A stretch of DNA of 64,000 nucleotides. Source: a virus. The stretch spans positions 1 to 64,000 of the IMG/VR virus record IMGVR_UViG_3300024999_000008. One strand, given 5' to 3'. Under the pieces are notes generated by a model. It saw only the letters and a program-made list of their open reading frames with translations. It was not told where the DNA came from and made no database searches. Made by a program: the position numbers and the translations under genes. Below are positions 1 through 64,000 of this stretch, piece after piece; positions within the stretch are counted from its first letter, which is position 1, and each line of letters opens with the position of its first letter.

Positions 1-598
1 TGGTTCCATTCTGTAACGCAACTAAACGCCCTTTTTCAGCATCGGTAAAACTTCCCATTCGCTGAAGTGCCTTAGCTTGTTCACCGAGAGCTTTGTATGC
101 TTCTTTAGCTCGGCCTTTAGTAGACTGGTCTTTAAGGATCGGAAAGACTTTGAGAGCTTCTGCGAAAGCAAGGTCAGTAGATAAGCCACCGAGACTGCAC
201 TTGAGCCGTTTAGCTGTTTCGCGGTAGCCCCAAGATTTGCCCTCCTTGGCTGCGGCTTCAACCCAATAGTTATGCAGCTTATACTTGAGGTCTATTTCCT
301 CATGCCATAAGAACTCCTTACGATCCATGTTACTAAGAAGTTCAATCAAAAAATGATCGTCTTCAGTAATGCCGTCGAATACTCGAACCTCGATTGTTTC
401 TCGCCCAAGTTTTTTAAAGGCTTCGATGCGATGTAAGCCATCGATTAGGACGTTATTTGAATCTATTAAGATCGCATGAAGTTGGCCGACCATTGAGATT
501 GAATCGGCTAGACTGGAGATGTCGCCTACTGCTGATCGTGCGCGATCTTTGATGATAATGTCTGAGATGTTTCTTTCTTCTATTTGGAATAGTTGCAT
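1..598 (-). CDS. ParB/Srx-fold domain protein (C-terminus off the window)
   Basis: The reading frame is open from an ATG at 598 to the left edge, giving 199 residues with no stop. The N-terminal half reads as a ParB-type nuclease/CTPase fold: a start resembling IxxxR (IIIKDRARS), then SLADSI and GQLHAILID, followed by the hallmark box LIDGLHRIEAFKKLG at about residues 53-67. A helical C-terminal part follows (WGYRETAKRLKCS, possible HTH). Phage ParB-like proteins act as DNA-binding factors, nucleases or methylation partners; which applies here cannot be told. It is the last leftward gene seen. The fold call is fairly firm and the function is inferred. Confidence 0.75.
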   Translation of the reverse strand, partial: MQLFQIEERNISDIIIKDRARSAVGDISSLADSISMVGQLHAILIDSNNVLIDGLHRIEAFKKLGRETIEVRVFDGITEDDHFLIELLSNMDRKEFLWHEEIDLKYKLHNYWVEAAAKEGKSWGYRETAKRLKCSLGGLSTDLAFAEALKVFPILKDQSTKGRAKEAYKALGEQAKALQRMGSFTDAEKGRLVALQNGT

Positions 599-632
599 TT
601 ATTAGTCCTCATTAAAACTATTTTAATTATTC

Positions 633-725
633 TTAATCTCTCCAACTATTAGCACAATCTTGATGGCATCCATAATCTATTTGAGTAAATTGATTATATT
701 CTGCTTGACATTTTAAGGTTTCCAT
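633..725 (-). CDS. 30-residue Cys-containing micro-ORF
   Basis: A short frame beginning METLKCQAEY lies in the gap between the ParB-like gene and its upstream neighbour. It has three cysteines and one histidine. Its ribosome site (AGAG eleven bases upstream) is weak. No family is recognised, and it could be chance. Confidence 0.3.
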   Translation of the reverse strand: METLKCQAEYNQFTQIDYGCHQDCANSWRD

Positions 726-735
726 AAAATTTTCT

Positions 736-1026
736 CTAGTTTAAATTTTGAAACTGCCTTTTGATTAACTCTATTTGATTGGCTGAAAGTTTTCCAAGCA
801 AGTCTGTTGCATTCTTGGTAGGATCAGCCAGCATCTTCTTGCCGCGCTTTGTTCCAGAGTTCTTAGAAATATTCTTCATGGCAGACTTAGTGATCTTTTG
901 AGACTTAACAAGAGCTGCATTCAGCGCAGAAGTTCGCATAGTCCGAACGCGTTCAATCAATCTGGCTTGCTCTGGATAAGACATTTCTAAGAATGATCGG
1001 CAGTAAATACGATCCATTAGTGGCAT
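736..1026 (-). CDS. Hypothetical basic protein, 96 aa
   Basis: The protein is lysine/arginine-rich in its middle (SKNSGTKRGKK) and ends in a predicted helix (LLGKLSANQIELIKRQF). The ATG at 1026 has a GAGG ribosome site eight bases upstream. The gene follows the MazG-like gene by two bases, so they are probably co-transcribed. No family is recognised. Confidence 0.6.
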   Translation of the reverse strand: MPLMDRIYCRSFLEMSYPEQARLIERVRTMRTSALNAALVKSQKITKSAMKNISKNSGTKRGKKMLADPTKNATDLLGKLSANQIELIKRQFQNLN

Positions 1027-1028
1027 AG

Positions 1029-1391
1029 TTAAACCTCACCATCATCTTTATTATTTTGCCAGTCTCTTTTTAAAACCTGCTGAATAGTAGTATTTATAGC
1101 ATCAGACACATCTACTTTATTTAAAGTCATTAGCTGAGAGCCATAAATGAAAACATCACCGAATCCATCAGCAAGAAGCTCTTTATTAATTCCATTCTTA
1201 CCTTCACGAATACCTTGAGTTCCCTTAAGAACTGTATGAGATATTTCACCAACTTCTTCAGACATACCTAGTGCCATTTGAAGATTGCAAATCATTAAAA
1301 CTAAGTCTTCCTTAGATAGTTTTAACATATTTTCTATTGGAAAGTTTTTATTTTGCCAATCTGCAAGTTCTTTTTGTTTTGTATATATCAT
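1029..1391 (-). CDS. MazG-like nucleotide pyrophosphohydrolase
   Basis: This is a small all-alpha NTP pyrophosphatase of the MazG-like type. The metal-binding signature is visible as SEEVGE followed by ELLADGFGDVFIY, matching the EExxE and ExxD pattern of the family. Phage MazG-like proteins hydrolyse (d)NTPs and are thought to influence nucleotide or alarmone pools. I place the start at the ATG at 1391 (MIYTKQKEL): it overlaps the upstream gene's stop as ATGA and has GGGGAAAAGG just upstream. An in-frame ATG at 1415 would add eight residues. Family likely; substrate unknown. Confidence 0.75.
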   Translation of the reverse strand: MIYTKQKELADWQNKNFPIENMLKLSKEDLVLMICNLQMALGMSEEVGEISHTVLKGTQGIREGKNGINKELLADGFGDVFIYGSQLMTLNKVDVSDAINTTIQQVLKRDWQNNKDDGEV

Positions 1392-1564
1392 CCTTTTCCC
1401 CATAATTTTTGACATTTTTTACATGTTACTTTTTTTATATCTGCTGTTCTTTGAGTTACTAATGAACCACAAAGACTTCGCTCTATCTCAATATATTCAT
1501 CCCAATGCATTGTAACCTTATTTAAATCAGGTAAATATTTTGTAACTTTATAATGTGTTTTCAT
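1388..1564 (-). CDS. Small Cys-pair protein, 58 aa
   Basis: The protein begins MKTHYKVTKYL and ends in a CKKCQKLW knuckle, with one more Cys in the middle. It may bind zinc. The ATG at 1564 is preceded by GGAG seven bases upstream, better than the in-frame ATG at 1576. It overlaps the MazG-like gene by ATGA, indicating translational coupling. Function unknown. Confidence 0.55.
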   Translation of the reverse strand: MKTHYKVTKYLPDLNKVTMHWDEYIEIERSLCGSLVTQRTADIKKVTCKKCQKLWGKG

Positions 1565-1589
1565 TACTAACTCCATTTAAAGTTCATAA

Positions 1590-1799
1590 TTATTCCTCAA
1601 TTCCGGGCAAAGTTAATGCCTTACCCTTATACATATAGTCAAGAACTTCATTCAGTTTTCCACCATTAATGATGCTTTTCAACGAAAGGAATATTTGCCT
1701 GAACAGTTTTGTTTGCTGTCCATGATGAAAGTGTTCTTGGACTTGTTCGTACAAGTCTTTGTCTATTCGTGCAGTTACTTTACATTCTTCTTTGAGCAT
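1590..1799 (-). CDS. Ribbon-helix-helix-like small protein, 69 aa
   Basis: Residues 7-40 (VTARIDKDLYEQVQEHF, then KLFRQIFLSLKSII) look like a ribbon-helix-helix fold: a beta strand, then two helices. Such proteins bind DNA as dimers or coat mRNA. The chosen ATG has GGTGA five bases upstream; a GTG at 1808, overlapping the ligase stop, is an alternative start. Role unknown, possibly an autoregulator. Confidence 0.5.
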   Translation of the reverse strand: MLKEECKVTARIDKDLYEQVQEHFHHGQQTKLFRQIFLSLKSIINGGKLNEVLDYMYKGKALTLPGIEE

Positions 1800-1804
1800 T
1801 TTGT

Positions 1805-3559
1805 TCACCGTAAAAGGTTAAAAAGTTGTTCCTCAGTTATCTGAGGGATGTTGTAACGAGTTGCCTTTTCTACCTTGGTTCTTCCTGGAGCATCTCCGAC
1901 GACCAAGTAATTTGTTTCTCTCGTTACTCCAGATGAAAATTCATATCCATAGCCGTTCAAGATTTCGATCATAGTTTCTCGTGACTGGCTTAACGATCCG
2001 GTAATACAATAAATTGCTTTCGCTTCACTAGGGAGTGGGGCGAAAGAAAAGTTCTTCATCTCTTTAATAGCTTCTGTATAAATAGTTGCAGCAGTAATAA
2101 AACTGCGTTTAGCATTATCAGTTATGTGAATATTAATCTGGCCGGTTCTTAAATATTGACAAAGCCTCAAAGAGGATTTATATGCTAATCCTGGTAAGCC
2201 CAAACCTGCTACAAAGTGTGCCATTGTGCATTGATTATTCATTGAAAATACTTGTTCAGCAATGTTGCTATAAATCGTTACGCCAATCGTATTTATTATG
2301 TCTGGCACAATAGAATAGCTAAGTGGATCGAGAAGTGCCCAAGGCTTGGTTGATAGAACTGAATAACATTTTTCATTCTGGAGTAACTTTTCTATAATAC
2401 CTTCACCAACACCGTCTATTTTGATGCCTTTTTGAGAGTAGAAATAAGCAATGGAGACAATGGATTTTGCTATACACTTTTCTCCATTACAAACAAGATG
2501 CACTCCTTCCCAAGATAATATATTATTACATTTTGGACAAAAAGCTGGAAGTTGCGAATGTGCATTATTTTCAGAAGGATCTTTAACAATAATTATTTTA
2601 GGAATTATCTCTCCAGCTTTTCCTACAGTTATAATTGAATTAGATGTAATTCCTTTATTTATTATCCAAGCAGCATTATTGCCTGTTACGCGATTATTGG
2701 TAGTGCCACAAAGTTCAATTGGTTCATAGACAACAGTTGGAATTGCCCGACCGAGTCTACTAATGTTCCATTCGATATTAACAACTTTTGTTTCTTTAAC
2801 TTGGATTGGAGGTTTCCAGGCTATGCTCCAGTTATTGGTCTGACCATTATTACCTGCAACCAGTCGAACTTTTTCATCCGCTACCTTGATCATAAGTCCA
2901 TCCATCGGATAGATCTTTGACCATTTGTTATATGTTTCAAGCAGAAAATCTCCCATAGCTTCTAAGCTACCGGAGTATGTGTATTCTTCGAAGAGGTTGC
3001 CATGATTATGGGGGATAGCTGTCATCATGGCAGAAGGTTTGTCATATTTTCGATCTAGCCAGCCTGCGACTACATTTCTTGGATTTGCTCCATAGTCTGG
3101 GTTCCACTCACTCAGTGGGATAAGTATTTCAACTGGCTGAAAGTGCCTAAGCTGGAATGGAAACGTAATGTATGGCATTAAGTGCGTTATGTCTCGTCCA
3201 CATCTTCCGTCGCCTTCGAGAGTTATATTTACTCCGGTATCTGTAAGGGTTATAACTGCTGCACAGCCATCGTATTTGGGTTCGATCCGAAGTACGTAAG
3301 AGCCAAACCTTGTGAGGAATGGCTTAAGGTCTAGCATGTTGAATGCTTTGTTCGTTCCATATATTGGATGCTTGTGCCAGGATTTGCCTGTCAAAGCAGT
3401 CCGGCCTTGTGCGGTATGATAGAGGATATTATTATGGGGGTCTATGGCATGAAGTTGTTGCCATAACAGATCATATTCGCTGTCTGTCATGAATGGTATG
3501 CCAGAAGCATAGGCCATATTTGCTTGAGAGATTTCTTTTATGAGTTGTTCATGATTCAT
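1805..3559 (-). CDS. ligA: NAD-dependent DNA ligase (LigA type)
   Basis: The enzyme seals nicks in duplex DNA using NAD+. Domains in order: an Ia-like N-terminus (SEYDLLWQQL, about 27-36), the adenylation domain with the KYDG motif whose Lys95 is the expected AMP-accepting residue, an OB fold, a four-Cys zinc finger (CPKC and CNGEKC, about 336-358), helix-hairpin-helix repeats (GVGEGI), and a C-terminal BRCT domain (about 512-584, ending TEEQLFNLL). At 584 residues it is shorter than cellular LigA (about 670) yet keeps every domain type. It likely serves phage replication and repair. Confidence 0.93.
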   Translation of the reverse strand: MNHEQLIKEISQANMAYASGIPFMTDSEYDLLWQQLHAIDPHNNILYHTAQGRTALTGKSWHKHPIYGTNKAFNMLDLKPFLTRFGSYVLRIEPKYDGCAAVITLTDTGVNITLEGDGRCGRDITHLMPYITFPFQLRHFQPVEILIPLSEWNPDYGANPRNVVAGWLDRKYDKPSAMMTAIPHNHGNLFEEYTYSGSLEAMGDFLLETYNKWSKIYPMDGLMIKVADEKVRLVAGNNGQTNNWSIAWKPPIQVKETKVVNIEWNISRLGRAIPTVVYEPIELCGTTNNRVTGNNAAWIINKGITSNSIITVGKAGEIIPKIIIVKDPSENNAHSQLPAFCPKCNNILSWEGVHLVCNGEKCIAKSIVSIAYFYSQKGIKIDGVGEGIIEKLLQNEKCYSVLSTKPWALLDPLSYSIVPDIINTIGVTIYSNIAEQVFSMNNQCTMAHFVAGLGLPGLAYKSSLRLCQYLRTGQINIHITDNAKRSFITAATIYTEAIKEMKNFSFAPLPSEAKAIYCITGSLSQSRETMIEILNGYGYEFSSGVTRETNYLVVGDAPGRTKVEKATRYNIPQITEEQLFNLLR

Positions 3560-3571
3560 TAGATAAGCTCC

Positions 3572-3886
3572 TTAATTAGCTTCTACTAACTTTAAATCTA
3601 TCCAAGAAAGAGTATTATTATGAACTGGAATAATTATAAAATCCTTTTTACCTCTTTTTAATACAATCCTATCACTTTTATTTGGTCCAAACAAAGAAGC
3701 ATATTTTGGATTAATTACCATTTCTCCATAATACTTAATGACTTTATCAGTTTTTGGAATTTCAAATGCCTTAAAGATATAAACTACTTTACATTTAACT
3801 GGAAGTTTTGGATTTGGATTTTTTCTATTTGGCCTAACGGAATAATAAACTTCTGAACTAATTGTTATTTTAGTAAAATCCATCAT
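3572..3886 (-). CDS. Hypothetical beta-rich basic protein, 104 aa
   Basis: No family is recognised. It is rich in Lys, Val and Ile with a probable beta-barrel pattern. I take the first of two adjacent ATGs (MMDFTK), preceded by AGGAGA five bases upstream, rather than an upstream ATG at 3925 with no ribosome site. It lies directly upstream of the ligase gene in the same operon. Confidence 0.6.
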   Translation of the reverse strand: MMDFTKITISSEVYYSVRPNRKNPNPKLPVKCKVVYIFKAFEIPKTDKVIKYYGEMVINPKYASLFGPNKSDRIVLKRGKKDFIIIPVHNNTLSWIDLKLVEAN

Positions 3887-3974
3887 AATTTTCTCCTTTA
3901 AGAGATATTTATCTTTGCTAAACATTAATATTTTAGCAGATTAATTCTTAGTAAAGATAAATAAGCATAAAAGT

Positions 3975-4027
3975 TGCTGTTCACTTACTTGCAACCTATT
4001 CAACTGGTCGTTCATAAGTGAACAGCA
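3975..4027 (-). terminator. 13-bp perfect hairpin after the first tRNA-like gene
   Basis: Arms TGCTGTTCACTTA (3975-3987) and its exact complement (4015-4027) enclose 27 bases. On the leftward strand it follows the 3' end of the tRNA-like gene by about 12 bases and is followed by ACTTTTATG, a poor T-tract. It may be a 3' processing or stability element, or a weak terminator. One arm is part of the palindrome GTTCATAAGTGAAC (4010-4023) that recurs elsewhere in the window. Confidence 0.5.
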
Positions 4028-4039
4028 TGTTTTGCTTAA

Positions 4040-4198
4040 TAGCAAGGACAGGATTCGAACCTGTACGAAGTTTGATGTACCGTCTGCATCAACGAACTCT
4101 AGAAATTCTCAGCAGAAATTGTTTGTTCGGTATTCCAAGGTATTTTTTCGCTCGCCGCTACTTATCCCTTGCGCGTCTACCAGTTCCACCACCTTGCT
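4040..4198 (-). tRNA. Long tRNA-like gene (class II D-arm, about 159 nt)
   Basis: On the leftward strand the ends are textbook tRNA: acceptor strands AGCAAGG and CCTTGCT pair over 7 bp with discriminator A. The D-arm resembles Leu/Ser class tRNAs (GTGGAACTGGTAGACGCG). The T-arm is perfect (ACAGG, loop TTCGAAT, CCTGT). A CAAGG/CCTTG stem sits where the anticodon stem belongs, but its loop is 26 nt, and about 70 more nt separate it from the T-arm. A normal class II tRNA is about 85-90 nt. An intron, a giant variable region, or a non-decoding tRNA mimic are all possible. I cannot assign an anticodon. Confidence 0.55.
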
Positions 4199-4210
4199 AT
4201 TTATTTATTC

Positions 4211-4311
4211 CGATATCTTGTAGGCGTCACATCAACGCCTCGTTCAGAATGACATTGTTCCAGCAATGCCAGACCTAGCTAACTGAAAGTGGTAACTAGA
4301 CTCTAATATCG
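4211..4311 (-). ncRNA. Cloverleaf-shaped RNA candidate, module A
   Basis: A closing helix (CGATAT 4211-4216 with ATATCG 4306-4311) encloses three hairpins: AGGCGT/ACGCCT with a 7-nt loop, CATTG/CAATG with a 6-nt loop, and a CTAG/CTAG arm. The order and size resemble a tRNA cloverleaf, but the T-loop consensus TTCGA is absent. It lies just upstream of the long tRNA-like gene on the same strand, with no open frame of interest. Possibly a structured RNA or decayed tRNA; it could be chance pairing. Confidence 0.35.
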
Positions 4312-4344
4312 AATTAAACTTGATCATAAAGCTCCGTAATTAAA

Positions 4345-4445
4345 ATGAGTGGATAGTCTGTAGTTTCGTATCTTGTAATCTCAGCCTCGGCGGGACATCA
4401 CGGCCAGGTTCTACTGGTAGCAGACTGTTTACCTATTCCACTCAT
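4345..4445 (-). ncRNA. Structured RNA candidate, module B
   Basis: A 9-bp closing helix (ATGAGTGGA 4345-4353 with TCCACTCAT 4437-4445) is extended inward by AGTCTG/CAGACT (4355-4360 with 4421-4426) and a CCAG/CTGG hairpin (4404-4417). The leftward strand starts like a class II D-arm (GTGGAATAGGTAAACA) but has no T-arm. Together with module A it fills the gap between the tRNA-like gene and the next coding gene. Confidence 0.35.
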
Positions 4446-4456
4446 AGCTTTATTAA

Positions 4457-4879
4457 TTAAACAACTCTTGCTATCTCATTCCTGGGCTGACCAACTTTAA
4501 TCGGATTACCATCATCATCTGTACTCATTCCGTCATTAAAACTGAGTTCAGCCGTAAAGTTCAAACCGACCAGATCAGATTCGTCGGTTTCCTGGTCTGG
4601 GTCAAGTCCAAGTGCGCGAAGGAAATCTTTTACCATTCGCCACATGAGGTTATTCTTTTCCTCATCATCGCCCTGATAATCTTTGTAATTCCCATACCAG
4701 AGAGTGTGAAAAATAGTTGAAGCGTTATCTTCTCCGTCGACATTAATAATGAGTTGACAACCATACCTGCCAGTACGCTGAGACTTGGTTTCTTTTACCT
4801 TAGAGATGGTCAAATCATATTCGCCAGCTTCAACGGGGGCTTTATCAGGAATTTCGGACAGATTAGGAATCATAGACAT
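4457..4879 (-). CDS. DUF669-like / ssDNA-binding-like protein
   Basis: The 140-residue acidic protein has the layout of phage DUF669-type proteins: AGEYDLTISKVKETKSQ near the N-terminus, a beta-rich middle (YGCQLIINVDGE), and a helical stretch with WRMVKDFLRALGL. These commonly sit beside Sak4-like ATPases and RecB-like nucleases, as here, and are thought to act as single-strand binding partners. The ATG at 4879 (MSMIPNLSEIP) has GGAG eight bases upstream; an upstream frame extension to 4942 lacks a ribosome site. Family assignment is tentative. Confidence 0.5.
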   Translation of the reverse strand: MSMIPNLSEIPDKAPVEAGEYDLTISKVKETKSQRTGRYGCQLIINVDGEDNASTIFHTLWYGNYKDYQGDDEEKNNLMWRMVKDFLRALGLDPDQETDESDLVGLNFTAELSFNDGMSTDDDGNPIKVGQPRNEIARVV

Positions 4880-5007
4880 AGTTAATACTCCTTTAAATAG
4901 GTTTTTTTTTGCTGCTTGATCAAAGAACGATTCTTCGATCAAAAGTTGGTAAAGTTGGTTTGATTGATCATTTTCGTTTTAGTTTTAGGTGTTTTATGCT
5001 CTCCTTT

Positions 5008-5451
5008 TTATTCGTTAGTCTTAACTGCCATTGCATCCTCGAAATGTTTTGTAAAGTTGTTTAAGAAATAATTTTTCTTCCGAATCAAATCTTCTACTTC
5101 TTTCTCTTTAACTGCAATTTCACGATCCATCTTGGTAATAATATCACTCTTATTAAAAATAAGGTCTGATTCTCTACATGGAGCAATGTCAACTTCTTTT
5201 GAATCACTATTAAAATATACAAACTTAATCGATGCTTCGTTGTAGCTAATTTTGAGATAAGCTACAGTAATAGTAGGCAAATCTTTGAAGTTATCAAAGC
5301 CTACAATGATGCCTGGGCATACAGTTTTCTCAGAATATTCTTTTACTAAAACATTTACTTTATCCCCGATTTTGTATTCAGAAATAATCTTCGCGCTGCT
5401 CATATCAACTTCAAACTTTACTCCGTTGATTTCCACGATTTGCTTTTCCAT
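5008..5451 (-). CDS. Hypothetical protein with C-terminal coiled coil, 147 aa
   Basis: A beta-rich N-terminal part (ISEYKIGDKVNVLVKEY) precedes a charged helix (about residues 105-135, MDREIAVKEKEVEDLIRKK) likely to form a coiled coil. AAAGGAG lies eight bases before the ATG. It sits inside the recombination cassette between the DUF669-like and ATPase genes. No family recognised. Confidence 0.65.
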   Translation of the reverse strand: MEKQIVEINGVKFEVDMSSAKIISEYKIGDKVNVLVKEYSEKTVCPGIIVGFDNFKDLPTITVAYLKISYNEASIKFVYFNSDSKEVDIAPCRESDLIFNKSDIITKMDREIAVKEKEVEDLIRKKNYFLNNFTKHFEDAMAVKTNE

Positions 5452-5498
5452 AATTAAAACTCCTTTAATTAAGCTGAGATGGATTGTGGAATGACTTA

Positions 5499-5804
5499 TT
5501 ATCTATCTACCATAGATTGTAGGTCTATTTTCCTAAGCTCAAGATCAAGATTATTACTAGAGTTTTCTTTATTTGAGTTACCTCCATAATTGCTTTCAAA
5601 TACTTTACGCATAGACTGATCTCTTTCTTTATTTCTAGTCAATTCTTGAACTGCTCCATTTAGAATTGGATTTTGTCCAAGATCAATAATCATAATATTT
5701 ACTTTTCCTTTTTCATGTAATCCTTCAGGCATTGATTGTGCCATTTGCTTTACTAAAGAAAGTTCATCACCATCATAGATTATGAGTCTCGCTATTCTTG
5801 CCAT
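5499..5804 (-). CDS. Hypothetical protein, 101 aa
   Basis: The N-terminal 50 residues look globular (MARIARLIIYDGDE); the C-terminal half is polar and Asn/Ser-rich (NSNKENSSNN). GGAG precedes the ATG. The stop lies two bases before the Sak4-like gene's transcript partner, implying co-transcription with it. Function unknown. Confidence 0.6.
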   Translation of the reverse strand: MARIARLIIYDGDELSLVKQMAQSMPEGLHEKGKVNIMIIDLGQNPILNGAVQELTRNKERDQSMRKVFESNYGGNSNKENSSNNLDLELRKIDLQSMVDR

Positions 5805-5806
5805 AG

Positions 5807-6610
5807 TTAAACTCCTGATTGTGGAATAACTGTTTTGCCTGCCAAATAAGCTGCTGCTAGCTGATCCATTGTAATTCCTTCAACCTTTGGCATATCAAAC
5901 ACACGAGATTTTGCTTCGAATGCGAGTTTTTCAGTAAAGAATATCTGTCTCTTAGTTCCTTGCGTCGTCAACAGGTAGGCTTCATCAAAATCTGCTGCAA
6001 GCAGTTGCCTGAACTGGCCATTTACTGCTGGATACCTAGCAACTACTTCTTGATCAGAATTCATGAGTGTGTGCAGATGGACGGTAACTGCAACTGCACA
6101 AGGCAACTCCTGGAGTGAGCTTACCAAAGTTGACATCCAGTTCAAGAGTTGGCCCCAATGAGCAGGTGCCATGCCCATCTTCATGTCAATCTTTTTACCA
6201 ATGCCGCTTGGAGTAATGCCAGACTTCTTTTCAATTTCATGGATTGCTTTCTTGTTAGCATTAGTCAGAGAGTCAAGAACCAACATGCCTGACTGTTCCT
6301 TCAGCCATTGAAATAAACCATTCTTTTCATCCTCCTGGAAGGTTCGCCAAAAATCAGAAAAGAGTAAAGAATCGGCTGAGAAATTATCAATTGTAATATC
6401 ATTCCTACTGCCCATAATTTTTTCAACCGTTTTTTCACCTCCCTTATCAAAAAGATAATAATGAAGTGGGCCTTTAGTGTAGGTTGCTGTGAAGTGAGTC
6501 TTCCCTGAGCCTGAGTTTCCAGTCAGTAAGAATTTGAGATTAAAATATCGTTTCTTCTCAACTAGCTTTGTTTTGTTAAAATTTGGTGCTGTAGCTACTT
6601 GTGGATTCAT
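5807..6610 (-). CDS. Sak4-like RecA-fold ATPase (AAA_24)
   Basis: Walker A is clear at residues 31-38 (GNSGSGKT) and Walker B follows a hydrophobic strand at 109-114 (MLVLDS). Length (267 aa) and layout fit Sak4-type single-strand annealing or recombination ATPases common in phages, which assist recombination and replication with an SSB partner. A conserved-looking QLL..DFDEAYLL segment lies toward the C-terminus. AAAGGAG precedes the ATG. The neighbouring DUF669-like and PD-(D/E)XK genes support a recombination role. Confidence 0.75.
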   Translation of the reverse strand: MNPQVATAPNFNKTKLVEKKRYFNLKFLLTGNSGSGKTHFTATYTKGPLHYYLFDKGGEKTVEKIMGSRNDITIDNFSADSLLFSDFWRTFQEDEKNGLFQWLKEQSGMLVLDSLTNANKKAIHEIEKKSGITPSGIGKKIDMKMGMAPAHWGQLLNWMSTLVSSLQELPCAVAVTVHLHTLMNSDQEVVARYPAVNGQFRQLLAADFDEAYLLTTQGTKRQIFFTEKLAFEAKSRVFDMPKVEGITMDQLAAAYLAGKTVIPQSGV

Positions 6611-6634
6611 TTAAAACTCCTTTAAATGAAATAA

Positions 6635-7186
6635 TTATGCTTTCTTATAATCCAAAACTAACTTAACAAGTTCAGGATCAGCCTCTATGATTTTAATTAA
6701 CTGTTTTAAAGTTTCAGTTAGTTTTTCCAGTGACCAATTGTCAATTTTTGTAAGTTTTTCCTCAACAACAGAGAGTTTTTCCACATGAGTTTTGATACTT
6801 TCAGAGGTTGAAAGCATCTTATCCTTAAAGCGTTTTTCTGTAGCTACGAATTTCTCTTCAATCTCTGCATACTTCGTCTCTGCATCTTCAGCAATTGTTG
6901 AAAGGATTTCATATGCTTTGTCAGCATGAGCTTTTGCTAGAACAGCCATATCGTCCATGCTTTCAATACTAGTTTGAATTTCTCGTTTCTGTGCTTCAGC
7001 AATGGTTAGGAGAAGTTTATCTGGATCAAGAACAGCAGCTTCTGTTTTGAGATGATCTACAAGGCTTTGTGAAAGTTCACATTCAACCAATTTATCATCA
7101 GCAAGATTGCTTTTGATCTTAATAGCTTCTTTACCTCTCCAGGATGAGGCTGATTCGATTGTGTAAACTAAATCAAATGTTTTCAT
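6635..7186 (-). CDS. Hypothetical coiled-coil protein, 183 aa
   Basis: Residues about 55-175 are nearly all helical with heptad-like spacing and many Lys and Glu (AEDAETKYAEIEEKF, VEKLSVVEEKL). The N-terminus is a small beta segment (FDLVYTIESASSWRGKEAIKI). It lies between the nuclease and the Sak4-like ATPase, so it may be an accessory of that cassette, but nothing in it shows a catalytic function. Confidence 0.65.
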   Translation of the reverse strand: MKTFDLVYTIESASSWRGKEAIKIKSNLADDKLVECELSQSLVDHLKTEAAVLDPDKLLLTIAEAQKREIQTSIESMDDMAVLAKAHADKAYEILSTIAEDAETKYAEIEEKFVATEKRFKDKMLSTSESIKTHVEKLSVVEEKLTKIDNWSLEKLTETLKQLIKIIEADPELVKLVLDYKKA

Positions 7187-7224
7187 CTAAAACTCCTTTA
7201 AATGATAGTAATCTTAACTACTCT

Positions 7225-7455
7225 TTATACCTCACTATCGGATTGATAAGTTATCATTCCTAATACTTCTTTTTCATCCTTAGTAAGTTTAGCATTTATA
7301 CCTGCTAATTGTGTTTGAACTTCGTATGATGTTCCCCAAGTTTTACATTCTGCAACAAATGATTTAAAGAAATCACTTTGAACATCATCATCTTCATTAG
7401 CTAATACAGATGCTATGTATTTCCAATTAATTTCTGTAATTATTCCATGTTTCAT
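7225..7455 (-). CDS. Hypothetical acidic protein, 76 aa
   Basis: The start is the ATG at 7455 (MKHGIITEI), with GGAGG seven bases upstream; this choice also leaves no overlap with the upstream nuclease gene. Acidic, with a central helix (QSDFFKSFVAECKTW). No family recognised. Confidence 0.6.
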   Translation of the reverse strand: MKHGIITEINWKYIASVLANEDDDVQSDFFKSFVAECKTWGTSYEVQTQLAGINAKLTKDEKEVLGMITYQSDSEV

Positions 7456-7457
7456 AA

Positions 7458-8429
7458 TCACACCTCCATTAATCTCTGCTTTGTCTTTGCCTCATGCAAC
7501 TCTGGGTCCCATTCAGAATGAATAAATCCTTGTGGTGCTTTTTCCATCCAATGCAACGGATTGTTTCGGAGCCTGCAAAGATCATAATAAGGACAAACTG
7601 ACATAAAGGTTGTGCAAGCATAGCCTGGATTGCGATGGAAAGATTTCAAACAGTCTGAACGATCCCGGCAGTTGATTTTGTCTTCTTCAAGTAAGTTTAA
7701 GTTTTGCTGAATCTCATCGGCATAATGACAAAGATCAGACAGGAAGTGTTCAATTGCCGCTGATCGTTTGTTGATCGTAATTGGAACAAAATCGATCTTG
7801 CTTTTCTGACAAAGAGCGACTCGATAAGTAATGGTTGGGATTTTATCATAAAAAATTCTGCCAGCAGTTAAGTAACCGTCTGACTGGAATGACATTTCAA
7901 AGGTTTGTGGTGTTGTAGAGTAGATAGCCTTAGCGGTTTTGTGGTCGAGAATATCGATTCCGTTTTCACCGCTGGAAAAGATCAGGTCGATGCGACCAAT
8001 ATAATTGGGCAGCTTCAAGCCCTTTACAGACAGGTCGATGGAAAATGGTGCTTCAACAGCTAAGATGGAACGATTTTTTACATCACTTACGAGAAAGCGA
8101 TCCCAATAGCCCTTATACATGTTGGCTGCATGACCAGGAGATTTGGGAAAGATTGCATCCTCGTTTTTCCAAAATGGTTCGCCATCGAGCTTCCAGAGCT
8201 TGTGGAATGCTTTTATGGATATTTCAGTTGCATCAAGAACAGATGGTGAAGAATCCTTAATTAGAATGTTATAAGTAGTTTCTAGGCCGTAATGCCAGCA
8301 GCTTCCAAATACCAAATGGATGGACTGCCCAGCTGGTTTGAGATTCATTACATACTGGAACAAGAACCTTCGGGGACATGTAAGATAGGTTGATAATGCA
8401 CTGTAGTCTATTTTTTCGTAAAAATTCAT
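7458..8429 (-). CDS. PD-(D/E)XK nuclease, RecB/Cas4-like, with Cys cluster
   Basis: The core is visible: an early YLTCPRRFLFQY motif (Cys18), GRIDLIF with Asp148, and ILDHKTAK with Asp162-x-Lys164, matching the D...DxK active site of the RecB/AddB/Cas4 family. Cysteines 254, 260, 272, 279 and 285 near the C-terminus, with Cys18, could hold a 4Fe-4S cluster as in AddB and Cas4. The expected activity is metal-dependent DNA exonuclease. With the nearby Sak4-like ATPase and DUF669-like protein it makes a phage recombination set. No CRISPR array or Cas1 is present, so Cas4 itself is unlikely. Confidence 0.82.
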   Translation of the reverse strand: MNFYEKIDYSALSTYLTCPRRFLFQYVMNLKPAGQSIHLVFGSCWHYGLETTYNILIKDSSPSVLDATEISIKAFHKLWKLDGEPFWKNEDAIFPKSPGHAANMYKGYWDRFLVSDVKNRSILAVEAPFSIDLSVKGLKLPNYIGRIDLIFSSGENGIDILDHKTAKAIYSTTPQTFEMSFQSDGYLTAGRIFYDKIPTITYRVALCQKSKIDFVPITINKRSAAIEHFLSDLCHYADEIQQNLNLLEEDKINCRDRSDCLKSFHRNPGYACTTFMSVCPYYDLCRLRNNPLHWMEKAPQGFIHSEWDPELHEAKTKQRLMEV

Positions 8430-8479
8430 TTGAGAAATCCTCTCGTTGAACTTAATGAAAAGGAGCTAGGTGAGATAAT

Positions 8480-8680
8480 TTAACTTCCAATAATTTCTGA
8501 AATATTTAATTTAAATTCTGTTTGATCATCTTCGATATCATTATCATGAGCACGTATCCAGGCATAAGAACCATCCTTCATACGAATACCAAAACCTGTA
8601 TCCTCACCCTCATAAGCATAAATTTTTGCATCATCAGGAATATACATAACAAGCTCTTTTAATTTTTTTCCAGTTATCAT
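8480..8680 (-). CDS. Hypothetical acidic protein, 66 aa
   Basis: A small protein (LKELVMYIPDDAKIYAYEGEDTGF) whose start resembles short phage proteins beginning with a helix then PDDAxI. AGGAG precedes the ATG. Function unknown. Confidence 0.6.
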   Translation of the reverse strand: MITGKKLKELVMYIPDDAKIYAYEGEDTGFGIRMKDGSYAWIRAHDNDIEDDQTEFKLNISEIIGS

Positions 8681-8699
8681 AATAACTCCTTATAATTAA

Positions 8700-8784
8700 G
8701 AAACCGATTCCAACATCGTCATGCTGGCGATACCTGTCAATTCAGGTCGAATGGTGCGCATGGACTTGCTATCCAATGCGTTTC
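8700..8784 (-). ncRNA. Cloverleaf-shaped RNA candidate, module C
   Basis: A GAAAC/GTTTC closing helix surrounds three hairpins: GCAT-GGA/TCC-ATGC with a 7-nt loop, ACCTG/CAGGT with a 6-nt loop, and ATCG/CGAT with a 9-nt loop. Total size is 85 nt, like a tRNA, but no D- or T-loop consensus is seen. It lies just downstream (leftward) of the second long tRNA-like gene, mirroring the arrangement at 4.2 kb. Confidence 0.35.
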
Positions 8785-8801
8785 CGGCAATAAAGATTAA
8801 A

Positions 8802-8956
8802 AGTAGTGGGCAGGATTCGAACCTGCATAGTCTTAAGGCACTCAATCTTTTCTCTTGACTCATATAGCATGATGTCTATACTGTTGCGTCGATACTCGCG
8901 AGTTTAGGCTAGGACCAACCCATATGCCTTGCGGCTACCAATTTCGCCACCACTAC
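8802..8956 (-). tRNA. Second long tRNA-like gene (class II D-arm, about 155 nt)
   Basis: Acceptor strands GTAGTGG and CCACTAC pair over 7 bp; the T-arm is perfect (GCAGG, loop TTCGAAT, CCTGC); the D-arm (GGCGAAATTGGTAGCCGC) is of Leu/Ser type. An anticodon-like stem AAGGCA pairs either with TGCCTT next to the T-arm, leaving an insertion of roughly 80 nt in the loop, or as AGGC/GCCT with a 16-nt loop. The discriminator base would be U, unusual for Leu or Ser. Length and layout match the gene at 4040-4198 (internal segments about 102 and 100 nt). Confidence 0.55.
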
Positions 8957-8965
8957 TTTACTAAT

Positions 8966-9328
8966 TTACCGATTGTTGAACTGGGCCAGAACTGCATCAC
9001 GAACTTCAGGCGGAAGATTGCCCAATGCTTCCAGAGCTTTCTCCTCGGGAGTTTTAGTAATCCGAAGGGTCGGCTTCCAGTCGCTGAAATCCTCAGCTGC
9101 GATGGCTTCGTCAGTATTGCTGAATTCGTTATTGTCGTCTTTCTCTTCAAGTTTGCGACGAATAACAGCGCGGAAAGAAACCTTCAGCTGGTTCTTTACC
9201 ATGTTCACGGTAAGATCCTCACCGAGAGCCTGTACCATCTCTTCGATAGTTCCGAGGTTAAGGACTGCCGGTTCGGTTACGGTGATTTCCCTGCTGGCCT
9301 GGTTGCTAACTACTTTGATCATGCTCAT
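8966..9328 (-). CDS. Hypothetical protein, 120 aa, with C-terminal EALGNLP motif
   Basis: The protein has an N-terminal beta segment (MIKVVSNQASREITV), a helical middle (KLEEKDDNNEF) and a C-terminal helix (EEKALEALGNLPPEVRDAV). That last helix closely resembles the C-terminus of the gene at 21713-22120 (DEQKAIEAMAKLSPEQLAA), suggesting a shared docking element. GGAG precedes the ATG by eight bases. Function unknown. Confidence 0.65.
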   Translation of the reverse strand: MSMIKVVSNQASREITVTEPAVLNLGTIEEMVQALGEDLTVNMVKNQLKVSFRAVIRRKLEEKDDNNEFSNTDEAIAAEDFSDWKPTLRITKTPEEKALEALGNLPPEVRDAVLAQFNNR

Positions 9329-9395
9329 TTTTGAATCTCCTAATTAGGGGGTTTGTAGAATGGGCGACATGCCCAAGATTGATGAATAAAGATTT

Positions 9396-10007
9396 TTAGC
9401 TATTTGCAAGTTGATCAAGAATCTTCTTGCGTTCTAGGCAAAAAAACCTCCATTCGGATGAAACACTATTTGATTCTCCATCTAAAAATTTAGCAAAGTT
9501 TATACTTTTTAAAAATTTTGCTGCTGGGCTTTCAATAGTATGCGAAGTATAATTAAATATATTCTCTGCATATAATCTAGCTTTTGCTGCATTAATAAAA
9601 AACTTAAAATTTCCTATATGAATTAATTTTCCTTTAAAAGTAATATATACTTTCCAACGTTTTACATGACCAAGCCATCTTATACCAATAATTCCAGATT
9701 TATTTGTCTTTCCATTACCTCTATTTTTAGCATTTTCCGAAGCAAAAACTTCACGTAAATTTTTTATTCTATTATCATTTCTAATTCTATTAATATGGTC
9801 AATATGGCCTTTTGGCATATAGCCATAATACATAAAATAAACTATACGATGAACTCCATAAATTCTTCCATTTAAAAAAACGTTTAAATATCCAGCATAA
9901 TTTATCTTTCCAACTAAAGAATCATTTTCTTTAGCTATTAAGATCCCTGAGGCTGGAAAGTACTTGAATTTCTTATGAAGTTCATCGTATGTTAATTCTT
10001 TAATCAT
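9396..10007 (-). CDS. HNH endonuclease with AP2-type DNA-binding domain
   Basis: Residues about 53-84 carry the HNH core (GVHRIVYFM, then HIDHINRIRNDNRIKNLR) and 104-150 an AP2-like three-strand DNA-binding domain (SGIIGIRWLGHVKRWKVYI). This is the common free-standing homing-endonuclease type of phages, which cuts intron- or gene-less alleles and spreads itself. It is first behind a consensus promoter at 10069-10097. The ribosome site is weak. No intron is evident around it. Confidence 0.85.
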   Translation of the reverse strand: MIKELTYDELHKKFKYFPASGILIAKENDSLVGKINYAGYLNVFLNGRIYGVHRIVYFMYYGYMPKGHIDHINRIRNDNRIKNLREVFASENAKNRGNGKTNKSGIIGIRWLGHVKRWKVYITFKGKLIHIGNFKFFINAAKARLYAENIFNYTSHTIESPAAKFLKSINFAKFLDGESNSVSSEWRFFCLERKKILDQLANS

Positions 10008-10068
10008 TATATTGATGGAGGCCCTTTAAGGCTTTAAGGAATTTTTAAACACCGTCAAATGTCCCCAC

Positions 10069-10097
10069 ACAATAACCGAAAACCGTCCCCCTGTCAA
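10069..10097 (-). promoter_or_regulatory. Sigma-70-type promoter (leftward)
   Basis: On the leftward strand TTGACA (10092-10097) and TATTGT (10069-10074) are separated by exactly 17 bp. Transcription would start about 10062, upstream of the HNH gene and the operon beyond. The surrounding 10008-10125 gap holds no other gene. Confidence 0.75.
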
Positions 10098-10125
10098 GCG
10101 TTTTTCGCCCTCTTTTTATTCTTTT

Positions 10126-10341
10126 TCATCCTGCCTTAAATGACTCAAGAACAACCCGAGCAACATGCAAATCCAAGTTTGCACAAGTAACTTTGGTAGG
10201 ATCATTCCAGATTGGACCTTCATCAGCAGTTTTAACATTCGCAAGTTCGCGAGCCTCACTTTCAGTTCTGGCAATAATTACTTTGGCATCATATTCCTCA
10301 TAGCCAACAGAATCAGTACGATAAAGCAAATATACATTCAT
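10126..10341 (-). CDS. Conserved-type small phage protein, 71 aa
   Basis: The sequence MNVYLLYRTDSVGYEEYDAKVIIA with SEARELAN is a layout I associate with small phage proteins of unknown function that carry a DxVxYxExDA-like segment. The ATG at 10341 follows AAAGGAGGTGGAGAA, a strong ribosome site. It overlaps the upstream gene by ATGA. Confidence 0.65.
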   Translation of the reverse strand: MNVYLLYRTDSVGYEEYDAKVIIARTESEARELANVKTADEGPIWNDPTKVTCANLDLHVARVVLESFKAG

Positions 10342-10526
10342 TTCTCCACCTCCTTTAGCCACTTATCCAGTTCAGAAATATATAATTCGTTTGTCTTATT
10401 AATTTCTTCTTGTATCTTTCTGTAGGATAATCCCCAACTTTTTAGACTTTCTTCACTTGAAGCTATTATGTACTGTAGTTCAAGTGCATCTCTGGCTGCA
10501 CGTATAGCTTCGATAGGAATATTCAT
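10338..10526 (-). CDS. Hypothetical helical protein, 62 aa
   Basis: Mostly helical (PIEAIRAARDALELQ; LYISELDKWLKEVEK). It overlaps the next gene as ATGA, indicating coupling. No family recognised. Confidence 0.55.
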   Translation of the reverse strand: MNIPIEAIRAARDALELQYIIASSEESLKSWGLSYRKIQEEINKTNELYISELDKWLKEVEK

Positions 10527-10528
10527 AG

Positions 10529-10687
10529 TTATTTATCCAAACTGGTAATAACATTTCTATTTGAAAAAGGTTGCAAAGCTGTTTGATCAATCGGAAATGT
10601 TGGATATAATTGATCAATAAGAAAGACAAATAATCCTACGACTATAAAAGATGCGAGAAAAATCAAAGTATTTTTTACAGTATTCAT
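10529..10687 (-). CDS. Single-pass membrane protein, 52 aa
   Basis: A frame starting MNTVKNTLIFLASF has one hydrophobic segment (about residues 7-24, LIFLASFIVVGLFVFL) and a polar C-terminal tail. GGAGGG lies four bases before the ATG. N-terminus probably cytoplasmic given Lys5. Role unknown; small inner-membrane proteins in early operons often modify the host envelope or exclude other phages. Confidence 0.6.
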   Translation of the reverse strand: MNTVKNTLIFLASFIVVGLFVFLIDQLYPTFPIDQTALQPFSNRNVITSLDK

Positions 10688-10699
10688 TTTACCCTCCAA

Positions 10700-10852
10700 T
10701 TATTTATTAATTAGATCTTTGAATGAGGCTCCCCACATTTTACTTGGTTTATATCCGAGGGCTTTACAAAGTTCTGCTATTGCTTCAAGTGCGGTGTCAC
10801 CAAAGCCAGCAATTGATTCTTGAAGATTTATAAAGTCAGTTTTGTAGCACAC
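10700..10852 (-). CDS. Hypothetical small protein with GTG start, 50 aa
   Basis: The frame reads VCYKTDFINLQESIAGFGD and ends KMWGASFKDLINK, with a helical middle. A stop two codons upstream leaves GTG as the only reasonable start; it overlaps the end of the next upstream gene in another frame. No clear ribosome site, so coupling to that gene would be needed. Confidence 0.4.
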   Translation of the reverse strand: MCYKTDFINLQESIAGFGDTALEAIAELCKALGYKPSKMWGASFKDLINK

Positions 10853-11142
10853 CAGCTATTAGCATCCATAAATATATTTATATCAACATAATCTGCATAG
10901 TTTTTTGCATCATCATCATCACAAAACCATTTTTGAGCTAAATTTTTTATTCTATGAATATCTGCTCCTGCTGCCAGTGCTTCTACAAGTATTGTCCATG
11001 CCTGAGCTCGATCTGCATGATCGAACGCCCATATCCCTTTAACGAAAGTACTTTCCCGCAATTCTGCAACTGTATCACCGAGTTCTCTTTTATATATCAA
11101 ATTACCATTTTCATGCAGATAATACCAGCCTTCTATAGTCAT
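10828..11142 (-). CDS. Hypothetical protein, 104 aa
   Basis: The protein (MTIEGWYYLHENGNLIYKRE) is acidic with several Trp residues and a helical centre (AQAWTILVEALAAGADIHRIK). GGAGGATAAA precedes the ATG at 11142. The pattern WYYLHxNG resembles small conserved phage proteins of unknown role. Confidence 0.65.
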   Translation of the reverse strand: MTIEGWYYLHENGNLIYKRELGDTVAELRESTFVKGIWAFDHADRAQAWTILVEALAAGADIHRIKNLAQKWFCDDDDAKNYADYVDINIFMDANSWCATKLTL

Positions 11143-11176
11143 TTTATCCTCCAAATATGTAATCTTGCTATTCGCA

Positions 11177-11287
11177 TTATTTTCCTATCCTGATCGTAAG
11201 AGCTTTTACTTTTTCGCGTAAAAAAAGACTGAATGCTACACAAGCGAGTAAGAAGAGCATGAAGTATTCGAGTAATCTTTGCCACAT
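11177..11287 (-). CDS. Membrane micro-protein, 36 aa
   Basis: The frame MWQRLLEYFMLFLLACVAFSL has one transmembrane helix then a basic tail (REKVKALTIRIGK). AAGGAGAAATA precedes the ATG, which overlaps the upstream stop as TAATG. Strong ribosome site and coupling make it a credible gene despite its size. Confidence 0.55.
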   Translation of the reverse strand: MWQRLLEYFMLFLLACVAFSLFLREKVKALTIRIGK

Positions 11288-11550
11288 TATTTCTCCTTAC
11301 TAATCTTTTGTTTAACTTCATCAAGTGCTTTCGTTTCATTGGTGACATCAATCAGCATGTAGGATTTTCCTCCTTGGGTTACTTTACAAATGCCTAAGGC
11401 ATCAACAGTTACGACTGGCACGAGGTTTGCTCTTTCTTTCAATTCGACTATCATCTTATTCTTTTCTGAATCAGCTTTAGCTACAAAGAATATTATAACA
11501 GCCCAAAAAAGAAGCTTAATAGTCAAATCTATTATTTTGGCTTTATTCAT
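11287..11550 (-). CDS. Single-pass membrane protein, 87 aa
   Basis: Start MNKAKIIDLTIKLLFWAVIIFFVAK: a transmembrane helix about residues 7-23, then a soluble C-terminal part (VPVVTVDALGICKVTQGGKSY) that may fold outside the membrane. The ATG at 11550 lies two bases after the upstream stop. It pairs with the 36-residue membrane micro-protein downstream, so the two may form an envelope unit. Function unknown. Confidence 0.6.
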   Translation of the reverse strand: MNKAKIIDLTIKLLFWAVIIFFVAKADSEKNKMIVELKERANLVPVVTVDALGICKVTQGGKSYMLIDVTNETKALDEVKQKISKEK

Positions 11551-11551
11551 A

Positions 11552-11836
11552 TTAATCCATTCCCTTATCTGTAGGAAGTAATTCCTTAATGATGGGATTA
11601 ATAATTTGAAGACTCCCAACAAGCTCAACAAGTTTCTTAGATATATTAGAAATAGTATCAGTTTTAGATGCTAAAGTATAAAGTTGATCATACATCTCAG
11701 ACACTTTAATGAGTTGTCCTACCTTTAACTTTGATGTTGAATCAGCAAATTCTGAATAATAACCAGTTAAATTAGAAAGTTCTTTTCTTGATGCTTCTAG
11801 TATAAATCCATTTTCTGTTTTACCAATAATTCTCAT
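11552..11836 (-). CDS. Hypothetical protein, 94 aa
   Basis: Starts MRIIGKTENGFILEASRKEL, a pattern of a short beta hairpin then helices, seen in small phage proteins. AGGAG precedes the ATG. No family recognised. Confidence 0.55.
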   Translation of the reverse strand: MRIIGKTENGFILEASRKELSNLTGYYSEFADSTSKLKVGQLIKVSEMYDQLYTLASKTDTISNISKKLVELVGSLQIINPIIKELLPTDKGMD

Positions 11837-11865
11837 TTTATGTTTTCTCCTATTAAATACATTGG

Positions 11866-12048
11866 TTATTTGTTAACAATTAATATTCTTTTCCCAACAT
11901 CTGTAACAAAGTAAATCAATTCGTTTGGCCTTTTGTTGAGGGCATGTTTATGATTCCAGGCATAAAAAGATTCGTTGCGACTAGTCTGGTAAAGATTCAT
12001 TCCGAGGAGTTCTGGTAAGAATTTGCGTTTGATCACAATTGGCTCCAT
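11866..12048 (-). CDS. Hypothetical basic protein, 60 aa
   Basis: Basic protein (RKFLPELLGMNLYQTSRNESF) with aromatic residues. No good ribosome site precedes the ATG at 12048, so the start may lie at Met17. Function unknown. Confidence 0.45.
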   Translation of the reverse strand: MEPIVIKRKFLPELLGMNLYQTSRNESFYAWNHKHALNKRPNELIYFVTDVGKRILIVNK

Positions 12049-12056
12049 TACAAAAA

Positions 12057-12230
12057 TTAAATAGTTTTTAAATTAAGATCAAATAATGATTCGTAAAAAG
12101 CATGAATTGCCATTGCTATCTCGATGGTACTTTTACCTCGCATGAGGTCAAGCATAACTGATATACAGATTTCACAAGATAAGCCTTCTCGATATAGGGT
12201 GATTATTTTCTTTAGTTGTCGCTTGTTCAT
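12057..12230 (-). CDS. Hypothetical helical protein, 57 aa
   Basis: The frame (MNKRQLKKIITLYREGLSCE) is helical with a basic start and an acidic end. AAGGAG lies eight bases before the ATG. It starts like a helix-turn-helix (KKIITLYREGLS) but is too short to be sure. Confidence 0.5.
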   Translation of the reverse strand: MNKRQLKKIITLYREGLSCEICISVMLDLMRGKSTIEIAMAIHAFYESLFDLNLKTI

Positions 12231-12251
12231 AGGTTAGGCTCCTTAATTGTT

Positions 12252-12548
12252 TTAGCTAAGCTGGCGAATAAGCTGTTGTCGTGCAACTTTCAGTATTTCG
12301 CTCTTCTTTTCTTCTGAAAGTTTCCAGTAATAATAATTGTCAGCATGGCAGATGGTTGTCCACCAACCAGTTTGAAGGTAATTGTTAGTAAATTGGCAAT
12401 ACCTGTCACTATATTCTAAAGCATGATAAAACGAAACATAGGTATAGCCAACGGGCCATCCTCCTGTATTATCAATTGCTTGCATAAAATCTTCTATTTT
12501 CATGCCTGGATGTGTGTGAATCAATTCTTTTCGAATTAAATTTTTCAT
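12252..12548 (-). CDS. Hypothetical aromatic-rich protein, 98 aa
   Basis: A protein rich in Tyr and Trp (YTYVSFYHALEYSDRYCQF; TGWWTTICHADNYYYW) with a helical basic C-terminus. AAGGAG precedes the ATG. It lies just after the helicase gene. No family recognised. Confidence 0.6.
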   Translation of the reverse strand: MKNLIRKELIHTHPGMKIEDFMQAIDNTGGWPVGYTYVSFYHALEYSDRYCQFTNNYLQTGWWTTICHADNYYYWKLSEEKKSEILKVARQQLIRQLS

Positions 12549-12559
12549 ATTATTACTCC

Positions 12560-14053
12560 TTAAGCTACATCTTTTTCAAGCATTTGATCTACTTGCCATT
12601 GTTCATAAGCAACCTTTCGGGCCTTGTCAAAAGTATGAGGCCAGCAAGCTTCACATTTGCTCACATCAAGTTGATGCAATGCCCGAGATGCGGCTACATA
12701 CAAGATGTTGGTTTCCTCTGTAGTAGGGTTACCGTTATCACTTGGGACTTTGAAATCATTGGCCAGCCTCACTCTAGACCATTCCAAGCCTTTTGCTTTA
12801 TGTGCAGTAGTTATGGTTACGTCAGCTTCGTTTGGATCTTCTACAGTTGATTCAAGAATACTTAGCAAGCGTTCCCTGCCATAGAGTTCGATCAATTTGA
12901 GGATAGGTTTAATGTCTCCGCCCATTGGAGAATCAGCATATTCTTTCAAATCTGCGAAGCTCTTAAAAAGGAAAAGGTCTGGATGATTTGAATATCCCTG
13001 AATTTTGAGCTGAACTATAGAGTTGATAAGATATGTAAGTTGTTGCGTTCCACCCAGGATGTGGACAGACAGATTTTTGCCAAGAGCTTCGATTGTTTCT
13101 GCAATAATTCCTTTGTTTGTCCGACATAAGATTGCGTCTACGGCTGGAAGTGGTTCATAATGAATAGATGATGTAACGTCGTCGTTGCCATGGAATGGTA
13201 CATACTCGAACTGATATGGATAGTATCCCGTAATTATGGTATTTGCCATATTGGCAATGTTTTCACCAAAACGAAAACTTCTAGTAATGTATAGCTTTGC
13301 AAGATTGTCATCCTGGAGTGCATTAACGGCCCCACGCCAACTGTAGATTTGTTGGAAACAGTCGCCAACGAAGATCTTTTGACAACTTTGATTCTTGATT
13401 ACTTGTGCAATGACTGGATTGCTATCTTGATATTCGTCAAAGAAGATGAAGTCTTTATTGATAATTGGATTTGTGAGGGCCCAGATTTTGAGATAAACAT
13501 CATGAGTGATTGGCATAGGCTTGCTTATGTCAGCCATTTCGTTAAACACTAGATTCGCGTGTTGAACCAAATCTTCACGCATAACTTCCAGATCTGAGTC
13601 TTGTAAGATTGTTAGGCGTGGCAAATGTTTGTACTGAATAACTTCGTCACTAGAATAACAGTATTTGCGAATCGTATTTAGGATTAAGTAACCTTTGTTG
13701 GCTGGACTATTGTATAACTGCCATTCTCCAATGTAGAAAGTATCCGCTAGTTGTTTGCCTGTCAATTTGCTGAGCTTCTTCTTGTATTTGTAGCCAACTG
13801 TGCCGTATGCTAATGCATGGCCGGTTTTACACATTATGTTGCTGGAAAACTTGGTTGCAGCTTCCTGGGCTAGGAGTTTGTTGAATGAGATGGACAGTCC
13901 ATATCCTGACATTTTGCGAGCCATTGCAAGCAGCAGGAATGTTTTGCCACTTCCAGGAGGTGCTTGAATGGCATAATTATTGCCATCAAGAATAGTGTTG
14001 ACGTGAGCTTCTTGTTCGGTGGTAAGAGTTTTACCTTTGTATTTCATTACCAT
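12560..14053 (-). CDS. UvrD/Rep-like SF1A DNA helicase
   Basis: Superfamily 1 motifs run in order: Walker A (APPGSGKTFLLL, residues 31-42), DEYQDSNP (motif II, about 205), the GDCFQQIYSWRGA motif III (about 228-240), SFRFG motif IV, TTAHKAKGLEW motif V (about 415) and YVAASRAL motif VI (about 460). It is an ATP-driven 3'-5' translocase that unwinds duplex DNA for replication or repair. At 497 residues it lacks the 1B/2B-sized insertions of full UvrD (about 720), resembling compact phage or Fbh1-type enzymes. GAGG in the upstream stop region serves as ribosome site. Confidence 0.9.
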   Translation of the reverse strand: MVMKYKGKTLTTEQEAHVNTILDGNNYAIQAPPGSGKTFLLLAMARKMSGYGLSISFNKLLAQEAATKFSSNIMCKTGHALAYGTVGYKYKKKLSKLTGKQLADTFYIGEWQLYNSPANKGYLILNTIRKYCYSSDEVIQYKHLPRLTILQDSDLEVMREDLVQHANLVFNEMADISKPMPITHDVYLKIWALTNPIINKDFIFFDEYQDSNPVIAQVIKNQSCQKIFVGDCFQQIYSWRGAVNALQDDNLAKLYITRSFRFGENIANMANTIITGYYPYQFEYVPFHGNDDVTSSIHYEPLPAVDAILCRTNKGIIAETIEALGKNLSVHILGGTQQLTYLINSIVQLKIQGYSNHPDLFLFKSFADLKEYADSPMGGDIKPILKLIELYGRERLLSILESTVEDPNEADVTITTAHKAKGLEWSRVRLANDFKVPSDNGNPTTEETNILYVAASRALHQLDVSKCEACWPHTFDKARKVAYEQWQVDQMLEKDVA

Positions 14054-14055
14054 GA

Positions 14056-14631
14056 CTAAACCTCATTCATTTCTCTTAAAGTTGCCATAAATTTCTTGTA
14101 CTCTTTTAAAACTTTTCCAACGTAAACAAGCTGCTCTACTAAAGATCTACATTCATCTTCAACATATTCTTTTGATCTGATTTGAGAATCATCAAAATAT
14201 AAAGAATCAATCTTATAGAGGTATTCCCATTCTTTTGGAAGAAAATATTTTTTTACTGCTTCCCAGTCTTTACCATCACCATAATGGCCACAATCAAAGC
14301 CAAACCACCAAATAGGATCAATTTGTAGTGTTGGATATTTATTAGAGGTTCCAGAATATGTGATGCCTCCATGTACGTTGAAAAGAATACCTGGTGATAC
14401 ATCTTCACCATCCCAGCAAAATAAACTTATTATGCTTCTTTTACCTGAAGGAGAATTTTTAATTTCTTGAAGAAGTTCTGGATTATTTAAGTTGGTATTA
14501 TAGTCAACATTGTATAATGGGTGTTCTGGAGGAACTCCAACATAACCACAGCGATGCCCTAGAGAACCTAAAATTACGCAGCATTTCAGGTTGTTGTAAT
14601 AAAAAAGTGATTCAATTCTATAAGTTGGCAT
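14056..14631 (-). CDS. Conserved-type phage protein of unknown function, 191 aa
   Basis: The segment RCGYVGVPPEHPLY, then NVHGGITYSG and WWFGFDCGHYGDG, with EYVEDECRSLVEQL near the end, is a pattern I recognise from many phage proteins that have no assigned function. The Cys, His and Asp spread suggests metal binding, unproven. Ends 3 bp before the helicase gene. AAAGGAG precedes the ATG. Confidence 0.7.
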   Translation of the reverse strand: MPTYRIESLFYYNNLKCCVILGSLGHRCGYVGVPPEHPLYNVDYNTNLNNPELLQEIKNSPSGKRSIISLFCWDGEDVSPGILFNVHGGITYSGTSNKYPTLQIDPIWWFGFDCGHYGDGKDWEAVKKYFLPKEWEYLYKIDSLYFDDSQIRSKEYVEDECRSLVEQLVYVGKVLKEYKKFMATLREMNEV

Positions 14632-14643
14632 GTTAATTCTCCT

Positions 14644-14871
14644 TTAATAGTCATAATCTGGTTCATCCATCTCAGCATCTGGAACGTCTGCCTCGCAGCA
14701 ATCAGTTACAGGACTGCCATAATCAGATGGATAGTGAACACCTGATTGTCCGCCTGTGCAATGAGTGCCTGAATAGCTAAATGAATCGTCTAAGGCAATT
14801 ATGCGACAGGACTGATTGCAGGCTGAACAAAGAAAGTTAGTTGGTGTCTTATAGTGTGGGAGGTTTTTCAT
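14644..14871 (-). CDS. Cys-rich zinc-ribbon-like protein, 75 aa
   Basis: Six cysteines and several His/Asp residues are arranged as CSACNQSC, then CTGG, then CCEAD, like small zinc ribbons of phages. The C-terminus is very acidic (DEPDYDY). Ribosome site weak. Role unknown. Confidence 0.55.
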   Translation of the reverse strand: MKNLPHYKTPTNFLCSACNQSCRIIALDDSFSYSGTHCTGGQSGVHYPSDYGSPVTDCCEADVPDAEMDEPDYDY

Positions 14872-14881
14872 ATTAGGCTAA

Positions 14882-15094
14882 TTAATTCTCTTGCTTTGTT
14901 GAGTTATTTAATAAAGCATTTATTTCAGTAATAAATTCTAACCTATGATTTTCAGGTACTTCCATTTCTATCGAGTCGTGGACTACCATTGCATGACCTC
15001 CATATCTGTTAGTTATTTCTATAATAGATTCGTAGAAATTAGTTAATTTATCAGCATCTTCTTTTTGCTGTTGTACGAATTTTATTTTTAGCAT
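14882..15094 (-). CDS. Hypothetical protein, 70 aa
   Basis: Mostly helical start (LKIKFVQQQKEDADKL) then a beta segment (HAMVVHDSIEMEVPENH). AAAGGA lies upstream. No family recognised. Confidence 0.5.
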   Translation of the reverse strand: MLKIKFVQQQKEDADKLTNFYESIIEITNRYGGHAMVVHDSIEMEVPENHRLEFITEINALLNNSTKQEN

Positions 15095-15109
15095 TTTGTA
15101 AGTTCCTTT

Positions 15110-15298
15110 TTACATTAGCTCAGTTAAGAAATCTGGTTCTAATCCAAAGTATTCTTCACAAACATTCTCGGCGGCTTCAAGATCATTAGAAGCTATATAT
15201 TCTTGCAAGGCTTCCATGGCTTGGTTGATCAAATCTTGTGCTTCAAGTGCAGATATGCCGTCACGTCGCATTAGGACTTCTTTGATAGATTCGCACAT
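15110..15298 (-). CDS. Small acidic helical protein, 62 aa
   Basis: Acidic and helical; the end VCEEYFGLEPDFLTELM resembles small phage proteins of unknown role with an EYFGLEPDxL signature. GAGG precedes the ATG. Confidence 0.6.
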   Translation of the reverse strand: MCESIKEVLMRRDGISALEAQDLINQAMEALQEYIASNDLEAAENVCEEYFGLEPDFLTELM

Positions 15299-15320
15299 AG
15301 TTTAAGCCTCTTGATTTTAG

Positions 15321-15572
15321 TTATTCCAGATCATTCAAAGTTAGTCCTTTGGTTTGGCTGAATTTCTGTCGTACAAATTCTGTGGATGCCTGACTTGGTG
15401 GAGATTTTGGATCTGTGCAAAGATAAATAATTCCGTAGTAGAAAGTAAATTTGATAAGCTGACTAGTTGTTGTTAATTCAGCTGGATCTATACCTTTAGC
15501 CAGTAGGCCATCACGTGCCTTGGCGAGGTCTTCAATGGTCATGCGGGTTGAAACTACGCGGGCTTTGCTCAT
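15321..15572 (-). CDS. RHH-like DNA-binding protein, paralogue 1
   Basis: An 83-residue protein with a probable N-terminal beta strand (KARVVSTRMTIEDL) and two helices (LAKARDGLLAKG; TTSQLIKFTFYYGI), consistent with a ribbon-helix-helix fold. The SQLIKFTFYY segment aligns with SQLVKIVYTDY in the gene at 16068-16334 and SQAAKLIIIDW at 19908-20480. GGAG precedes the ATG. Possibly a regulator or partition-type protein. Confidence 0.5.
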   Translation of the reverse strand: MSKARVVSTRMTIEDLAKARDGLLAKGIDPAELTTTSQLIKFTFYYGIIYLCTDPKSPPSQASTEFVRQKFSQTKGLTLNDLE

Positions 15573-15573
15573 G

Positions 15574-16071
15574 TTATAACTCCATTAATAATAATAATTT
15601 AATTCGTTCTAAGTCTTTTTCTAATTTTAGATTATATATTGGTATCTTATAATGATTTGCAATGCTTATTGCTGTTCCCGTACCTCCAGTTTTAATGCTA
15701 CGATCTTTATGACTAGTACAGCCATCAGGTGTCCAACAGATTAAAAAATTACTTAAAGTAGATAAGTCTTTTCCAAGAACTTGAAAAGAATTTCTTCCAT
15801 GCAACTGTTTAGCATAATTAGTGCATCTATTCCATGCTGGATGAAATTGTGATGCAATCTTCATAGCCTCTGGCGTACAGTCTTCTGCTTTGTAAATCTC
15901 TTTTAAACCATTTCCTAACTTGCAGCCGCGTTCAAATGCATTATCAGCTCCAACAGCTTCGCCTGAACGAAGAGTAAAACCTTTTAATGCTAATTGAGTT
16001 GCAATATCTTTGATCAAAGATAAAATTTCTTTTGGAGTTTTTCTTGATCCAACTCCAGTATAGTATTTCAT
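15574..16071 (-). CDS. SLOG/DprA-like Rossmann protein
   Basis: The N-terminus (GVGSRKTPKEILSLIKDIA), then GFTLRSGEAVGADNAFERGC, and a C-terminal GGTGTAISIANHYKIP are the nucleotide-binding signatures of the SLOG superfamily that includes DprA and LOG. The RSGxAxGAD turn holds the conserved phosphate-binding loop. Phage members may sense or hydrolyse nucleotides; no partner is obvious. It overlaps the upstream paralogue-2 gene by 4 bp. Fold call good, function unknown. Confidence 0.75.
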   Translation of the reverse strand: MKYYTGVGSRKTPKEILSLIKDIATQLALKGFTLRSGEAVGADNAFERGCKLGNGLKEIYKAEDCTPEAMKIASQFHPAWNRCTNYAKQLHGRNSFQVLGKDLSTLSNFLICWTPDGCTSHKDRSIKTGGTGTAISIANHYKIPIYNLKLEKDLERIKLLLLMEL

Positions 16072-16334
16072 TTGTTCTCCTCATCTGCTAAGGATGCCAA
16101 GTTGATTTCTTTCTTTCTTGGGTTTAAGATGAAAACTTGGATTTCTTGCATAATATCTGGAGCTACTTCATCTGTTTGGCTGAGCGTCATTTTTGCCAGG
16201 TAATCTGTGTAAACTATCTTAACTAGTTGCGATAGACTAGTAAGTTGAAAGTTCGGCTCCAGGCTGCGGACAGTTTGCAGGCTGCGAGCAAGTTGATTGG
16301 GAGTGAGGCGAAATGTTATGATTGGACTTGACAT
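16068..16334 (-). CDS. RHH-like DNA-binding protein, paralogue 2
   Basis: The N-terminus SPIITFRLTPNQLARSLQTV, then LEPNFQLTSLSQLVKIVYTDYL, closely matches the first 60 residues of the 190-residue protein at 19908-20480 (SPHMSFRLNHYQLAKALRIL). A ribbon-helix-helix DNA-binding fold is likely. AGGAA precedes the ATG. An acidic C-terminal tail is present. Confidence 0.55.
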   Translation of the reverse strand: MSSPIITFRLTPNQLARSLQTVRSLEPNFQLTSLSQLVKIVYTDYLAKMTLSQTDEVAPDIMQEIQVFILNPRKKEINLASLADEENK

Positions 16335-16362
16335 TGTAATGTTCCTATTAGTTGAAAAATAT

Positions 16363-16686
16363 TTAATCTTTAACTTTTCTAAACATTGCAGGTGGTATCA
16401 TGCCAGGAAAGGCAGTTATTTCAGCAAATCTGATGTTATTCAAGAAAAGATGAAATAACTTATCTTGAATAGTGGCATCACACATTAAGAATGGATGAGT
16501 AAGTTCTTCGAATATCTTAATGGATTTAACTGGAATGTATGTATCACATATTTCAGCCAATTTAATAGTAATATATTTATCATCATTATTAAGACGGATA
16601 TAGAAACGACGACGAATAGATTTAAGTCTCTTGTAGGGATCTTTACTTTTGCAAGCTCTAATAAATAGTTGGTCTATTTTAGTCAT
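16363..16686 (-). CDS. Hypothetical protein, 107 aa
   Basis: A basic, helical protein (KIDQLFIRACKSKDPYKRLKSIRR) ending GMIPPAMFRKVKD. The ATG at 16686 lies one base after the upstream gene's stop; a TTG at 16698 is an alternative. Function unknown. Confidence 0.55.
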   Translation of the reverse strand: MTKIDQLFIRACKSKDPYKRLKSIRRRFYIRLNNDDKYITIKLAEICDTYIPVKSIKIFEELTHPFLMCDATIQDKLFHLFLNNIRFAEITAFPGMIPPAMFRKVKD

Positions 16687-16687
16687 T

Positions 16688-17134
16688 TTAGTTACCAATA
16701 GTTTGAGTTGCTTTAAAGGTTTGAATGATCGCTTGTTGTTGTTCTTTACTTAGGGTGGAAAGAATCTGCTGGCAAAGAAGCTCAATGTTGACTGGTTCAC
16801 TAGTTTTTGGCACTCTTATCTTGGTTGATTCTTTCATTTTGATTGAGTGCTTATTCATGTTGAGATTATAGTCTATAGCTTGATAAATGCTGGCTACGTC
16901 TTTCCAGGCTTCGTAGGCTTTATGGTAAGCATCTTGAAGAGTTGATTTTTCCTTGTTCAGTGGGATGAGCTCGGCTTTGGTTGATTCTAACAATGTGGAT
17001 AGTTCCTTCTGGTAGCAGGTCTTGCAAAGATGTTCGGACAAATCAATCTTGTGAAGGTTGTGAATTTCTCTTTCACTTAAGTTGAAGGCGATTGCTTCAT
17101 TGAGTGTGTTGCAAACTGGACAGAGTTTTTTCAT
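16688..17134 (-). CDS. N-terminal zinc-knuckle protein with helices, 148 aa
   Basis: CPVC near the start and CKTC at about residue 37 make a probable four-Cys zinc site. Helices follow (TLLESTKAELIPLNKEKSTL) and the C-terminus is helical (IELLCQQILSTLSKEQQQ). AAGGAG precedes the ATG. No family recognised. Confidence 0.6.
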   Translation of the reverse strand: MKKLCPVCNTLNEAIAFNLSEREIHNLHKIDLSEHLCKTCYQKELSTLLESTKAELIPLNKEKSTLQDAYHKAYEAWKDVASIYQAIDYNLNMNKHSIKMKESTKIRVPKTSEPVNIELLCQQILSTLSKEQQQAIIQTFKATQTIGN

Positions 17135-17145
17135 GGCTAAGCTCC

Positions 17146-17463
17146 TTAGAATGGACAGCCTGCAAAAGATCCAGGGCCTGTTTGTTCAGGAAAATATTTT
17201 CCAGTAGTTTTTATTTCTGTAAGTATTTTAATAATATCAACTAAGCTCTCTTCTTTACCTAAGCAACAAGCGCCTTCAGTTTTTTCTTCCTCATTTAAGG
17301 GAGTAAATTTATGTCTGTTATCTGTAACTAAGGAAAAGCTCCAGTAAGTTAATAACTCTTCCTCTAGGTCTATTTTCTTAATATAAGCTGTCATTGTATC
17401 TTCATCTTCAAACACATAGGTAAACTCGTGTCCTTGGAAAGACATAATCTCTTCTGCTGTCAT
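17146..17463 (-). CDS. Hypothetical protein, 105 aa
   Basis: A mixed protein (FQGHEFTYVFEDEDTMTAYI) with a CC pair in the middle. GGAGG lies five bases before the ATG. The start overlaps the upstream stop by one base. Function unknown. Confidence 0.55.
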   Translation of the reverse strand: MTAEEIMSFQGHEFTYVFEDEDTMTAYIKKIDLEEELLTYWSFSLVTDNRHKFTPLNEEEKTEGACCLGKEESLVDIIKILTEIKTTGKYFPEQTGPGSFAGCPF

Positions 17464-17699
17464 TATGACCTCCGCAAAATCTTGAAGATTTCATTACTGT
17501 GGGATTGCTTAGTCAGGGTTTGTTTCTGAAATCTCAAGGTGTTGCCTGCTTTGAGCCAGTTAATAAGTTCAAAGTATGTTACATTGGCAAGGTATTTCCA
17601 TCCCATGTGGGTTCCAAATCTGTTGTAGAAACGAATTGTTTTGCCTTTCATAATGGTTGTGGCCTCATTCAGTGTAAATTTTTTACAATGACCGTTCAC
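17463..17699 (-). CDS. Hypothetical basic protein, 78 aa (start uncertain)
   Basis: The longest frame begins at a GTG at 17699, which lies inside the palindrome GTTCACAAGTGAAC and has no ribosome site. An ATG at 17651 (MKGKTIRFYNRFG) with GAGG twelve bases upstream would give 62 residues. The product is basic (RFQKQTLTKQSHSNEIF). Function unknown. Confidence 0.45.
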   Translation of the reverse strand: MNGHCKKFTLNEATTIMKGKTIRFYNRFGTHMGWKYLANVTYFELINWLKAGNTLRFQKQTLTKQSHSNEIFKILRRS

Positions 17700-17707
17700 A
17701 AGTGAAC
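17694..17707. promoter_or_regulatory. Palindrome GTTCA-N4-TGAAC
   Basis: A perfect 14-bp dyad (GTTCACAAGTGAAC) lies at the upstream edge of the 17463-17699 gene. The same dyad occurs at 4010-4023, 22888-22901 and, inside a gene, 53671-53684, with a 15-bp version at 31731-31745. Placement between genes suggests an operator or a structural RNA element. Confidence 0.4.
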
Positions 17708-17741
17708 AGTGAAACTAAACATTTAGCAATATCAAGAGTAT

Positions 17742-17894
17742 TTACTGTAGGTTGATCTTAATCTCTATTTCATCAGCAACTACAATGCCCATATTAATTG
17801 CTGCATTAACTTCATCTTCGCCGAACAGAATAATTGCAGTCAATAAGAAATCATGTTTGAAAGGATCAGTTATAAGCCAGTCAATGATGTTCAT
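17742..17894 (-). CDS. Small acidic protein, 50 aa
   Basis: The frame (MNIIDWLITDPFKHDFLLT) is acidic and partly hydrophobic (AIILFGEDEVNAAINMG). AAGGAG lies six bases before the ATG. No family recognised. Confidence 0.5.
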   Translation of the reverse strand: MNIIDWLITDPFKHDFLLTAIILFGEDEVNAAINMGIVVADEIEIKINLQ

Positions 17895-17914
17895 GTTTGC
17901 TCCTTGGTTGAAGA

Positions 17915-18115
17915 TTACATTTTGGATGGATTAACTTGCAAGGCGTCAACAATTGGTTGAAAGACTTCCTTGGCTTCGTTAATTCCAAAGAAGATTAGCA
18001 AGGCAACTGTTGCTATTGCTCCAAATGTCCAAAGAATTCCAAGGCAAATAGACTCGGTATGCATGGCTTCAAGCGGTGTGAAATGGTTCTTATTGTTGCT
18101 TGGATTAGATTTCAT
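17915..18115 (-). CDS. Single-pass membrane protein, 66 aa
   Basis: A transmembrane helix (about residues 24-42, LGILWTFGAIATVALLIFF) follows a polar N-terminus and precedes an amphipathic tail. AGGAG precedes the ATG. Function unknown; a small envelope protein. Confidence 0.6.
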   Translation of the reverse strand: MKSNPSNNKNHFTPLEAMHTESICLGILWTFGAIATVALLIFFGINEAKEVFQPIVDALQVNPSKM

Positions 18116-18158
18116 GTTTGGCTCCTTTGTTGAGGTTATTAAATTGACTAACTCATAA

Positions 18159-18213
18159 CCAGGGCAAAAGCTTAATATTGCAAAGCTTAATATTGCAAAG
18201 TCTTTGCCCCTGG
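18159..18213. repeat. Tandem 15-bp repeat inside a hairpin
   Basis: AAAGCTTAATATTGC occurs twice in tandem (18167-18181, 18182-18196) plus a partial AAAG. The flanks CCAGGGCAAA (18159-18168) and TTTGCCCCTGG (18203-18213) can pair with one bulge. It fills the gap between two leftward genes and may stall or terminate transcription, though no T-tract follows. Confidence 0.5.
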
Positions 18214-18230
18214 TGATTAGGCAGTCAATC

Positions 18231-18443
18231 TTATTTAATACTTACCAGCTGGCCGTCCTTCATCTGTCCCTGGCCGTACCATTTGTGAGCCTCTGGATAA
18301 TGTGGGCCTTCCAGATAGATGGTTCCGTTCGCTGGAACACCTGGTCCAAATGGCCCGGGCTGGAAGCAAGTTATCTTTGTTCCGGCTGCAATGGCTTGTT
18401 TAATTTCTTTCTTTGTCCGATAGTTATGGGTGGTATATGCCAT
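18231..18443 (-). CDS. Conserved-type small phage protein, 70 aa
   Basis: Begins MAYTTHNYRTKKEIKQAIAA, followed by FQPGPFGPG and TIYLEGPHYPEAHKWY, a pattern I recognise from a widespread family of small phage proteins of unknown function. AAGGGAGAA lies eight bases before this ATG, better than a longer frame from 18500. Confidence 0.75.
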   Translation of the reverse strand: MAYTTHNYRTKKEIKQAIAAGTKITCFQPGPFGPGVPANGTIYLEGPHYPEAHKWYGQGQMKDGQLVSIK

Positions 18444-18526
18444 GCTTGTTCTCCCTTGACTGGCTGATGTTAAGAATGGCTGGTGGTTACATGTAGGCAA
18501 CTTCGTTGCTTGGAGTGATTAAATAA

Positions 18527-18697
18527 CTATGAATCCTTATCTTCTTTGCAGACGCTACTAATTATTATGTGTTCTTTACTTTTGTTTTGCTCTGCCTGGC
18601 AGGCTTTGCAACAATTAACTAATTCATTTTTAAGTCTGCTGTCTCGGCAGATGCGTAAAGTTGGTTGGTGGCAGAAATTACAGGGAAATGGTTTCAT
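18527..18697 (-). CDS. Zinc-ribbon-like protein, 56 aa
   Basis: Starts MKPFPCNFCHQPTLRI; further cysteines (CCKAC) make a probable four-Cys zinc site, followed by a polar tail. TAGGAGC precedes the ATG at 18697. Its gene starts one reading step before the Pyr_excise-like gene ends. Function unknown. Confidence 0.55.
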   Translation of the reverse strand: MKPFPCNFCHQPTLRICRDSRLKNELVNCCKACQAEQNKSKEHIIISSVCKEDKDS

Positions 18698-18723
18698 GGT
18701 AGCTCCTATCAAGGTTGTGAGGA

Positions 18724-19149
18724 TCAAATCTGTTTGGTGGGCCAGATATATTCTTGGCTTGTATCTTCTGTCCAGTCATATTTACTATAGAAAACAAAAT
18801 CTTTTCGTAACAAATTCGATCTATGGGATGAGCAGAATTGTTCAGTTAGCCAGGATGGTTTGATGTAACAGTTTTTCATAAAAACTCCGGCTGAATTACA
18901 CTTATATTTCATGGTGTTTCTAAATCCTCGCATGATCCAAGTTGCTATAGCAATATCATGATAGGCTTTAAGTGATTCTTCGTAACCTTTCCACATTTTG
19001 ACGGCTGGATGATTGCGCCATCTAGACTGGCTGGATGATTCTAATGCAGTGAGGATTTGCATTGCTTCAACTCTTTGCTTACCGAGGCGCTTGTTATCTA
19101 AGCAAGCTAATGATTTGGTGAAGGATTGGTAAGGTAGAAAGGTTTGCAT
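18724..19149 (-). CDS. Pyr_excise / MSMEG_6728-like protein
   Basis: The N-terminus QTFLPYQSFTKSLACLDNKR, then LGKQRVEAMQILTAL, matches the family of proteins related to T4 endonuclease V (pyrimidine-dimer DNA glycosylase). HPAVKMWKGYEESL follows as usual. A DNA-repair role for UV damage is the family's known connection; catalysis here is unproven. GGAGG precedes the ATG. 141 residues fits the family. Confidence 0.75.
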   Translation of the reverse strand: MQTFLPYQSFTKSLACLDNKRLGKQRVEAMQILTALESSSQSRWRNHPAVKMWKGYEESLKAYHDIAIATWIMRGFRNTMKYKCNSAGVFMKNCYIKPSWLTEQFCSSHRSNLLRKDFVFYSKYDWTEDTSQEYIWPTKQI

Positions 19150-19152
19150 GAA

Positions 19153-19371
19153 TTACCTCCTGGATTTGATCATTCTAAGCATTTTATCTGCCAATCTGCG
19201 GCTGACAATACTGACTGTTAGGTTAAGGTATTCTTTTTGGTCAGCTTTGCAATGCCTGATTAATTGTTTGAACAGGCTGGCTGCTTCTGACCATCGTAAG
19301 GCTGGCCAGGCACTTATTTGGTTTGGCTTTAACTGTTGCATGAGAGTCTCCAGGCGAATTGGCTTAACCAT
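19153..19371 (-). CDS. Hypothetical basic helical protein, 72 aa
   Basis: Basic, helical (RLETLMQQLKPNQISAW; SIVSRRLADKMLRMIKSRR). It overlaps the upstream 59-residue gene by 8 bp. Ribosome site weak. It could bind nucleic acid, but no family is seen. Confidence 0.5.
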   Translation of the reverse strand: MVKPIRLETLMQQLKPNQISAWPALRWSEAASLFKQLIRHCKADQKEYLNLTVSIVSRRLADKMLRMIKSRR

Positions 19372-19543
19372 CTATTTTTGATATTATGTATTCGAGGTCG
19401 AGAATGGTGATCATTAAGGTATCTTGATCCTGGCACTCACATTCCATGAGTTTTTCTCTGGCTGCCTTTAACACTCGTCGGATAGAAAGTGATCCTCGCG
19501 GATCATAAAGAACGGCGGGAATTGACTTTGCATAATTTGTCAT
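19364..19543 (-). CDS. Hypothetical protein, 59 aa
   Basis: The frame MTNYAKSIPAVLYDPRGSLS continues with helices and a CEC motif. AGGAG lies ten bases before the ATG. It is the first gene behind the promoter at 19611-19639. Function unknown. Confidence 0.55.
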   Translation of the reverse strand: MTNYAKSIPAVLYDPRGSLSIRRVLKAAREKLMECECQDQDTLMITILDLEYIISKIDG

Positions 19544-19610
19544 GATGTTTTACTCCTGTAAAGTTAATGGTTGGTTGTATGGTGGAAAAGTATAGGTATA
19601 TCATAGGTAT

Positions 19611-19639
19611 AGTGTAACGTATACATAGTGGTTTGTCAA
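19611..19639 (-). promoter_or_regulatory. Sigma-70-type promoter (leftward)
   Basis: TTGACA (19634-19639) and TACACT (19611-19616) are separated by 17 bp on the leftward strand. The start site would be near 19604, about 60 bases before the 59-residue gene. Confidence 0.65.
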
Positions 19640-19907
19640 CAAAAAACACGTAGGCGGTTTACGGTTGTGGCGTGTGCTACGTTGTGGTAGTTGGTCGGTG
19701 GTGTGTATATAGTATGGTGGCCGGCCGGAATAGGGCCGGGAAGGGCGTAGGATCGCCGTGGCTGAACGGTACAGGACGGTTGGTACGGTTGCATGGACGG
19801 TCGGGAACGTGGCGTGGTGGTCGTTGTAGGCCATTGTAGGGTTGTAACGGGCATAACGTAAAAAAACCTTGTAATTTCAACCTGTTATGCCCGTCCATTA
19901 GATGTGC
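19640..19907. other. Non-coding G/T-rich stretch with 11-bp inverted repeat
   Basis: About 270 bases without a convincing gene; three overlapping leftward frames here have no ribosome sites. The plus strand is rich in GGTNGG and ACGGT words. Arms ACGGGCATAAC (19847-19857) and its complement (19884-19894) flank 26 bases that contain a run of seven A and the word AATTTCAACCT, similar to the repeats upstream of the RepL-like gene at 58.65 kb. Confidence 0.5.
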
Positions 19908-20480
19908 TTATTCCTCGCTGTCTATCCAATCTTTCGGAGGGCTGAAGTCAGTTACAGTGGATATTTCTGAATCGGTGTTGTTTGGATCGTGAAATTCTGA
20001 TGGTTTTGGAAGTCTTTGACCTGTTTGAAAAGATAACTCTATTTGTGTATCAATCTCTTTATCTTTTGCTTCTTGTTCTTCTCGTGCTTCACGTTTGATC
20101 TGTTCAAATAATCTGGCATCTTCAATGTCTCTTTGTATTTGTTGAGCTGACTTCTTTGCTTGTTCTTTTATCTGAAATGCTTGTTGGTCATACAATGGTT
20201 GATATTGCGCTTTTGCTTGGGCCATAATTTGTTGGATGGTTGTGTATGGGTCGATTCGATCTACTGGTAAGGCAATAATTGCCTCAATGGCTTTTATGTC
20301 TGCTTGAGCACATTCTAAAGACGTGTGAATGGAATGCTTTGATATCCAGTCGATGATTATTAGCTTGGCTGCTTGGGATAATGACGCTATTGGTTGGTTG
20401 GGTTCTAGAGTGACTAAGATTCTTAATGCTTTGGCGAGTTGGTAATGGTTGAGGCGAAAGGACATGTGAGGACTTGACAT
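19908..20480 (-). CDS. RHH-like protein with long charged coiled-coil tail, paralogue 3
   Basis: Residues 1-60 (SPHMSFRLNHYQLAKALRIL, then SLSQAAKLIIIDWIS) match the 88-residue protein at 16068-16334. The remaining 130 residues are helical and charged (QIKEQAKKSAQQIQRDIEDA; KREAREEQEAKDKEIDTQI), ending acidic. It is the first leftward gene beside the repeat-rich region, as expected for a DNA-binding replication or regulatory protein; it is a candidate to bind those repeats. A TTGACA promoter lies just upstream. Confidence 0.6.
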   Translation of the reverse strand: MSSPHMSFRLNHYQLAKALRILVTLEPNQPIASLSQAAKLIIIDWISKHSIHTSLECAQADIKAIEAIIALPVDRIDPYTTIQQIMAQAKAQYQPLYDQQAFQIKEQAKKSAQQIQRDIEDARLFEQIKREAREEQEAKDKEIDTQIELSFQTGQRLPKPSEFHDPNNTDSEISTVTDFSPPKDWIDSEE

Positions 20481-20549
20481 AATGGTGACTCCGTTGGTTG
20501 AGGTTGTTTAGATGGTGCGCTGTGGTGACAGGTGGTGTGGTTTGGTGAC

Positions 20550-20579
20550 AGTATAGCATGGGTTGGTGCCGGTTGTCAA
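20550..20579 (-). promoter_or_regulatory. Sigma-70-type promoter (leftward), inside repeat array
   Basis: TTGACA (20574-20579) and TATACT (20550-20555) are 18 bp apart on the leftward strand, upstream of the RHH/coiled-coil gene. The copies of GGTGMCA around and inside it suggest repeat-binding could control it. Confidence 0.65.
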
Positions 20580-20722
20580 TGATTTTTTGTGTCCGGTTGG
20601 TGCCATTTTGGTGCCGGGTGGTAGTGTTTTGGTGACGTTTGGTGACAAGTTGCTTGTGTAAGTGGTTGATATTGTTGGGGATTTTGAGGGCTGTGTACGG
20701 TTGGCGTCAAAAGAGTCCGTGC

Positions 20723-20830
20723 GTACACCTCCCCCCCGCCCTTTGGTCCTAGTATTTAAGTATTTAATAAAAAAATTAAATACTAAAACAGACTACCCAC
20801 CCTCCCTCACGACACAGGGGGGAGGTGTAC
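20723..20830. repeat. Nested inverted repeats with AT-rich core
   Basis: The outer arms are 14 bp: GTACACCTCCCCCC (20723-20736) and its exact complement (20817-20830). Inside, TAGTATTTAA (20750-20759) pairs with TTAAATACTA (20776-20785) around an A-run. The arms share GTACACCT with the 34-bp-pitch repeats at 22627. The structure could extrude as a cruciform or mark a replication start. Confidence 0.65.
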
Positions 20831-21143
20831 GGCTGGACACTATTGGACACTTTTGAACACACAGGAACGTAACTATTTGAAATGATTACCCTTTTTTAGT
20901 CACTCTGTCACCATCCGGTGCCAATATGGTGACAGGTGGTGCCAATTATGTGTGTCCAGGTGGTGCCAGAATGATAACAGGTGGTAAGGGTTTGGTGCCA
21001 GATGGTTACACTTGATGACTGTTTTCTGTGTCCAGGTGGTTACAGGTGGTTACAAATGGCGACGTTTGGTGACACTAGCCCACCGTTTACCGTTCACCAA
21101 AGAACAGTCATATAACCATCATCTAATCACTAGTCTTTCAATC

Positions 21144-21307
21144 CAGTTTGTTAGGCAATTTACAGGTTGTTAGGCAATTTCAAGGTGGCTAAACGCAAAA
21201 AAAGCCAGCAACAAACTAATGCTACTGGCCTTTAACAGTTTTGCTAATCAGCAATTTAAACATTCAATCCAGGCTGTTAGGCATTATTCAGGTTGTTAGG
21301 CATTATC
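21144..21307. repeat. Four 19-bp direct repeats in two tandem pairs
   Basis: Units CAGTTTGTTAGGCAATTTA (21144), CAGGTTGTTAGGCAATTTC (21163), CAGGCTGTTAGGCATTATT (21270) and CAGGTTGTTAGGCATTATC (21289) share the core TGTTAGGCAWT. Each pair is preceded by TTCAATCCAG-type sequence. They bracket a terminator and end at the stop of the 21308 gene. Confidence 0.75.
21197..21229 (-). terminator. Rho-independent terminator (leftward)
   Basis: On the leftward strand a 9-bp stem (GCCAGTAGC with GTTGCTGGC, two G-U pairs) with an 8-nt loop is followed by seven T (21203-21197). It ends the short transcript through 22403-21308 before the repeat array. Confidence 0.85.
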
Positions 21308-21523
21308 TCATTTGCAAAGCTCAATATATATTCCGGTCTTAATGGCTTTGTTCAGCCTTTCAGGATATACATTCAAATACCTGAGCATACTTGACACGTT
21401 ATGAATATCTCCACATAACAGACAACGAACCATTTTCATTTCTTCCCTGTTGGAGGTCAATCTAATTGCTTTAGCAAACTCAATTCCGTATGTTACATCT
21501 TTTTGTAGTCTCAAGGTTTTCAT
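21308..21523 (-). CDS. Hypothetical protein with CLLC pair, 71 aa
   Basis: A basic protein with helices (YGIEFAKAIRLTSNREEMK) and a CLLCGD knuckle. It overlaps the upstream 41-residue gene by ATGA. GGTGAAAGC before the ATG serves as a weak ribosome site. Function unknown. Confidence 0.55.
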   Translation of the reverse strand: MKTLRLQKDVTYGIEFAKAIRLTSNREEMKMVRCLLCGDIHNVSSMLRYLNVYPERLNKAIKTGIYIELCK

Positions 21524-21645
21524 GCTTTCACCAAGTGGAAGTCAACATTATTAAATTGCACATACCATGCCTCGATAACCCATTCAGGCAAGTATGGCGC
21601 GGATTTGCGATTAAAGAAACTCATGAAGCGTTTTGAATATTGCAT
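21520..21645 (-). CDS. Small protein, 41 aa
   Basis: The frame MQYSKRFMSFFNRKSAPYLP is basic then aromatic (EWVIEAWYVQF). GGAGG lies seven bases before the ATG, and the stop overlaps the next start. Short but well supported by signals. Confidence 0.5.
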   Translation of the reverse strand: MQYSKRFMSFFNRKSAPYLPEWVIEAWYVQFNNVDFHLVKA

Positions 21646-21712
21646 GATTGTACCTCCATGCTCGGGCACAATCGCAATGGACTATGCCCGAGTTTGAATG
21701 GTTGCTTAACTG

Positions 21713-22120
21713 TTATTTACCCATACCTGCGATGATGGCCGCAAGTTGTTCCGGGCTAAGTTTTGCCATTGCTTCAATTGCTTTTTGCTCGTCACTCTTG
21801 GCACTGGCCGGACGTTCAGCAGCTTCCCACTTCATAAGGTTGACATTCTCCTGACCCAATGCCGGCGACCATTCAGCACCTTTCTTGGTGGCCTTGAAAG
21901 TAGCTCGTGCATCTATCAGTTTTGCCTGTACACCTTTTTGCAGGCAGGCATGTAAGCATCCAGCCTCAGTTGCCCAAGCTACTAACTTCTGTTCATCGGC
22001 AAACTGTTCGCTTGTCGGAAAGATTGACCGGGGCAAAGTATGTGCAACCATTGCTCCAACTACCGGGACTGAAGTCTCTGTTTTTAACGTGTCCAGTGTT
22101 ACAAAGATAGACTGTGCCAT
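21713..22120 (-). CDS. Hypothetical protein, 135 aa, EAMAKLSPEQ C-terminus
   Basis: A soluble protein (MAQSIFVTLDTLKTETSVPV) with two Cys and a C-terminal helix (DEQKAIEAMAKLSPEQLAA) that resembles the end of the 120-residue protein at 8966-9328. First gene behind the promoter at 22186-22214, so likely strongly expressed early. AAAGGAG precedes the ATG. Function unknown. Confidence 0.65.
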   Translation of the reverse strand: MAQSIFVTLDTLKTETSVPVVGAMVAHTLPRSIFPTSEQFADEQKLVAWATEAGCLHACLQKGVQAKLIDARATFKATKKGAEWSPALGQENVNLMKWEAAERPASAKSDEQKAIEAMAKLSPEQLAAIIAGMGK

Positions 22121-22185
22121 GATAAAACTCCTTTATGATGGGTTTAACTACTTGTGGCCAGAACCATTTCCAGCCTGTTAATTAC

Positions 22186-22214
22186 TGTATATCACCTGTG
22201 GAAAGGAATGTCAA
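22186..22214 (-). promoter_or_regulatory. Sigma-70-type promoter (leftward)
   Basis: TTGACA (22209-22214) and TATACA (22186-22191) are 17 bp apart on the leftward strand, 65 bases upstream of the 135-residue gene. Confidence 0.75.
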
Positions 22215-22217
22215 GAA

Positions 22218-22403
22218 TTAAATCAATTCAATTTCTCCATTCTCAATCTTTTTCCACAGTCCGCCATCCTGCCAAAACTCAATCCCTTTTGACAGATTAG
22301 ATATGTCGAATATCCTACTTGTTCCATCACTCATAGTTATAGTGACTTCAATATTATCCTGCTGTGGCCTAATTTCAATTCCTACCAAGTCTTTATGTTT
22401 CAT
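22218..22403 (-). CDS. Hypothetical acidic protein, 61 aa
   Basis: A beta-rich small protein (DNIEVTITMSDGTSRIFDI) with an acidic end. GGAG precedes the ATG. It lies between two consensus promoters and is the last leftward gene before the divergent region. Confidence 0.6.
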   Translation of the reverse strand: MKHKDLVGIEIRPQQDNIEVTITMSDGTSRIFDISNLSKGIEFWQDGGLWKKIENGEIELI

Positions 22404-22478
22404 AATGTTTCTCCATTCAAAAGGTTTAACTACTCTAACTATCCCGTTTCAGCCAACTATAAATCTTAATCATGTCTA

Positions 22479-22507
22479 CTTGTACCAAACGGGGAAAGGA
22501 ATGTCAA
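22479..22507 (-). promoter_or_regulatory. Sigma-70-type promoter (leftward)
   Basis: TTGACA (22502-22507) and TACAAG (22479-22484) are 17 bp apart. The spacer start TTCCTTTCC is shared with the promoter at 22186-22214, suggesting duplication. Confidence 0.65.
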
Positions 22508-22558
22508 GATTTATTTTCCATCTTTATTTCTTTTCTAATTGCTTGTCCTTTCCCAATT

Positions 22559-22587
22559 ACAATACTTCCCCATGTCCAGGCTGTCAA
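22559..22587 (-). promoter_or_regulatory. Sigma-70-type promoter (leftward)
   Basis: TTGACA (22582-22587) and TATTGT (22559-22564) are 17 bp apart, in tandem with the promoter at 22479-22507. Confidence 0.7.
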
Positions 22588-22626
22588 GAGTTATTTTCTT
22601 CCCCATTTATATAGTGCTCGCCATTC

Positions 22627-22708
22627 TGCCAGGTACACCTTGTTAAGATGTTCCCCAGTTTGCCAGGGCCACCTATTTAGATTATTCACCTGCTTGCCTG
22701 GTACAGCT
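22627..22708. repeat. Three 14-bp repeats at exact 34-bp pitch
   Basis: TGCCAGGTACACCT (22627), TGCCAGGGCCACCT (22661) and TGCCTGGTACAGCT (22695) start exactly 34 bases apart, three and a quarter helical turns. They sit between the leftward early promoters and the rightward late promoter, a classic place for an operator. The 22404-23152 stretch otherwise holds promoters, the dyad at 22888, a GCGAC/GTCGC dyad at 22720 and two copies of GCGGGAACAAT (22732, 22908). Confidence 0.65.
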
Positions 22709-22922
22709 CTTTCATGATTGCGACGTATGTCGCGGGAACAATTCTTTTCTGTTCTAACCTCTCTGATAACTGATGCCTCGATCCCTCTGTAGTGAATTAG
22801 GGTTTCTCATATAATTTGCGGAAACAAGCACATTTGAATTGCCGTCAATTGGCACCATTCATCAGCCTCGATCAACTCAATAGATGCGTTCATTTATGAA
22901 CAGCCAGGCGGGAACAATCATA

Positions 22923-22952
22923 TTGACAGCACTAGATAACTTGTCTTATATA
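22923..22952 (+). promoter_or_regulatory. Sigma-70-type promoter (rightward)
   Basis: TTGACA (22923-22928) followed after 18 bp by TATATA (22947-22952), or TTATAT after 17 bp. It is the only strong rightward promoter I find before the packaging and head genes, giving a leader of about 200 bases. Confidence 0.7.
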
Positions 22953-23009
22953 GAAACTTGGTAGCCTTATCAAAAACAGGCATGCATCATATATTAGAGG
23001 CGGCGCAAT

Positions 23010-23096
23010 ATGTTTGCCGGCATTAAGGAAAAAGCAGGAAAATTAAGTCCTTATGCATTTTTATATTGCTATTTCTATCATAATATGTCATTTTAA
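23010..23096 (+). CDS. 28-residue leader ORF
   Basis: The frame MFAGIKEKAGKLSPYAFLYC lies in the leader of the structural transcript with GAGG nine bases upstream. It could be a leader peptide. No family is recognised and it may be chance. Confidence 0.3.
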   Translation: MFAGIKEKAGKLSPYAFLYCYFYHNMSF

Positions 23097-23161
23097 AATA
23101 GTAAAGTTCCAAAAGGTTTCCAATCTCCATTTAACCCACTTCACCTGTAAAGTTGCCAACC

Positions 23162-23848
23162 ATGTTGAAAGAGCTAAAATCTCAGCACCGCAACATTATC
23201 CAGATGGCCTTTAATGGCTATAAGAATCAAGAAATCGCTGAGCGTCTTGGTATGGCACAATCATCAGTATCTACAATTCTTCGTTCCCCATTAGGGCAAG
23301 CCTACTTAAATGGTCTTCAAGACAGGGCGCACGAAGCAACTTTGGACGTCCGAAAGAAACTTGTAAGCCTCAACAAAGAAGCCTTGGCTACCTTCGAGCA
23401 CCTTCTCAATTCTGGTTCCCGCAAAGCTGTTCCAGCATCCGTACAATTTAATGCAGCCAAAGATGTTCTCGATCGCAATGGATATAAGGCTCCCGATCGC
23501 TTGAACATTGACATGACGCTGCAAACCAAAACTGATGAAGAACTCGATGCTGAAATAGCAGCCATAGAAGAAGCTATCAATCGCACAGGTGGTAAAAATC
23601 TTCCAGAGATTAAAAAATCCTTACATCACAACTTATCATTTGCAACCATTCCTCTTGCGTCATGCCAAGCTGTTGTCCCTGCTCCTACTAACGAGGATGA
23701 TTTATCTCTGGAAGATTTCTTCTGTGCTGAAGAACAAGCTGGCCTATTTATTCCTGACGAATCTTTTGAAGAACCCATTCTGATGGAAGACACCTCAATT
23801 TTAGAAGATCTATCATTTGATCCCTTTCACAATATTAATAGGTCATAA
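23162..23848 (+). CDS. Terminase small subunit-like protein
   Basis: The first 45 residues hold a helix-turn-helix (AFNGYKNQEIAERLGMAQSS), followed by a helical middle and a long acidic C-terminal tail (about 165-228) likely contacting the large subunit. Position directly before the large subunit, overlapping its start by one base (TAATG), supports the call: the small subunit binds the phage packaging site. The ATG at 23162 is preceded by a weak site; a TTG three codons upstream is possible. Confidence 0.75.
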   Translation: MLKELKSQHRNIIQMAFNGYKNQEIAERLGMAQSSVSTILRSPLGQAYLNGLQDRAHEATLDVRKKLVSLNKEALATFEHLLNSGSRKAVPASVQFNAAKDVLDRNGYKAPDRLNIDMTLQTKTDEELDAEIAAIEEAINRTGGKNLPEIKKSLHHNLSFATIPLASCQAVVPAPTNEDDLSLEDFFCAEEQAGLFIPDESFEEPILMEDTSILEDLSFDPFHNINRS

Positions 23849-25317
23849 TGATGGATCTTTCCCACCTTGATAGAGACCGCAAAGAGCAATATCTCAAACT
23901 ATTGCAAGCCAAAAATATTCGCATTAAACAAAATAAGATTGCACAGTACTATCCAGAAGACGGTCCATTAAGTCGAGATTGCTATCCTAAGCACATGGCG
24001 TTCTTTGCAGCCGGCAGTAGCTTTTCTGAACGCTGCATCATGGCTGCAAACCGCATAGGCAAGAGCGAAGGAATTGGTGCATACGAAACAACTCTACATG
24101 CAACAGGAAGGTATCCAAGTTGGTGGACAGGCAAGAGATTCACCAAACCAGTTTCTATCTGGGCCTGTGGAACGACCAGTACAACTGCCAGAGATATTGT
24201 TCAATTCAAGCTCATTGGCAATCCTGAAGAGTACGGGACTGGACTCATCCCTGAAAAGTACATCATCAAGACATCTCCTAAGGCCGGCGGAGTTGCGAAC
24301 GCCATCGATATGATCTTGGTCAAGCATATTTCTGGTGGCATATCTCGAATTAAGATCAAGTCTTATGCTGAGGGTCGCAAGTCTTTTGAAGGAACTGAGC
24401 AAGATTTAATCTGGCTGGATGAAGAATGTCCATTGCCAATTTATACTGAATGTATAACCAGGACCATGACGACGAATGGTCTAATCATGCTTACCTTCAC
24501 ACCGTTAGAGGGCCTAACTGATACTGTTCTTCAGTTTATGCCGAACGGAAAGATTGAGGATAATCAAGAAGGTAGTAAGTTCTTAATCCAGGCAACATGG
24601 GATGATGCTCCGCATCTTACTACTGAACAGAAAGATAAACTCTGGGCAGCCTTACCACCTCATCAACGAGACGCCAGGTCGAAAGGCGTTCCGCAGTTAG
24701 GTGCTGGTGCAATTTATCCAATTCTCGAAAGTAATATTACAGTTGCTGACTTTGCTATCCCCGATCATTGGCTCCGCTGCTATGCATTGGATGTTGGCTG
24801 GAAGAAGACTGCAACTGTTTGGGCAGCTACAGATCCGACAAGCAACATAACTTATTTGTATTCTGAATATTACCAGGGCCAACAGTTGCCACTCATCCAT
24901 GCGGATGCAATTCGAGCTCGTGGTGTATGGATTCCAGGCGTAGTTGATTCAGCTGCACATGGCCGTTCGCAAGATGATGGAAAGCAACTTTTTGAACAAT
25001 ACCTAGGATTAGGACTTGATCTCGAGAATGCAAACAAATCAGTCGAGGCTGGCCTGTATGCAGTGTGGCAAATGCTTAGCACCAACCGCCTGAAAGTATT
25101 TGGTTCGCTGGTTAATTGGTTTAGTGAGTTTAGAATTTACCGTCGTGATGAGAATGGTCAGATTGTTAAAGACAAGGACCACCTTATGGACTGCACTCGA
25201 TATCTGATTATGTCTGGACTTAAGCGTGCAATTGCGAAACCTTACTGGGAATTTCAGGCATGGGAAGAAAGCGAACTTTACAATCACCAAGAAGCAAGTC
25301 TAGTAACTGGATATTAA
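23848..25317 (+). CDS. terL: Terminase large subunit
   Basis: The ATPase-nuclease motor that translocates DNA into the prohead and cuts concatemers. Walker A-like loop AANRIGKSE (residues 66-74), Walker B DLIWLDEE (186-193), a motif III-like TFTPLEGL, and the nuclease Asp in YALDVGWKKT (Asp315), followed by DSAAHGRSQDDG. The AANRIGKSEGIGAYE form with YPSWWTGKRF is typical of podovirus-type terminases. Length 489 is normal. Confidence 0.93.
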   Translation: MMDLSHLDRDRKEQYLKLLQAKNIRIKQNKIAQYYPEDGPLSRDCYPKHMAFFAAGSSFSERCIMAANRIGKSEGIGAYETTLHATGRYPSWWTGKRFTKPVSIWACGTTSTTARDIVQFKLIGNPEEYGTGLIPEKYIIKTSPKAGGVANAIDMILVKHISGGISRIKIKSYAEGRKSFEGTEQDLIWLDEECPLPIYTECITRTMTTNGLIMLTFTPLEGLTDTVLQFMPNGKIEDNQEGSKFLIQATWDDAPHLTTEQKDKLWAALPPHQRDARSKGVPQLGAGAIYPILESNITVADFAIPDHWLRCYALDVGWKKTATVWAATDPTSNITYLYSEYYQGQQLPLIHADAIRARGVWIPGVVDSAAHGRSQDDGKQLFEQYLGLGLDLENANKSVEAGLYAVWQMLSTNRLKVFGSLVNWFSEFRIYRRDENGQIVKDKDHLMDCTRYLIMSGLKRAIAKPYWEFQAWEESELYNHQEASLVTGY

Positions 25318-25429
25318 TAACTTAAGTAGATAAGATATTGCAAGCGACGAAGTCGCCTACACTTAACACACTTATACTTTATATTATTTTACTTGCTCTC
25401 TTTATATACAAACCTACGGGAAATTAATA

Positions 25430-27640
25430 ATGGCAACTAACAGTTACGAATTTCCTGTAGAGGAACTTGTCGATCCAGGCAATCCAGCGACTCCGATGGC
25501 GAATGCAATTATAGCTGGCCGAGCAGCGAAGCTGCCTACACGAACCAACTCAACCCTTAATACAGGCACAAACTTGCCAGATACTGAGCAGGCACAGCTA
25601 AGTGGTCAAGTTCCTTTTTGGGCAACTGAGGAACCCATAGAAGATATTATTGCTCCCGTACAAGTTGATCCAGTTACAACTGCTCTTGTTGAAAAAGAAG
25701 CTCTCCGAGCTGAAGCAGTTGTACTTATTACTAACTTGGCTGATAAACAAAATAAGGAAACCTTAGCTGATATTACGACTAAAGTACTTGAAGGTTATAA
25801 ACTCGATCTTGCTAGCCGCACAGAATGGGAAGCCCTTAATGTGCAGATCATTGACCTGGCGAAGCTTCTCGTAAAGAAGAAAGTCTACGCTGGTGAAGTC
25901 GTTGCCAATGTTAAGTATCCATTAATCATTAATGCTTGCATTCAGTTTGCTGCCCGAGCTTATCCTGAACTTATCAAAGGTAATGAGGTTGTCAAAGGCA
26001 AGGTAATAGGAACTGATCCTGACAACACAAAGTTCGACAAAGCCAATCGCATTTCTCAGTTTATGTCTTTCCAGCTTCTGTCCCTAATGGAAGATTGGGA
26101 AGAAGGCGTTGATCAACTACTTTTTACATTGCCCGCAATCGGTTGTGTATTCAAGAAGAGTTACTTTGATTCAATTGAGCGGAAGTCAGTATCTCAGATA
26201 GTCTTCGCTGATGATTTGGTTGTAAATTACTTTGCCGAATCGCTTGAACGGGCTCCACGAGTTACACACAGAATCTATTTGTACCACAACGAAATCGTTG
26301 AAAGAATCAACTCTGGGATTTTTATTAAGTTTGATGTATCCGAGCTTGGACAGGCAACCAGTGATAAGACAGCCGATGTAGATGAAGATACTCCACATTT
26401 GTTTCTTGAGCAACATCGTTGGTACGACCTGGATGGGGATGGTTATCAAGAGCCATATGTTGTCACTGTCCATGAACAATCACAGAAGTTAGTTCGCATC
26501 TCACCAAGGTTTGCTACGGATGGGATTATTCGCAAGTCTGATGAATCTGGTGTAATTGATCCAGACGGACCGATTGTTAAAATAATTCCTGAACAGTATT
26601 TTACTCGCTTTATTTTCATGCCAGCCATTGATGGTGGCTTTTATGGTATGGGGTTTGGCTCACTTTTGATGAGCAGCAACTCAGCCATAAACACAGTTAT
26701 TAATCAGTTGCTTGATGCAGGGACACTTTCGAATCGTCAAAGCGGATTCCTTGGAAGGGGACTTAAACTTGGCCGAGGCAAATCCCTGCAGGTTAAGTCT
26801 GGCGAGTGGAAACCAGTCGATGCGACCGGCGACGATCTTCGTAAGAACATCTTCCCCATGCCAGTGCGTGAGCCAAGTAATGTTCTCTTCCAATTGCTCG
26901 GCTTGTTAATCGAAAGTGGCAAAGAACTTGCCGGCATGACAGAGATTCTTGCTGGTAATTCACCAGGCGCTAATGTTCCGGCTGAATCTGTTCTCGCATT
27001 GATTGAACAGGGGCTGCAAGTCTATAGTGCAATTCACAAAAGGCTTTATCGTAGTCAGTATAAAGAGTTCATAAAGTTACGGCGGCTGAATGCTCTTTAT
27101 CTTGATCAGATGACTTATAAGGCTGTCCTGGATGATCAGCAGGCAATTGTTCAGGCTGACTTCTCTAGTGCAGACTTTGATGTTGTGCCAGTTAGTGATC
27201 CGAACAGTACGACAATGATGCAACGGCTTCTCAAGGCGAAGGCTATGCTAGAGTTGAGAAAGCAAGGCTTGAATGACCAGGAAATCTTGAGGCAATACTT
27301 ACTTGCGCTGGATATCGAAGATGTTGAAAAGTTCATGCCTCAAGATGATCAGCCTGATCCAAATGAACAACTATCTGTGGAGAAACTCCAGGCTGAGATT
27401 GCAGAACTAAGTGCAAAGGTCGCCAAGTTGAATGCAGAAACTCAGAAGATCATGGCAGAAATTCCTGGTAAACAACTTGAGCAAGAGAAGACAATTGCAG
27501 ACATGGATAATGATGCGATTGACTTAGCCCTTAAGGATAAGCAAATTTCTGGGCAGTTAGAACTTGGACGAAGTCAGCAAAGTTTAGGCAAGGCTCCTGG
27601 GGGACTGAAAGAAAGTACGATTGAACGTGAATATAGTTAA
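25430..27640 (+). CDS. Portal protein
   Basis: At 736 residues it is the length of large podovirus-type portals, the dodecameric vertex that docks the terminase and tail. The pattern QFMSFQLLSLMEDWEEGVDQ, then the beta-rich clip/stem region with YDLDGDGYQEPYVVT, then a helical barrel and a C-terminal coiled coil (QLSVEKLQAEIAELSAKVAK) fits that family. Its place after TerL supports it. The 112-base gap before it holds only an AT-rich leader and a GCGAC-GAA-GTCGC mini-hairpin. Confidence 0.88.
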   Translation: MATNSYEFPVEELVDPGNPATPMANAIIAGRAAKLPTRTNSTLNTGTNLPDTEQAQLSGQVPFWATEEPIEDIIAPVQVDPVTTALVEKEALRAEAVVLITNLADKQNKETLADITTKVLEGYKLDLASRTEWEALNVQIIDLAKLLVKKKVYAGEVVANVKYPLIINACIQFAARAYPELIKGNEVVKGKVIGTDPDNTKFDKANRISQFMSFQLLSLMEDWEEGVDQLLFTLPAIGCVFKKSYFDSIERKSVSQIVFADDLVVNYFAESLERAPRVTHRIYLYHNEIVERINSGIFIKFDVSELGQATSDKTADVDEDTPHLFLEQHRWYDLDGDGYQEPYVVTVHEQSQKLVRISPRFATDGIIRKSDESGVIDPDGPIVKIIPEQYFTRFIFMPAIDGGFYGMGFGSLLMSSNSAINTVINQLLDAGTLSNRQSGFLGRGLKLGRGKSLQVKSGEWKPVDATGDDLRKNIFPMPVREPSNVLFQLLGLLIESGKELAGMTEILAGNSPGANVPAESVLALIEQGLQVYSAIHKRLYRSQYKEFIKLRRLNALYLDQMTYKAVLDDQQAIVQADFSSADFDVVPVSDPNSTTMMQRLLKAKAMLELRKQGLNDQEILRQYLLALDIEDVEKFMPQDDQPDPNEQLSVEKLQAEIAELSAKVAKLNAETQKIMAEIPGKQLEQEKTIADMDNDAIDLALKDKQISGQLELGRSQQSLGKAPGGLKESTIEREYS

Positions 27641-27649
27641 GGAGACAAT

Positions 27650-27817
27650 ATGGATGAGTTAGGCAAGAAAAAGAAGAGTGCATTTTCTTTCTTACGAGCG
27701 ATTGGACTTGGTAAAAACAAGAATGATGCTTCTGACAAGAATGTCTTTTATGCTGGAAATGTAACAACTGCTGCAAATAAAAGGAAGAAAGAGTTGGAGA
27801 AAGTTAATCAGAATTGA
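27650..27817 (+). CDS. Small basic protein, 55 aa
   Basis: The frame MDELGKKKKSAFSFLRAIGL is lysine-rich. AAGGAG lies five bases before the ATG and it is flanked closely by the portal and the next gene. Function unknown, possibly a head component. Confidence 0.6.
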   Translation: MDELGKKKKSAFSFLRAIGLGKNKNDASDKNVFYAGNVTTAANKRKKELEKVNQN

Positions 27818-27828
27818 GGAGAACTCAG

Positions 27829-28098
27829 ATGGAAAGATTTATTGGAGTCAAAGAAATTAAAGCACTTAAAATGACTCGTCAAGAATATAATGATTATCGT
27901 GGCTGGAAACTTCCTCCATTTAATCCACAAGGAACTTATAGAAAAGTAAATGATCGTACAGCTAAATTTATTGGAGAAGATAAACCACTTAATTGCCAAC
28001 CATACTTTGCTATGTATAATGCACAGGAAGAATGGATTCCAGGTTGGTTAGCAAGTCAATCTGATATGCTTGATGAAGATTGGTTTATTGTAGAATAA
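27829..28098 (+). CDS. Hypothetical protein, 89 aa
   Basis: MERFIGVKEIKALKMTRQEY continues with YRGWKLPPFNP and ends with an acidic tail after GWLASQSDMLDEDWFIVE. GAGGAG precedes the ATG at 27829. Resembles small proteins of unknown role found near phage head genes. Confidence 0.65.
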   Translation: MERFIGVKEIKALKMTRQEYNDYRGWKLPPFNPQGTYRKVNDRTAKFIGEDKPLNCQPYFAMYNAQEEWIPGWLASQSDMLDEDWFIVE

Positions 28099-28118
28099 CT
28101 TAGACTAAGGATATCAAG

Positions 28119-28373
28119 ATGCTAACCAGTGAACAATTCCAAGAGTGGAAAAATCATCCAGTAACGAAAGAACTCTTTGCTGAGATTAAAAAGACTAGGC
28201 AGTCCATAGTTGATCAACTTGCCAATGGAAATAGTATTGGTCCAGATGCACAGGCAACGCATGGGTTTACCAACAGAGCAGTTGGCCAAATAAACGGCCT
28301 GGATCAGCTTCTTAATATTTCTTTTGAAGGTGATGCTGTAGAGAATGATGTTGACGAAGTAAGTGGTTATTAA
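28119..28373 (+). CDS. Hypothetical helical protein, 84 aa
   Basis: Starts MLTSEQFQEWKNHPVTKELF and carries GFTNRAVGQINGLDQLL, a layout typical of small phage head-region proteins. Function unknown. Confidence 0.65.
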   Translation: MLTSEQFQEWKNHPVTKELFAEIKKTRQSIVDQLANGNSIGPDAQATHGFTNRAVGQINGLDQLLNISFEGDAVENDVDEVSGY

Positions 28374-28403
28374 TAAGAACAATTATTTAAAAGGGTAATA
28401 ATT

Positions 28404-28736
28404 ATGAGCACAAACATTAGTGATATTAATCAATCCGGTATCTTACCAACTGGTGGACACTTGTTGGTACTTCCTGAAAAGGTTGAAGAAAAGACTAAGG
28501 GCGGAATCTATTTGCCTGAAACTATTCGGGAAAAGGAACAGCAGGCTGCCACAGTGGGAACTCTTATTGCTGTTGGACCTACTGCCTGGAAAGACCTTGA
28601 TGACGGAGTTGCCTGGGCAGCAGTAGGCGATAAGATTAGTTACTCCCGATATGCTGGTGTATCAATGCCAGGCAAAGATGACGAATCTTATGTATTGATT
28701 AATGACAATGATGTTCTGGCTCGGTTACTCTTTTAA
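28404..28736 (+). CDS. GroES-like co-chaperonin (Cpn10 fold)
   Basis: The beta-barrel pattern is clear: GILPTGGHLLVLPEKVEEKT, the mobile-loop position KGGIYLPETIREKEQQ, then GTLIAVGP and VGDKISYSRYAG, and LINDNDVLARL at the end. Known phage co-chaperonins (as T4 gp31) replace host GroES so that host GroEL can fold the large capsid protein. No GroEL is encoded here, so it must use the host one. Its position just before the scaffold and capsid genes fits. Confidence 0.85.
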   Translation: MSTNISDINQSGILPTGGHLLVLPEKVEEKTKGGIYLPETIREKEQQAATVGTLIAVGPTAWKDLDDGVAWAAVGDKISYSRYAGVSMPGKDDESYVLINDNDVLARLLF

Positions 28737-28748
28737 ATAGGTGTTATT

Positions 28749-29696
28749 ATGGCAGAAGAATTTGTGCAAGACATTATTATGGCAGCCGAAGCAACTGATG
28801 GTTCTTCTACAGAAGCAACAGACACCAGTAATGAGACTGGCAAATCTGTTGTGGTAGCTAAATCTGGTGATGATCAATCTTCCAATCAAACTAAAACCCC
28901 TAATGGTAATGCTGATTCTGATCAAACCAAGATTGCTCCGTCTGTAGAAGAACTTGCTGCACAACTTGGCTGGCGTGCTGATCATGTAGGTGAAGATGCA
29001 GTTGATGCGGTCACTTACATTCTGAGGTCAAAAGACATTCAGAAGGCAATGAGTAAGCACAACAAAGATCTAAAGGAAAATCTTAGTGCTGTTCAGGCAT
29101 CCGTTAATGCTTTGAAAGAACACAATGAGAAAGTTTATCAGACTGAAGTTAAGAAACTAACTGCAGAGATCGAATCCCTTAAGAAGGAACGCAAGTCTGC
29201 AATTGAACTTGCTGATGTTGATAAGGTCGAAGAACTGGATGCACAAATCGAAGCAAAGAAAAATGATTTGGCTGCACCAAAAATTAATGATAGTAGTAAG
29301 TCTGGTGCTGTTGAAAATCCTGTATATGATGAATGGATTCAGGACAACCAATGGTACTTGGAAGACAACGAGATGGCGCAGTTCGCTGATAGTGTAGCGC
29401 AGAATTATGTGGGTGCTCCACTACCGAGGATTTATGCATTAGTACGGCAGAAAGTTCAGGAGGTTTTTCCAGAGAAGTTTGCATCTGTCAAACCTGGAAC
29501 AGTTGCCAATGTTGCAACGAAGCCCATTGGTCCGGTTTCTCCAGTCGATAAAGGCTCCAACAATAAGGGTGCTTCAACTTCTTTCAGCAAAGCTGATCTG
29601 ACGCCTGACCAAGTTAGCATAATGAATCAGTTTGTTCGCGGGGGCATTATGACTGAAGAACAATACATTAAAGATATTGCAAGTATGCAAGAGTAA
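28749..29696 (+). CDS. Head scaffolding protein
   Basis: A 315-residue, highly acidic protein with a low-complexity N-terminus (residues 10-60), a long central coiled coil (about 115-180, QTEVKKLTAEIESLKKERKS) and a basic C-terminal end that may bind capsid (SFSKADLTPDQVSIMNQFV). Composition, length and position between the portal and capsid genes match podovirus scaffolds. Confidence 0.75.
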   Translation: MAEEFVQDIIMAAEATDGSSTEATDTSNETGKSVVVAKSGDDQSSNQTKTPNGNADSDQTKIAPSVEELAAQLGWRADHVGEDAVDAVTYILRSKDIQKAMSKHNKDLKENLSAVQASVNALKEHNEKVYQTEVKKLTAEIESLKKERKSAIELADVDKVEELDAQIEAKKNDLAAPKINDSSKSGAVENPVYDEWIQDNQWYLEDNEMAQFADSVAQNYVGAPLPRIYALVRQKVQEVFPEKFASVKPGTVANVATKPIGPVSPVDKGSNNKGASTSFSKADLTPDQVSIMNQFVRGGIMTEEQYIKDIASMQE

Positions 29697-29711
29697 TAAG
29701 AGGATTATGTT

Positions 29712-30125
29712 ATGACAGAGCAGGCAAATAAAATAGAGAGTGTTAAAAGCGAGCAACCGCGTAAGAGAATACCGTTAGGATCAAGGAATATCTTGACTGC
29801 ACCGAAGAAGTCCGGTTTCGTGCGCCGGTTTGTTAATGACACTGGAGATCGCATTCAGATGTTCAAAGACGCTGGATGGAACGCTGTTGATGATGGCTCA
29901 CCTGTTGGAGACTCGAAGATTGGCAGACCGACTCAAATTGGTAGTGCCACCAATCCTAGTGTGGGTAACAATCAAAGGGCTGTTCTAATGGAGATCCCAG
30001 AAGAGATTTATGAGGCAGACCGAGCCGAATCACAAGCCAAGATTAGTGAGGTAGAAAACCAAATTAAGCGGAACTCTCGTGGCGAGGGTAGAGATGGCTT
30101 GTCTGGAAGTGTGACTATTTCGTAA
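29712..30125 (+). CDS. Structural-region protein, 137 aa
   Basis: Carries PRKRIPLGSRNILTAPKK then GFVRRFVNDTGDRIQMFKDA, a segment I associate with podophage proteins next to the scaffold and capsid genes. Function not established; a head-assembly partner is likely. Confidence 0.65.
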   Translation: MTEQANKIESVKSEQPRKRIPLGSRNILTAPKKSGFVRRFVNDTGDRIQMFKDAGWNAVDDGSPVGDSKIGRPTQIGSATNPSVGNNQRAVLMEIPEEIYEADRAESQAKISEVENQIKRNSRGEGRDGLSGSVTIS

Positions 30126-30152
30126 AATTTAAATTTTTGTTGAGGTAAAAAT

Positions 30153-30749
30153 ATGGCTAATCTTGATACTCCTTCCGGCTTTAAGCCGGTTAAGCATTTG
30201 AACGGGTCTCCCTGGAACGGTCAGGCAAATGTTTATTACATTCCCAGTACTGATAATACTGCAACTTTTATTGGAGATGCAGTTAAAAGTGCTGGATCTG
30301 CAGATGCTACTGGAAAGTATCCTACGGTCGCCCAAGCTACTGCTGGTGCTGCAGTACGAGGTGTTGTAATTGCTTTTGGTGATAATCCTTATGTAATGAC
30401 TCATCCTGATACTCCTAACCGCTCCTATCGGCCTGCTGCTACTGCAATGTACTGTCTGGTAGTTGATGATCCTCAGGTTATTTTTGAGGTTCAGGAAGAT
30501 AGTGATGGTGCTGCTTTGGCCGCTACTGAAGTAGGTCTTTCGACTAACTTTATAGTTGGGTCTGGATCTACGACTACTGGCAAGTCTGCTATGGAACTCG
30601 ATTCCAGTGATACTGCAACTGATGGTGCTGGTAATTGTAGACTTTTGCGGTTGGCTAATCGAGAAGATAATGAACTTGGAAATTATGCCAAGTGGGAAAT
30701 TCTTTTCGGCGAGCATGAGCTTGGACTTACTATTTCAACTGATGTTTAA
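30153..30749 (+). CDS. Virion protein, likely head decoration or fibre, 198 aa
   Basis: Beta-rich and Gly/Ala/Thr-rich (MANLDTPSGFKPVKHLNGSP) with no transmembrane segment; directly before the capsid gene. A decoration role is inferred from place and composition. Confidence 0.65.
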   Translation: MANLDTPSGFKPVKHLNGSPWNGQANVYYIPSTDNTATFIGDAVKSAGSADATGKYPTVAQATAGAAVRGVVIAFGDNPYVMTHPDTPNRSYRPAATAMYCLVVDDPQVIFEVQEDSDGAALAATEVGLSTNFIVGSGSTTTGKSAMELDSSDTATDGAGNCRLLRLANREDNELGNYAKWEILFGEHELGLTISTDV

Positions 30750-30801
30750 TTAGTTGCTTATTAACTTTGGCTATTTAATCATCATTTAAAGGAGCTTACA
30801 A

Positions 30802-31725
30802 ATGGGTATTATTACTACTAGTAATTTTGCAAAAGATCTGGTGCCTGGTGTAAAGACTTGGTTCGGCCAGAAATATAAAGAGTATCCGATTGAATATTTG
30901 GACATCTTTGAAAAGGGTAACTCTACAAAGGCTTTCGAAGAAGAAGCTGGCGTAACTGGGTTCGGTCTTGCGGCTGTGAAGACTGAAGGTGCAGGGATTG
31001 CATATGATGAGCAAGAGCAAGGATTTGTTAGTCGCTATACTCATGTAACGTACGGCCTTGGGTTTATTATTACTCGGGAAATGTATGAAGATGGTATTGC
31101 AGTTACGGTTGCGTTGCGTCGTGCAAATGCACTGGCCTTCTCTATCCGACAGACCAAAGAGATTATTGGAGCGAACATTCTTAATCGGGCCTTTACTGCA
31201 GCTTATACTATGGGAACTAATTCTGATGGCAAGGAGCTTTGTGCTACTGATCATCCGAACAAGTCTGGTGGAACTTGGAGGAATGAACTTACTACTGCCG
31301 CTGATCTTAGTGAAGCTGCTCTTGAGCAAGCTTGCATTGACATTGCTGCATTCACTACTGATCGTGGACTTAAGATCGCGATTATGCCTCAGAAGTTAAT
31401 CATTCCTACTGCTCTTGAGTTTGATGCTATGCGGATTCTCGAATCTATTGGGCAGTCAGGCAGCGCGAACAATGATATCAATGCAATTCGGGCCTCGAAG
31501 AAGTTCCCACAAGGCATCGCTGTGAATCATTACCTGACGGATAGTGATGCATGGTTTATTAAAACCAACTGTCCTGATGGCCTGAAGTATATGGAACGTC
31601 GGCCTGATGCGTTTGGGACTGAGAATGACTTTGATACTGAGAATGCAAAGTTCAAAGCAACATTCAGGGGCTCGTTTGGTTGGTCTGATCCGAGGGGAAT
31701 TTTCGGAAGTCCGGGTGCTGCATAA
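30802..31725 (+). CDS. Major capsid protein (HK97-fold)
   Basis: A 307-residue protein with the expected long helix near residue 80-120 (YGLGFIITREMYEDGIAVTV; RRANALAFSIRQTKEI), a beta-rich P-domain-like part, and a C-terminal segment rich in Gly and Phe (FRGSFGWSDPRGIFGSPGAA). Position after scaffold supports it as the shell subunit. AAAGGAGC precedes the ATG. A terminator follows. Confidence 0.88.
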   Translation: MGIITTSNFAKDLVPGVKTWFGQKYKEYPIEYLDIFEKGNSTKAFEEEAGVTGFGLAAVKTEGAGIAYDEQEQGFVSRYTHVTYGLGFIITREMYEDGIAVTVALRRANALAFSIRQTKEIIGANILNRAFTAAYTMGTNSDGKELCATDHPNKSGGTWRNELTTAADLSEAALEQACIDIAAFTTDRGLKIAIMPQKLIIPTALEFDAMRILESIGQSGSANNDINAIRASKKFPQGIAVNHYLTDSDAWFIKTNCPDGLKYMERRPDAFGTENDFDTENAKFKATFRGSFGWSDPRGIFGSPGAA

Positions 31726-31730
31726 TTGGT

Positions 31731-31745
31731 GTTCATTAAGTGAAC
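31731..31745. promoter_or_regulatory. GTTCA-N5-TGAAC palindrome after the capsid gene
   Basis: GTTCATTAAGTGAAC begins two bases before the terminator region that ends the capsid gene. It is the 5-bp-spacer form of the dyad seen at 4010, 17694 and 22888. Confidence 0.4.
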
Positions 31746-31767
31746 AACCAAACTAGCACGTTCAACT

Positions 31768-31802
31768 GACCGTTCTTTGTGACGAGCTTAGAACGGTCTT
31801 AA
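31768..31802 (+). terminator. Hairpin terminator after the capsid gene
   Basis: GACCGTTCT (31768-31776) pairs perfectly with AGAACGGTC (31790-31798) around 13 bases, followed by TTAATAAT. It lies in the 140-base gap after the capsid gene. The T-tract is interrupted, so it may attenuate expression of the genes after it. Confidence 0.65.
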
Positions 31803-31878
31803 TAATGTGGGTAAATGAAAGTTAAAATCTTTCAGGCACTTCTTTGAGATAAGAAGAATTGTCCCAGTGGAGGAAATT

Positions 31879-32817
31879 ATGGGCGTAACAAATTTTCCAA
31901 ACGGCATTACATGTGATACTTCCAGAAATAAATCTATGGCTTCAGGATCGATTGTTCCTGCATCTGGAACTGCTGGATACAATCCTGGCTGTACCTTTAC
32001 TAAGACTGATGTAGTTCTTGGGCAAGCAGCTCAATGGGTAAATATGGGCACTGCTGCATCGTGCTTGTTTGTTCCTGTTGGTCCGACTTATGGTTATGGT
32101 ATAAAGATAGCTGATGGTCCAATTGCTTCTGCCGGTGGAGATACTACGGAAGTTATATCTCGACCTAGCATGATTGTATCGACTGACATAGCTATTGTTG
32201 GGCATGAAGTAACGGATGATAGTGATCAGATTGTTGCTGCAATTGCAACTGATAATACGATTACTATTACTGGGTCAGCTGATCCATCAACAGCTCATGG
32301 ATATGATTTTGCAGTATTGAGAAATAGATGTATTCCTGAGTGGGATATTGTAGCTGCTGGAACTCATACTACGGCTGGTGGTGCTGCTGCAGAAGCTATT
32401 ACAGTTGCTGGTGTTTTAGCTACCGATATGGCTTTTGTTAATTATGGTGCAACAGATGACACTGACGTTATTACTAAAGTTGTATGTACAGCGAATACAA
32501 TTACTGTAACCTGCTCTGCTGATCCTTCTACTGCACATAGTCTTCACTATGTTGTTATCAGACTTCGCGGGACGTTTAAGCCAAGTCATTATATTGCTTA
32601 TGCTGGAAAGCATACGACTGTTGGCGGGGCAGCAGCAGAAGCAGTAACAATAACTGGTGCACTTGCAACTGATATTCCAATAGTTATTTATCACACGACT
32701 AACGATACGGATAGCATTCTTAAGGTTGTGATGACTGCTAATACCATGACTGTTACTTGCTCGGCAGATCCTAGTACTGCTCACGGATTTAGTTATATGT
32801 TGCTTCGAGCATATTAA
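31879..32817 (+). CDS. Virion protein with three tandem beta repeats, 312 aa
   Basis: About 80 residues repeat three times, each ending TITVTCSADPSTAH or close variants, with repeats 2 and 3 starting GTHTTAGGAAAEAITVAG and GKHTTVGGAAAEAVTITG. The pattern fits an elongated beta-structured surface fibre or decoration. The ATG at 31879 follows GTGGAGGAAATT. It is likely a capsid- or tail-surface protein, inferred. Confidence 0.65.
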   Translation: MGVTNFPNGITCDTSRNKSMASGSIVPASGTAGYNPGCTFTKTDVVLGQAAQWVNMGTAASCLFVPVGPTYGYGIKIADGPIASAGGDTTEVISRPSMIVSTDIAIVGHEVTDDSDQIVAAIATDNTITITGSADPSTAHGYDFAVLRNRCIPEWDIVAAGTHTTAGGAAAEAITVAGVLATDMAFVNYGATDDTDVITKVVCTANTITVTCSADPSTAHSLHYVVIRLRGTFKPSHYIAYAGKHTTVGGAAAEAVTITGALATDIPIVIYHTTNDTDSILKVVMTANTMTVTCSADPSTAHGFSYMLLRAY

Positions 32818-32826
32818 AAAAGAACT

Positions 32827-32856
32827 TGTAATAATAAGGGAAACTTTATTATTACA
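32827..32856 (+). terminator. AT-rich 11-bp hairpin
   Basis: TGTAATAATAA (32827-32837) and TTATTATTACA (32846-32856) are perfect complements around an 8-base loop, then GGTTTTG. It is a possible weak terminator or RNA stabiliser between virion genes. Confidence 0.45.
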
Positions 32857-32912
32857 GGTTTTGTGTTAATATGAACTTCTCGTAACAATAATTAATTATA
32901 TCGGAGAATATT

Positions 32913-33197
32913 ATGAGTATGATTATTCCTAAGCAAACAGCTGCTATGACTGCACGGAAATATTTTCCAGCACATTCGTTGCCAAAAACTGTTGCAGTTG
33001 CTGGCGTTCTTGTGGCAGAAACTATTGCAATAAATGTACTTGATGAAGCTGGTGTAGCTTTGGCTCTTTATGATGAGTTTGGCTCAGCAGTAACGATGAC
33101 CGCTACCTCGCCACCACTGAAGATTGACAGTCCCATCACCCTGCAATTTGTCAAGGGAGTAACCGCTAACGCAGTCGGTGTGCAACTGGTGGATTAA
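32913..33197 (+). CDS. Small virion-region protein, 94 aa
   Basis: Beta-rich (MSMIIPKQTAAMTARKYFPA; VGVQLVD at the end). The last third is visibly GC-rich while the start is AT-rich, so a composition junction lies within it near 33090. The next gene starts at its stop (overlap 1 bp). Confidence 0.6.
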   Translation: MSMIIPKQTAAMTARKYFPAHSLPKTVAVAGVLVAETIAINVLDEAGVALALYDEFGSAVTMTATSPPLKIDSPITLQFVKGVTANAVGVQLVD

Positions 33198-34498
33198 TGA
33201 CTGTCGCTAAGAGTATTTTTAAGCCGATATTTAAGAGTTATTCACGAAAGGGTATTGCTGGCAGCGAAGGTGGCATACCCGGCCTCCTATCTCTCTGGAA
33301 CGCCAAGACTCCCACCACCTGCCCAGTAGGGCCCCAAATCCAAACTTCAGTAGCAGGCAACCAGCCCGACGCCAACGGTAACATGGTCCCGTGGCCTGTC
33401 CTGCATCCTGGCAAAGGGGTGATGGTGCAGCCTGCGTATAGCAACCTGCTGCAGAACTCCAAGTTTGAGGGGGCTGTGAGTGGGTCGCCTGGGACTGCTC
33501 CTACGAATTGGTCGTTGGGGATATCAAGCGTTGCCCCCTACACGCTTACTGTGGGTGCAAACGGGTTACAGTACACCGCAACTGCATCTAGGATGTATCA
33601 TTATCAAAATATCAATGTTACAGCAGGGGCTCCGCTTTCCGCGAGAGTCAAGGCAGTCTGTGATGGAGTCTTAAACCTCAAAAATATATTCAGAATCGGT
33701 CTGGCTGGCGGGACACCTGCATACACGGTTGATAACGTATCTGCACTTGATACGGCTGTTCCCTCGGCTGGAGAGCATATAATCAATATCACTGTAACCG
33801 GTGGAACCGCGACTGTTGCAAATTTTGTTTTTGGGGCAGGGGCTACGGAGACCGTCACAGGCACAGTAACCATCTCCAACCCCCAACTCGTAGCCTCCCC
33901 CTACCAAATGCCCTACGCAGCATCAAGCGCAGGCGCAACCACCTCAGTAACCTCCACAGTAGCCACCAGCAGCAACAACGGGCTGGCGATACCGCTCTCC
34001 GCAGCTATGACCGCTGCACTGTCGGGGGGTGCGTTTACTGCTGCTGCATTGTGCTGGATGGGTGCTGAAACCACCAGTGCCGGAGGGGTATCGTTTTTGA
34101 CCGTTAAAGATACTATAAACGATTTACAATACGCAGTAAATAGCCTTACTTCAGCAAAAATAGTTAGAGCATATGATGGAACCACTGCGGCAAATGTTGA
34201 CAACATAAATATTCATATCCCCTGGCCCCGTGGAGAAATCCACCTCCGAGTAGTCCAAACCAACGTAGCAAAAACTCAATACAGAGTAGGCTATCGCCGC
34301 TACACCTCAGCGATGGTGCCGATAGATGCAAATATAGTCTGGGGCAGTTGGACGAACTATGACGGCAGCATGAACCCCTTGACGCACCTGCGATTCGGCT
34401 ACGGACTCACAGTGCCTATAGGCTTCTTGCAGACCCAACTGTGGGCGAAATCCGCGAGTGATGCTGAGATACTGCGGATAATGGGGTATGCATTATGA
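33197..34498 (+). CDS. Surface-type virion protein, lectin-like fold possible, 433 aa
   Basis: After a short N-terminal segment (MTVAKSIFKPIFKSYSRKG) the rest is beta-rich with Gly, Ser and Thr. The segment LLQNSKFEGAVSGSPGTAP then NWSLGISSVAPYTLTV resembles carbohydrate-binding jelly-roll domains of phage tail appendages; FLTVKDTINDLQYAVNSLTS follows. GC-rich relative to neighbours. It overlaps the next gene by ATGA. A receptor-binding or appendage role is inferred. Confidence 0.5.
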   Translation: MTVAKSIFKPIFKSYSRKGIAGSEGGIPGLLSLWNAKTPTTCPVGPQIQTSVAGNQPDANGNMVPWPVLHPGKGVMVQPAYSNLLQNSKFEGAVSGSPGTAPTNWSLGISSVAPYTLTVGANGLQYTATASRMYHYQNINVTAGAPLSARVKAVCDGVLNLKNIFRIGLAGGTPAYTVDNVSALDTAVPSAGEHIINITVTGGTATVANFVFGAGATETVTGTVTISNPQLVASPYQMPYAASSAGATTSVTSTVATSSNNGLAIPLSAAMTAALSGGAFTAAALCWMGAETTSAGGVSFLTVKDTINDLQYAVNSLTSAKIVRAYDGTTAANVDNINIHIPWPRGEIHLRVVQTNVAKTQYRVGYRRYTSAMVPIDANIVWGSWTNYDGSMNPLTHLRFGYGLTVPIGFLQTQLWAKSASDAEILRIMGYAL

Positions 34499-35112
34499 GC
34501 GACTACGAATACATCTCGGGATTCTACATCTCGGACGCTCTAGGCTCCACGGTCATCAATGGGGTCAAACCTCTCAACGCCTGGCCAGTATGTGTCGCTG
34601 ATGGGAAGCAGATAGTCAATTGCATCTGGAAGAAAGGTCAGTGGCCGACCCCGAATGCTGGAGAAATCACAGAGGCAATTGATAGTCTACCCGCTGCTAC
34701 CTTGGCTGGAGTTGTGGCTAAAATCCTTGGGGAGACTCGGACTGGCATTGCCGACACTCCACAACTTTACGATATGTGGAAGCCGGGGATGGCTGTCAAG
34801 GTCGGGCAGATGCTGGTACATAATGTTACCACTGGCACAGGTGATACTCAGGTCAGCGAGCCAAAACTATTCAGAGTAGTTCAGGCTCATACTACTCAGG
34901 CAGATTGGCAACCTCAGAATGTACCAGCTCTTTTCGTGGTGGCTGCTCCTGCTGGAGTTATCCCTGATTGGGTACAGCCATTAGGTGCTCATGACGCGTA
35001 TCAGATTGGCGATAAAGTTCGGTTCAACGGGAAGATTTATGAGAGCAAAATCAATGCTAATGTTTGGAGTCCAATCGCATACGCAGCAGGTTGGAAGGAA
35101 ATAACGGCATGA
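34495..35112 (+). CDS. Protein with C-terminal CBM5/12-like carbohydrate module, 205 aa
   Basis: The end (about residues 160-205) WVQPLGAHDAYQIGDKVRFN then GKIYESKINAN and WSPIAYAAGWKE matches the carbohydrate-binding 5/12 pattern, with the conserved aromatic and YxxGDxV elements. The N-terminus has FYISDALGST, typical of tail fibre or fibre-assembly proteins. A role in host-surface sugar contact is likely. It overlaps the next micro-ORF by ATGA. Confidence 0.6.
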   Translation: MSDYEYISGFYISDALGSTVINGVKPLNAWPVCVADGKQIVNCIWKKGQWPTPNAGEITEAIDSLPAATLAGVVAKILGETRTGIADTPQLYDMWKPGMAVKVGQMLVHNVTTGTGDTQVSEPKLFRVVQAHTTQADWQPQNVPALFVVAAPAGVIPDWVQPLGAHDAYQIGDKVRFNGKIYESKINANVWSPIAYAAGWKEITA

Positions 35113-35192
35113 ACCACATAACCAACACCCTGCTCGTCATCCTCGCTATCGAACTGGCGGCGGTGCTGTGGTTGATTGCTGGGCCGATGTGA
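35109..35192 (+). CDS. 27-residue membrane micro-protein
   Basis: Frame MNHITNTLLVILAIELAAVL is a single transmembrane helix with no charged residue except Glu15. It overlaps the preceding stop as ATGA, so coupling is plausible. It could be holin-like, but nothing proves it. Confidence 0.45.
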   Translation: MNHITNTLLVILAIELAAVLWLIAGPM

Positions 35193-35208
35193 ATTTAAAG
35201 GAGAAACT

Positions 35209-35550
35209 ATGAAAAGACTTTTGCTTATAATTCTACTGCTTGCCCTCGCTCCGACTTTCACCATTGCCGCCCCAGGTTGGCAGCGTAACCTGACTGTCGA
35301 GTGGGGCTACGAGCCGCCTGCCGATATGTCACATACTGGGTTCAAGCTCTATCAGGAAGGTGTAGCAGTCTGCACATGGGCCACAGCTATTGTCAGGATC
35401 GGCTCGTGCGATGTCGTGCTGGTGAAAAAGTCTACCTCGTTCACGCTGACAGCGACCTTCGCAGACGGGCAGGAGTCTCTGCACTCTGAGTCTTACGTGT
35501 TGAATGACTGGGGACCGAAACCGAGAATCATTTCTATCATTCCGAAATGA
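35209..35550 (+). CDS. Secreted protein with FN3-like domain, 113 aa
   Basis: A signal peptide is clear (MKRLLLIILLLALAPTFTIA), cleaved near residue 21. The rest (LTVEWGYEPPADMSHTGFKL, with two Cys and SESYVLNDW) resembles a fibronectin-III-type beta sandwich. AAAGGAG precedes the ATG. Phage-encoded exported protein; role in envelope modification is a guess. Confidence 0.6.
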   Translation: MKRLLLIILLLALAPTFTIAAPGWQRNLTVEWGYEPPADMSHTGFKLYQEGVAVCTWATAIVRIGSCDVVLVKKSTSFTLTATFADGQESLHSESYVLNDWGPKPRIISIIPK

Positions 35551-35762
35551 GCAAGTACGATAAAGATAAGGTTAGCCGGGCAAAGAATGCTTTGAGGGCT
35601 TGGATTCCAGAGAACACAGACGGGTTTAATATTAATCATCTCGAAACTGATATTCTTGGACTGATGATTGACTTGCTGCATTTCGCTCGGCAGAAGAAGA
35701 TGGATACTAAGGAATTGCTTGATCTTGCAGCACTGAATTTGGAACTGGAAATCGGTAAGTAA
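35547..35762 (+). CDS. Hypothetical helical protein, 71 aa
   Basis: Helical (SRAKNALRAWIPENTDGFNI; DLLHFARQKKMDTKELLDLA). It overlaps the upstream gene by ATGA. Function unknown. Confidence 0.55.
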   Translation: MSKYDKDKVSRAKNALRAWIPENTDGFNINHLETDILGLMIDLLHFARQKKMDTKELLDLAALNLELEIGK

Positions 35763-35784
35763 ACTTTACTTTTAGGGGGAAGAG

Positions 35785-36183
35785 ATGAAGAGACTTTTGG
35801 GAGTAGCCTTGGCTGTTGGCCTGTTGACAAGCTGTTCATTAAATTACAGTCCGACCGAAATCACATTCAATCAGAATACTGGCGGCGGAAACGGAACCAT
35901 GAGGACCGATGCCAAAGGGCTTACGACCGCGATAACTCCCACTCAAGATGCCAGTGGATCGGCGGCTACCGAGGGAGCCATGGCCGCTCTTGGAGGCATT
36001 AAAGACGCAGTAGCCAACTTCATTCCGGCGGTGACGACCACCGAAACTACTACGACAACTACACCTCTCCAGCCGGTGCCTGCAGCTACACCGACTGCTC
36101 CGACCTTCCCTGACGTTACTCCGCCGGCCGTTCCTGCAGAAGAGATCGCTGAGCCTGAAGGCCAGATCGAGGAGGTAGACTGA
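35785..36183 (+). CDS. Lipoprotein, Pro/Thr-rich, 132 aa
   Basis: The N-terminus MKRLLGVALAVGLLTSC is a lipobox signal (Cys17 expected to be lipidated). The mature protein is Thr/Pro-rich (TTETTTTTTPLQPVPAATPT) and ends acidic. Phage lipoproteins often block superinfection or, as Rz1-type o-spanins, act in lysis; the long Pro-rich region is compatible with an o-spanin but it is long. It overlaps the next gene by 1 bp. Confidence 0.6.
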   Translation: MKRLLGVALAVGLLTSCSLNYSPTEITFNQNTGGGNGTMRTDAKGLTTAITPTQDASGSAATEGAMAALGGIKDAVANFIPAVTTTETTTTTTPLQPVPAATPTAPTFPDVTPPAVPAEEIAEPEGQIEEVD

Positions 36184-36965
36184 TGTTCCGCCTTATCCTG
36201 GGCATTGCTCTGCTCTGGGCAGTGCCGGCCGGCGCGGTGACCATCCCGCAGTCCCTGGATGAGTGTACAGCGCTCTGCGCTCAGTATTTTCCCGGAGAAA
36301 CTGTAACACCTCCAACTGATCCAGTTATACCATTGCCTGATGGAACAAAAGCATGCACAATGCCTATAACTTTTGAACGGGGTGCTGATCAGAATGGAGG
36401 AAAGCCAGCAGTATTGCTTCGTACTCTTCAAGATAGTGCAGTTATTTCTGTGATTGTGAATGGTGAAGTTGCTAGGCGAGGAGTACCTTATAAAGGATGT
36501 CCGGTTTATTTACTGGCCAATTCTGATTCACAATATTCTCGTCCACTACAAATTAGTGTTAAAACTTCTGATGGACAGACGTGTACTGCTAAGAGTGGAG
36601 CAGCACCTACAAATCCGACAGGAAACTATACTAATAAAGCTGAATATGATTCATATGGAGTTCGTAATGGTGGGCGACAAGCCTGGAGGATTAATAAGCG
36701 AGGAGATTCTCTCGGTTCAGGTCCAGTAAAATTTACTTTCTCAAATGGCCTTACATTTGTAGTGAAAGATCCGAATAAGAATTGTCGAGATAGAGAAGAT
36801 ACTTGCAATAGGGATTCTCGTGCAGAGAAAGATGGTTTTCTTTATAAGCCAGGTAATGGATTACCTAATGGCACAGGTGATGCAGACCGAGGTACATCAC
36901 ATGGTGGAATTTATCTTCATGCTCCATATGGAAATAGTAGCAAAAAAGTGTTGATGCAATGGTAA
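36183..36965 (+). CDS. Secreted Cys-containing protein, 260 aa
   Basis: A signal peptide (MFRLILGIALLWAVPAGA) precedes a Cys-paired mature region (CTALCAQYFPG, GTKACTMPITFE, KNCRDREDTCNRDS). The coding composition switches from GC-rich to AT-rich at about residue 40, indicating a mosaic junction. No catalytic motif is seen. Exported, role unknown. Confidence 0.55.
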   Translation: MFRLILGIALLWAVPAGAVTIPQSLDECTALCAQYFPGETVTPPTDPVIPLPDGTKACTMPITFERGADQNGGKPAVLLRTLQDSAVISVIVNGEVARRGVPYKGCPVYLLANSDSQYSRPLQISVKTSDGQTCTAKSGAAPTNPTGNYTNKAEYDSYGVRNGGRQAWRINKRGDSLGSGPVKFTFSNGLTFVVKDPNKNCRDREDTCNRDSRAEKDGFLYKPGNGLPNGTGDADRGTSHGGIYLHAPYGNSSKKVLMQW

Positions 36966-37042
36966 TTTGTAAACAGTGTGGATATAAATATACTGGTCCA
37001 AGATGTCCGATATGTAATTATCCAAACGAAGACTGTGATTGA
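36959..37042 (+). CDS. 27-residue zinc-ribbon micro-protein
   Basis: MVICKQCGYKYTGPRCPICN is a complete CxxC...CxxC knuckle pair, a probable zinc ribbon. It overlaps the end of the upstream gene. Very short, yet the motif is specific. Function unknown. Confidence 0.45.
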   Translation: MVICKQCGYKYTGPRCPICNYPNEDCD

Positions 37043-37070
37043 AAGTTGTCTTTACTTCCTGGAGGGAGAT

Positions 37071-37259
37071 ATGAGGGTGATTTCGGAAGACAGTTTGCAG
37101 TTGTTTAAGAAAAATGATGAAGGTTTGCATTTTGTCAAGGATCGATATTGCAAAGAGCCTGGGCCATGCTTTTCATTTGATGATCACGGTAGAGCCGGCG
37201 TGAGTTGCGATCGGTTTCGTTACCAACCGACTGGGGTAAAATTATGTATCAAATTATAA
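37071..37259 (+). CDS. Hypothetical protein, 62 aa
   Basis: MRVISEDSLQLFKKNDEGLH continues with CKEPGPCFSFDDHG; GGAGG precedes the ATG. It overlaps the thermonuclease start. Unknown function, three Cys. Confidence 0.55.
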   Translation: MRVISEDSLQLFKKNDEGLHFVKDRYCKEPGPCFSFDDHGRAGVSCDRFRYQPTGVKLCIKL

Positions 37260-37711
37260 TCTTATTTTTCTTATTAATTACTTCTGTTGCTTATGCTAAG
37301 CCAGCTACAGTTGTAAGTGTTACTGATGGTGATACAATCAAAGTAGTTGACAAGACTGGGCTAACAACTGTACGGCTTTATGGTATTGATTCTCCTGAGA
37401 AGAAACAATCATTCGGTCTTGCTGCTAAAGATTTTGTTGAAGTCATGATTAAGGGTAAGGTTGTTGATGTTGCACCTGTTGATGTTAAGCATTATGATCG
37501 TTATGGCCGTACAGTAGCTGTTGTAATGATAGGAACGCAATGTGTACAAGAGCAGCTTTTGCTTGCTGGATATGCCTGGGTTTATCCGCAATATTGCCGA
37601 AAGTCCTTTTGTCAAGCCTGGGAAAAGCTACAAGGGATTTCTGCTGGTAATAGAGTAGGTTTATGGGCTGGTCCTGCTCCAGTCCAGCCGTGGGTTTGGA
37701 GGAAGAAATGA
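37244..37711 (+). CDS. Secreted thermonuclease (SNase-like)
   Basis: A signal peptide (MYQIIILFFLLITSVAYA) precedes the SNase fold. VTDGDT (27-31), RLYGIDSPE with Arg44, Asp49 and Glu52, and YDRYGR (Arg86/89) match the staphylococcal nuclease catalytic spacing (Arg35, Asp40, Glu43, Arg87). It cleaves DNA and RNA and would act outside the cytoplasm, for example on extracellular or competing DNA at the envelope. GGGGTAAAATT precedes the ATG at 37244. Confidence 0.85.
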   Translation: MYQIIILFFLLITSVAYAKPATVVSVTDGDTIKVVDKTGLTTVRLYGIDSPEKKQSFGLAAKDFVEVMIKGKVVDVAPVDVKHYDRYGRTVAVVMIGTQCVQEQLLLAGYAWVYPQYCRKSFCQAWEKLQGISAGNRVGLWAGPAPVQPWVWRKK

Positions 37712-38265
37712 ATTTTGTAAAGATTTCATATTGGGGGGCTGATCTTACTATTCCTGATTTTCTTGAATCTCTATGGCCTCATGATTTGCCTCCCGAGGCA
37801 TGGCCAACATTCTGTGGTGCTGGTCAAGGTTGGGGAGATGCAATAGTGCCTGATAAGATAGGCAAGGTTTATCTCAATCCAGCAGGTCTTTGTCATGATG
37901 TTGAGTGGGCTTGTTCAGCCAAAAACCTAAGCGCATTTATGGGAGCGAATGGTAGGTTTTTTCTAAATTGTGTAGAGTTAGTTCTTGCTACTGATCTTGC
38001 TGTATGGCCTAAGATTAAGATGTTGACTTCGGTAACTGGGATATATTTGACAGCAGTTAGTACGATGGGAATCTTGTTCTTTTCATGGTTTACTAAGAAT
38101 CGTAAAGAAGATGTTAATCCATTGGAGAATCCTACTGTGAAAGATCGACTGAAGAGGCTAGCTACAGCGAGGAATAATTATTGGGCAAAAATTCTTGCTT
38201 CCAGATTACCTGATAATGAAGATGGTCTTTATAGAGCCGACGAGAAAGGAGAAATGAATGGTTGA
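37708..38265 (+). CDS. Membrane-associated PLA2-like CxHD protein, 185 aa
   Basis: A segment FCGAGQGWGDAIVPDK, then NPAGLCHDVEWACSAKN with Cys62-His63-Asp64, resembles the phospholipase A2 Ca2+/catalytic CxxHD turn. A transmembrane helix follows (MLTSVTGIYLTAVSTMGILF). GGAGG precedes the ATG; it overlaps the thermonuclease stop by ATGA. An activity on host membrane is possible but unproven; the usual CCxxH form is incomplete. Confidence 0.5.
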   Translation: MNFVKISYWGADLTIPDFLESLWPHDLPPEAWPTFCGAGQGWGDAIVPDKIGKVYLNPAGLCHDVEWACSAKNLSAFMGANGRFFLNCVELVLATDLAVWPKIKMLTSVTGIYLTAVSTMGILFFSWFTKNRKEDVNPLENPTVKDRLKRLATARNNYWAKILASRLPDNEDGLYRADEKGEMNG

Positions 38266-38752
38266 GACAAGCGGATTCCTAGCACTTGCCGCTGTGGTCG
38301 GAGTTTTAGTGGGATGGGGGCTTTCATTAATCAGTTTGGGAAGTAAAATTCAAAGAGAGAAGGAAGCAATAGCTAGAAATAAGGAACGAGTGGATGAGCA
38401 GGACAAAAAGATTGCAGAACTTACTCAAAAACTTGACGACCTTAACATAGCACGAGCTTCTATTTCACAACTTAATTCGGAAATGGGGGCACATGCTAGT
38501 GATATCGCTGAACTCAGAGCTGCAATTAAAGATGTTCTTAATCTCTTTAAATTAGCTGATGGTGAACCAAGGTTTATTACTCGTCCAGCTTGTTTGGGAA
38601 TGCAGCAAAATTGCCATGAACTTTCTACTGAACGAGATATTGCAAGTAAAGTGCGGTTTGGTAATCTGGAGAAATCAATCGCTGATCTAAGAGATGCTCA
38701 AGAAAGTAACTTAGCATTACTCATTAACGAAATTCGTAAGGTACAAGCATGA
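38258..38752 (+). CDS. N-terminal anchor plus coiled coil, i-spanin-like, 164 aa
   Basis: A membrane anchor (GFLALAAVVGVLVGWGLSLI) is followed by a long charged coiled coil (REKEAIARNKERVDEQDKKI; AELTQKLDDLNIARASISQL). That topology fits Rz-type i-spanins, though without a paired o-spanin proven (the lipoprotein at 35785 is a candidate). It overlaps its neighbours at both ends. Confidence 0.45.
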   Translation: MVETSGFLALAAVVGVLVGWGLSLISLGSKIQREKEAIARNKERVDEQDKKIAELTQKLDDLNIARASISQLNSEMGAHASDIAELRAAIKDVLNLFKLADGEPRFITRPACLGMQQNCHELSTERDIASKVRFGNLEKSIADLRDAQESNLALLINEIRKVQA

Positions 38753-39474
38753 TACTTAAAGATGGCAGTGAAACTCAAGATCCTCGTTGTGGCCTTATCT
38801 TTCAGCCTGATCCTACTGCTCCAAATCTTCTCACAGTTTCACCGATTGATGAAGGTATTGATTTACGATATCGAGAATTAATTAGCAAATATCGAGTAAA
38901 GAAATTCAAAGATCCTTTGCTTAATCAAGGTGATTGGAGTGCTTGTGGTGGATTTGGATTTGCAGCCTTTCTTGAACATGAGCCTGGAATAAGAACTCTT
39001 GGAGATGAATGGGCGCTTGAGTTTTATTTCAGGTGTCAAGATAATGATCAGTGGCCAGGCTCTGAACGACCTGGATCGAAGCCAATTAGTTATGGCACAT
39101 CACTTGCAGCAGTGATGCAGACTGCTAAGCAAGAAGGCTTAATTGAGTCCTATTGTCGAGCAAGAACTGTTGATGAAGTTATTCGTGGCATTGATTATTA
39201 TGGTTCAGCAATTCTTGGGCTGGAATGGACCGAGGGTATGATGTATCCTCGTGAAGTAGACGGACTAAGTACTCCAGGTGGTGAGGTTGTTGGTGGCCAC
39301 TGTACGGCTGGAACATTTATTAATTTGCATCAAAACATTATTGGTGGTCCAAACTCATGGCCGGATTGGAACTTGTTGCGTAATGGCTACTGGGTGATGG
39401 ACCTTGATGATTTTGCAGAAGTATTCATGAAACGCGGTGGTGAGTGTGCGTTTGCCAGGAAGGCAGTAATATGA
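38749..39474 (+). CDS. Papain-like cysteine peptidase (C1-type fold)
   Basis: The papain triad and oxyanion residues are visible: Gln60 in NQGDWSACG, nucleophile Cys66, His184 in GGHCTAGT and Asn202 in GPNSWPDW. No signal peptide, so it probably acts inside the cell or in the virion. Phage peptidases of this type are known in capsid or lysis regions; what this one cleaves is unknown. It overlaps its upstream neighbour and the endolysin start. Confidence 0.75.
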   Translation: MILKDGSETQDPRCGLIFQPDPTAPNLLTVSPIDEGIDLRYRELISKYRVKKFKDPLLNQGDWSACGGFGFAAFLEHEPGIRTLGDEWALEFYFRCQDNDQWPGSERPGSKPISYGTSLAAVMQTAKQEGLIESYCRARTVDEVIRGIDYYGSAILGLEWTEGMMYPREVDGLSTPGGEVVGGHCTAGTFINLHQNIIGGPNSWPDWNLLRNGYWVMDLDDFAEVFMKRGGECAFARKAVI

Positions 39475-39947
39475 ACATGCAAGTTGATGATAAATTTTAT
39501 GAGTTTTTGAAACATGTTGAGGGAAGCTATAAACAAGTTTATCTTGATTCAGGTGGTGAACCAACTATTGGTATTGGACATTTATTGACACTTTCTGAGC
39601 GTAGATCAGGAAAGATTGTAATTGGTAAATCTATTATAGAATATAGGCACGGATTAACTGCTGAACAAATACTAATTCTTTGCAGACAAGATATTCGAAC
39701 TGTGGTTAAAGTAGTAAATCGTGGTGTTAAAATAACACTTACACAGAATCAATTTAATGCTTTAGTTAGTTTTACTTTTAATGTAGGTGATGATGGCTTT
39801 TTAAATTCTACTTTACTTCGATTACTTAATCAAGGGCAGTATGATAATGTTCCTACTCAATTGCGTCGATGGAAGTATGATAATGGAAAAGTAGTTCAAG
39901 GCTTAATTAATCGACGAGAAAAAGAAATTCGATTGTGGTTGTCATAA
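39471..39947 (+). CDS. Endolysin, GH24 lysozyme
   Basis: The active site KHVEGSYKQVYLDSGGEPTI gives Glu17, Asp26 and Thr32, the same spacing as T4 lysozyme Glu11, Asp20, Thr26. The domain continues with the typical FNALVSFTFNVGDDG and SQLRRWKYDNGK-like segment. It cuts peptidoglycan at the end of infection. AGGA lies before the ATG, which overlaps the preceding stop as ATGA. 158 residues is normal; no signal peptide, so it needs a holin. Confidence 0.9.
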   Translation: MNMQVDDKFYEFLKHVEGSYKQVYLDSGGEPTIGIGHLLTLSERRSGKIVIGKSIIEYRHGLTAEQILILCRQDIRTVVKVVNRGVKITLTQNQFNALVSFTFNVGDDGFLNSTLLRLLNQGQYDNVPTQLRRWKYDNGKVVQGLINRREKEIRLWLS

Positions 39948-39959
39948 AGGAGTAAAGTA

Positions 39960-40199
39960 ATGTCATATAAACCTGGTGATTATTTAGTAATCTGTGATCA
40001 ATGTGGCTTCCAAAGATATGCATCTGAATGTCGGATGACTTGGGATAAATTGTTTGTTTGTGCTGATACTTGTTGGGAAGAAAAACATCCACATTATACT
40101 GATCCGAAACCATTAGGTGAAAAGCAAAATGTTCCTGTACATAGGCCAGAACCTGAAGAAAATTTTATAACTGTTCCAATTACACCGGATGATCTTTAA
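39960..40199 (+). CDS. Tail-region zinc-finger-like protein, 79 aa
   Basis: Begins YKPGDYLVICDQCGFQRYAS, then CRMTWDKLFVCADTCWEEKHP, a pattern I recognise from podophage genomes near tail and lysis genes, function unknown. Zinc binding is likely (CDQC, CADTC). Confidence 0.7.
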   Translation: MSYKPGDYLVICDQCGFQRYASECRMTWDKLFVCADTCWEEKHPHYTDPKPLGEKQNVPVHRPEPEENFITVPITPDDL

Positions 40200-40207
40200 G
40201 GAGTTTT

Positions 40208-40876
40208 ATGGCTACTTTTAGTGAATTAAAAGAGAAAGTTGAGCTTCTTATTAATGATGATTCTTTTGAAGATTATTTGGGAGATTTTATTAATCAAGGA
40301 GTTTCTGAAATTGCTGGTGGTATGCCTTCGTTATTAGATGGCATTGAGAATCCAATACCTAATATACTTACGCCACCATTGCCTGAATTGTTTACTATAG
40401 ATACTGTAGAAACCTCAACTACAGTTGCTTATGTAGATATGCCAACTGATTTTCAACGTGACTTACAATTAGTAGTGTCTTCTACTGGAAGTGAAATTGA
40501 TATCGCACATTCATTTATTGAGTTTGCAGAAACGTACCCATTGCTAAATAAGACTGGTAGGATTTCTGAAGCTATTGAGCATGGAAGAAAGTTATATTAT
40601 CAAGGTATTCCTGCAAGCGCTGAGACAATAACATTACATTACTATAGAATGCCTGTTGATATGGAAGATGATGATGATGTTCCTGATGGAGTTCCATCAC
40701 ATTTACATGTATCTTTGTTGGTGAATTTTGCTGCCTGGAAAGCTTACGAACATATTGAAGATGGTCTAGAAGGTGAAATACCGAATACTATTAAATTTAA
40801 AAATAATTTTCTTGCTGCATTAAGAACATTTGAATTAACACTTCCATTTTATACTCGTGGATTTATGCTTAAATAA
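40208..40876 (+). CDS. Head-tail adaptor-like protein, 222 aa
   Basis: An acidic helical protein that starts MATFSELKEKVELLINDDSF and ends in FKNNFLAALRTFELTLPFYT. Its position between tail-side genes and this pattern fit podovirus adaptor/connector proteins that bind the portal. Inferred from place and shape only. Confidence 0.5.
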   Translation: MATFSELKEKVELLINDDSFEDYLGDFINQGVSEIAGGMPSLLDGIENPIPNILTPPLPELFTIDTVETSTTVAYVDMPTDFQRDLQLVVSSTGSEIDIAHSFIEFAETYPLLNKTGRISEAIEHGRKLYYQGIPASAETITLHYYRMPVDMEDDDDVPDGVPSHLHVSLLVNFAAWKAYEHIEDGLEGEIPNTIKFKNNFLAALRTFELTLPFYTRGFMLK

Positions 40877-40900
40877 TTAAATTTTAATTGGAGGTATGCT

Positions 40901-41095
40901 ATGGCATTAGAAGAAGGGAAAAGAGCAAGGTTGAAACAACCAATCGTTGCAGGCATTGTCGTTGATGTGCAATATAATAAGAAGGAGAAATGTCTTGAAC
41001 ATTGTCTCGAATGGACCACGGATGTCAATAACGACGGAGTGTCAGAAACTCATCGTCGATGGTTTCTTGAATCTGAACTGGAAGAGGTAGCATAA
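40901..41095 (+). CDS. Small protein, 64 aa
   Basis: A basic-then-acidic SH3-like short protein (KRARLKQPIVAGIVVDVQYN; HRRWFLESELEEVA). The GATGGT-type overlap with the next gene is 1 bp. Function unknown, a tail-fibre region partner. Confidence 0.55.
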   Translation: MALEEGKRARLKQPIVAGIVVDVQYNKKEKCLEHCLEWTTDVNNDGVSETHRRWFLESELEEVA

Positions 41096-41799
41096 TGGAA
41101 GAAATTAGAGCTGAAATTTCACACGGTATCTCTAACCAGGGCGCAAGCGTTGGTAGAGGTACTCAGACCGTAGAACAGTCAAAGGCTATCGGTCGGTACG
41201 GCGTTGAGTGTGTTGGACCGGTTGAAGAATTCCGGGTACGGTACGTTCTTCTTCGAGATAGAATCCTTTCATTCAAGCAGATGAACAAGGTTCGGCGCCT
41301 CTTGAAAGGATCGTCTATCCGCAAAATGATGATTGAATTTGCTACGATCCCAATGGAAGTCAAATGGACCGAGGCGTTTGACAACCTTGTCACCACGGCA
41401 GGCAAGAACGACATGCTCGACAAGTATCTGGCTGGCTCTACTTACACCGCTGCATGGTATATCGGCTTGATCGGTTCTGCCAGTTACACCACTGGCGCGG
41501 CAGTCACCGATACAATGGCTTCGCATGGTGGCTGGGTTGAGGACGTTGAATATTCACAGTCAGCCAGGGTAACAACCGCATGGAGTGCAGCAGCAGCAGG
41601 CAGCAAGGCGCTGTCATCGGCCTGTGTCTACTCGATCAACGGCGACGGTACGACGATTAAGGGCTGTTTTTTGAACTCGGTATCTACCAAGTCAGGTACT
41701 ACCGGCACTCTTTTTTCTGCTGGTCTGTTCACCGGCGGCGACAAGGTTTTGGCTAACGGTGACACGCTGAACGTCAGCTACACCGCCACTCTGACTTAA
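41095..41799 (+). CDS. Virion protein of the fibre module, 234 aa
   Basis: Its second half (ELTEAFDNLVTTAGKNDMLD-like, then GSTYTAAWYIGLIGSASYTT and TMASHGGWVEDVEYSQSAR) matches tail-appendage proteins seen in many phages, with a beta-rich, Thr/Ser/Gly-rich end. The gene is GC-rich, unlike the gene before it. Role in fibre or tail surface inferred. Confidence 0.6.
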   Translation: MEEIRAEISHGISNQGASVGRGTQTVEQSKAIGRYGVECVGPVEEFRVRYVLLRDRILSFKQMNKVRRLLKGSSIRKMMIEFATIPMEVKWTEAFDNLVTTAGKNDMLDKYLAGSTYTAAWYIGLIGSASYTTGAAVTDTMASHGGWVEDVEYSQSARVTTAWSAAAAGSKALSSACVYSINGDGTTIKGCFLNSVSTKSGTTGTLFSAGLFTGGDKVLANGDTLNVSYTATLT

Positions 41800-41808
41800 A
41801 GGGGCGAT

Positions 41809-44800
41809 GTGGGGGCTGTTCCTACATACATCAACAAGGGCGCGTTTACCTCTGGTACTGGAGATCTGTCGGTGCCACCCCCTTCATCGTCGTGGCTTAA
41901 CGATATCCTTGTCCTTTTGGTGGAGTCAGCCAATCAGGATATCGCCACGCCATCGGGGTGGACCCAAGTAGCGAACAGTCCTCAATATACCGGTGATGCA
42001 GCCTCAGCAGGAGGTGTCCGTCTCGCCGTTTTCTGGAAGTTGGTTGAAGGGTCGCAGTTCAATGTCGCTGTAGCAGATACTGGCAACCACACTACCGCGC
42101 AGATATTCAGCTTTAGGGGGTGCGATCCAACAACCCCAATTCATATTACGGCAGGCAGCGTCAATACCCTGGCATCGACAAGTTGGACCTTGCCGAGCGT
42201 CACAACTACTGTCGGCAACTGTCTTATCCTTTTATGTATCGGCCTGGACTATGACGGAAACTCCACGGCTGAGGTAGGCGATTGGACAAATACCGGGCTT
42301 ACCTCGATAACAGAGCGGACTAACGAGACAGTTAATAGCGGCGCTGGCGGCGGGCTTGCCTTGGCGACCGCCAGTCGAGCGGCAACCGGGGATATTGGCA
42401 CAACATCGGTTACTTCCGCTCATTCCACTACGGCAGCATTTATTACCATCGCTCTGGCTTCTCAGACGGTGTTTGGAGTTTCTCAAACGGAAACCTCTGT
42501 CGTGAATGATGTGCTTGGCGGCGGTGGTGGGGCTCCTATCGAGGCAGACAGAACCGAGACTGCGGCCACTAGCGAAACAACTGTCGGGGTAATCCCTACG
42601 ACTGCCGCGCAGACTGAAACGGCGGTGACAACTGAAGAATACTTGCCATACAAGAAGGTCACGGTCGTCAGTGTTGTCAATCTTCCTTCCAAAGACAATA
42701 GTGATACCGAAAACACAGGAAGGTATGGAAGCACGATTATTACAGTGCCAGACGGCGCAGATTTCTGCATCCTGTTTCACGGCTCTCGCGAGGCAAACCC
42801 TCCTTCTACTCCTCCTTTTTTCGATGGTTTCCTTGGGAGCCCTCAAACAGGCCCCAACTTCTTCGCCCTTGGGGGGCAGACATTCGCTCTTGCCGCTAGA
42901 AGCCTGGAGCTTGATCCACTCGTCAACAATAATAGGTACATTTGGGATGTCGCCGGCTTCTCCTTAGCTGCACCTCCACTTGGAGAGCAGGTTTTTGAGT
43001 GGAGTTTTTATCCGATATCGAGTGTGCATTATTTTAGTTTCGTTTTTTATGCGAATGTTCATCAGACAAGTCCACTGGTATATCAACCCGCTAATGGGCT
43101 TTATTATCGGGATGGGTGTACCACTACAGGAGATCTTACCGACAGGAACCTGGTCATAGTAGATGAGGAAGGTGGTTTGGTTGTGGGAGCAGTTACCACA
43201 ATGGCTGGAGCTACTCCCCCCACAATAGAGGTAAACGGGCAGACACTCAGGGTGCTTCAAGGAGGCACAGCCCTAAATGAAATTGCCATGATGGTCGGTG
43301 ATTACGTATCTGATGCAGCCGACCGTTTCTATTTTGATGACCTAGTTTATGGTGGATACCTCGCTTTTGCTCTGCGAAGATCAGTTGGAGAAATGTACCG
43401 AGCAGCGCAGGCTGAATCAATCGGCAGCGTGTCTGACGCAAGTCTCGGCCAGGACCAAAACCAGTATGTGCATTCAGCAATAACAGAAACTCTTGCAGTA
43501 ACTGAAGCTGGGAGTTCTAATAATGCTGAGAGTGTAGACCTGGCAGATACATCAATTATAAGCACAGTTCATGATGGAGAAGCTATTTCTTCTGGAGCTG
43601 AGCTAATTGAAACAGCCCAGATAACTGATGAAGAGGATAGCTTTGCCACAAACGAAGGATTTGATCGCGGAGTAGGTGAAGGAGCGGTATGTAGTGATAC
43701 TATAGAATCAACTGTTACCATTGAAAGAGATGCTGCTGATTCTTTGCCAGTTCGTCAGATTAATGGGCCATATGTTGATATTCCGACCGAGATAATGTTC
43801 TCGGATAGTCGATCATATCAGATTCATGATTATGCTAATACAGCTAGTGGTGGTCGGGCAGTTACTATTCATGCGAATACTAATTTACTGATTTTTGCTT
43901 ATCACACTCTTTTCTATAATCCTGCATGGATTCAGGAAGGAAATTACACACTGACTTTGGGTGGTGTACCATTCGTGCATCTTGCCAATACTAATGCTGC
44001 CGGATATAATGTGATGGTAGCATATTTCAAAAATCCGGAATCAGGGAATATTGCTTGGAATTTTCCTAATCCGAACTTTGGTGGAGTTGAAGAATACGCT
44101 GATATTATTAAAATTTGTCAGTTCACTAATGTTGATATTTCAGGAGATCCTTTTCGCAGTATCATATCTCCAGAAGGTGTAACTAATGCTTCTTCACTTA
44201 CTCTTTCTGATATTTCATATAATGAAGGAGATATGATAGTTGGCATTGAATATGGTATGGGTGGTGGGGCATATGGTGAAGTTAGGTGCGATGTAGGTAG
44301 GCAGCCTAACTTGATTAGTGGTGGAGCATATAATAGTTCTTATGGATGGTCGATCAGAACAACAGTAGGTGCAGTTCCTTGGGGTGCAAGTAGCATTGTT
44401 GCTACTACTGCAGATGGAGCAACGCAGGATTATATTTATATGATGGCTCTAGTTCTTAAGGTAAAACTTGAGGGTTGGATTGCATCACCAGCAGCCACCG
44501 AGGCAGGATCACTCACTCCATCTGATACTCTAACTAGTACTAGCCTTCATGCTGAAGATGCGGATAGAACTGATTCTTTAGAAGTAACTGAGGCACATAA
44601 TGGAATTTCTTCTATTACCGAAGAAGCAGATAGAACTGATAGTGCTGCAATTGCTGAAGCACAAGTTGGAACACAATCTTATGGAGGAACAGTTACAGAT
44701 AGTTTAATAATTGCTACTGATCAAATAGCTAGTCGATATGTTTATGGTACAGGTTACGCATGGGCTATAATTAGGGCAACACAGAATAGTCATAAGACAG

Positions 44801-45354
44801 CTGATTCTTCAGTGATTGATACATTAATTCCCAGTGAAGAGCTTATTGCATGGCGAGGACTTTATGTCTCTCTGGCAGATACAGCAACCATTGAAGAGCT
44901 TGTTTCGGCTTATAATGCTGCCTCAGGAGTAATTGCTGAAAGCATGGAGATAGATGATGACTCGACTACAATAATGGTTAGTTGGGGCTTCACAGTTGAG
45001 ACTTCATTTGCCACTGATGTGCCGACTAATACTGCCATCATGAACGCAGCAAGGATAGAGTTGTTTACTGTTCTTGATGGTTATTCAGCTATCAGAGTTG
45101 AATGTTATTTTCCTGAGATGACTGTCACTTATGGAGAAACTTCATATACAGCTACTCTGTTTGTTCCGGCAATAGAAGCACTTTTTAACAGTGAGACAAT
45201 TATGGGAACATTGCAAGATAATGAGCTAGAGGCAATTTTCAGTCAGAATGAAATTACTGCTATTCATGATACACCTAAAATAGAAGCTCTAGCGGCTGGT
45301 GAAGTTGTTGCAACTCTCAGTCAATCTACATACATCGCAACAAAGGGAGAATAA
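41809..45354 (+). CDS. Large tail-fibre/surface protein, 1181 aa
   Basis: Starts at GTG 41809 after AAAGGGG. The N-terminal 230 residues are a beta-rich domain (FWKLVEGSQFNVAVADTGNH), followed by acidic stretches with repeating TE-A motifs (DRTETAATSETT, DRTDSLEVTEAHNG), and several further beta domains, ending in a receptor-type region. Composition switches from GC-rich to AT-rich near residue 565 (about 43500), marking a domain swap. Length and repeats fit a fibre or tail appendage. No enzymatic motif. Confidence 0.6.
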   Translation: MGAVPTYINKGAFTSGTGDLSVPPPSSSWLNDILVLLVESANQDIATPSGWTQVANSPQYTGDAASAGGVRLAVFWKLVEGSQFNVAVADTGNHTTAQIFSFRGCDPTTPIHITAGSVNTLASTSWTLPSVTTTVGNCLILLCIGLDYDGNSTAEVGDWTNTGLTSITERTNETVNSGAGGGLALATASRAATGDIGTTSVTSAHSTTAAFITIALASQTVFGVSQTETSVVNDVLGGGGGAPIEADRTETAATSETTVGVIPTTAAQTETAVTTEEYLPYKKVTVVSVVNLPSKDNSDTENTGRYGSTIITVPDGADFCILFHGSREANPPSTPPFFDGFLGSPQTGPNFFALGGQTFALAARSLELDPLVNNNRYIWDVAGFSLAAPPLGEQVFEWSFYPISSVHYFSFVFYANVHQTSPLVYQPANGLYYRDGCTTTGDLTDRNLVIVDEEGGLVVGAVTTMAGATPPTIEVNGQTLRVLQGGTALNEIAMMVGDYVSDAADRFYFDDLVYGGYLAFALRRSVGEMYRAAQAESIGSVSDASLGQDQNQYVHSAITETLAVTEAGSSNNAESVDLADTSIISTVHDGEAISSGAELIETAQITDEEDSFATNEGFDRGVGEGAVCSDTIESTVTIERDAADSLPVRQINGPYVDIPTEIMFSDSRSYQIHDYANTASGGRAVTIHANTNLLIFAYHTLFYNPAWIQEGNYTLTLGGVPFVHLANTNAAGYNVMVAYFKNPESGNIAWNFPNPNFGGVEEYADIIKICQFTNVDISGDPFRSIISPEGVTNASSLTLSDISYNEGDMIVGIEYGMGGGAYGEVRCDVGRQPNLISGGAYNSSYGWSIRTTVGAVPWGASSIVATTADGATQDYIYMMALVLKVKLEGWIASPAATEAGSLTPSDTLTSTSLHAEDADRTDSLEVTEAHNGISSITEEADRTDSAAIAEAQVGTQSYGGTVTDSLIIATDQIASRYVYGTGYAWAIIRATQNSHKTADSSVIDTLIPSEELIAWRGLYVSLADTATIEELVSAYNAASGVIAESMEIDDDSTTIMVSWGFTVETSFATDVPTNTAIMNAARIELFTVLDGYSAIRVECYFPEMTVTYGETSYTATLFVPAIEALFNSETIMGTLQDNELEAIFSQNEITAIHDTPKIEALAAGEVVATLSQSTYIATKGE

Positions 45355-45355
45355 T

Positions 45356-45697
45356 ATGGCAAATGAAAACGATATCAGGATGTATAGAGGTGATTCATAT
45401 GACCTTACTTTTACTATTACTGATAGTGATACAGCTCTTCCTGTATCTCTTAATGGAGCAACATTGAAGATGACTGTTACGACGATTAAAGATCCACCAG
45501 ATGCTACTACCAAATTGTTTGATATGACTGGTACTGTTGATGCAGATCCTACGACTGGGATAGTAGTCTTTAAACCGACTACAGTAAATACAGCAACAAT
45601 TGGAAATTATTTTTATGACATTCAATTGACTAGTGGAACGGATGTAAGGACTGTTCAAAAGGCAAAATTTGATATAGTTCAGGATAATACGAAATGA
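45356..45697 (+). CDS. BppU-like baseplate/tail protein, 113 aa
   Basis: DIRMYRGDSYDLTFTITDSD, then LNGATLKMTVTTIKDPPDAT and GNYFYDIQLT match the N-terminal Ig-like domain typical of BppU and similar phage baseplate proteins. It would attach appendages to the tail. AAGGGAG precedes the ATG. Confidence 0.6.
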   Translation: MANENDIRMYRGDSYDLTFTITDSDTALPVSLNGATLKMTVTTIKDPPDATTKLFDMTGTVDADPTTGIVVFKPTTVNTATIGNYFYDIQLTSGTDVRTVQKAKFDIVQDNTK

Positions 45698-47079
45698 CTA
45701 TAAAACTATTCTCTGGAACTACGGGTTGGAATAATATAGCTGATCCAACTAGACTCAAGATTGATTTTGAAACTGGCATCGTCGAATTGGCAGAGGCTCT
45801 TGATGTTGATATAGATGATAATGGTCGGATATCCAGAAGGTTAGGACAAGTCAGAATTGCAACAGGTAGTTATCATTCGCTGTTTTGTGATGGTGGAGAT
45901 TGCTTCGTTATTCTTGAAACTGTAAATGATGCAGCAATTTATAAAGTTGGCACAAACAATGTTCTTGTTGGTGTCCGATCTGGGTTGACTAAGAATCTCA
46001 GGATGGGGTGGTGTCAGACAAGTCTTGGAACTTATTATAGTAACGGAGTAGAAAGTGGTCGCATTACGGCTGGGGTATCATATGCTTGGGCAGCACAAAC
46101 TTATGTTGGTCCACCAACCACAAGGACATTTGGAACTCCTCCGCTTGGTACTCATCTTGCTTTGTTCTCTTCAAGTATGTGTGTAGTCAATGGAGCAATT
46201 GTTAATTATTCAGAACCATTAGGATATGGATTGTTTGATAATGCTAGATCAAGATTGAGATTTGGTAGTAATGTGAAAATGTTCAAGCCAGTTGATGGTG
46301 GAGTGTGGGCATCAGATAGTAAGCGAACTTACTTTCTTGAAGGCTCAAATGTTAGAGAACTCATCAGGCATCCACGTTTAGAATGTCCTGCTCATGAACA
46401 TTCAGAAGCTATCGGTTATATAGATGGTGAGAAATTTGGGCTTTCACCAGATACAGGAGAATGTGCAGCCTGGTCGTGCAATGATGGATTGTGTATTGGC
46501 ACACCACAGGGGCAGTTGATTGTAGTTACTAAGGACAAACTTAATTATCAGGCTGGAACTAGAGGTGCTACAGTTTTCAACGGAAGTACAGTTATCAATA
46601 CGATTGATGATTCAGTTTGCATAAGAACTAATTTGCGCGGAGCAGCATCTAGTAAGTACCAGAATTATGGATTTAATTCAATGGTTAAGTTTAATGGTGG
46701 ATTGTACGGGGCAAAGAGTGATGGACTGTTCCAGATTGCTAGTGGTAGCACTGATAATACTACTTTGATTTCTTCTACATTTACCTTACCAACTACTGAT
46801 TTAGGATCACAAAATAACAAGCATCTTCGCTTCTGGTACATGGGAGTAAAAACTGATGGCAAGATACAACTTGATTTGACAGCAGAAGGTAAGACGACGA
46901 ATACTAAATCATTTAGGATTTCACCTCCAAGGAATGTACACCAGGTTGTCAGAACACCAATAGGAAGAAATTTGTATGGAAGATATTGGACTCCTAAGAT
47001 ATCAAATGTTCTTGGGAGTGATTTCTCTATAGATACAAATGCAGTATTACCAATTATTAAATCAAGTGGAATTTCATAG
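45694..47079 (+). CDS. Tail protein, beta-propeller/stabilisation type, 461 aa
   Basis: LAEALDVDIDDNGRISRRLG is a phage structural motif (…EAxNVDIDDxGRxxRRxG) of P22-type tail accessory/stabilisation proteins; multiple beta repeats follow. Size is close to P22 gp10 (about 472). It overlaps the BppU-like gene by 4 bp. The call is by pattern. Confidence 0.6.
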   Translation: MTIKLFSGTTGWNNIADPTRLKIDFETGIVELAEALDVDIDDNGRISRRLGQVRIATGSYHSLFCDGGDCFVILETVNDAAIYKVGTNNVLVGVRSGLTKNLRMGWCQTSLGTYYSNGVESGRITAGVSYAWAAQTYVGPPTTRTFGTPPLGTHLALFSSSMCVVNGAIVNYSEPLGYGLFDNARSRLRFGSNVKMFKPVDGGVWASDSKRTYFLEGSNVRELIRHPRLECPAHEHSEAIGYIDGEKFGLSPDTGECAAWSCNDGLCIGTPQGQLIVVTKDKLNYQAGTRGATVFNGSTVINTIDDSVCIRTNLRGAASSKYQNYGFNSMVKFNGGLYGAKSDGLFQIASGSTDNTTLISSTFTLPTTDLGSQNNKHLRFWYMGVKTDGKIQLDLTAEGKTTNTKSFRISPPRNVHQVVRTPIGRNLYGRYWTPKISNVLGSDFSIDTNAVLPIIKSSGIS

Positions 47080-47088
47080 GAGATAGTT

Positions 47089-48540
47089 ATGGCAGATTTT
47101 GTATCATCCGCAGGAGTAGTTCTGCCTGTTGCAACAGTTACTCCAAACCTTGCTGATATTAATGTTCCTGATCCGCCTATCATCATTGGTGGTACGCGTA
47201 CTTTAGTTGAAACAAAACTGACCTCGACCATGCAATTGGCCGATGACATGATGGTGAGATTGGTTGGACTTGATGGTGCGAGTGGATATCTTGGAACACT
47301 TAACTCATTGATTACTACTTATTCTGAACCAGTTCTTGATCCACTTTCAATTACTCTTTCTACAACTGCTGTAACTATTCCTGAACGTCCATTACCTACT
47401 GGGCTTGCCTCGTTAATTACTGATTTTGGTACGTTTTCTGAAGTAGCTCCGACAATGGCAGCAATGCCAACCATTGACACAACATTGTTGACTCCAGGTA
47501 CTGCTCCAGTTGCCCCAGAGGCGAGTGTCACTTGGTCTGAGACTGCACTTGTTACTTCTGTTTATACACCATTGTTAGCGAAGATTCTTGCAACGATGGC
47601 AGATGATTCAACTGGGCTTGATTCGTTAGTAGAGCAAGCGATTTATGATCGCGCTATTGCAAGAAACTTGACTACTAATAGTAAGATGTATAATGAGGTC
47701 GAGTCTTATTTCTCGGTCCGTGGGTGGGATGAACCGCAAGGTGCTCTTGAAGGAAAACTTCTTGAGGCGTCAGCAGAAATTGCTAGAAACGAAACGGATG
47801 TTACTGAAAAGGTAATGATCGAGCGAGCCGACTTGGCTCAGAAAAATGCTCAGTTCATCATTCAGCAGGCAACAGAATTAGAAAAATTAATTCGTGCTAC
47901 TAGAGACGGTGAATCACAGCGAGCACTTGATTATTCTAAGATTTCAGCAGAGATTGTTATTCAATTATATTCAGAAAGTGTCAAAGGTTATGTTGCTACT
48001 CTTGAAGCAAAGAAAGCATATATCCAAGCACAGGTTGAAGTTCTGCGCGGAGTCATAGAAAGTAACAAAGGCTTGCTTGATGTGTATAAGGCACAATCTG
48101 AAGTATTCAAGATTGGTGTTGAAGCCAAAGCTAGTATTAACGATGCAATTATTAAAGGCTTTGAAGCTGAGATAACTGGTTATGAAGCTGAAACTAAAGC
48201 ACTGACTGCAAGTCAAATGGCTTTGGTTGAAGATAATAAGGCGAAGATTGAAAAAGCTGATCTTGAATTACGACTTATGATTGCTCAGATTGATGCTGCA
48301 ATTCGTGCATATATAGGTGAGTCTTCTTTGAAGGAAAAAGTCAGTAATGACTTAGCTCAGATCGCTGCTCAATCAGTTGCTTCTGCTCTGAATGCAGTTA
48401 ATGTTTCTGCATCAGTTGGGGCAACTGAAAATGAAAGCAGATCAGAAGATTATAACAAGAGTGAATCAATTAGTGAACAGCATAGTTTCCATTCCAGTAT
48501 TTCTGAATCACACGATTATACACATGATCCGACAGCATGA
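47089..48540 (+). CDS. Tail needle or shaft protein with long coiled coil, 483 aa
   Basis: A beta-type N-terminal part (residues 1-170) leads to a nearly continuous helix (about 190-420) with repeated EAE and KAEIE patterns and a Ser-rich tail (SESISEQHSFHSSISESHD). Such proteins form trimeric fibres or needles. The segment YFSVRGWDEPQGALEGKLL, with ARNLTTNSKMYNEVES before it, is typical of several phage tail-associated proteins. Confidence 0.55.
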   Translation: MADFVSSAGVVLPVATVTPNLADINVPDPPIIIGGTRTLVETKLTSTMQLADDMMVRLVGLDGASGYLGTLNSLITTYSEPVLDPLSITLSTTAVTIPERPLPTGLASLITDFGTFSEVAPTMAAMPTIDTTLLTPGTAPVAPEASVTWSETALVTSVYTPLLAKILATMADDSTGLDSLVEQAIYDRAIARNLTTNSKMYNEVESYFSVRGWDEPQGALEGKLLEASAEIARNETDVTEKVMIERADLAQKNAQFIIQQATELEKLIRATRDGESQRALDYSKISAEIVIQLYSESVKGYVATLEAKKAYIQAQVEVLRGVIESNKGLLDVYKAQSEVFKIGVEAKASINDAIIKGFEAEITGYEAETKALTASQMALVEDNKAKIEKADLELRLMIAQIDAAIRAYIGESSLKEKVSNDLAQIAAQSVASALNAVNVSASVGATENESRSEDYNKSESISEQHSFHSSISESHDYTHDPTA

Positions 48541-50426
48541 CAGTTCCTATTAAGATAACATATACTGGAGATATTTTTACTGGTAAGAATTTTGCCAAGC
48601 AAGCGAGAGTTCAAGTCGGTATGCTGAAAGACGATATGGCTCGACTTGGACTTAAACAAGGCAGGCGATTTGTACCTGTAGCTCCGGGTGTGACCATTGA
48701 GGCTCGATCTGTCTTTGGATTTGATGAAGCAAGGGTTCATGTCACACCTTTAGTTGAAAAGAAGTTTAGTAAACCAGTAACAATCAAAGAGCTTTATGAA
48801 TGGTATTGGTATGCCATAGCAGTTTCTATAGATACTACAGAGACTCTTATATCAGGAGGTGGATTATCAGATATTGATGTTGATCCAATTGGTAACGTAA
48901 TTGTAGTTGGTTATACTAGAACAAGAGATTTTACAGATGCTTCGTCAGAATTATCAAATGAAGCATACGTACAATATTATAATAATGATGGATTGTTTCA
49001 ACGCCGTCGAGTATTGGAAGGTGGATTGTTAAGTGGAGTGAATCGTAATGAGTCAGGAACTGGAGTTGCAATTGACCCGACTGTTCCGACTGAACTTGAT
49101 ACTGATTATGGTGGTGTTTATGTCACAGCAGATATTTATAAGTTGCGAGATGATAATTGCTACGATATGAGTCTGATTAAATATGCTTCAGACGGTGTAA
49201 CAATTAAGTGGAAGAAACGATTTTCTCTTGGCACTACTGGAATTGATGATTTGTTCAGTTGGGGCGTTGATGCTGATGCTGCTGGTAATGCAGTAGTAAT
49301 TGGCAGGCATGATGCCTATGATGAAAGTTATACTTTAATTTATAATGCTGCTTATGTTGCTTCTTTGCAATACGATGGTACACTAGGATGGACTCTACAA
49401 CTTGGTGATTGTTTGCTTGATGAGTTTGGTGATCCGACTGTACAGAATATGGTTAATCCATATGATGTTGCTGTTAAGTCTACAGGAGACATTGTTATAG
49501 GTGGAAGTATTCAAGAGTCTACGACTAGCTCGATTCATCCGATGGGACTATTAACTAAACTTAATAGTAGTGGAGTTGTTCAGTGGCATCGAGTTCTTGA
49601 AGGAAGGTTCTTGCAAGCGAATGGACTTTACGGTTGGTATGGTGTTGGCACCAGCATGAGCGGACTGAGCATCAGAGGATGTGCTATTGACAGCAATGGA
49701 GATATTTACTGTGTTTCAATGGCAAAGATTGAAATTGCTACTGATAGTGGTTGGTGGCATTTTCATTTTTCTAAAGTATCTTCTGCTGGAGCATTGCAAT
49801 GGCAAAGATTTGCAGAAGTGCAATACTATGATGATGCTGATGCGCTTCTTTGTGTTACTCAGTTAGATGTTGCTTTCGATGGAGTGTATATTATTTTCCC
49901 TAGTTTTCCCAATGGAACTGATGGATGGGGTGCATATATAATTAAGTTCCAAAAGTCTGATTCTGTTAATCCATTAGCACCACAAGCAGGAGATGTTCTT
50001 TGGAAAAAACACATGGCCCTTGAACTTACTCAATCACAAGTTGCTGGAAATACAGGAGTCATTCCTAGAGCAATTAGAACTGTAGGTGCCGATATTTATT
50101 TTGCTGGATCAATAATTGCTGATAAGTCTCCACTTACAGCTAAGCTTCCTGGTAGTGGTGGCTTTATTGGTAATCAAATGGGGTTGGTATTTACTAATCC
50201 GACTTTGTCAATTTATGATGATCAAGCAAATATTCCTGTACATCAAGATCCTGGAGAAGGTGAAGGAACACCAGGATATGAGTTTACTTGGCACGATGAT
50301 GTTACTGTTAATACGACTACCGTGACAGCAACTATCTCAACACCAAGTGAAGGAGATTACGATTCACCACTCTGGACGCAAACAAATAAAATTATTAAGA
50401 AAACAATTTATACTCAAGGAGAATGA
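48537..50426 (+). CDS. Beta-propeller tail protein, 629 aa
   Basis: Repeats of the form VDADAAGNAVVIGRH and IDSNGDIYCVSMA, with VDPIGNVIVVGYT, are SBBP/beta-propeller blades (about residues 100-500). The N-terminus GRRFVPVAPGVTIEA may attach it to the tail. It overlaps both neighbours by ATGA or 4 bp. A surface or receptor role is likely. Confidence 0.65.
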   Translation: MTVPIKITYTGDIFTGKNFAKQARVQVGMLKDDMARLGLKQGRRFVPVAPGVTIEARSVFGFDEARVHVTPLVEKKFSKPVTIKELYEWYWYAIAVSIDTTETLISGGGLSDIDVDPIGNVIVVGYTRTRDFTDASSELSNEAYVQYYNNDGLFQRRRVLEGGLLSGVNRNESGTGVAIDPTVPTELDTDYGGVYVTADIYKLRDDNCYDMSLIKYASDGVTIKWKKRFSLGTTGIDDLFSWGVDADAAGNAVVIGRHDAYDESYTLIYNAAYVASLQYDGTLGWTLQLGDCLLDEFGDPTVQNMVNPYDVAVKSTGDIVIGGSIQESTTSSIHPMGLLTKLNSSGVVQWHRVLEGRFLQANGLYGWYGVGTSMSGLSIRGCAIDSNGDIYCVSMAKIEIATDSGWWHFHFSKVSSAGALQWQRFAEVQYYDDADALLCVTQLDVAFDGVYIIFPSFPNGTDGWGAYIIKFQKSDSVNPLAPQAGDVLWKKHMALELTQSQVAGNTGVIPRAIRTVGADIYFAGSIIADKSPLTAKLPGSGGFIGNQMGLVFTNPTLSIYDDQANIPVHQDPGEGEGTPGYEFTWHDDVTVNTTTVTATISTPSEGDYDSPLWTQTNKIIKKTIYTQGE

Positions 50427-50428
50427 TT

Positions 50429-51505
50429 ATGCTTAATGATTTTCAAACAGCAGCTGAAGAAGAGAAGAAAAAAAGAAAGTTGGCTCTTCTTCCTACTACG
50501 GATGAAGCATTTACAGGTGAAGCTTATAATGTTCCTGCACATATAAAAAAGCAAGCACCAATGACTCCTGGTGATCCAATGAATGAATCATTCTATGGTG
50601 GAAGTAATCCGTTAAAAAATATTAACTCTCGTCCTGATAGAATTGGGCAAGGAACTAGAATAGTTGAAAGAAATATGTTACCTTCAGTAAGTATTGAAGG
50701 TCCTAAGATTAATGAAACTTCTAATGCACAAAGAGATGCAGAGTTAGGAGCAATGACTGTAGCAAAAAATGGAAATACAACCACTTATGATATTGGTGGA
50801 AATACTCTTTCATTTGAAGGAGAAAAACCTACTAGAGCATTAAGCAGGCTGGCTGGAACAAATCAAGGACAAATGTCAAACATGGATGTGTCATTTGATT
50901 CTAGTGTATCTCCTGAAGCAAGGAAAAGATTCTTAAAAAATCCTGTTGCTCCGACTGGACAGATGGCACAATATGAAAAGTATATGAACACTCCGCGAGG
51001 GCAGAATTTTGGTGTTACTAAGATTGATAATACTCCTGCACCTCCTATGGGATGGAGAACACGTAAGGATCTTATGATACAAGATTTATCTAATCAGCAA
51101 TCAAGAGAAAATAATTTAGCTAATCTTGAAGAACAAAGACAGCGATTTATTATAGATAAAGATAAAAATCGTATTGATGAGCAAGGAGTTATTGCAGAAA
51201 ATAAGTTACGTGTTATTCAAGGAGAGGTATTGCAGAATCCTCCGATTAAAGAAGCTAGATTAAAGCCTATGATAATTGAGGAATCTGATCCTATTGATCC
51301 TACTGGAAATACTAAAAGACAAAGACTTCTAATGCCAAATGCTGACGAGACTGGATATGTTGATGGATCACCAGAGCAACTTGAGCAACCAAGGGAACTT
51401 CCAGAAAATCATCCTGCACTTGCTTACTTACGAAATAATCCTCAAACAGCCGCTAAGTTTAAAGCAAGATATAAGTATTTACCATCTTGGGCAGAAGGTA
51501 AATAA
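50429..51505 (+). CDS. Hypothetical internal/virion protein, 358 aa
   Basis: A polar, low-complexity protein (MLNDFQTAAEEEKKKRKLAL) with little predicted fold and a C-terminus ending LRNNPQTAAKFKARYKYLPS. AAGGAG lies seven bases before the ATG. It precedes the polyvalent protein, as do other podovirus ejection-protein genes. Role inferred only. Confidence 0.5.
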   Translation: MLNDFQTAAEEEKKKRKLALLPTTDEAFTGEAYNVPAHIKKQAPMTPGDPMNESFYGGSNPLKNINSRPDRIGQGTRIVERNMLPSVSIEGPKINETSNAQRDAELGAMTVAKNGNTTTYDIGGNTLSFEGEKPTRALSRLAGTNQGQMSNMDVSFDSSVSPEARKRFLKNPVAPTGQMAQYEKYMNTPRGQNFGVTKIDNTPAPPMGWRTRKDLMIQDLSNQQSRENNLANLEEQRQRFIIDKDKNRIDEQGVIAENKLRVIQGEVLQNPPIKEARLKPMIIEESDPIDPTGNTKRQRLLMPNADETGYVDGSPEQLEQPRELPENHPALAYLRNNPQTAAKFKARYKYLPSWAEGK

Positions 51506-51541
51506 TTTATATTATTAATATAGTTATAAGGAATATTAAAT

Positions 51542-54500
51542 ATGGATATAAATCCTTACGATCAGTTTGATGATGCAGAAGAAGATCCTTATGCTCAGTT
51601 TGATTCTTTCGATAATCCTGTGCCTGAACGTACTTTAGGTTCTACATTAAAAGACACTGGTATATCTCTTGCTAAAGGTGTTATTGGGGCAGGCCAAGGA
51701 ATTGTAGGCCTTGCTGATATTCCAACTGGTGGTAGAGTTGGTCGTGGACTTGAATCCATTGGGATAAAACCAGAAGAATGGCAGAAAGATCTTTCTGAAG
51801 AATATTCTCCAGCACAACAAGAGGCAAATAAAAAGGTTGATGCGGCAAAAGGCTTTGCTGATACAGCACAAGCAATGTTGGAAAATCCAAGTACTATTGC
51901 TCATGGTATTGTTGAGACATTGCCATCTGTTGCTGCTGGTGGTGTGTTGGGGCGTGGTGCTCTTGCGCTTAGTAGCAAAATATTACCAAAGGCTGTAACT
52001 GCATTAGGCAAAACAGGATCGACTATTGCTGCTGGATCAGTTGGTGAGGGTGCAATATCTGCTGGACAAACTGCAGAGCAAATAAGAAATGCTACGCCTA
52101 ATGATCTTTTGACTGCTGAACAATCTGCACTTGCAGCAGCATCAGGATTAGGAACAGCAGCTTTTGGTCTAGTCGGTGGATCGTTAGCTAAGAAACTTGG
52201 TTTTGCTGATATTGATACAATGATAGTTTCTGGATTAAATCCTGCTAAGAAGGAAGGATTTAAAGGTGTTGTGAAATCTATTATTGGTGGTGGTATAACT
52301 GAGGGTGTATTTGAGGAATTACCACAAACTGTTCAGGAGACAATATTTACTAATGCAGCTCTTGATAAGCCTTTGCTGGATGGAGTTCCTGAAGGAGCTG
52401 CACAAGCTATTATTCTTGGCGGAGTAATGGGAGCTGGGGCAAATTTACTTCCAGGAGTAAATAAGACAGCTGAAAAGACTGAGCAAGAATTAGAACTTGA
52501 CAGAAGAGCAGCAAATATTCTCAATTTGAAAGAGGATGAACTTGGTAAGAGTGTTCAAACTTTAAATGAAAATATTAAGTCGAATCAAGAACTCATTAAT
52601 GATCTTGATAAACTTGAAACAAAAGCAAGAGAAGAAAATGTTGATCCGGCTGAATTAATCAGAAAGACTCTTGAGGAAAATAAAAATAATCAAAGCCTCC
52701 TGGATCGGATTAATTCTGGAATTCAGAAGAAAGAAGAACTTGCTAAGAAAGAGTATGAAGCACTTTCTCCTGAAGAGAAGGAAGTAAAAGAAATTGAAGA
52801 TAAGTTAGCTACTCACAGGTATGAATCTGCAAGCCAACTTAATGAAAGGATTACAAATATTGATAATGAGATTACAACTCTCTCTGATCAATATAATAAA
52901 AAGTTTGATCCGTATTCATTAGATGCTAAAACTTCACCAAGTGCAGAAGAAAGAAAAGTAATTGAAGATAAACTTATTCAATTAAACAAACGGCGTAATG
53001 AGTTACTTGATAAAGAACTGCCTGAAGTTAAGAAGGCTTTTGCTCCATACACTACTAGAGAAGATAGGCAGAAGTATCTTGAAGAACTTTTCGGAACAGT
53101 AAATGTAGGAGAGAAGGTTGGGCTTGAAAAAGATGCTGCTGAATCTGCACAAATTATAGCAAGTGAAATAGTTCCAAAATCTATAGCTGATTATGCAAAT
53201 CAAATAATTGCAAATAAGTCTCAAGAGCAATCAGCTTTAAATGATCAGGTATCTTCAAGAACTCCTGAAGAAGAACATAATCTAAGACAGATTGAAGATT
53301 ATGTAAATTATGTAAAGGCCTATATAAACAACAGTTTTACTCCTGAAGAAAGAAAGGTTATTGAAAATTATTGGCAGGGCGTTAAAAAGGAATTGAATCT
53401 TCGCCAGGAAGAAATGACTCCTGGGACAGAAGCATTTATGAGGAAGAAATTCTTTGAGACACAACTTGCTAATATTGAAGGTAATGTCAAAAGTGATACA
53501 GCAGCTCAAAGTGAAGCAAAACAAAATGTTGTTCCGTCTTTAACTGAACAAAATAAACGACAAGTATGGTTTCAACAAATTGCTAAAGATCTCGGAGATG
53601 TTCAGATAGCAAATAGACAGGCAGTTGAACCTGAGATTCCTAGAAACTTGCCAGGAGGTTTGCCGAGTGGGTTCACTAATGAACGGCAAGTAGGTAGTGT
53701 TACACAGTTTCAAGCAACTGAAAATCAAGATGCCTTAACCAAAGTAAATCTTGAAGATATTAAGAAAGCTTTTCCAAATCAAACAATCACTCAGCATGAA
53801 AATGGTTCAGTATTTGTTCAGTTCAAAAATGGTCAAGGCTTAACAATCAATAGCATTCAGGCTGCTGGACAAGACCTCATTAAGTTAGCAATTGAAACTG
53901 GCCAGATGTCAAAGGATGGAAAGATCCTTGGAATTACAATAGGGAATGAAATTCTTCTAGACCAGAACTTTGCAGACAATAAGACTCTTTGGCATGAGAA
54001 CAAGCATGTCCTTGACAACTTAGGATTGGTTACAGAAGCAGATAATAGTGCTTTGAATAAGGAGTTTAATAAACTTCGTAAAGCAGGTAAGCTTGATTTT
54101 GCCCTGAGTACTCACAAAGACCCGAAGCAAAGGATGGTTGAAAATCGTGCGAACATGTTTGCTCAGATTATGGTCAACAGAGCTGAATACAGAAACACTG
54201 CTTTCGGTAAAGTGATTCAACGAGTAATGGACTTTTTTCAGCAATTGCTAAGTTTTGGCAAGCAGACTGTTTCTGGCCTGGCTCGTGAAGTAGAAAGTGG
54301 AAAGATTTATGAGCGTCAAGTTAATGGACAAACTGTTCAAGTTACTGTTCCTCAGGCTGAAGAAGTAGCAAACAAATGGTACTCAGCACTTGAGAATGCA
54401 GTTGCTGGATTTAACCAGAAGCAAGCAACACCTGATCAATGGAAAGGAATGATTAAGAACTTTCCAGGAATTAAGCAGGATGAACTTGATTGGGTTGGTT

Positions 54501-57500
54501 TATATGATTGGCTTGATAAACAGGAAGGAAAAGTTAGCCAGGCAGAATTGTTGAAGTTTGTTCAGGAGAATAATATTCAGCTTGAAGAAGTTGTTAAAGG
54601 TTGGACTGTAGATAAAGAACGAAGATTAGATGAGCTTGATAATAAGTTACGAGAAACTGGTAATTTATCTGTTGATGAACAAGATGAATATAATAGTTTA
54701 ATTAATGAAGAATCTTTACCAAAAACATCAGGAGTTGCCACAGAACATGAAAATTATCAACTTCCTGGAGGAAAGAATTATAAAGAATTAATATTAACTT
54801 TACCAGCAAGGCAAGATAAAAGTACTTATACTCATGAAGTTCATTGGCCTGGTGTTGTAAATCCTTTAGTTCATATCAGGTTCAATGAACGAGAAGTTAT
54901 TAAAACTCTTAATGATTTACGTGAAGAAGATCGTAGAGCTGTTGCAGCTGGTGAAAAATCTGCTTCTTCGTTTGGGGTAGGAGAATTACAAAAGGTTTTG
55001 TTTATTGAAGAGATTCAAAGTGATTGGCATCAGGCAGGAAGAGAAATAGGTTATAAAGAACTGTTAGATAAACGATTTAAAGAGCTAGATGCAAAAATAT
55101 TATCCGGAGAAAAACTTACTGAAGAAGAAAAGAAATGGTATCAAGATAATGAAATGCTAATGGGTGTTCCCAATGCGCCATTCAAGAACTCCACTCAATG
55201 GTCACTACTTGCCATGAAGCGAATGGTCAGGTATGCTGCTGAGAATGGTTTTGATAAGATTGCATGGACTACTGGGCAGCAACAGTTTGATCGTTACGCT
55301 CAAGGCACTGAAGAAGAAAAGGCTAAAAGACTTCATGGGATGCAAGAATTTTATGATAAAATACTCCCGAATACTTTTAATGCAGAGTTCAATAAGAACA
55401 AGTGGGGTAATGCAAGAGTTGAAACTACATCAATCGAAGTAGATACAAGTGCTTATCATGCAGGAGATAATATATTTTTTGATGCATTATCTATTCCAAT
55501 CACGAACCGCATGAAATCTAAGGCACTCCGTGAAGGTATGCCTATGTTCGAGGTTCGTGAAACCCCAGTGCAGAAGATTAGCGATGAGGAATATCAACAA
55601 CGATATAAAGATAAGAATAATATAGTTCGTAGAATCGGAAAGACTCTTCACATGAGGGCTAGTGAAGTTAAGCAGTTTATAGATAAATTTGGAGGATCAT
55701 CCTATACAAGATTGTTAAATGTAGATAAGCAACTTGCAATGGAGTATAGAAACATAGACATTAAAACAGCCAGAGAAATTACTCATGCCCTTAAAGCAGC
55801 ACATCCATTGCTAGAAAAAATTAAGTTAATGAGTAAAGAAGATCAATTTATTTGGAATGAAGCTACGCAATCAGCAGATAAAATTAAGATTGAAAAGCTA
55901 GCCACTAAATATAATATGATTAATGAATGGCAAGAAGTTAGAAAAGTTTTAGATCAAATACATAAAAATGCTGAAGATGTAGGTTATAAAGTTGGCTATA
56001 TAGAAGAATATTGGCCACGAATAATTAAAGATGTTGCTGGATTTTTACAAGCCACTAAAGATATATCTAACCAACCAGAATTTAGTAATCTTTTAGATAA
56101 GGAAGCTGCAAAGATTGGATTGGATAAAGAAAATTTTATTCGTAACTATCCAGAAAGAGCAGCAGATTTGATTAGTCATAAAATTCTTAATCCTGGTTTT
56201 GGTATTGGAGGCCCTGGTAACATTCAATCAAGAAAGTATGATATTGTTGATAAAGATTTAGCTCAGTTTTACATGGATAGTAATGCAGCATTAATGAGCT
56301 ATATCTATAGCATGACTAAAAAAATAGAAGCTAGAAAATTCTTTGGAAAAGTTCCTCCGAGAATAGCTGGCCTTAAGGCAGATAGGTCACGTAAAGAAGC
56401 AAGAATTAGAGAACTGGAATTGGTTGCTAAAAATGCACGTGATATTAATCCAGCAGAAGCAGCTATAGCTAATAAGACAATAGATGATTTGTCTGGAGAA
56501 ATAATTCAAATCGAACAAATTTTAGATGAATACAAATATCAAGATCGCGATTATACTGAAAATATTGGAGCATATGTAACAGAAAAAATCTTATCAGGAG
56601 AATTAAATCAAGATCATGAACATATGGTTAAGGAGATTCTACATGCTAGATTTAACGAGCATGGAACAACTGGCTTAGTTACTGCCTTTAAGAATGCATC
56701 TTACATTGATGTATTGGGATCGCCATTAGCAGCTGTAACACAGATTGGTGATCATGCTTGGGCGATGTATGTAGCTCAAGTCTGGACACCTAAAGGACTG
56801 GCTAACTATATTAAAAATGCTGCAAAAGCTACAAGTGGACAATTTAAAACTACTAAGAAACTATTTGGTGGATCAGAAATTACAAAAGAAGATCTATACC
56901 TAGATCGAATAGCTCAAGAATTTGCAGATGGAACTACTTTAAGCAATGCAGTCAGTTGGGTTTTTAGAAAAGTTGGTCTTGAAAAAATGGATTCAATCGG
57001 CAAAGAGACATTAATTAACGTAGCTCATGATCGCTATAAACAAATGGCTAGTTCAGATGCAGGAAGGGCAAAATTAATGACACAGCTTAAGCCAATTTTT
57101 GGGCCTTCCTCAGAGTCAGTAATTAATGATTTGCTATCAAACAACCCGAGTGATAATGTAAAGATGTTACTGTATCATAAAGTGTTGGACTTTCATCCGG
57201 TTGCTTTATCTTCAATGCCTACACCATACTTAAATGGTGGAAACGGTAGAGTAGCTTATATGCTCAAGACATATACTATTCAACAGTTTGATGTCTTCCG
57301 TAGAGAAGCTTGGCACAATATGAAGAATGGTTATATGAATGCTCAAGAAAACGGATATAATGAGAGTAATAAAGCACAAATTATTGAAGGTATAACTAAT
57401 ATGATTAAGCTGGCAAGTTTATTAGTACTTGCCAATGCTGGTGCGGATGAGATTAAAGATTGGATGCTGGGGAAAGAAACAAAGTTTAGTGATAATGTAA

Positions 57501-58054
57501 TTGAGAATTTCTTAGTTCTTGGTGGCGCTTCTAGATATATTAGAACTAAAGTTAGTCAAGAAGGTATAGGCAGTGGAATTGCTAGTCAATTAATGCCTCC
57601 ATTTAGATTTTTTAATTCTGCTACTAAGGATGTAGGAGAAACTTATGACAATTATATAGCTGGTGATACAATGAACTTTAATCATGCTAGAATAATTGAA
57701 TCTATACCAGGGATGGGTAAGTTGTATTATTGGCATTGGGGAAGAGGAGCTGACTATAAGAAGAGTGGTAACGAGCAAGAGTTTAGTAAGGTTGGAAAGG
57801 AGGTAACGCTATTCAAGAGACAGCTCGAAAACTCTGAAGATAAGAGAACTTTCTTGAACTCAAACCTGGATGGGTTCAAGCAAATGAAGTTGCATGAAAA
57901 TTTTCAAAGTGCTCTCAACCGGAACCAGGCAGTAATTAATAAGTTGAAAAAGATTGATCAGACAACAAATGTTCGGGAAAGGCTTGGGCAGTTGCAGCAG
58001 CAACGGGAAATGATATTGAAAAGATATTTTGAAGTTACAGATATGGGGCAATAA
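51542..58054 (+). CDS. Giant polyvalent internal protein with zincin motif and LPD-type domain, 2170 aa
   Basis: A multidomain protein probably packaged in the head and ejected with DNA. The N-terminal 300 residues hold Gly/Ala-rich hydrophobic helices (TLPSVAAGGVLGRGALALSS). A long charged helical part runs to about 700. Residues 818-822 are HENKH, an HExxH zincin site, followed by a possible glutamate ligand (QRMVENRANMF). Residues 1157-1163 (EIQSDWH) and about 1222-1245 (LAMKRMVRYAAENGFDKIAW, TTGQQQFDRY) are the hallmark of large polyvalent protein-associated domains. The C-terminal 700 residues are helical with a hydrophobic stretch (MIKLASLLVLANAGADEI). Known such proteins carry anti-defence or entry effectors. 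Confidence 0.8.
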   Translation: MDINPYDQFDDAEEDPYAQFDSFDNPVPERTLGSTLKDTGISLAKGVIGAGQGIVGLADIPTGGRVGRGLESIGIKPEEWQKDLSEEYSPAQQEANKKVDAAKGFADTAQAMLENPSTIAHGIVETLPSVAAGGVLGRGALALSSKILPKAVTALGKTGSTIAAGSVGEGAISAGQTAEQIRNATPNDLLTAEQSALAAASGLGTAAFGLVGGSLAKKLGFADIDTMIVSGLNPAKKEGFKGVVKSIIGGGITEGVFEELPQTVQETIFTNAALDKPLLDGVPEGAAQAIILGGVMGAGANLLPGVNKTAEKTEQELELDRRAANILNLKEDELGKSVQTLNENIKSNQELINDLDKLETKAREENVDPAELIRKTLEENKNNQSLLDRINSGIQKKEELAKKEYEALSPEEKEVKEIEDKLATHRYESASQLNERITNIDNEITTLSDQYNKKFDPYSLDAKTSPSAEERKVIEDKLIQLNKRRNELLDKELPEVKKAFAPYTTREDRQKYLEELFGTVNVGEKVGLEKDAAESAQIIASEIVPKSIADYANQIIANKSQEQSALNDQVSSRTPEEEHNLRQIEDYVNYVKAYINNSFTPEERKVIENYWQGVKKELNLRQEEMTPGTEAFMRKKFFETQLANIEGNVKSDTAAQSEAKQNVVPSLTEQNKRQVWFQQIAKDLGDVQIANRQAVEPEIPRNLPGGLPSGFTNERQVGSVTQFQATENQDALTKVNLEDIKKAFPNQTITQHENGSVFVQFKNGQGLTINSIQAAGQDLIKLAIETGQMSKDGKILGITIGNEILLDQNFADNKTLWHENKHVLDNLGLVTEADNSALNKEFNKLRKAGKLDFALSTHKDPKQRMVENRANMFAQIMVNRAEYRNTAFGKVIQRVMDFFQQLLSFGKQTVSGLAREVESGKIYERQVNGQTVQVTVPQAEEVANKWYSALENAVAGFNQKQATPDQWKGMIKNFPGIKQDELDWVGLYDWLDKQEGKVSQAELLKFVQENNIQLEEVVKGWTVDKERRLDELDNKLRETGNLSVDEQDEYNSLINEESLPKTSGVATEHENYQLPGGKNYKELILTLPARQDKSTYTHEVHWPGVVNPLVHIRFNEREVIKTLNDLREEDRRAVAAGEKSASSFGVGELQKVLFIEEIQSDWHQAGREIGYKELLDKRFKELDAKILSGEKLTEEEKKWYQDNEMLMGVPNAPFKNSTQWSLLAMKRMVRYAAENGFDKIAWTTGQQQFDRYAQGTEEEKAKRLHGMQEFYDKILPNTFNAEFNKNKWGNARVETTSIEVDTSAYHAGDNIFFDALSIPITNRMKSKALREGMPMFEVRETPVQKISDEEYQQRYKDKNNIVRRIGKTLHMRASEVKQFIDKFGGSSYTRLLNVDKQLAMEYRNIDIKTAREITHALKAAHPLLEKIKLMSKEDQFIWNEATQSADKIKIEKLATKYNMINEWQEVRKVLDQIHKNAEDVGYKVGYIEEYWPRIIKDVAGFLQATKDISNQPEFSNLLDKEAAKIGLDKENFIRNYPERAADLISHKILNPGFGIGGPGNIQSRKYDIVDKDLAQFYMDSNAALMSYIYSMTKKIEARKFFGKVPPRIAGLKADRSRKEARIRELELVAKNARDINPAEAAIANKTIDDLSGEIIQIEQILDEYKYQDRDYTENIGAYVTEKILSGELNQDHEHMVKEILHARFNEHGTTGLVTAFKNASYIDVLGSPLAAVTQIGDHAWAMYVAQVWTPKGLANYIKNAAKATSGQFKTTKKLFGGSEITKEDLYLDRIAQEFADGTTLSNAVSWVFRKVGLEKMDSIGKETLINVAHDRYKQMASSDAGRAKLMTQLKPIFGPSSESVINDLLSNNPSDNVKMLLYHKVLDFHPVALSSMPTPYLNGGNGRVAYMLKTYTIQQFDVFRREAWHNMKNGYMNAQENGYNESNKAQIIEGITNMIKLASLLVLANAGADEIKDWMLGKETKFSDNVIENFLVLGGASRYIRTKVSQEGIGSGIASQLMPPFRFFNSATKDVGETYDNYIAGDTMNFNHARIIESIPGMGKLYYWHWGRGADYKKSGNEQEFSKVGKEVTLFKRQLENSEDKRTFLNSNLDGFKQMKLHENFQSALNRNQAVINKLKKIDQTTNVRERLGQLQQQREMILKRYFEVTDMGQ

Positions 58055-58062
58055 AAATGAAG

Positions 58063-58103
58063 AGCCAGAACTTACAAATTAACGTAGGTTCTGGCTTTGT
58101 TTT
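58063..58103 (+). terminator. Terminator of the structural operon
   Basis: AGCCAGAAC (58063-58071) pairs with GTTCTGGCT (58088-58096), followed by TTGTTTT. It lies eight bases after the last structural gene and before the convergent leftward gene, so it may act in both directions. Confidence 0.8.
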
Positions 58104-58593
58104 AACTCTGCAGTAAGTCCCAAATCTGTACAGCCAACGAATATTTATAAGGCTTTAACAGGTGGGGATTTATCATATAGGAAAACTTTTCAGGCGTTAT
58201 AAATGGAGTCTTTAGTTGGCTTAATTCTTCTACAGGAAGTTCAAATGGAATAATCTTTCTAATTAATCCTGCCTTTTGCAATGCTGCCAGCCTTTGATAA
58301 GTTGTGCCCATCTTAGACTTGTCATAACTTTCAAATTGCCTCATCACAGCAATCCCAAGTTCTGGATCAGAGTTTTCTTTGATCTCATTGAATAAAAGTC
58401 CTGTGGCTCTTGGCACAGACAAGATTAGGTCAAAGATATCCATGTATGTTTTCCTTGAATTGTTTCTTCTATATGGTCCGATCATTCCAAACGGAGCATA
58501 GTTTTCCTTAGCTATGGATTGCCTAGTTACTTTGTAGATGGAATTATCGTTTGAATAGAAACTGATTGTTTTTGCTAAGTGATTTTCTTCCAT
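58102..58593 (-). CDS. Winged-helix RepL-like protein, 163 aa
   Basis: The frame from the ATG at 58593 (MEENHLAKTISFYSNDNSIY) has a winged-helix-like end (YQRLAALQKAGLIRKIIPFE, then SYMINPHLLKPYK), as in RepL-type plasmid initiators and phage regulators. TISFYSNDNSIYKVTRQ near the start fits that family. It lies alone between a terminator and thyX with its own promoter and direct repeats at 58654 and 58687. It may be a replication initiator or an autoregulating transcription factor. A longer frame to 58698 would run through the promoter. Confidence 0.6.
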   Translation of the reverse strand: MEENHLAKTISFYSNDNSIYKVTRQSIAKENYAPFGMIGPYRRNNSRKTYMDIFDLILSVPRATGLLFNEIKENSDPELGIAVMRQFESYDKSKMGTTYQRLAALQKAGLIRKIIPFELPVEELSQLKTPFITPEKFSYMINPHLLKPYKYSLAVQIWDLLQS

Positions 58594-58636
58594 AATAAAT
58601 GAGGTGAAAAGGTTTATCGGAACTTCACTATAAGGG

Positions 58637-58665
58637 ATTTTACCATAGTGGTGGAAAAATTTCAA
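58637..58665 (-). promoter_or_regulatory. Promoter overlapping direct repeats (leftward)
   Basis: TTGAAA (58660-58665) and TAAAAT (58637-58642) are 17 bp apart on the leftward strand. The -35 box lies in the first copy of a 17-bp direct repeat, AAAGGTTGAAATTTTTC on this strand (58654-58670; second copy 58687-58703, 33 bp away). The arrangement suggests autoregulation of the RepL-like gene. Confidence 0.65.
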
Positions 58666-58794
58666 CCTTTTTTGGTGCCTTTGGTCGAAAAATTTCAACC
58701 TTTAAAATCCCGATAACCCTTTGAAAACACTACAAAAAACACGAGTTAGCCTACCCAAATAAACGCATACTAGTATATAAAGGCCACCCGCTTT

Positions 58795-59658
58795 TCATAG
58801 AAAACTTTCCCAAGGCATCATATTCATTACTCGCTGCATATCAGGATGAGCTGCTTTAGCTGTACGTAGCTTTCTGATATGTGACCATTCAGTTGCATCT
58901 GCTGTGACTACGATCTCAGTCTTCAGGGCATTGGGCAGAACTGCTCGGGCTTGTTGGGGCTTGAGATTTTCTTCGAGAAGCTGTTTATACGTATCCTCTG
59001 CATTTTCACATAATGTACAAAACATGCTTTGAGCAAACCAATCCCAATCCTCAAACCCAGTTGGCTCAATAAACTCCATATCCTTACCACCATAATTTAC
59101 ATACCTCGTGCTCTCCTGAGCAAACGAACATGGCCTGTGTCTTACCAACTCATGACTGACTCCACGATCACAGATGAATTTTGCTGAATAGCGGTGGAGT
59201 TGCTTGGGGATTTCGTCGTGAGGACAGATTTCCCAAGATGAGTGAATCGCTACCATGCTTTGATCAAACAGCTTTCCATATGTTTTTACAAAAGGAACAA
59301 GCACTGCAGCATATCTAATTTCCATAGTAACTTGCGCCCATGCTGTTAAACTGCCACCTACATAGATATAGTCTTTCCATACTTTTACATTAATATATTT
59401 TCCTAACTGTTCTGTCATTAATGCAATATACGCAGGAGTGAAACTGTTGTTAGTTCGCACTACAAAGTTTGAGTGTTCAACCATAGCCAGATGTCCAGCC
59501 TTGATCAGCTTCTTGACAAATCCTTCTGCACTATCTTCAGTAATCTTATCTTCTGACTTGTAACAAGTTCTGCCTGCCATCTCGATGAATTTAAGTGCTG
59601 CATTATATTCAGTTGGTACTGCTCCAAAATATTGAACTCTTGGTTTGATTATTTTCAT
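58795..59658 (-). CDS. thyX: Flavin-dependent thymidylate synthase ThyX
   Basis: The ThyX motif RHRPCSFAQES (the RHR-x7-S signature, about residue 172) is complete, with further conserved pieces (GHLAMVEHSNF, QQARAVLPNALKTEI, EWSHIRKLRTA). The enzyme makes dTMP from dUMP with FAD and methylenetetrahydrofolate, to supply phage DNA synthesis. Start taken at the ATG at 59658 with GGAG nine bases upstream; earlier in-frame ATGs overlap the upstream stop. Confidence 0.93.
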   Translation of the reverse strand: MKIIKPRVQYFGAVPTEYNAALKFIEMAGRTCYKSEDKITEDSAEGFVKKLIKAGHLAMVEHSNFVVRTNNSFTPAYIALMTEQLGKYINVKVWKDYIYVGGSLTAWAQVTMEIRYAAVLVPFVKTYGKLFDQSMVAIHSSWEICPHDEIPKQLHRYSAKFICDRGVSHELVRHRPCSFAQESTRYVNYGGKDMEFIEPTGFEDWDWFAQSMFCTLCENAEDTYKQLLEENLKPQQARAVLPNALKTEIVVTADATEWSHIRKLRTAKAAHPDMQRVMNMMPWESFL

Positions 59659-59662
59659 ATTC

Positions 59663-59917
59663 TCATTCTCCATCCTCATGATTTAATGCTGCTATCAAAT
59701 CATTATGCAAATCTTCTCTGGGATCAATCATAAAGTCTTTTGAGCTATTCATTAATTGGGCTTTTATCTCAGCTAAAACTTGTATCTGATAATTGAGATC
59801 TTTAATCTTTTCAGTAATTGAAATTATACTAGCTTCTGTTAAGTCTTTATGAAGAAATTCTCGAAGTAGTGGTGCATAAATACCAGCTCTATCAAGTGTT
59901 TTCAGATGTGTTTTCAT
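59663..59917 (-). CDS. Hypothetical helical protein, 84 aa
   Basis: Helical (MKTHLKTLDRAGIYAPLLRE; ITEKIKDLNYQIQVLAEIKA) and acidic at the end. AGGATACAAGTA precedes the ATG. It overlaps both neighbours slightly. Function unknown. Confidence 0.55.
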   Translation of the reverse strand: MKTHLKTLDRAGIYAPLLREFLHKDLTEASIISITEKIKDLNYQIQVLAEIKAQLMNSSKDFMIDPREDLHNDLIAALNHEDGE

Positions 59918-60086
59918 TACTTGTATCCTCCACTATTTTAATACAATCTTTAATTGCCTGTATGGTTGCTGCTGCTGTAACTCCATTAGGAATTATTACG
60001 TTAGCTGCATCTCTAGTTGGTTCTGCCTCTCGAGAAAGTAAGAAGGCTTGAAGTTTTTGTAATACTATAGCTTTGTATAAAATCAT
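59892..60086 (-). CDS. Hypothetical protein, 64 aa
   Basis: Basic helical start then an Asn/Glu-rich tail (NENTSENT). GGAGGGTG precedes the ATG. It overlaps the next gene by 26 bp. Function unknown. Confidence 0.5.
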   Translation of the reverse strand: MILYKAIVLQKLQAFLLSREAEPTRDAANVIIPNGVTAAATIQAIKDCIKIVEDTSNENTSENT

Positions 60087-60119
60087 TTTTAATACACCCT
60101 CCAGGTGTAGTTAATCACT

Positions 60120-60344
60120 TCAGCTAATGCATGTAACTTCTGGCTCAGTAGAATTGCTAATCTTAATCACTGTTTGTTTTACTGGAACTGGAAAAGCTTT
60201 AACAAGTTTTTTATCTGTTGTAAGTCCAAGTGCAATATTTAATCGTTTAACCATGCCAGCCAGCCAATCTCCATGAGATTTGAACTGTAATAACTCGCAT
60301 TCATCTAAAGCGTTTTGTAAGTCTAGTTCAGTTAGTTTTTTCAT
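60120..60344 (-). CDS. Hypothetical helical protein, 74 aa
   Basis: Acidic helix (MKKLTELDLQNALDECELLQ) then a basic stretch. No family recognised. Confidence 0.5.
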   Translation of the reverse strand: MKKLTELDLQNALDECELLQFKSHGDWLAGMVKRLNIALGLTTDKKLVKAFPVPVKQTVIKISNSTEPEVTCIS

Positions 60345-60353
60345 AAATTTGCA

Positions 60354-60689
60354 CTAGTTTTCATGCGTAAGTATCTTATTAATTTCTTGTTCTTTCTCAG
60401 CTATCTTTGTATAAAGCATCCCTGCATAGTGTGCAATCTTTAGCAGGTCAAGTCTCTGTTGACCTTCACGAGAGTTCTTTCCATATCGATTTAGATACTT
60501 TTTCATCTGGGTGATAAAATCAGATTCGCTAAACTCTGAACATTGATCTGATCCTTTATCTCCATACTGTGGAACAGTATATTGTTCAATGTGATGAAAT
60601 ACTTTTTTACTAAACTTTACCCATTCAATTGCACGTAATGAAAAACCAGGATCGTAATCTTCTTCTGCTGGACAAGGATCAATTTGCAT
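60354..60689 (-). CDS. Hypothetical helical protein, 111 aa
   Basis: Starts MQIDPCPAEEDYDPGFSLRA; helical with YLNRYGKNSREGQQRLDLLK, which resembles small phage proteins with a helical RecD-like or dUTPase-partner layout, but no family is certain. GGAGC precedes the ATG. Confidence 0.55.
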   Translation of the reverse strand: MQIDPCPAEEDYDPGFSLRAIEWVKFSKKVFHHIEQYTVPQYGDKGSDQCSEFSESDFITQMKKYLNRYGKNSREGQQRLDLLKIAHYAGMLYTKIAEKEQEINKILTHEN

Positions 60690-60691
60690 AG

Positions 60692-60970
60692 TTAAGCTCC
60701 ATTATTATGTTTTTCTATTTTTGCTACAAGATCTTTTAAGCCTTTTTCAATCTTATAAAGCCTTTCAAGTTCATCAGCAGCTTGCAATCTTGCTGCACGT
60801 AATTCATGTTCTGCCTGATTATAGATATTTGCAATTTCTCCAACTTGAGGAATACAAATTGCTAATCCATTTTCTAATTTTATATTTGTTATATCAATTA
60901 AAAGTTTTTCCATTGTAACTTGACGTTCTTGTGCAGTTTTATATTGTTTTTCCCATGAGCATATAGACAT
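60692..60970 (-). CDS. Hypothetical coiled-coil protein, 92 aa
   Basis: Mostly helical (AEHELRAARLQAADELERLY; KDLVAKIEKHNN). GGAG precedes the ATG. It is likely a phage early-operon partner of unknown role. Confidence 0.55.
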   Translation of the reverse strand: MSICSWEKQYKTAQERQVTMEKLLIDITNIKLENGLAICIPQVGEIANIYNQAEHELRAARLQAADELERLYKIEKGLKDLVAKIEKHNNGA

Positions 60971-61060
60971 ATGATATCTCCAAGTATATAATTTTTAAGT
61001 TTTGTTTAGATATTTTATTCATTTGAATTCAGGTTCGGAATAACAATTCCTCCATTTAAA

Positions 61061-61276
61061 TTAAAGATTTTTTATTTTTGCTAACTTTCTATCTTCAAGT
61101 ATGCTTAATGTATGCTGCCTATCTTCTTCAGTTGAATTTAAAATTATATACCAAAGATTTTCATCTGTTGACCAATGATCAACAAAAACTATATTATTTC
61201 CTTTTTGACGCTCAGCTTCAAAACAGTTAGTCATGTGGACAATTAAAATGCCATATAGATTATCTTCATTATGCAT
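61061..61276 (-). CDS. Hypothetical protein, 71 aa
   Basis: A mixed protein (MHNEDNLYGILIVHMTNCFE; STEEDRQHTLSILEDRK). AAAGGAT precedes the ATG. Function unknown. Confidence 0.5.
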   Translation of the reverse strand: MHNEDNLYGILIVHMTNCFEAERQKGNNIVFVDHWSTDENLWYIILNSTEEDRQHTLSILEDRKLAKIKNL

Positions 61277-61336
61277 TTAGTTTCATCCTTTAAAGTAAAA
61301 ATTCAGTTTTTTCTTCATTTTTTTTCTCCATTTAAA

Positions 61337-61963
61337 CTATATTTGCTGAAGATTCGGAATAACAATTCCTCTATTTACCAACTCAAAAAAGCACCTTTTA
61401 GTTGCGCTGATATCCGCATAGGCGTCATGAGCTCCATCAAAGCATTCACCAAATAAGTGCTCATGCAGCTCGGTTAGCTTGGGCCATTTTGCACGTCCAG
61501 CCTTGTTTTTCAGGCCACACATTTTTACCACATTCTTATCCTTCATGGTACAATGGTTTGGAAGATCAAGATAGAATGCACTTCTCGCCAGGTCAGATAG
61601 TTCTTCCAGGTTGCGTTCCATCATCTGGTAAACATAGTTCCAATCAAAAGCAAAGTTATGACAGACTACCAGGTCTGCCTGCCGAAGCATTAAGCCAAAT
61701 TGTTCAGCCGCAATTAGTTCATCTATACCTTCTTGGTCGGCTCGCTCAATGGTGATGCCATGCACTTCTTGAGCATAATAATTCATTGATCTGCCATTAC
61801 TTTTGATGATGACATTCATTTGATCAAATTCTTCTTCTTGACTGGCAAGAATTGCACCAATCTGTACTGTCCAGGCCTGCTCGGGATCGTTAGCAGGCAG
61901 AGCTTTTTTAATAAAGTCAGAAGTTTCAGTGTCAAAGAATAGTACTTTTGTAGCTGGTGTCAT
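61337..61963 (-). CDS. DnaQ-like DEDDh 3'-5' exonuclease
   Basis: The DEDDh residues are visible: Asp11 and Glu13 in FFDTETSDF, Asp107 in CHNFAFDWN, His179 and Asp184 in GAHDAYADISATKR. It removes nucleotides from 3' DNA ends, in proofreading or repair. At 208 residues it is a stand-alone domain, common in phages. GGAG precedes the ATG. Confidence 0.88.
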   Translation of the reverse strand: MTPATKVLFFDTETSDFIKKALPANDPEQAWTVQIGAILASQEEEFDQMNVIIKSNGRSMNYYAQEVHGITIERADQEGIDELIAAEQFGLMLRQADLVVCHNFAFDWNYVYQMMERNLEELSDLARSAFYLDLPNHCTMKDKNVVKMCGLKNKAGRAKWPKLTELHEHLFGECFDGAHDAYADISATKRCFFELVNRGIVIPNLQQI

Positions 61964-61979
61964 TTAGTTTCTCCATTTA

Positions 61980-62285
61980 TTAATTATTTTTATCTTCCCA
62001 AAATCTTGCCCTAGCATACTTTAGCATTTCTTTCATTTGATTATTAATCCATCCAGGAACTTTCTTTTTAGCAGCTAATTCTATTTCTTTTAAAGCTATT
62101 TCCTGACATTTATCTTCTATAACTTTTGAAAAGGATGAATTTTGAAACTCTCTAATAATGGTTTCTTTAACACACTCTTCAATTATTTTACTTAAAGAAT
62201 AACTATAACTTGATCCAGTAAGACTATTTTTTATATAAGACTTTATATGATTTTCTATAACTTCATCTGGAATTTCAAAGTTCAT
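61980..62285 (-). CDS. Hypothetical helical protein, 101 aa
   Basis: Highly helical and charged (EVIENHIKSYIKNSLTGSSY; KCQEIALKEIELAAKKKVPG). Two tandem copies of the ribosome-binding unit lie before its ATG. Function unknown. Confidence 0.55.
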   Translation of the reverse strand: MNFEIPDEVIENHIKSYIKNSLTGSSYSYSLSKIIEECVKETIIREFQNSSFSKVIEDKCQEIALKEIELAAKKKVPGWINNQMKEMLKYARARFWEDKNN

Positions 62286-62316
62286 TTTAGTTTTTCTCCA
62301 TTTTAGTTTTTCTCCA
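62285..62316 (-). repeat. Tandem 16-bp duplication of a ribosome-binding unit
   Basis: The unit TTTTAGTTTTTCTCCA occurs twice in tandem (62285-62300 and 62301-62316, plus strand). On the leftward strand each copy supplies a GGAG followed by an ATG-like spacing; the second lies within the end of the DUF3987 gene. It may couple the two genes. Confidence 0.7.
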
Positions 62317-63574
62317 TTTGATTTTTAATAACATTCCTATCCATCAACCTAAAGATTGTTCTGTCAAGATATGTTGGATCCCTAACTTTGTGTTGCTTAC
62401 GAACTGTGGTATATCTGCAAGTTGTAGCGGAATTCTCGGCTTTGAGTATCCCTGATTGTTCAGCCATTTCAACATAGCCACGTAGCTGAGGGATGTTGTC
62501 TACATCCAGGTGAAAGTTCCTAACTAGTTCTGTCCACTCAAAAGATTCGTGAGCATCAATGAAGGACAGGATTTTAGCATAGATGTTAGCTTGACTGGAT
62601 AAGCCAAGTCCATAGAACGCGTTTGGCATCTCAAGTTCTGTTGCTTGCATTATAGCTAAGGCTTGCTCGAAATGTTCAGCCGTGATGATCATTTCATCAG
62701 ACTCGGCGGCACAGACAAGCATGCAGACCTTATTCAAATGAAGCGGGCGCCTATGATTATAGCCTAAAAATCGCTCACTTGGCACACCTGACTCGTCATA
62801 GTCTTGCTCATACCAACGAACATAAGTCTTGAGAAAATCCTTACTTAGAGTGAACTGTCCAGATAAGTTTGCAATTTCCTGGAGGTCATTTTCTAACCTT
62901 TTTTGTGTATCTTCCTCCTCTTCAGTTAAAAACTGTAAGGCTCTTCTTTGCTTGGGACCCTGGCCAACTACGAAAATAATCCGGGAGATTAGGCCACCAC
63001 CAACTGCGTCTTGACTCAGCTTAGATTGCAATAGACTAGGAGTTATGCAGCCAAAAAGCGTTAGCCAGCAATTGGATATGTCTTCAGTCTTCCTGGCTAG
63101 GGTTTTATACTTCCAAGTATCTGCACAATCGAATAGGTCAGTCAGGGATGCTAGGAGCATCTGGTCTCTGTCGTTCAGAAAGACTTGAAATTCTTCTGAC
63201 CATATTGATACACTCTTATGCTTGCGAGTAAATCCAGCATGATCAACATAAGTATCTTCGCTGTCCATGAGTTCTTTATACAACGCTTGGGTTGATCCTA
63301 GCGAATCTGCTCCAATATTAACATCTAATTTTTGTACAAAGCTCTTTGCAATTTTCATGGCTGTGCCTTTCCGTCCCCCAGGTGGACCGACAAGAGATAC
63401 GAATAAGTTAGGATAAACATAACCACGAAGTGCTCCCCAGTTGCAATAACACTTTCTTCGCAAGGCGGAGCTAATAGCTGTTAGTCCGCTCCAAAGATGG
63501 TATAGTTCTGGTGGCTCTGTTCGCTGTGTATACTTCATATAATGAGCTAACCAATTATCTAATTGCCTCGACAT
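62303..63574 (-). CDS. DUF3987-type helicase/primase-like ATPase
   Basis: A Walker A-like loop VGPPGGRKGTAM (residues 62-73) follows an N-terminal helical part; DUF3987-like elements (SVSIWSEEFQVFLNDRDQ; LLASLTDLFDCADTW; GLISRIIFVVGQGP) follow. This family is a DNA primase/helicase-like replication ATPase often beside primase/polymerase genes in phages. AAGGAACC precedes the ATG. 423 residues. Confidence 0.78.
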   Translation of the reverse strand: MSRQLDNWLAHYMKYTQRTEPPELYHLWSGLTAISSALRRKCYCNWGALRGYVYPNLFVSLVGPPGGRKGTAMKIAKSFVQKLDVNIGADSLGSTQALYKELMDSEDTYVDHAGFTRKHKSVSIWSEEFQVFLNDRDQMLLASLTDLFDCADTWKYKTLARKTEDISNCWLTLFGCITPSLLQSKLSQDAVGGGLISRIIFVVGQGPKQRRALQFLTEEEEDTQKRLENDLQEIANLSGQFTLSKDFLKTYVRWYEQDYDESGVPSERFLGYNHRRPLHLNKVCMLVCAAESDEMIITAEHFEQALAIMQATELEMPNAFYGLGLSSQANIYAKILSFIDAHESFEWTELVRNFHLDVDNIPQLRGYVEMAEQSGILKAENSATTCRYTTVRKQHKVRDPTYLDRTIFRLMDRNVIKNQMEKN

Positions 63575-63654
63575 GAAAAGGTTCCTTGAATAGCTACGTA
63601 CTATTTAATGGGCTTTCCCATTTTATTATCTCTATAAATTTATACTTTTATAAA

Positions 63655-63879
63655 TTAAAAAGTTTGCTTCAAAACTTCTCTCTTTAAAAAAGTATTTCCA
63701 CAGTGAGGGCAACCATTCCAATAAAAAACAATTAAACATTTTTTACATCTTACATCATCTGGATAGTTTGATATTTCTTTAAATATTAAATCAATTTGAC
63801 TTTTTAAAAACTTTTCAGTTAATAGAGCTCTGTTATAACTATTTCCATATGTTTTATAAATAAATTTATTATTTGCCAT
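63655..63879 (-). CDS. Zinc-ribbon-like protein, 74 aa
   Basis: CKKCLIVFYWNGCPHCG is a four-Cys zinc knuckle near the C-terminus; the N-terminus is basic and helical. It lies one base after the upstream gene's stop (63881), with GGATTTTAAT before the ATG. Function unknown. Confidence 0.55.
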   Translation of the reverse strand: MANNKFIYKTYGNSYNRALLTEKFLKSQIDLIFKEISNYPDDVRCKKCLIVFYWNGCPHCGNTFLKREVLKQTF

Positions 63880-63880
63880 A

Positions 63881-64000
63881 TTAAAATCCTATCTTCTCAA
63901 TTGCTTTATCACATTCTTCCTGAGTGAACTTACTGATTTCAGCCGTGTTACCAGCCCATTGCGTGCCAATCTTGGCATCCAAGCCGATGGTAAAACTTTT
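63881..64000 (-). CDS. C-terminal fragment of a large gene (perhaps DNA polymerase)
   Basis: Only the last 39 residues are in the window (IGLDAKIGTQWAG, ending KAIEKIGF). The GLDAxIGxxWA pattern resembles the C-terminus of some phage family A DNA polymerases, but this is a weak clue. The rest lies off the right edge. Confidence 0.35.
   Translation of the reverse strand, partial: KSFTIGLDAKIGTQWAGNTAEISKFTQEECDKAIEKIGF

Follow-up and report, generated by a model that had tools for sequence, protein, structure and literature searches.

The genome of a tailed phage carries, on the minus strand at positions 4040-4198, an element that has the two ends of a tRNA and is about twice the normal length. 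This locus raises the question of whether such an RNA decodes, directly or after splicing, or acts in some other way. A preliminary description had left open an intron of unusual type, a giant variable domain, or a tRNA mimic that does not decode. The window that we analysed is a 64,000-nt stretch (positions 1 to 64,000) of a 68,416-bp virus record, IMGVR_UViG_3300024999_000008. Terminase, portal, NAD-dependent DNA ligase, and Sak4-like annealing protein were identified, and the phage also encodes a single-strand binding protein and a PD-(D/E)XK exonuclease. The nearest large terminases, which are ~50% identical, belong to EBPR podovirus 1 and a Chlorobiaceae phage. The element, hereafter E1, is flanked on one side by the gene for the single-strand binding protein and on the other by a small unknown gene.

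tRNA ends around a pseudoknotted insert

The limits of E1 given in the preliminary description were exact. The 7-bp acceptor stem begins at the 5' end (4198) and is completed by the 3' strand at 4047-4041, with an A at position 73 (4040). The two strands, AATAGCAAGG (4192-4201) and CCTTGCTATT (4038-4047), continue this pairing by a 3-bp extension. The acceptor is followed by a leucine-type D-arm (TGGTGGAACTGGTAGACGCG, 4172-4191), and the T-arm (ACAGGTTCGAATCCTGT, 4048-4064) carries GTTCGAATC. E1 thus has the 7-bp acceptor of a tRNA, lengthened by extra pairs, and a D-arm and a T-arm whose loops are standard. These arms are of class II type, as had been described, and the fold is kept in L003, a related phage contig with an allele of E1.

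A 107-nt insert stands in place of the class II anticodon arm and variable arm. At the position of the anticodon stem is the stem S1, CAAGG (4167-4171) with CCTTG (4136-4140). It closes a 26-nt loop, and ~70 nt then lead to the T-arm, in agreement with the dimensions first reported. Within the S1 loop, AAGT (4160-4163) pairs with ACTT (4071-4068) to form a second stem, S2, which turns the middle into a pseudoknot. The 3' strand of S2 lies 3 nt before the T-stem in E1 and 2 nt before it in L003. A sub-domain (4078-4132) is closed by TACCG (4132-4128) and CGGTA (4082-4078), in which a G-C pair is replaced by U-A in L003. The suggestion of a giant variable domain was therefore half correct: the 3' strand of a variable stem is at its class II place, but its partner is in the anticodon loop. 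Because the anticodon-position and variable-position stems interlock in this way (an H-type pseudoknot), no anticodon is available in E1.

Also in the insert is AGTAGCGGCGAGCGAA (4147-4162), kept in L003, which matches exactly a 16-nt motif from domain I of bacterial 23S rRNA; the LSU model confirmed this motif in L046. Copies were located at 4147-4162 of the window (minus strand), L003 971-986, L033 7968-7983, and L041 14830-14845. The motif may represent an rRNA hairpin that has been either captured or imitated. It also caps short hairpins in intergenic regions of two unrelated phages, near tRNA genes, and these two matches may be due to chance. Most matches to a looser pattern of the motif were chance matches in coding sequence.

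Standard tools did not report E1. ARAGORN called no tRNA anywhere in the window, and Rfam gave no match to E1 at the gathering threshold and no tRNA match in 3500-4700 even at E ≤ 10. E1 escapes tRNA models because the insert defeats them. In the same phage lineage, the Rfam tRNA model RF00005 did accept one shorter relative, at L040 987-1087, with 36.3 bits where the gathering score is 29. The covariance search proposed earlier as a check thus found no tRNA structure for E1 itself, while shorter relatives scored as tRNA. The thermodynamic stability of E1 was not significant on its own (z = −1.1), and blastn against cultured phages returned only fragments of the D-arm.

Several other structured segments lie nearby on the minus strand. 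Just downstream of E1, a hairpin formed by GCTGTTCACTT and AAGTGAACAGC (3976-4026) shows four compensatory pairs relative to L003. It is conserved even at loci without E1 and is probably a separate feature, and pieces of it recur at other sites in the genomes of relatives. Upstream of E1 is a cloverleaf-like RNA of ~110 nt (4208-4320) without tRNA loop signatures, near-identical in three phages; one relative, G002, is missing both this RNA and E1. A structured intergenic stretch at 4336-4450, with the closing stem GAGTGGATA/TATCCACTC and a fold z of −2.1, is absent from L003.

Pairing and exchange at the same loci

A tRNA-like element was present at the E1 locus in two related phage contigs. 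The copy in L002 is near-identical to E1 but has lost 23 nt, including the 3' acceptor strand. The L003 allele differs from E1 in its acceptor and in most of its middle. When the pairs were compared one by one, eight had changed on both sides between E1 and L003 with pairing preserved. The acceptor accounts for four of these, its extension for one, and S1, S2, and S3 for one each, so that 5 of the 10 pairs of the extended acceptor were changed on both sides; one pair, in S1, was lost. Because pairing is kept by compensatory changes, we regard E1 as a selected RNA fold. This covariation excludes chance and is a strong argument against simple decay.

A second tRNA-like element had also been noted. 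We located it at ~8800-8958 (minus strand) by a T-arm search blind to the D-arm. This element, E2, has an S1 stem of AAGGC/GCCTT. Just downstream of it is a 97-nt leader (8698-8794, minus strand), a possible regulatory 5' UTR. The leader is also found, at 98% identity, in G001, which has no tRNA-like element there. Natural empty sites thus exist at both loci, in G002 for E1 and in G001 for E2. In G002, the E2 locus keeps its acceptor, T-arm, and flanks, whereas the middle is wholly different (E3). All five elements of the window's lineage, found or confirmed via the T-arm, carry a D-arm of leucine type. Only E1 has A73; E2 to E5 have U73, with acceptors of 9-10 bp.

A class of leucine-type elements in phages

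We scanned viral contigs for a leucine D-arm placed 59-119 nt before a T-loop, which gave at least 120 matches; among those listed, dozens were long elements in which both the acceptor and the T-stem were paired. Of these long elements, about half (26/48, counting AGTTAGG) had in common the acceptor AGTCAGG/CCTGACT, a sequence that the search pattern did not contain. A scan of viral contigs for this subtype likewise gave at least 120 matches, and the subtype amounts to at least 225 elements, at least 209 of them distinct, on at least 142 viral contigs. Among the matches listed, the elements span 70-183 nt, with up to 10 copies on one contig. They stand among small genes and normal tRNA genes. 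U(−1), a 7-bp acceptor, and C74 are typical of the subtype, and A73 is found in 98 of 113 elements.

When one genome per bacterial or archaeal species (257 Gb) was scanned in this way, four matches resulted, all in metagenome-assembled genomes, and the class is nearly confined to phages. The data behind it are metagenomic DNA. Leucine-type elements, unannotated, are also found in Bacillus phages phi3T and vB_BauS_KLEB27-1, Leuconostoc phage Ln-9, Lactobacillus phage phiJL-1, Weissella phage WC29P3, and Flavobacterium phage FL-1. The leucine-type elements in phages of Gram-positive hosts, phi3T (L192), L194, L195, L197, and L198, have in common an unusual T-loop, TGCAAAT, with G at position 55.

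The leucine bias of the class is partly a matter of ascertainment, as the scans used a leucine D-arm pattern. Since a D-arm-blind search of contigs found other D-arm types as well, one of them a class I D-arm combined with an AGTCAGG acceptor, the class probably extends beyond the leucine type. Pseudomonas phage M5.1 (L202, 360-480), Escherichia phage G21-7 (L199), and crAssphage cr4_1 (L200) carry unannotated tRNA-like elements in which the D-arm is of another type and the anticodon region is enlarged or odd, which suggests that the phenomenon is not limited to leucine-type folds. The class is not present in Rfam 15 as a family of its own. We found no description of such RNAs in the open-access literature, which is weak evidence of novelty.

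In many elements, the S1 helix comes right after the D-arm, and bases in its loop pair with the stretch that immediately precedes the T-stem, forming S2. When the ends were held fixed, this topology outperformed dinucleotide shuffles across 135 non-redundant elements (KS p = 4e-14, Wilcoxon p = 2e-10), and a side-by-side (nested) control topology was enriched less (KS p = 7e-8, Wilcoxon p = 2e-4). The excess was sharpest in short middles, where 32% versus 12% reached p ≤ 0.05. The variable stem of a normal tRNA-Leu ends 2 nt before the T-stem. S2 ended at exactly this distance in 20 of 32 significant cases compared with 10 of 37 non-significant ones. Four relatives that share one framework carry four different S2 helices at one place: GATAAC/GTTATC, GGGTAC/GTACTC, GCGCAC/GTGCGC, and GGGTG/CACCC. 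Formal pair counting in one family gave 100% pairing with one compensatory pair, but the family has too few sequences for this to surpass its shuffles (86/500). For E1 alone, the pseudoknot was not significant by shuffling (p = 0.30), S2 being only 4 bp. S2 of E1 (AAGU/ACUU) is weak on its own and is suggested by the A-U to G-C exchange with L003 together with the class. With S1 after the D-arm and S2 joining the loop to the end of the middle, E1 fits the pseudoknotted leucine-type class. We consider the structure of E1-type RNA well supported; its function we infer.

Decoding capacity

A decoding arm consists of a 5-bp anticodon stem and a 7-nt loop with U33 and an anticodon, and the corresponding loop of E1 has 26 nt. 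U33 in register with the D-arm was found in 15 of 51 long elements, among the matches listed from the first scan, versus 12 of 15 normal-size tRNAs. In AGTCAGG-type elements, U33 occurred at base frequency (27/113, p = 0.59), and U33 together with a leucine anticodon in only 3 of 113. Real tRNA-Leu(UAA) and tRNA-Leu(UAG) genes are often present in carriers as well, so the tRNA-like elements do not replace tRNA-Leu.

An intron in the anticodon loop would preserve U33 and the anticodon. As neither is preserved, such an intron is very unlikely, and excision leaves no in-register anticodon in E1. A group I or other anticodon-loop intron was ruled out as a candidate, no anticodon being preserved. 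The intron option of the preliminary description thus found no support in relatives, which are without U33, a leucine anticodon, or a spliceable anticodon arm. The same features, not kept in relatives, support its alternative of a non-decoding mimic.

Possible functions

E1 is quite possibly a phage-encoded, non-decoding leucine-type (class II) tRNA mimic or decoy that acts in trans. In such a scheme, RNase P would cut E1 out of an operon transcript, and CCA would then be added. Maturation by RNase P and the CCA-adding enzyme is plausible because U(−1), A73, and C74 are typical of the main subtype. LeuRS neither needs nor reads the anticodon, so that charging would be possible where A73 is present, and LeuRS may charge relatives that have A73 and a 7-bp acceptor. 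The mimic would stay out of translation and occupy a host protein that reads the tRNA elbow and acceptor, candidates being a defence toxin directed against tRNAs, a synthetase, or a modification enzyme. The fast swapping of middles at fixed loci fits an arms race. Several points stand against this reading: U73 and the 9-10-bp acceptors of E2 to E5 are poor for LeuRS and for tRNA 3' processing, the pseudoknot of E1 by itself does not reach significance, the leucine bias is in part due to ascertainment, and the analysis of neighbours gave no target protein or linked gene. Clustering of neighbours for a linked gene returned only terminase genes, near six loci, which possibly reflects phage relatedness. 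In L079, L109, L110, L117, L130, and L172, the tRNA-like element has a terminase gene within 2.5 kb, and in L117 the element comes after a terminase-small-subunit-like gene.

More tentatively, we propose that phages hold a large unrecognised class of pseudoknotted class II tRNA mimics that are matured, perhaps charged like tRNA-Leu, and non-decoding, and that serve, diversified in up to ten copies per contig, as decoys for, or inhibitors of, the host proteins of defence and translation that bind tRNA. If right, a common phage RNA class has been overlooked, because it is rejected by tRNA finders and passed over in protein annotation. The class would then offer a new tRNA architecture with interlocked anticodon and variable stems, and a candidate set for RNA-based counter-defence or control of host translation. 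Its cultured carriers phi3T, Ln-9, phiJL-1, and FL-1 open it to direct testing.

The main rival, which we consider unlikely, is a cis-acting processing or stability element, in which a cut by RNase P (and RNase Z) between genes separates the upstream and downstream messages. The middle would then be free to vary, as these enzymes read only the acceptor and T-arm, and these two are indeed the most constant parts of the elements. The elements are also intergenic, mostly co-oriented, and often start 5-20 nt after the stop codon of an upstream gene on the same strand, and the window copies lie just upstream of conserved leaders. However, the leucine-type D-arm, A73, and the pseudoknot are retained although RNase P needs none of them, and up to 10 copies occur inside tRNA clusters, where real tRNAs already do the job. 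This retention and these multiple copies favour a role in trans.

An attC-like DNA recombination site or cassette boundary is improbable. Constant ends with a variable middle, location after stop codons, up to 10 elements in a row, presence or absence among relatives, and swaps of the middle would all suit such a site, but the compensatory pairs are of RNA type with G-U tolerance, the D- and T-loop signatures are those of a full tRNA, and no integrase is linked. It is very improbable that E1 is a decaying tRNA pseudogene or a chance assembly of tRNA-like pieces. ARAGORN is blind to E1, the element comes and goes among close relatives, and L002 is without the 3' acceptor strand; against this stand the eight compensatory pair changes versus one loss, and arms and topology that are conserved class-wide. 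We give just as little credence to a Y RNA of the YrlA type acting with a Ro60/Rsr protein. Y RNAs are the known tRNA-mimicking non-coding RNAs of bacteria and phages (described at second hand in PMC12282133), but a TROVE protein was not found in the genome of the window or its relatives, and Rfam gave no Y RNA match. Least probable of all is a tRNA-Leu gene with an unusual ~70-nt intron, spliced to a decoding tRNA, for which the overall excess length and the anticodon-stem position of S1 might speak, but which does not accord with the unpreserved U33 and leucine anticodon in relatives, the inability of one excision to rebuild an anticodon arm in E1, the wholesale swaps of the middle at one locus, or the proper tRNA-Leu genes in many carriers.

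Comparison with known systems

Like tmRNA, E1 has a pseudoknotted insert between tRNA ends; unlike it, E1 has a leucine D-arm, whereas tmRNA is an alanine-type partial tRNA. tmRNA was rejected as an identity for E1 on account of this D-arm, the lack of a tag reading frame, and the lack of an ARAGORN or Rfam call. The elements resemble YrlA as non-coding tRNA mimics of bacteria and phages, but differ in having no Rsr/Ro60 partner (none was found) and no Rfam match. They also recall the phage tRNAs that counter tRNA-cleaving defences such as PARIS, whose genes likewise lie in early operons or tRNA clusters of phages; those tRNAs decode, whereas E1-type elements cannot. With class II tRNA-Leu they share the acceptor, the leucine-type D-arm, the T-arm, a 3' strand of the variable stem a few nucleotides before the T-stem, and, in E1 and most relatives, A73. 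They depart from it in having interlocked stems in place of an anticodon, a length of 70-183 nt, and, in E1 and its kin, acceptors of 9-10 bp.

What the first reader, a model, noticed from the sequence alone, without database searches (positions are those of the whole stretch)
8802..8956. A second long tRNA-like gene with the same architecture
It repeats the same plan: 7-bp acceptor, class II D-arm, perfect T-arm, AAGG-type anticodon-side stem, and an internal segment of 100 nt (102 nt in the first). Two independent examples with nearly equal insert length argue against chance.
Basis: partly seen in the sequence, partly recalled or inferred. Interest (0 to 1): 0.72.

Follow-up and report, generated by a model that had tools for sequence, protein, structure and literature searches.

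The report
Phage tRNA-like RNAs with swapped anticodon halves
This phage gene makes an RNA that looks like the top half of a tRNA, but the half that should read the genetic code is replaced by a fast-changing structured piece; hundreds of phages carry relatives that standard tools overlook, and their job is unknown.

Summary
Window 8802-8956 (minus strand, "E2") and its sister at 4040-4198 ("E1") are the only two long tRNA-like genes in the window. Acceptor stem, Leu-type D-arm, T-arm and elbow contacts are intact; about 104-108 nt stand where the anticodon arm and variable region should be.

The insert-or-intron reading does not hold. Near-identical phages carry unrelated domains at the same slot behind the same acceptor stem, or nothing. 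One domain sits behind two different acceptors. IMG/VR holds more than 250 Leu-type relatives with 219 insert types. Of 83 elements sharing acceptor AGTCAGG with a domain of normal tRNA length, 1 has a canonical anticodon arm, against 67 of 70 ordinary tRNA-Leu. Across the family, crossing (pseudoknot) helices are enriched over shuffles.

Best reading: non-decoding RNAs that keep the tRNA upper half as a processing and stability chassis for an interchangeable effector domain, plausibly used in phage-host conflict. The architecture is well supported; the function is inferred. E2's own domain has no relative and no significant folding energy. Closest known: T4 species 1 RNA and the "enigmatic tRNA introns" of Lak phages. 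Class I versions occur in cultured Aeromonas phages (Aeh1), so the idea is testable.

The parts
8800..8958 (-). E2, the element of the finding, with acceptor stem extended to 9-10 bp
8950..8956 (-). acceptor stem 5' strand GTAGTGG
   Evidence: 7/7 paired with 8803-8809
8931..8947 (-). D-arm GCG-AAATTGGTAGC-CGC (A14, A15, G18, G19, A20a)
8827..8930 (-). 104-nt domain replacing anticodon arm and variable region; ends in U48
   Evidence: sequence; no relative in IMG/VR; MFE z -1.19
8925..8930 (-). 5' strand AAGGCA of the 6-bp stem at the anticodon-stem position
8835..8840 (-). 3' strand TGCCTT of that stem
8810..8826 (-). T-arm GCAGG-TTCGAAT-CCTGC
8803..8809 (-). acceptor stem 3' strand CCACTAC; 8802 is discriminator T73; no CCA encoded
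4039..4200 (-). E1, sister element: acceptor AGCAAGG/CCTTGCT, A73, 108-nt domain (4065-4172)
4147..4162 (-). 16-nt AGTAGCGGCGAGCGAA inside E1, identical to E. coli 23S rRNA 241-256; also in the homologous element of L013

Best explanation
E2 is a non-decoding tRNA-like RNA. It keeps the tRNA upper half (acceptor stem, D-arm, T-arm and elbow contacts) and has no canonical anticodon arm. Its lower half is an interchangeable RNA domain, unrelated even between near-identical phages. Shown: the anatomy, replacement of the domain behind a constant body, absence of a canonical anticodon arm across the AGTCAGG branch, conserved acceptor pairing, and enriched pseudoknots in relatives. Inferred: it is transcribed with its operon and cut out by host tRNA-maturation enzymes (RNase P and 3' tRNase), which recognise the upper half (about 0.7); the domain is the effector and the tRNA half a processing and stability chassis (about 0.6); and the effector acts in phage-host conflict, for instance as a decoy or inhibitor of an RNA-binding defence protein, which would explain its turnover (about 0.35).
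For: Upper half intact. Of 271 unfiltered pattern matches, 218 had 7/7 and 13 had 6/7 acceptor pairs; 100 different acceptor sequences among 213 representatives. 259 unique long elements fall into 219 insert clusters. 1/83 AGTCAGG elements with 20-42 nt domains have a canonical anticodon arm, against 67/70 ordinary tRNA-Leu and 1.7 expected by chance. Domain replacement at one slot with 87-97% identical flanks and no recognisable insert similarity; one 50-nt domain behind acceptors TAGGCTG and TGGTGAG. Crossing helices with energy <= -12 in 126 of 213 inserts against 66.8 in shuffles (maximum 77), with S2 most often ending 2 nt before the T-stem. Compensatory changes in related inserts and a wholly exchanged S2 within one framework (L173 vs L087). 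66 of 66 elements within 500 nt of an ordinary tRNA lie on its strand, and arrays also hold ordinary tRNA-Leu. No enrichment of rRNA matches and no antisense signal to the own contig.
Against: No expression or processing data. E2's own domain has no relative, an unremarkable folding energy (z -1.19) and no clear pseudoknot; E1's z is -0.08. The phage-host conflict step rests only on turnover and slot replacement. E2 lacks A73 and an encoded CCA, so its 3' maturation is uncertain.
Confidence: 0.6

Rival explanations
1. E2 is a decoding tRNA gene interrupted by an intron in the anticodon loop, as proposed for Lak phages, and is spliced to a normal tRNA.
For: ARAGORN reads E1 and E2 that way when introns are allowed; AAGGCA/TGCCTT would close an anticodon stem; Lak phage tRNAs with 'enigmatic introns' are reported (PMC6784885); one genome-contig hit (L297) looks like a genuine tRNA-Leu(UAA) with a small insert.
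Against: No consistent U33: in the test of nt 27-31 stems, only 43 of 213 elements can form the stem (32.7 by shuffling) and 17 of those have U33. AGTCAGG bodies with normal-length domains have no anticodon arm (1/83). No group I or other Rfam match. No RNA ligase, tRNA endonuclease or RtcB in the record, though the record may be incomplete and the host could supply them.
Confidence: 0.12
2. The RNA is a leucylated, non-decoding tRNA mimic: LeuRS charges it, and the charged RNA is what acts.
For: E. coli LeuRS needs A73, A15-U48, G18G19 and A20a, not the anticodon or the variable arm (PMC9976931); U48 in 201/213 and A73 in 171/213 elements.
Against: E2 has T73. Class I bodies show the same replacement with mixed discriminators. 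A14 and A15 were imposed by the search pattern.
Confidence: 0.15
3. E1 and E2 are decaying tRNA pseudogenes with random insertions.
For: No anticodon; insert of E2 without significant fold.
Against: Acceptor stems stay 7/7 paired through 100 sequence variants; pseudoknots exceed shuffles; compensatory changes in inserts.
Confidence: 0.08

Closest known systems
Ordinary phage tRNA-Leu
   Same: acceptor, Leu-type D-arm, T-arm, elbow contacts; often in the same arrays and on the same strand
   Different: no anticodon arm; lower half replaced; C75 nearly always absent (11/219 AGTCAGG elements against 41/67 ordinary tRNA-Leu)
T4 species 1 RNA (rnaC)
   Same: stable phage RNA of unknown function (PMC9697503) with a perfect T-arm, next to tRNAs
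   Different: no Leu-type D-arm and no matching 7-bp acceptor (by inspection)
Lak megaphage tRNAs with 'enigmatic introns'
   Same: over-long phage tRNA genes
   Different: described as introns in tRNAs with assigned anticodons (PMC6784885); here there is no anticodon arm to restore. Not compared sequence by sequence
tmRNA
   Same: tRNA-like ends enclosing pseudoknots; phages with relatives also carry tmRNA-like genes
   Different: full D-stem here; no tmRNA call by ARAGORN or Rfam in the window
GOLLD and ROOL RNAs
   Same: structured phage RNAs near tRNA islands (PMC12286853); GOLLD lies on a contig that also carries elements (L135)
   Different: different size and no tRNA upper half as body

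Membership tests
decoding tRNA | 7-bp acceptor, D-arm, T-arm | tested here: met
decoding tRNA | anticodon arm with 7-nt loop and U33 | tested here: not met
   E2 has an about 84-nt loop on a 6-bp stem; AGTCAGG branch 1/83
intron-containing tRNA | removal of the insert leaves a canonical anticodon arm | tested here: not met
   family: stem possible in 43/213, U33 in 17 of these; for E2 alone a stem exists but no plausible Y32-U33-anticodon is evident by inspection
intron-containing tRNA | splicing in the cell | not testable with these tools
   needs RNA
group I intron | group I core recognised by its covariance model | tested here: not met
   no Rfam match
tmRNA | tmRNA covariance model or ARAGORN call | tested here: not met
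T4 species 1 RNA | shared D-arm and acceptor | tested here: not met
   by inspection of the T4 sequence; no alignment was scored
LeuRS substrate | A15-U48, G18G19, A20a | tested here: met
   sequence of E2; requirement from PMC9976931
LeuRS substrate | discriminator A73 | tested here: not met
   E2 has T73; E1 has A73
pseudoknotted members of this family | crossing helices S1/S2 in the domain | tested here: inconclusive
   enriched in the family; not evident in E2

The most novel reading that the evidence does not exclude
Phages use the tRNA upper half as a natural chassis on which effector RNA domains are exchanged like cassettes. The hypervariable domains are RNA weapons or shields against host defences: a large RNA-based counter-defence repertoire that annotation has overlooked.
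Probability: 0.35. Interest if true: 0.92.

Novelty: new variant of a known kind. Interest (0 to 1): 0.8.

Why it matters
If right, a large group of stable phage RNAs sits in plain sight, read as odd tRNAs, as introns, or missed. It would add a natural version of the laboratory 'tRNA scaffold', bear on the old open question of what T4's species 1 and 2 RNAs do, and offer many hypervariable RNAs that may bind host proteins. Cultured Aeromonas phages make it testable.

Tried and rejected
rRNA mimicry: only E1 and its homolog share 16 nt with 23S rRNA; no enrichment across the family. Antisense to own genome: no signal. Shine-Dalgarno-like motifs: not enriched. Common short motif in the inserts: none dominant. 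Leu-specificity: rejected, since a class I D-arm control pattern also found over-long elements, 58 of 121 matches with 7/7 acceptor pairs. GenBank isolates of the AGTCAGG branch: no match covering most of the query. Nucleotide relatives of the window region in GenBank phages: none. Rfam: E1 and E2 match no family. Literature searches for a prior description found only the Lak 'introns' and T4 rnaC; one search failed on a too-short term. The library lacks most subscription journals, so absence there is weak evidence.

Full report
THE OBSERVATION. E2 is on the minus strand at 8802-8956, with the stem extendable to 8800-8958. The 7-bp acceptor GTAGTGG/CCACTAC, Leu-type D-arm and T-arm are perfect. 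ARAGORN reports nothing by default and exactly E1 and E2 when introns are allowed. Rfam reports nothing for either. A covariance model of the upper half built from 38 elements of other contigs, none from this phage group, gives as its four best hits in the window the two halves of E1 and the two halves of E2. E1 and E2 are not copies of each other: their domains (108 and 104 nt) show no evident similarity.

THE SAME SLOT IN RELATIVES. A scan with the neighbouring exonuclease gene found 23 loci. At E2's slot, between the 120-aa gene and a conserved downstream segment, relatives carry different fillings. L003, L004 and L006/L018 have the same acceptor GTAGTGG but unrelated domains, and L004 has part of its extra sequence in the D-loop. 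L020, L012 and L017 have acceptor TGGTGAG. L008 and L013 have nothing there. Upstream and downstream flanks align at about 87-97% identity, while the domains give no meaningful alignment. L003 and L020 share one 50-nt domain behind different, fully paired acceptors. E1's slot lies in a stretch where relatives carry changing sets of apparently structured intergenic segments; the L013 element there is homologous to E1, including the 16-nt 23S-like sequence.

THE FAMILY. Pattern scans of IMG/VR and one of 84,980 prokaryote species genomes (32 stretches, several next to phage genes) gave 259 unique long elements in 219 insert clusters. The scans stopped at 120 rows, so counts are lower bounds; a few of the hits are tandem ordinary tRNAs or ordinary tRNA genes with unusual features. 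Before any pairing filter, 218 of 271 matches had 7/7 acceptor pairs. The patterns impose U8, A14, A15 and the T-loop; they do not impose acceptor pairing, U48 (201/213) or A73 (171/213). The 100% pairing is by selection and is not used as evidence.

NOT A DECODING tRNA. For acceptor AGTCAGG a last scan asked for domains of normal tRNA length. Of 83 unique elements with 20-42 nt domains, one has a canonical anticodon arm, 1.7 expected by chance; of 70 tRNAs with other acceptors and similar length, 67 have it. The body is thus used without an anticodon arm at every length. These AGTCAGG elements also avoid C75 (11/219 against 41/67 in ordinary tRNA-Leu).

STRUCTURE OF THE DOMAINS. Crossing helix pairs with the first strand near the D-arm and the last strand near the T-arm reach -12 kcal/mol in 126 of 213 domains, against 66.8 in dinucleotide shuffles with a maximum of 77; the energies are simple stacking sums. 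Related inserts show compensatory changes, and L173/L180 versus L087 exchange both strands of S2 within one framework. E2 itself shows no convincing pseudoknot: AAGGCA/TGCCTT encloses two hairpins and the folding energy is ordinary (z -1.19).

CONTEXT. 87 of 267 loci hold ordinary tRNAs; all 66 elements within 500 nt of one share its strand, and arrays such as L088 hold ordinary tRNA-Leu(UAA) and (UAG) beside several elements. A control pattern with a class I D-arm also found over-long elements, 58 of 121 with 7/7 acceptors. 22 of these class I domains, picked because they share a hairpin followed by a CAGCAA-like motif, show compensatory change at all seven hairpin pairs. Aeromonas phages carry such an RNA: annotated tRNA-Val(CAC) in Aeh1, a two-piece tRNA-Leu in PX29, and nothing in phiAS5, avDM12, Ah1 and phiWae14; alignment.

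MECHANISM. The upper half is what RNase P, 3' tRNase and the CCA-adding enzyme recognise in tRNAs (established knowledge), so a domain placed below it would be released and protected. The domain is the part that changes, so it is the likely effector. Conflict with the host is a usual cause of such turnover, and phage tRNAs are known to counter tRNA-cleaving defences (PMC11555353, title and start of abstract seen; PMC13096335). This last step is inference.

LIMITS. No expression data. The host is unknown and the record may be incomplete (68,416 bases). E2's domain is unique. The literature library omits most subscription journals.

Noticed in passing
window 8698-8789 (-): Conserved segment (GCCGGAAACGC...GGAATCGGC) just downstream of E2 with apparent hairpins, in nearly all relatives; compensatory change in the last hairpin in L015 and L017 by inspection; no Rfam match.
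   Followed up: partly
window 4342-4446, 4205-4321 and 3973-4031 (-): Three further conserved segments around E1, with inverted-repeat ends in the first and third; relatives carry different combinations.
   Followed up: partly
window 4147-4162 (-): 16 nt in E1 identical to the hairpin at 241-256 of E. coli 23S rRNA, kept in the L013 homolog.
   Followed up: partly
L010 near 9740-9900: T-arm and acceptor 3' half with CCA lies upstream of a matching 5' half (GGCAAGG..CTTGCC): looks like a permuted tRNA or tmRNA piece.
   Followed up: no
L297 5941-6053: Looks like a genuine tRNA-Leu(UAA) with a small insert containing a T-arm-like hairpin, in an Armatimonadetes MAG.
   Followed up: no
L073, L419, L484, L507: Rfam permuted tmRNA matches in phage contigs that carry such elements.
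   Followed up: no
L624 735-856 (Aeromonas phage Aeh1 96384-96505): Class I element annotated tRNA-Val(CAC); relatives are annotated tRNA-Leu or not at all.
   Followed up: partly
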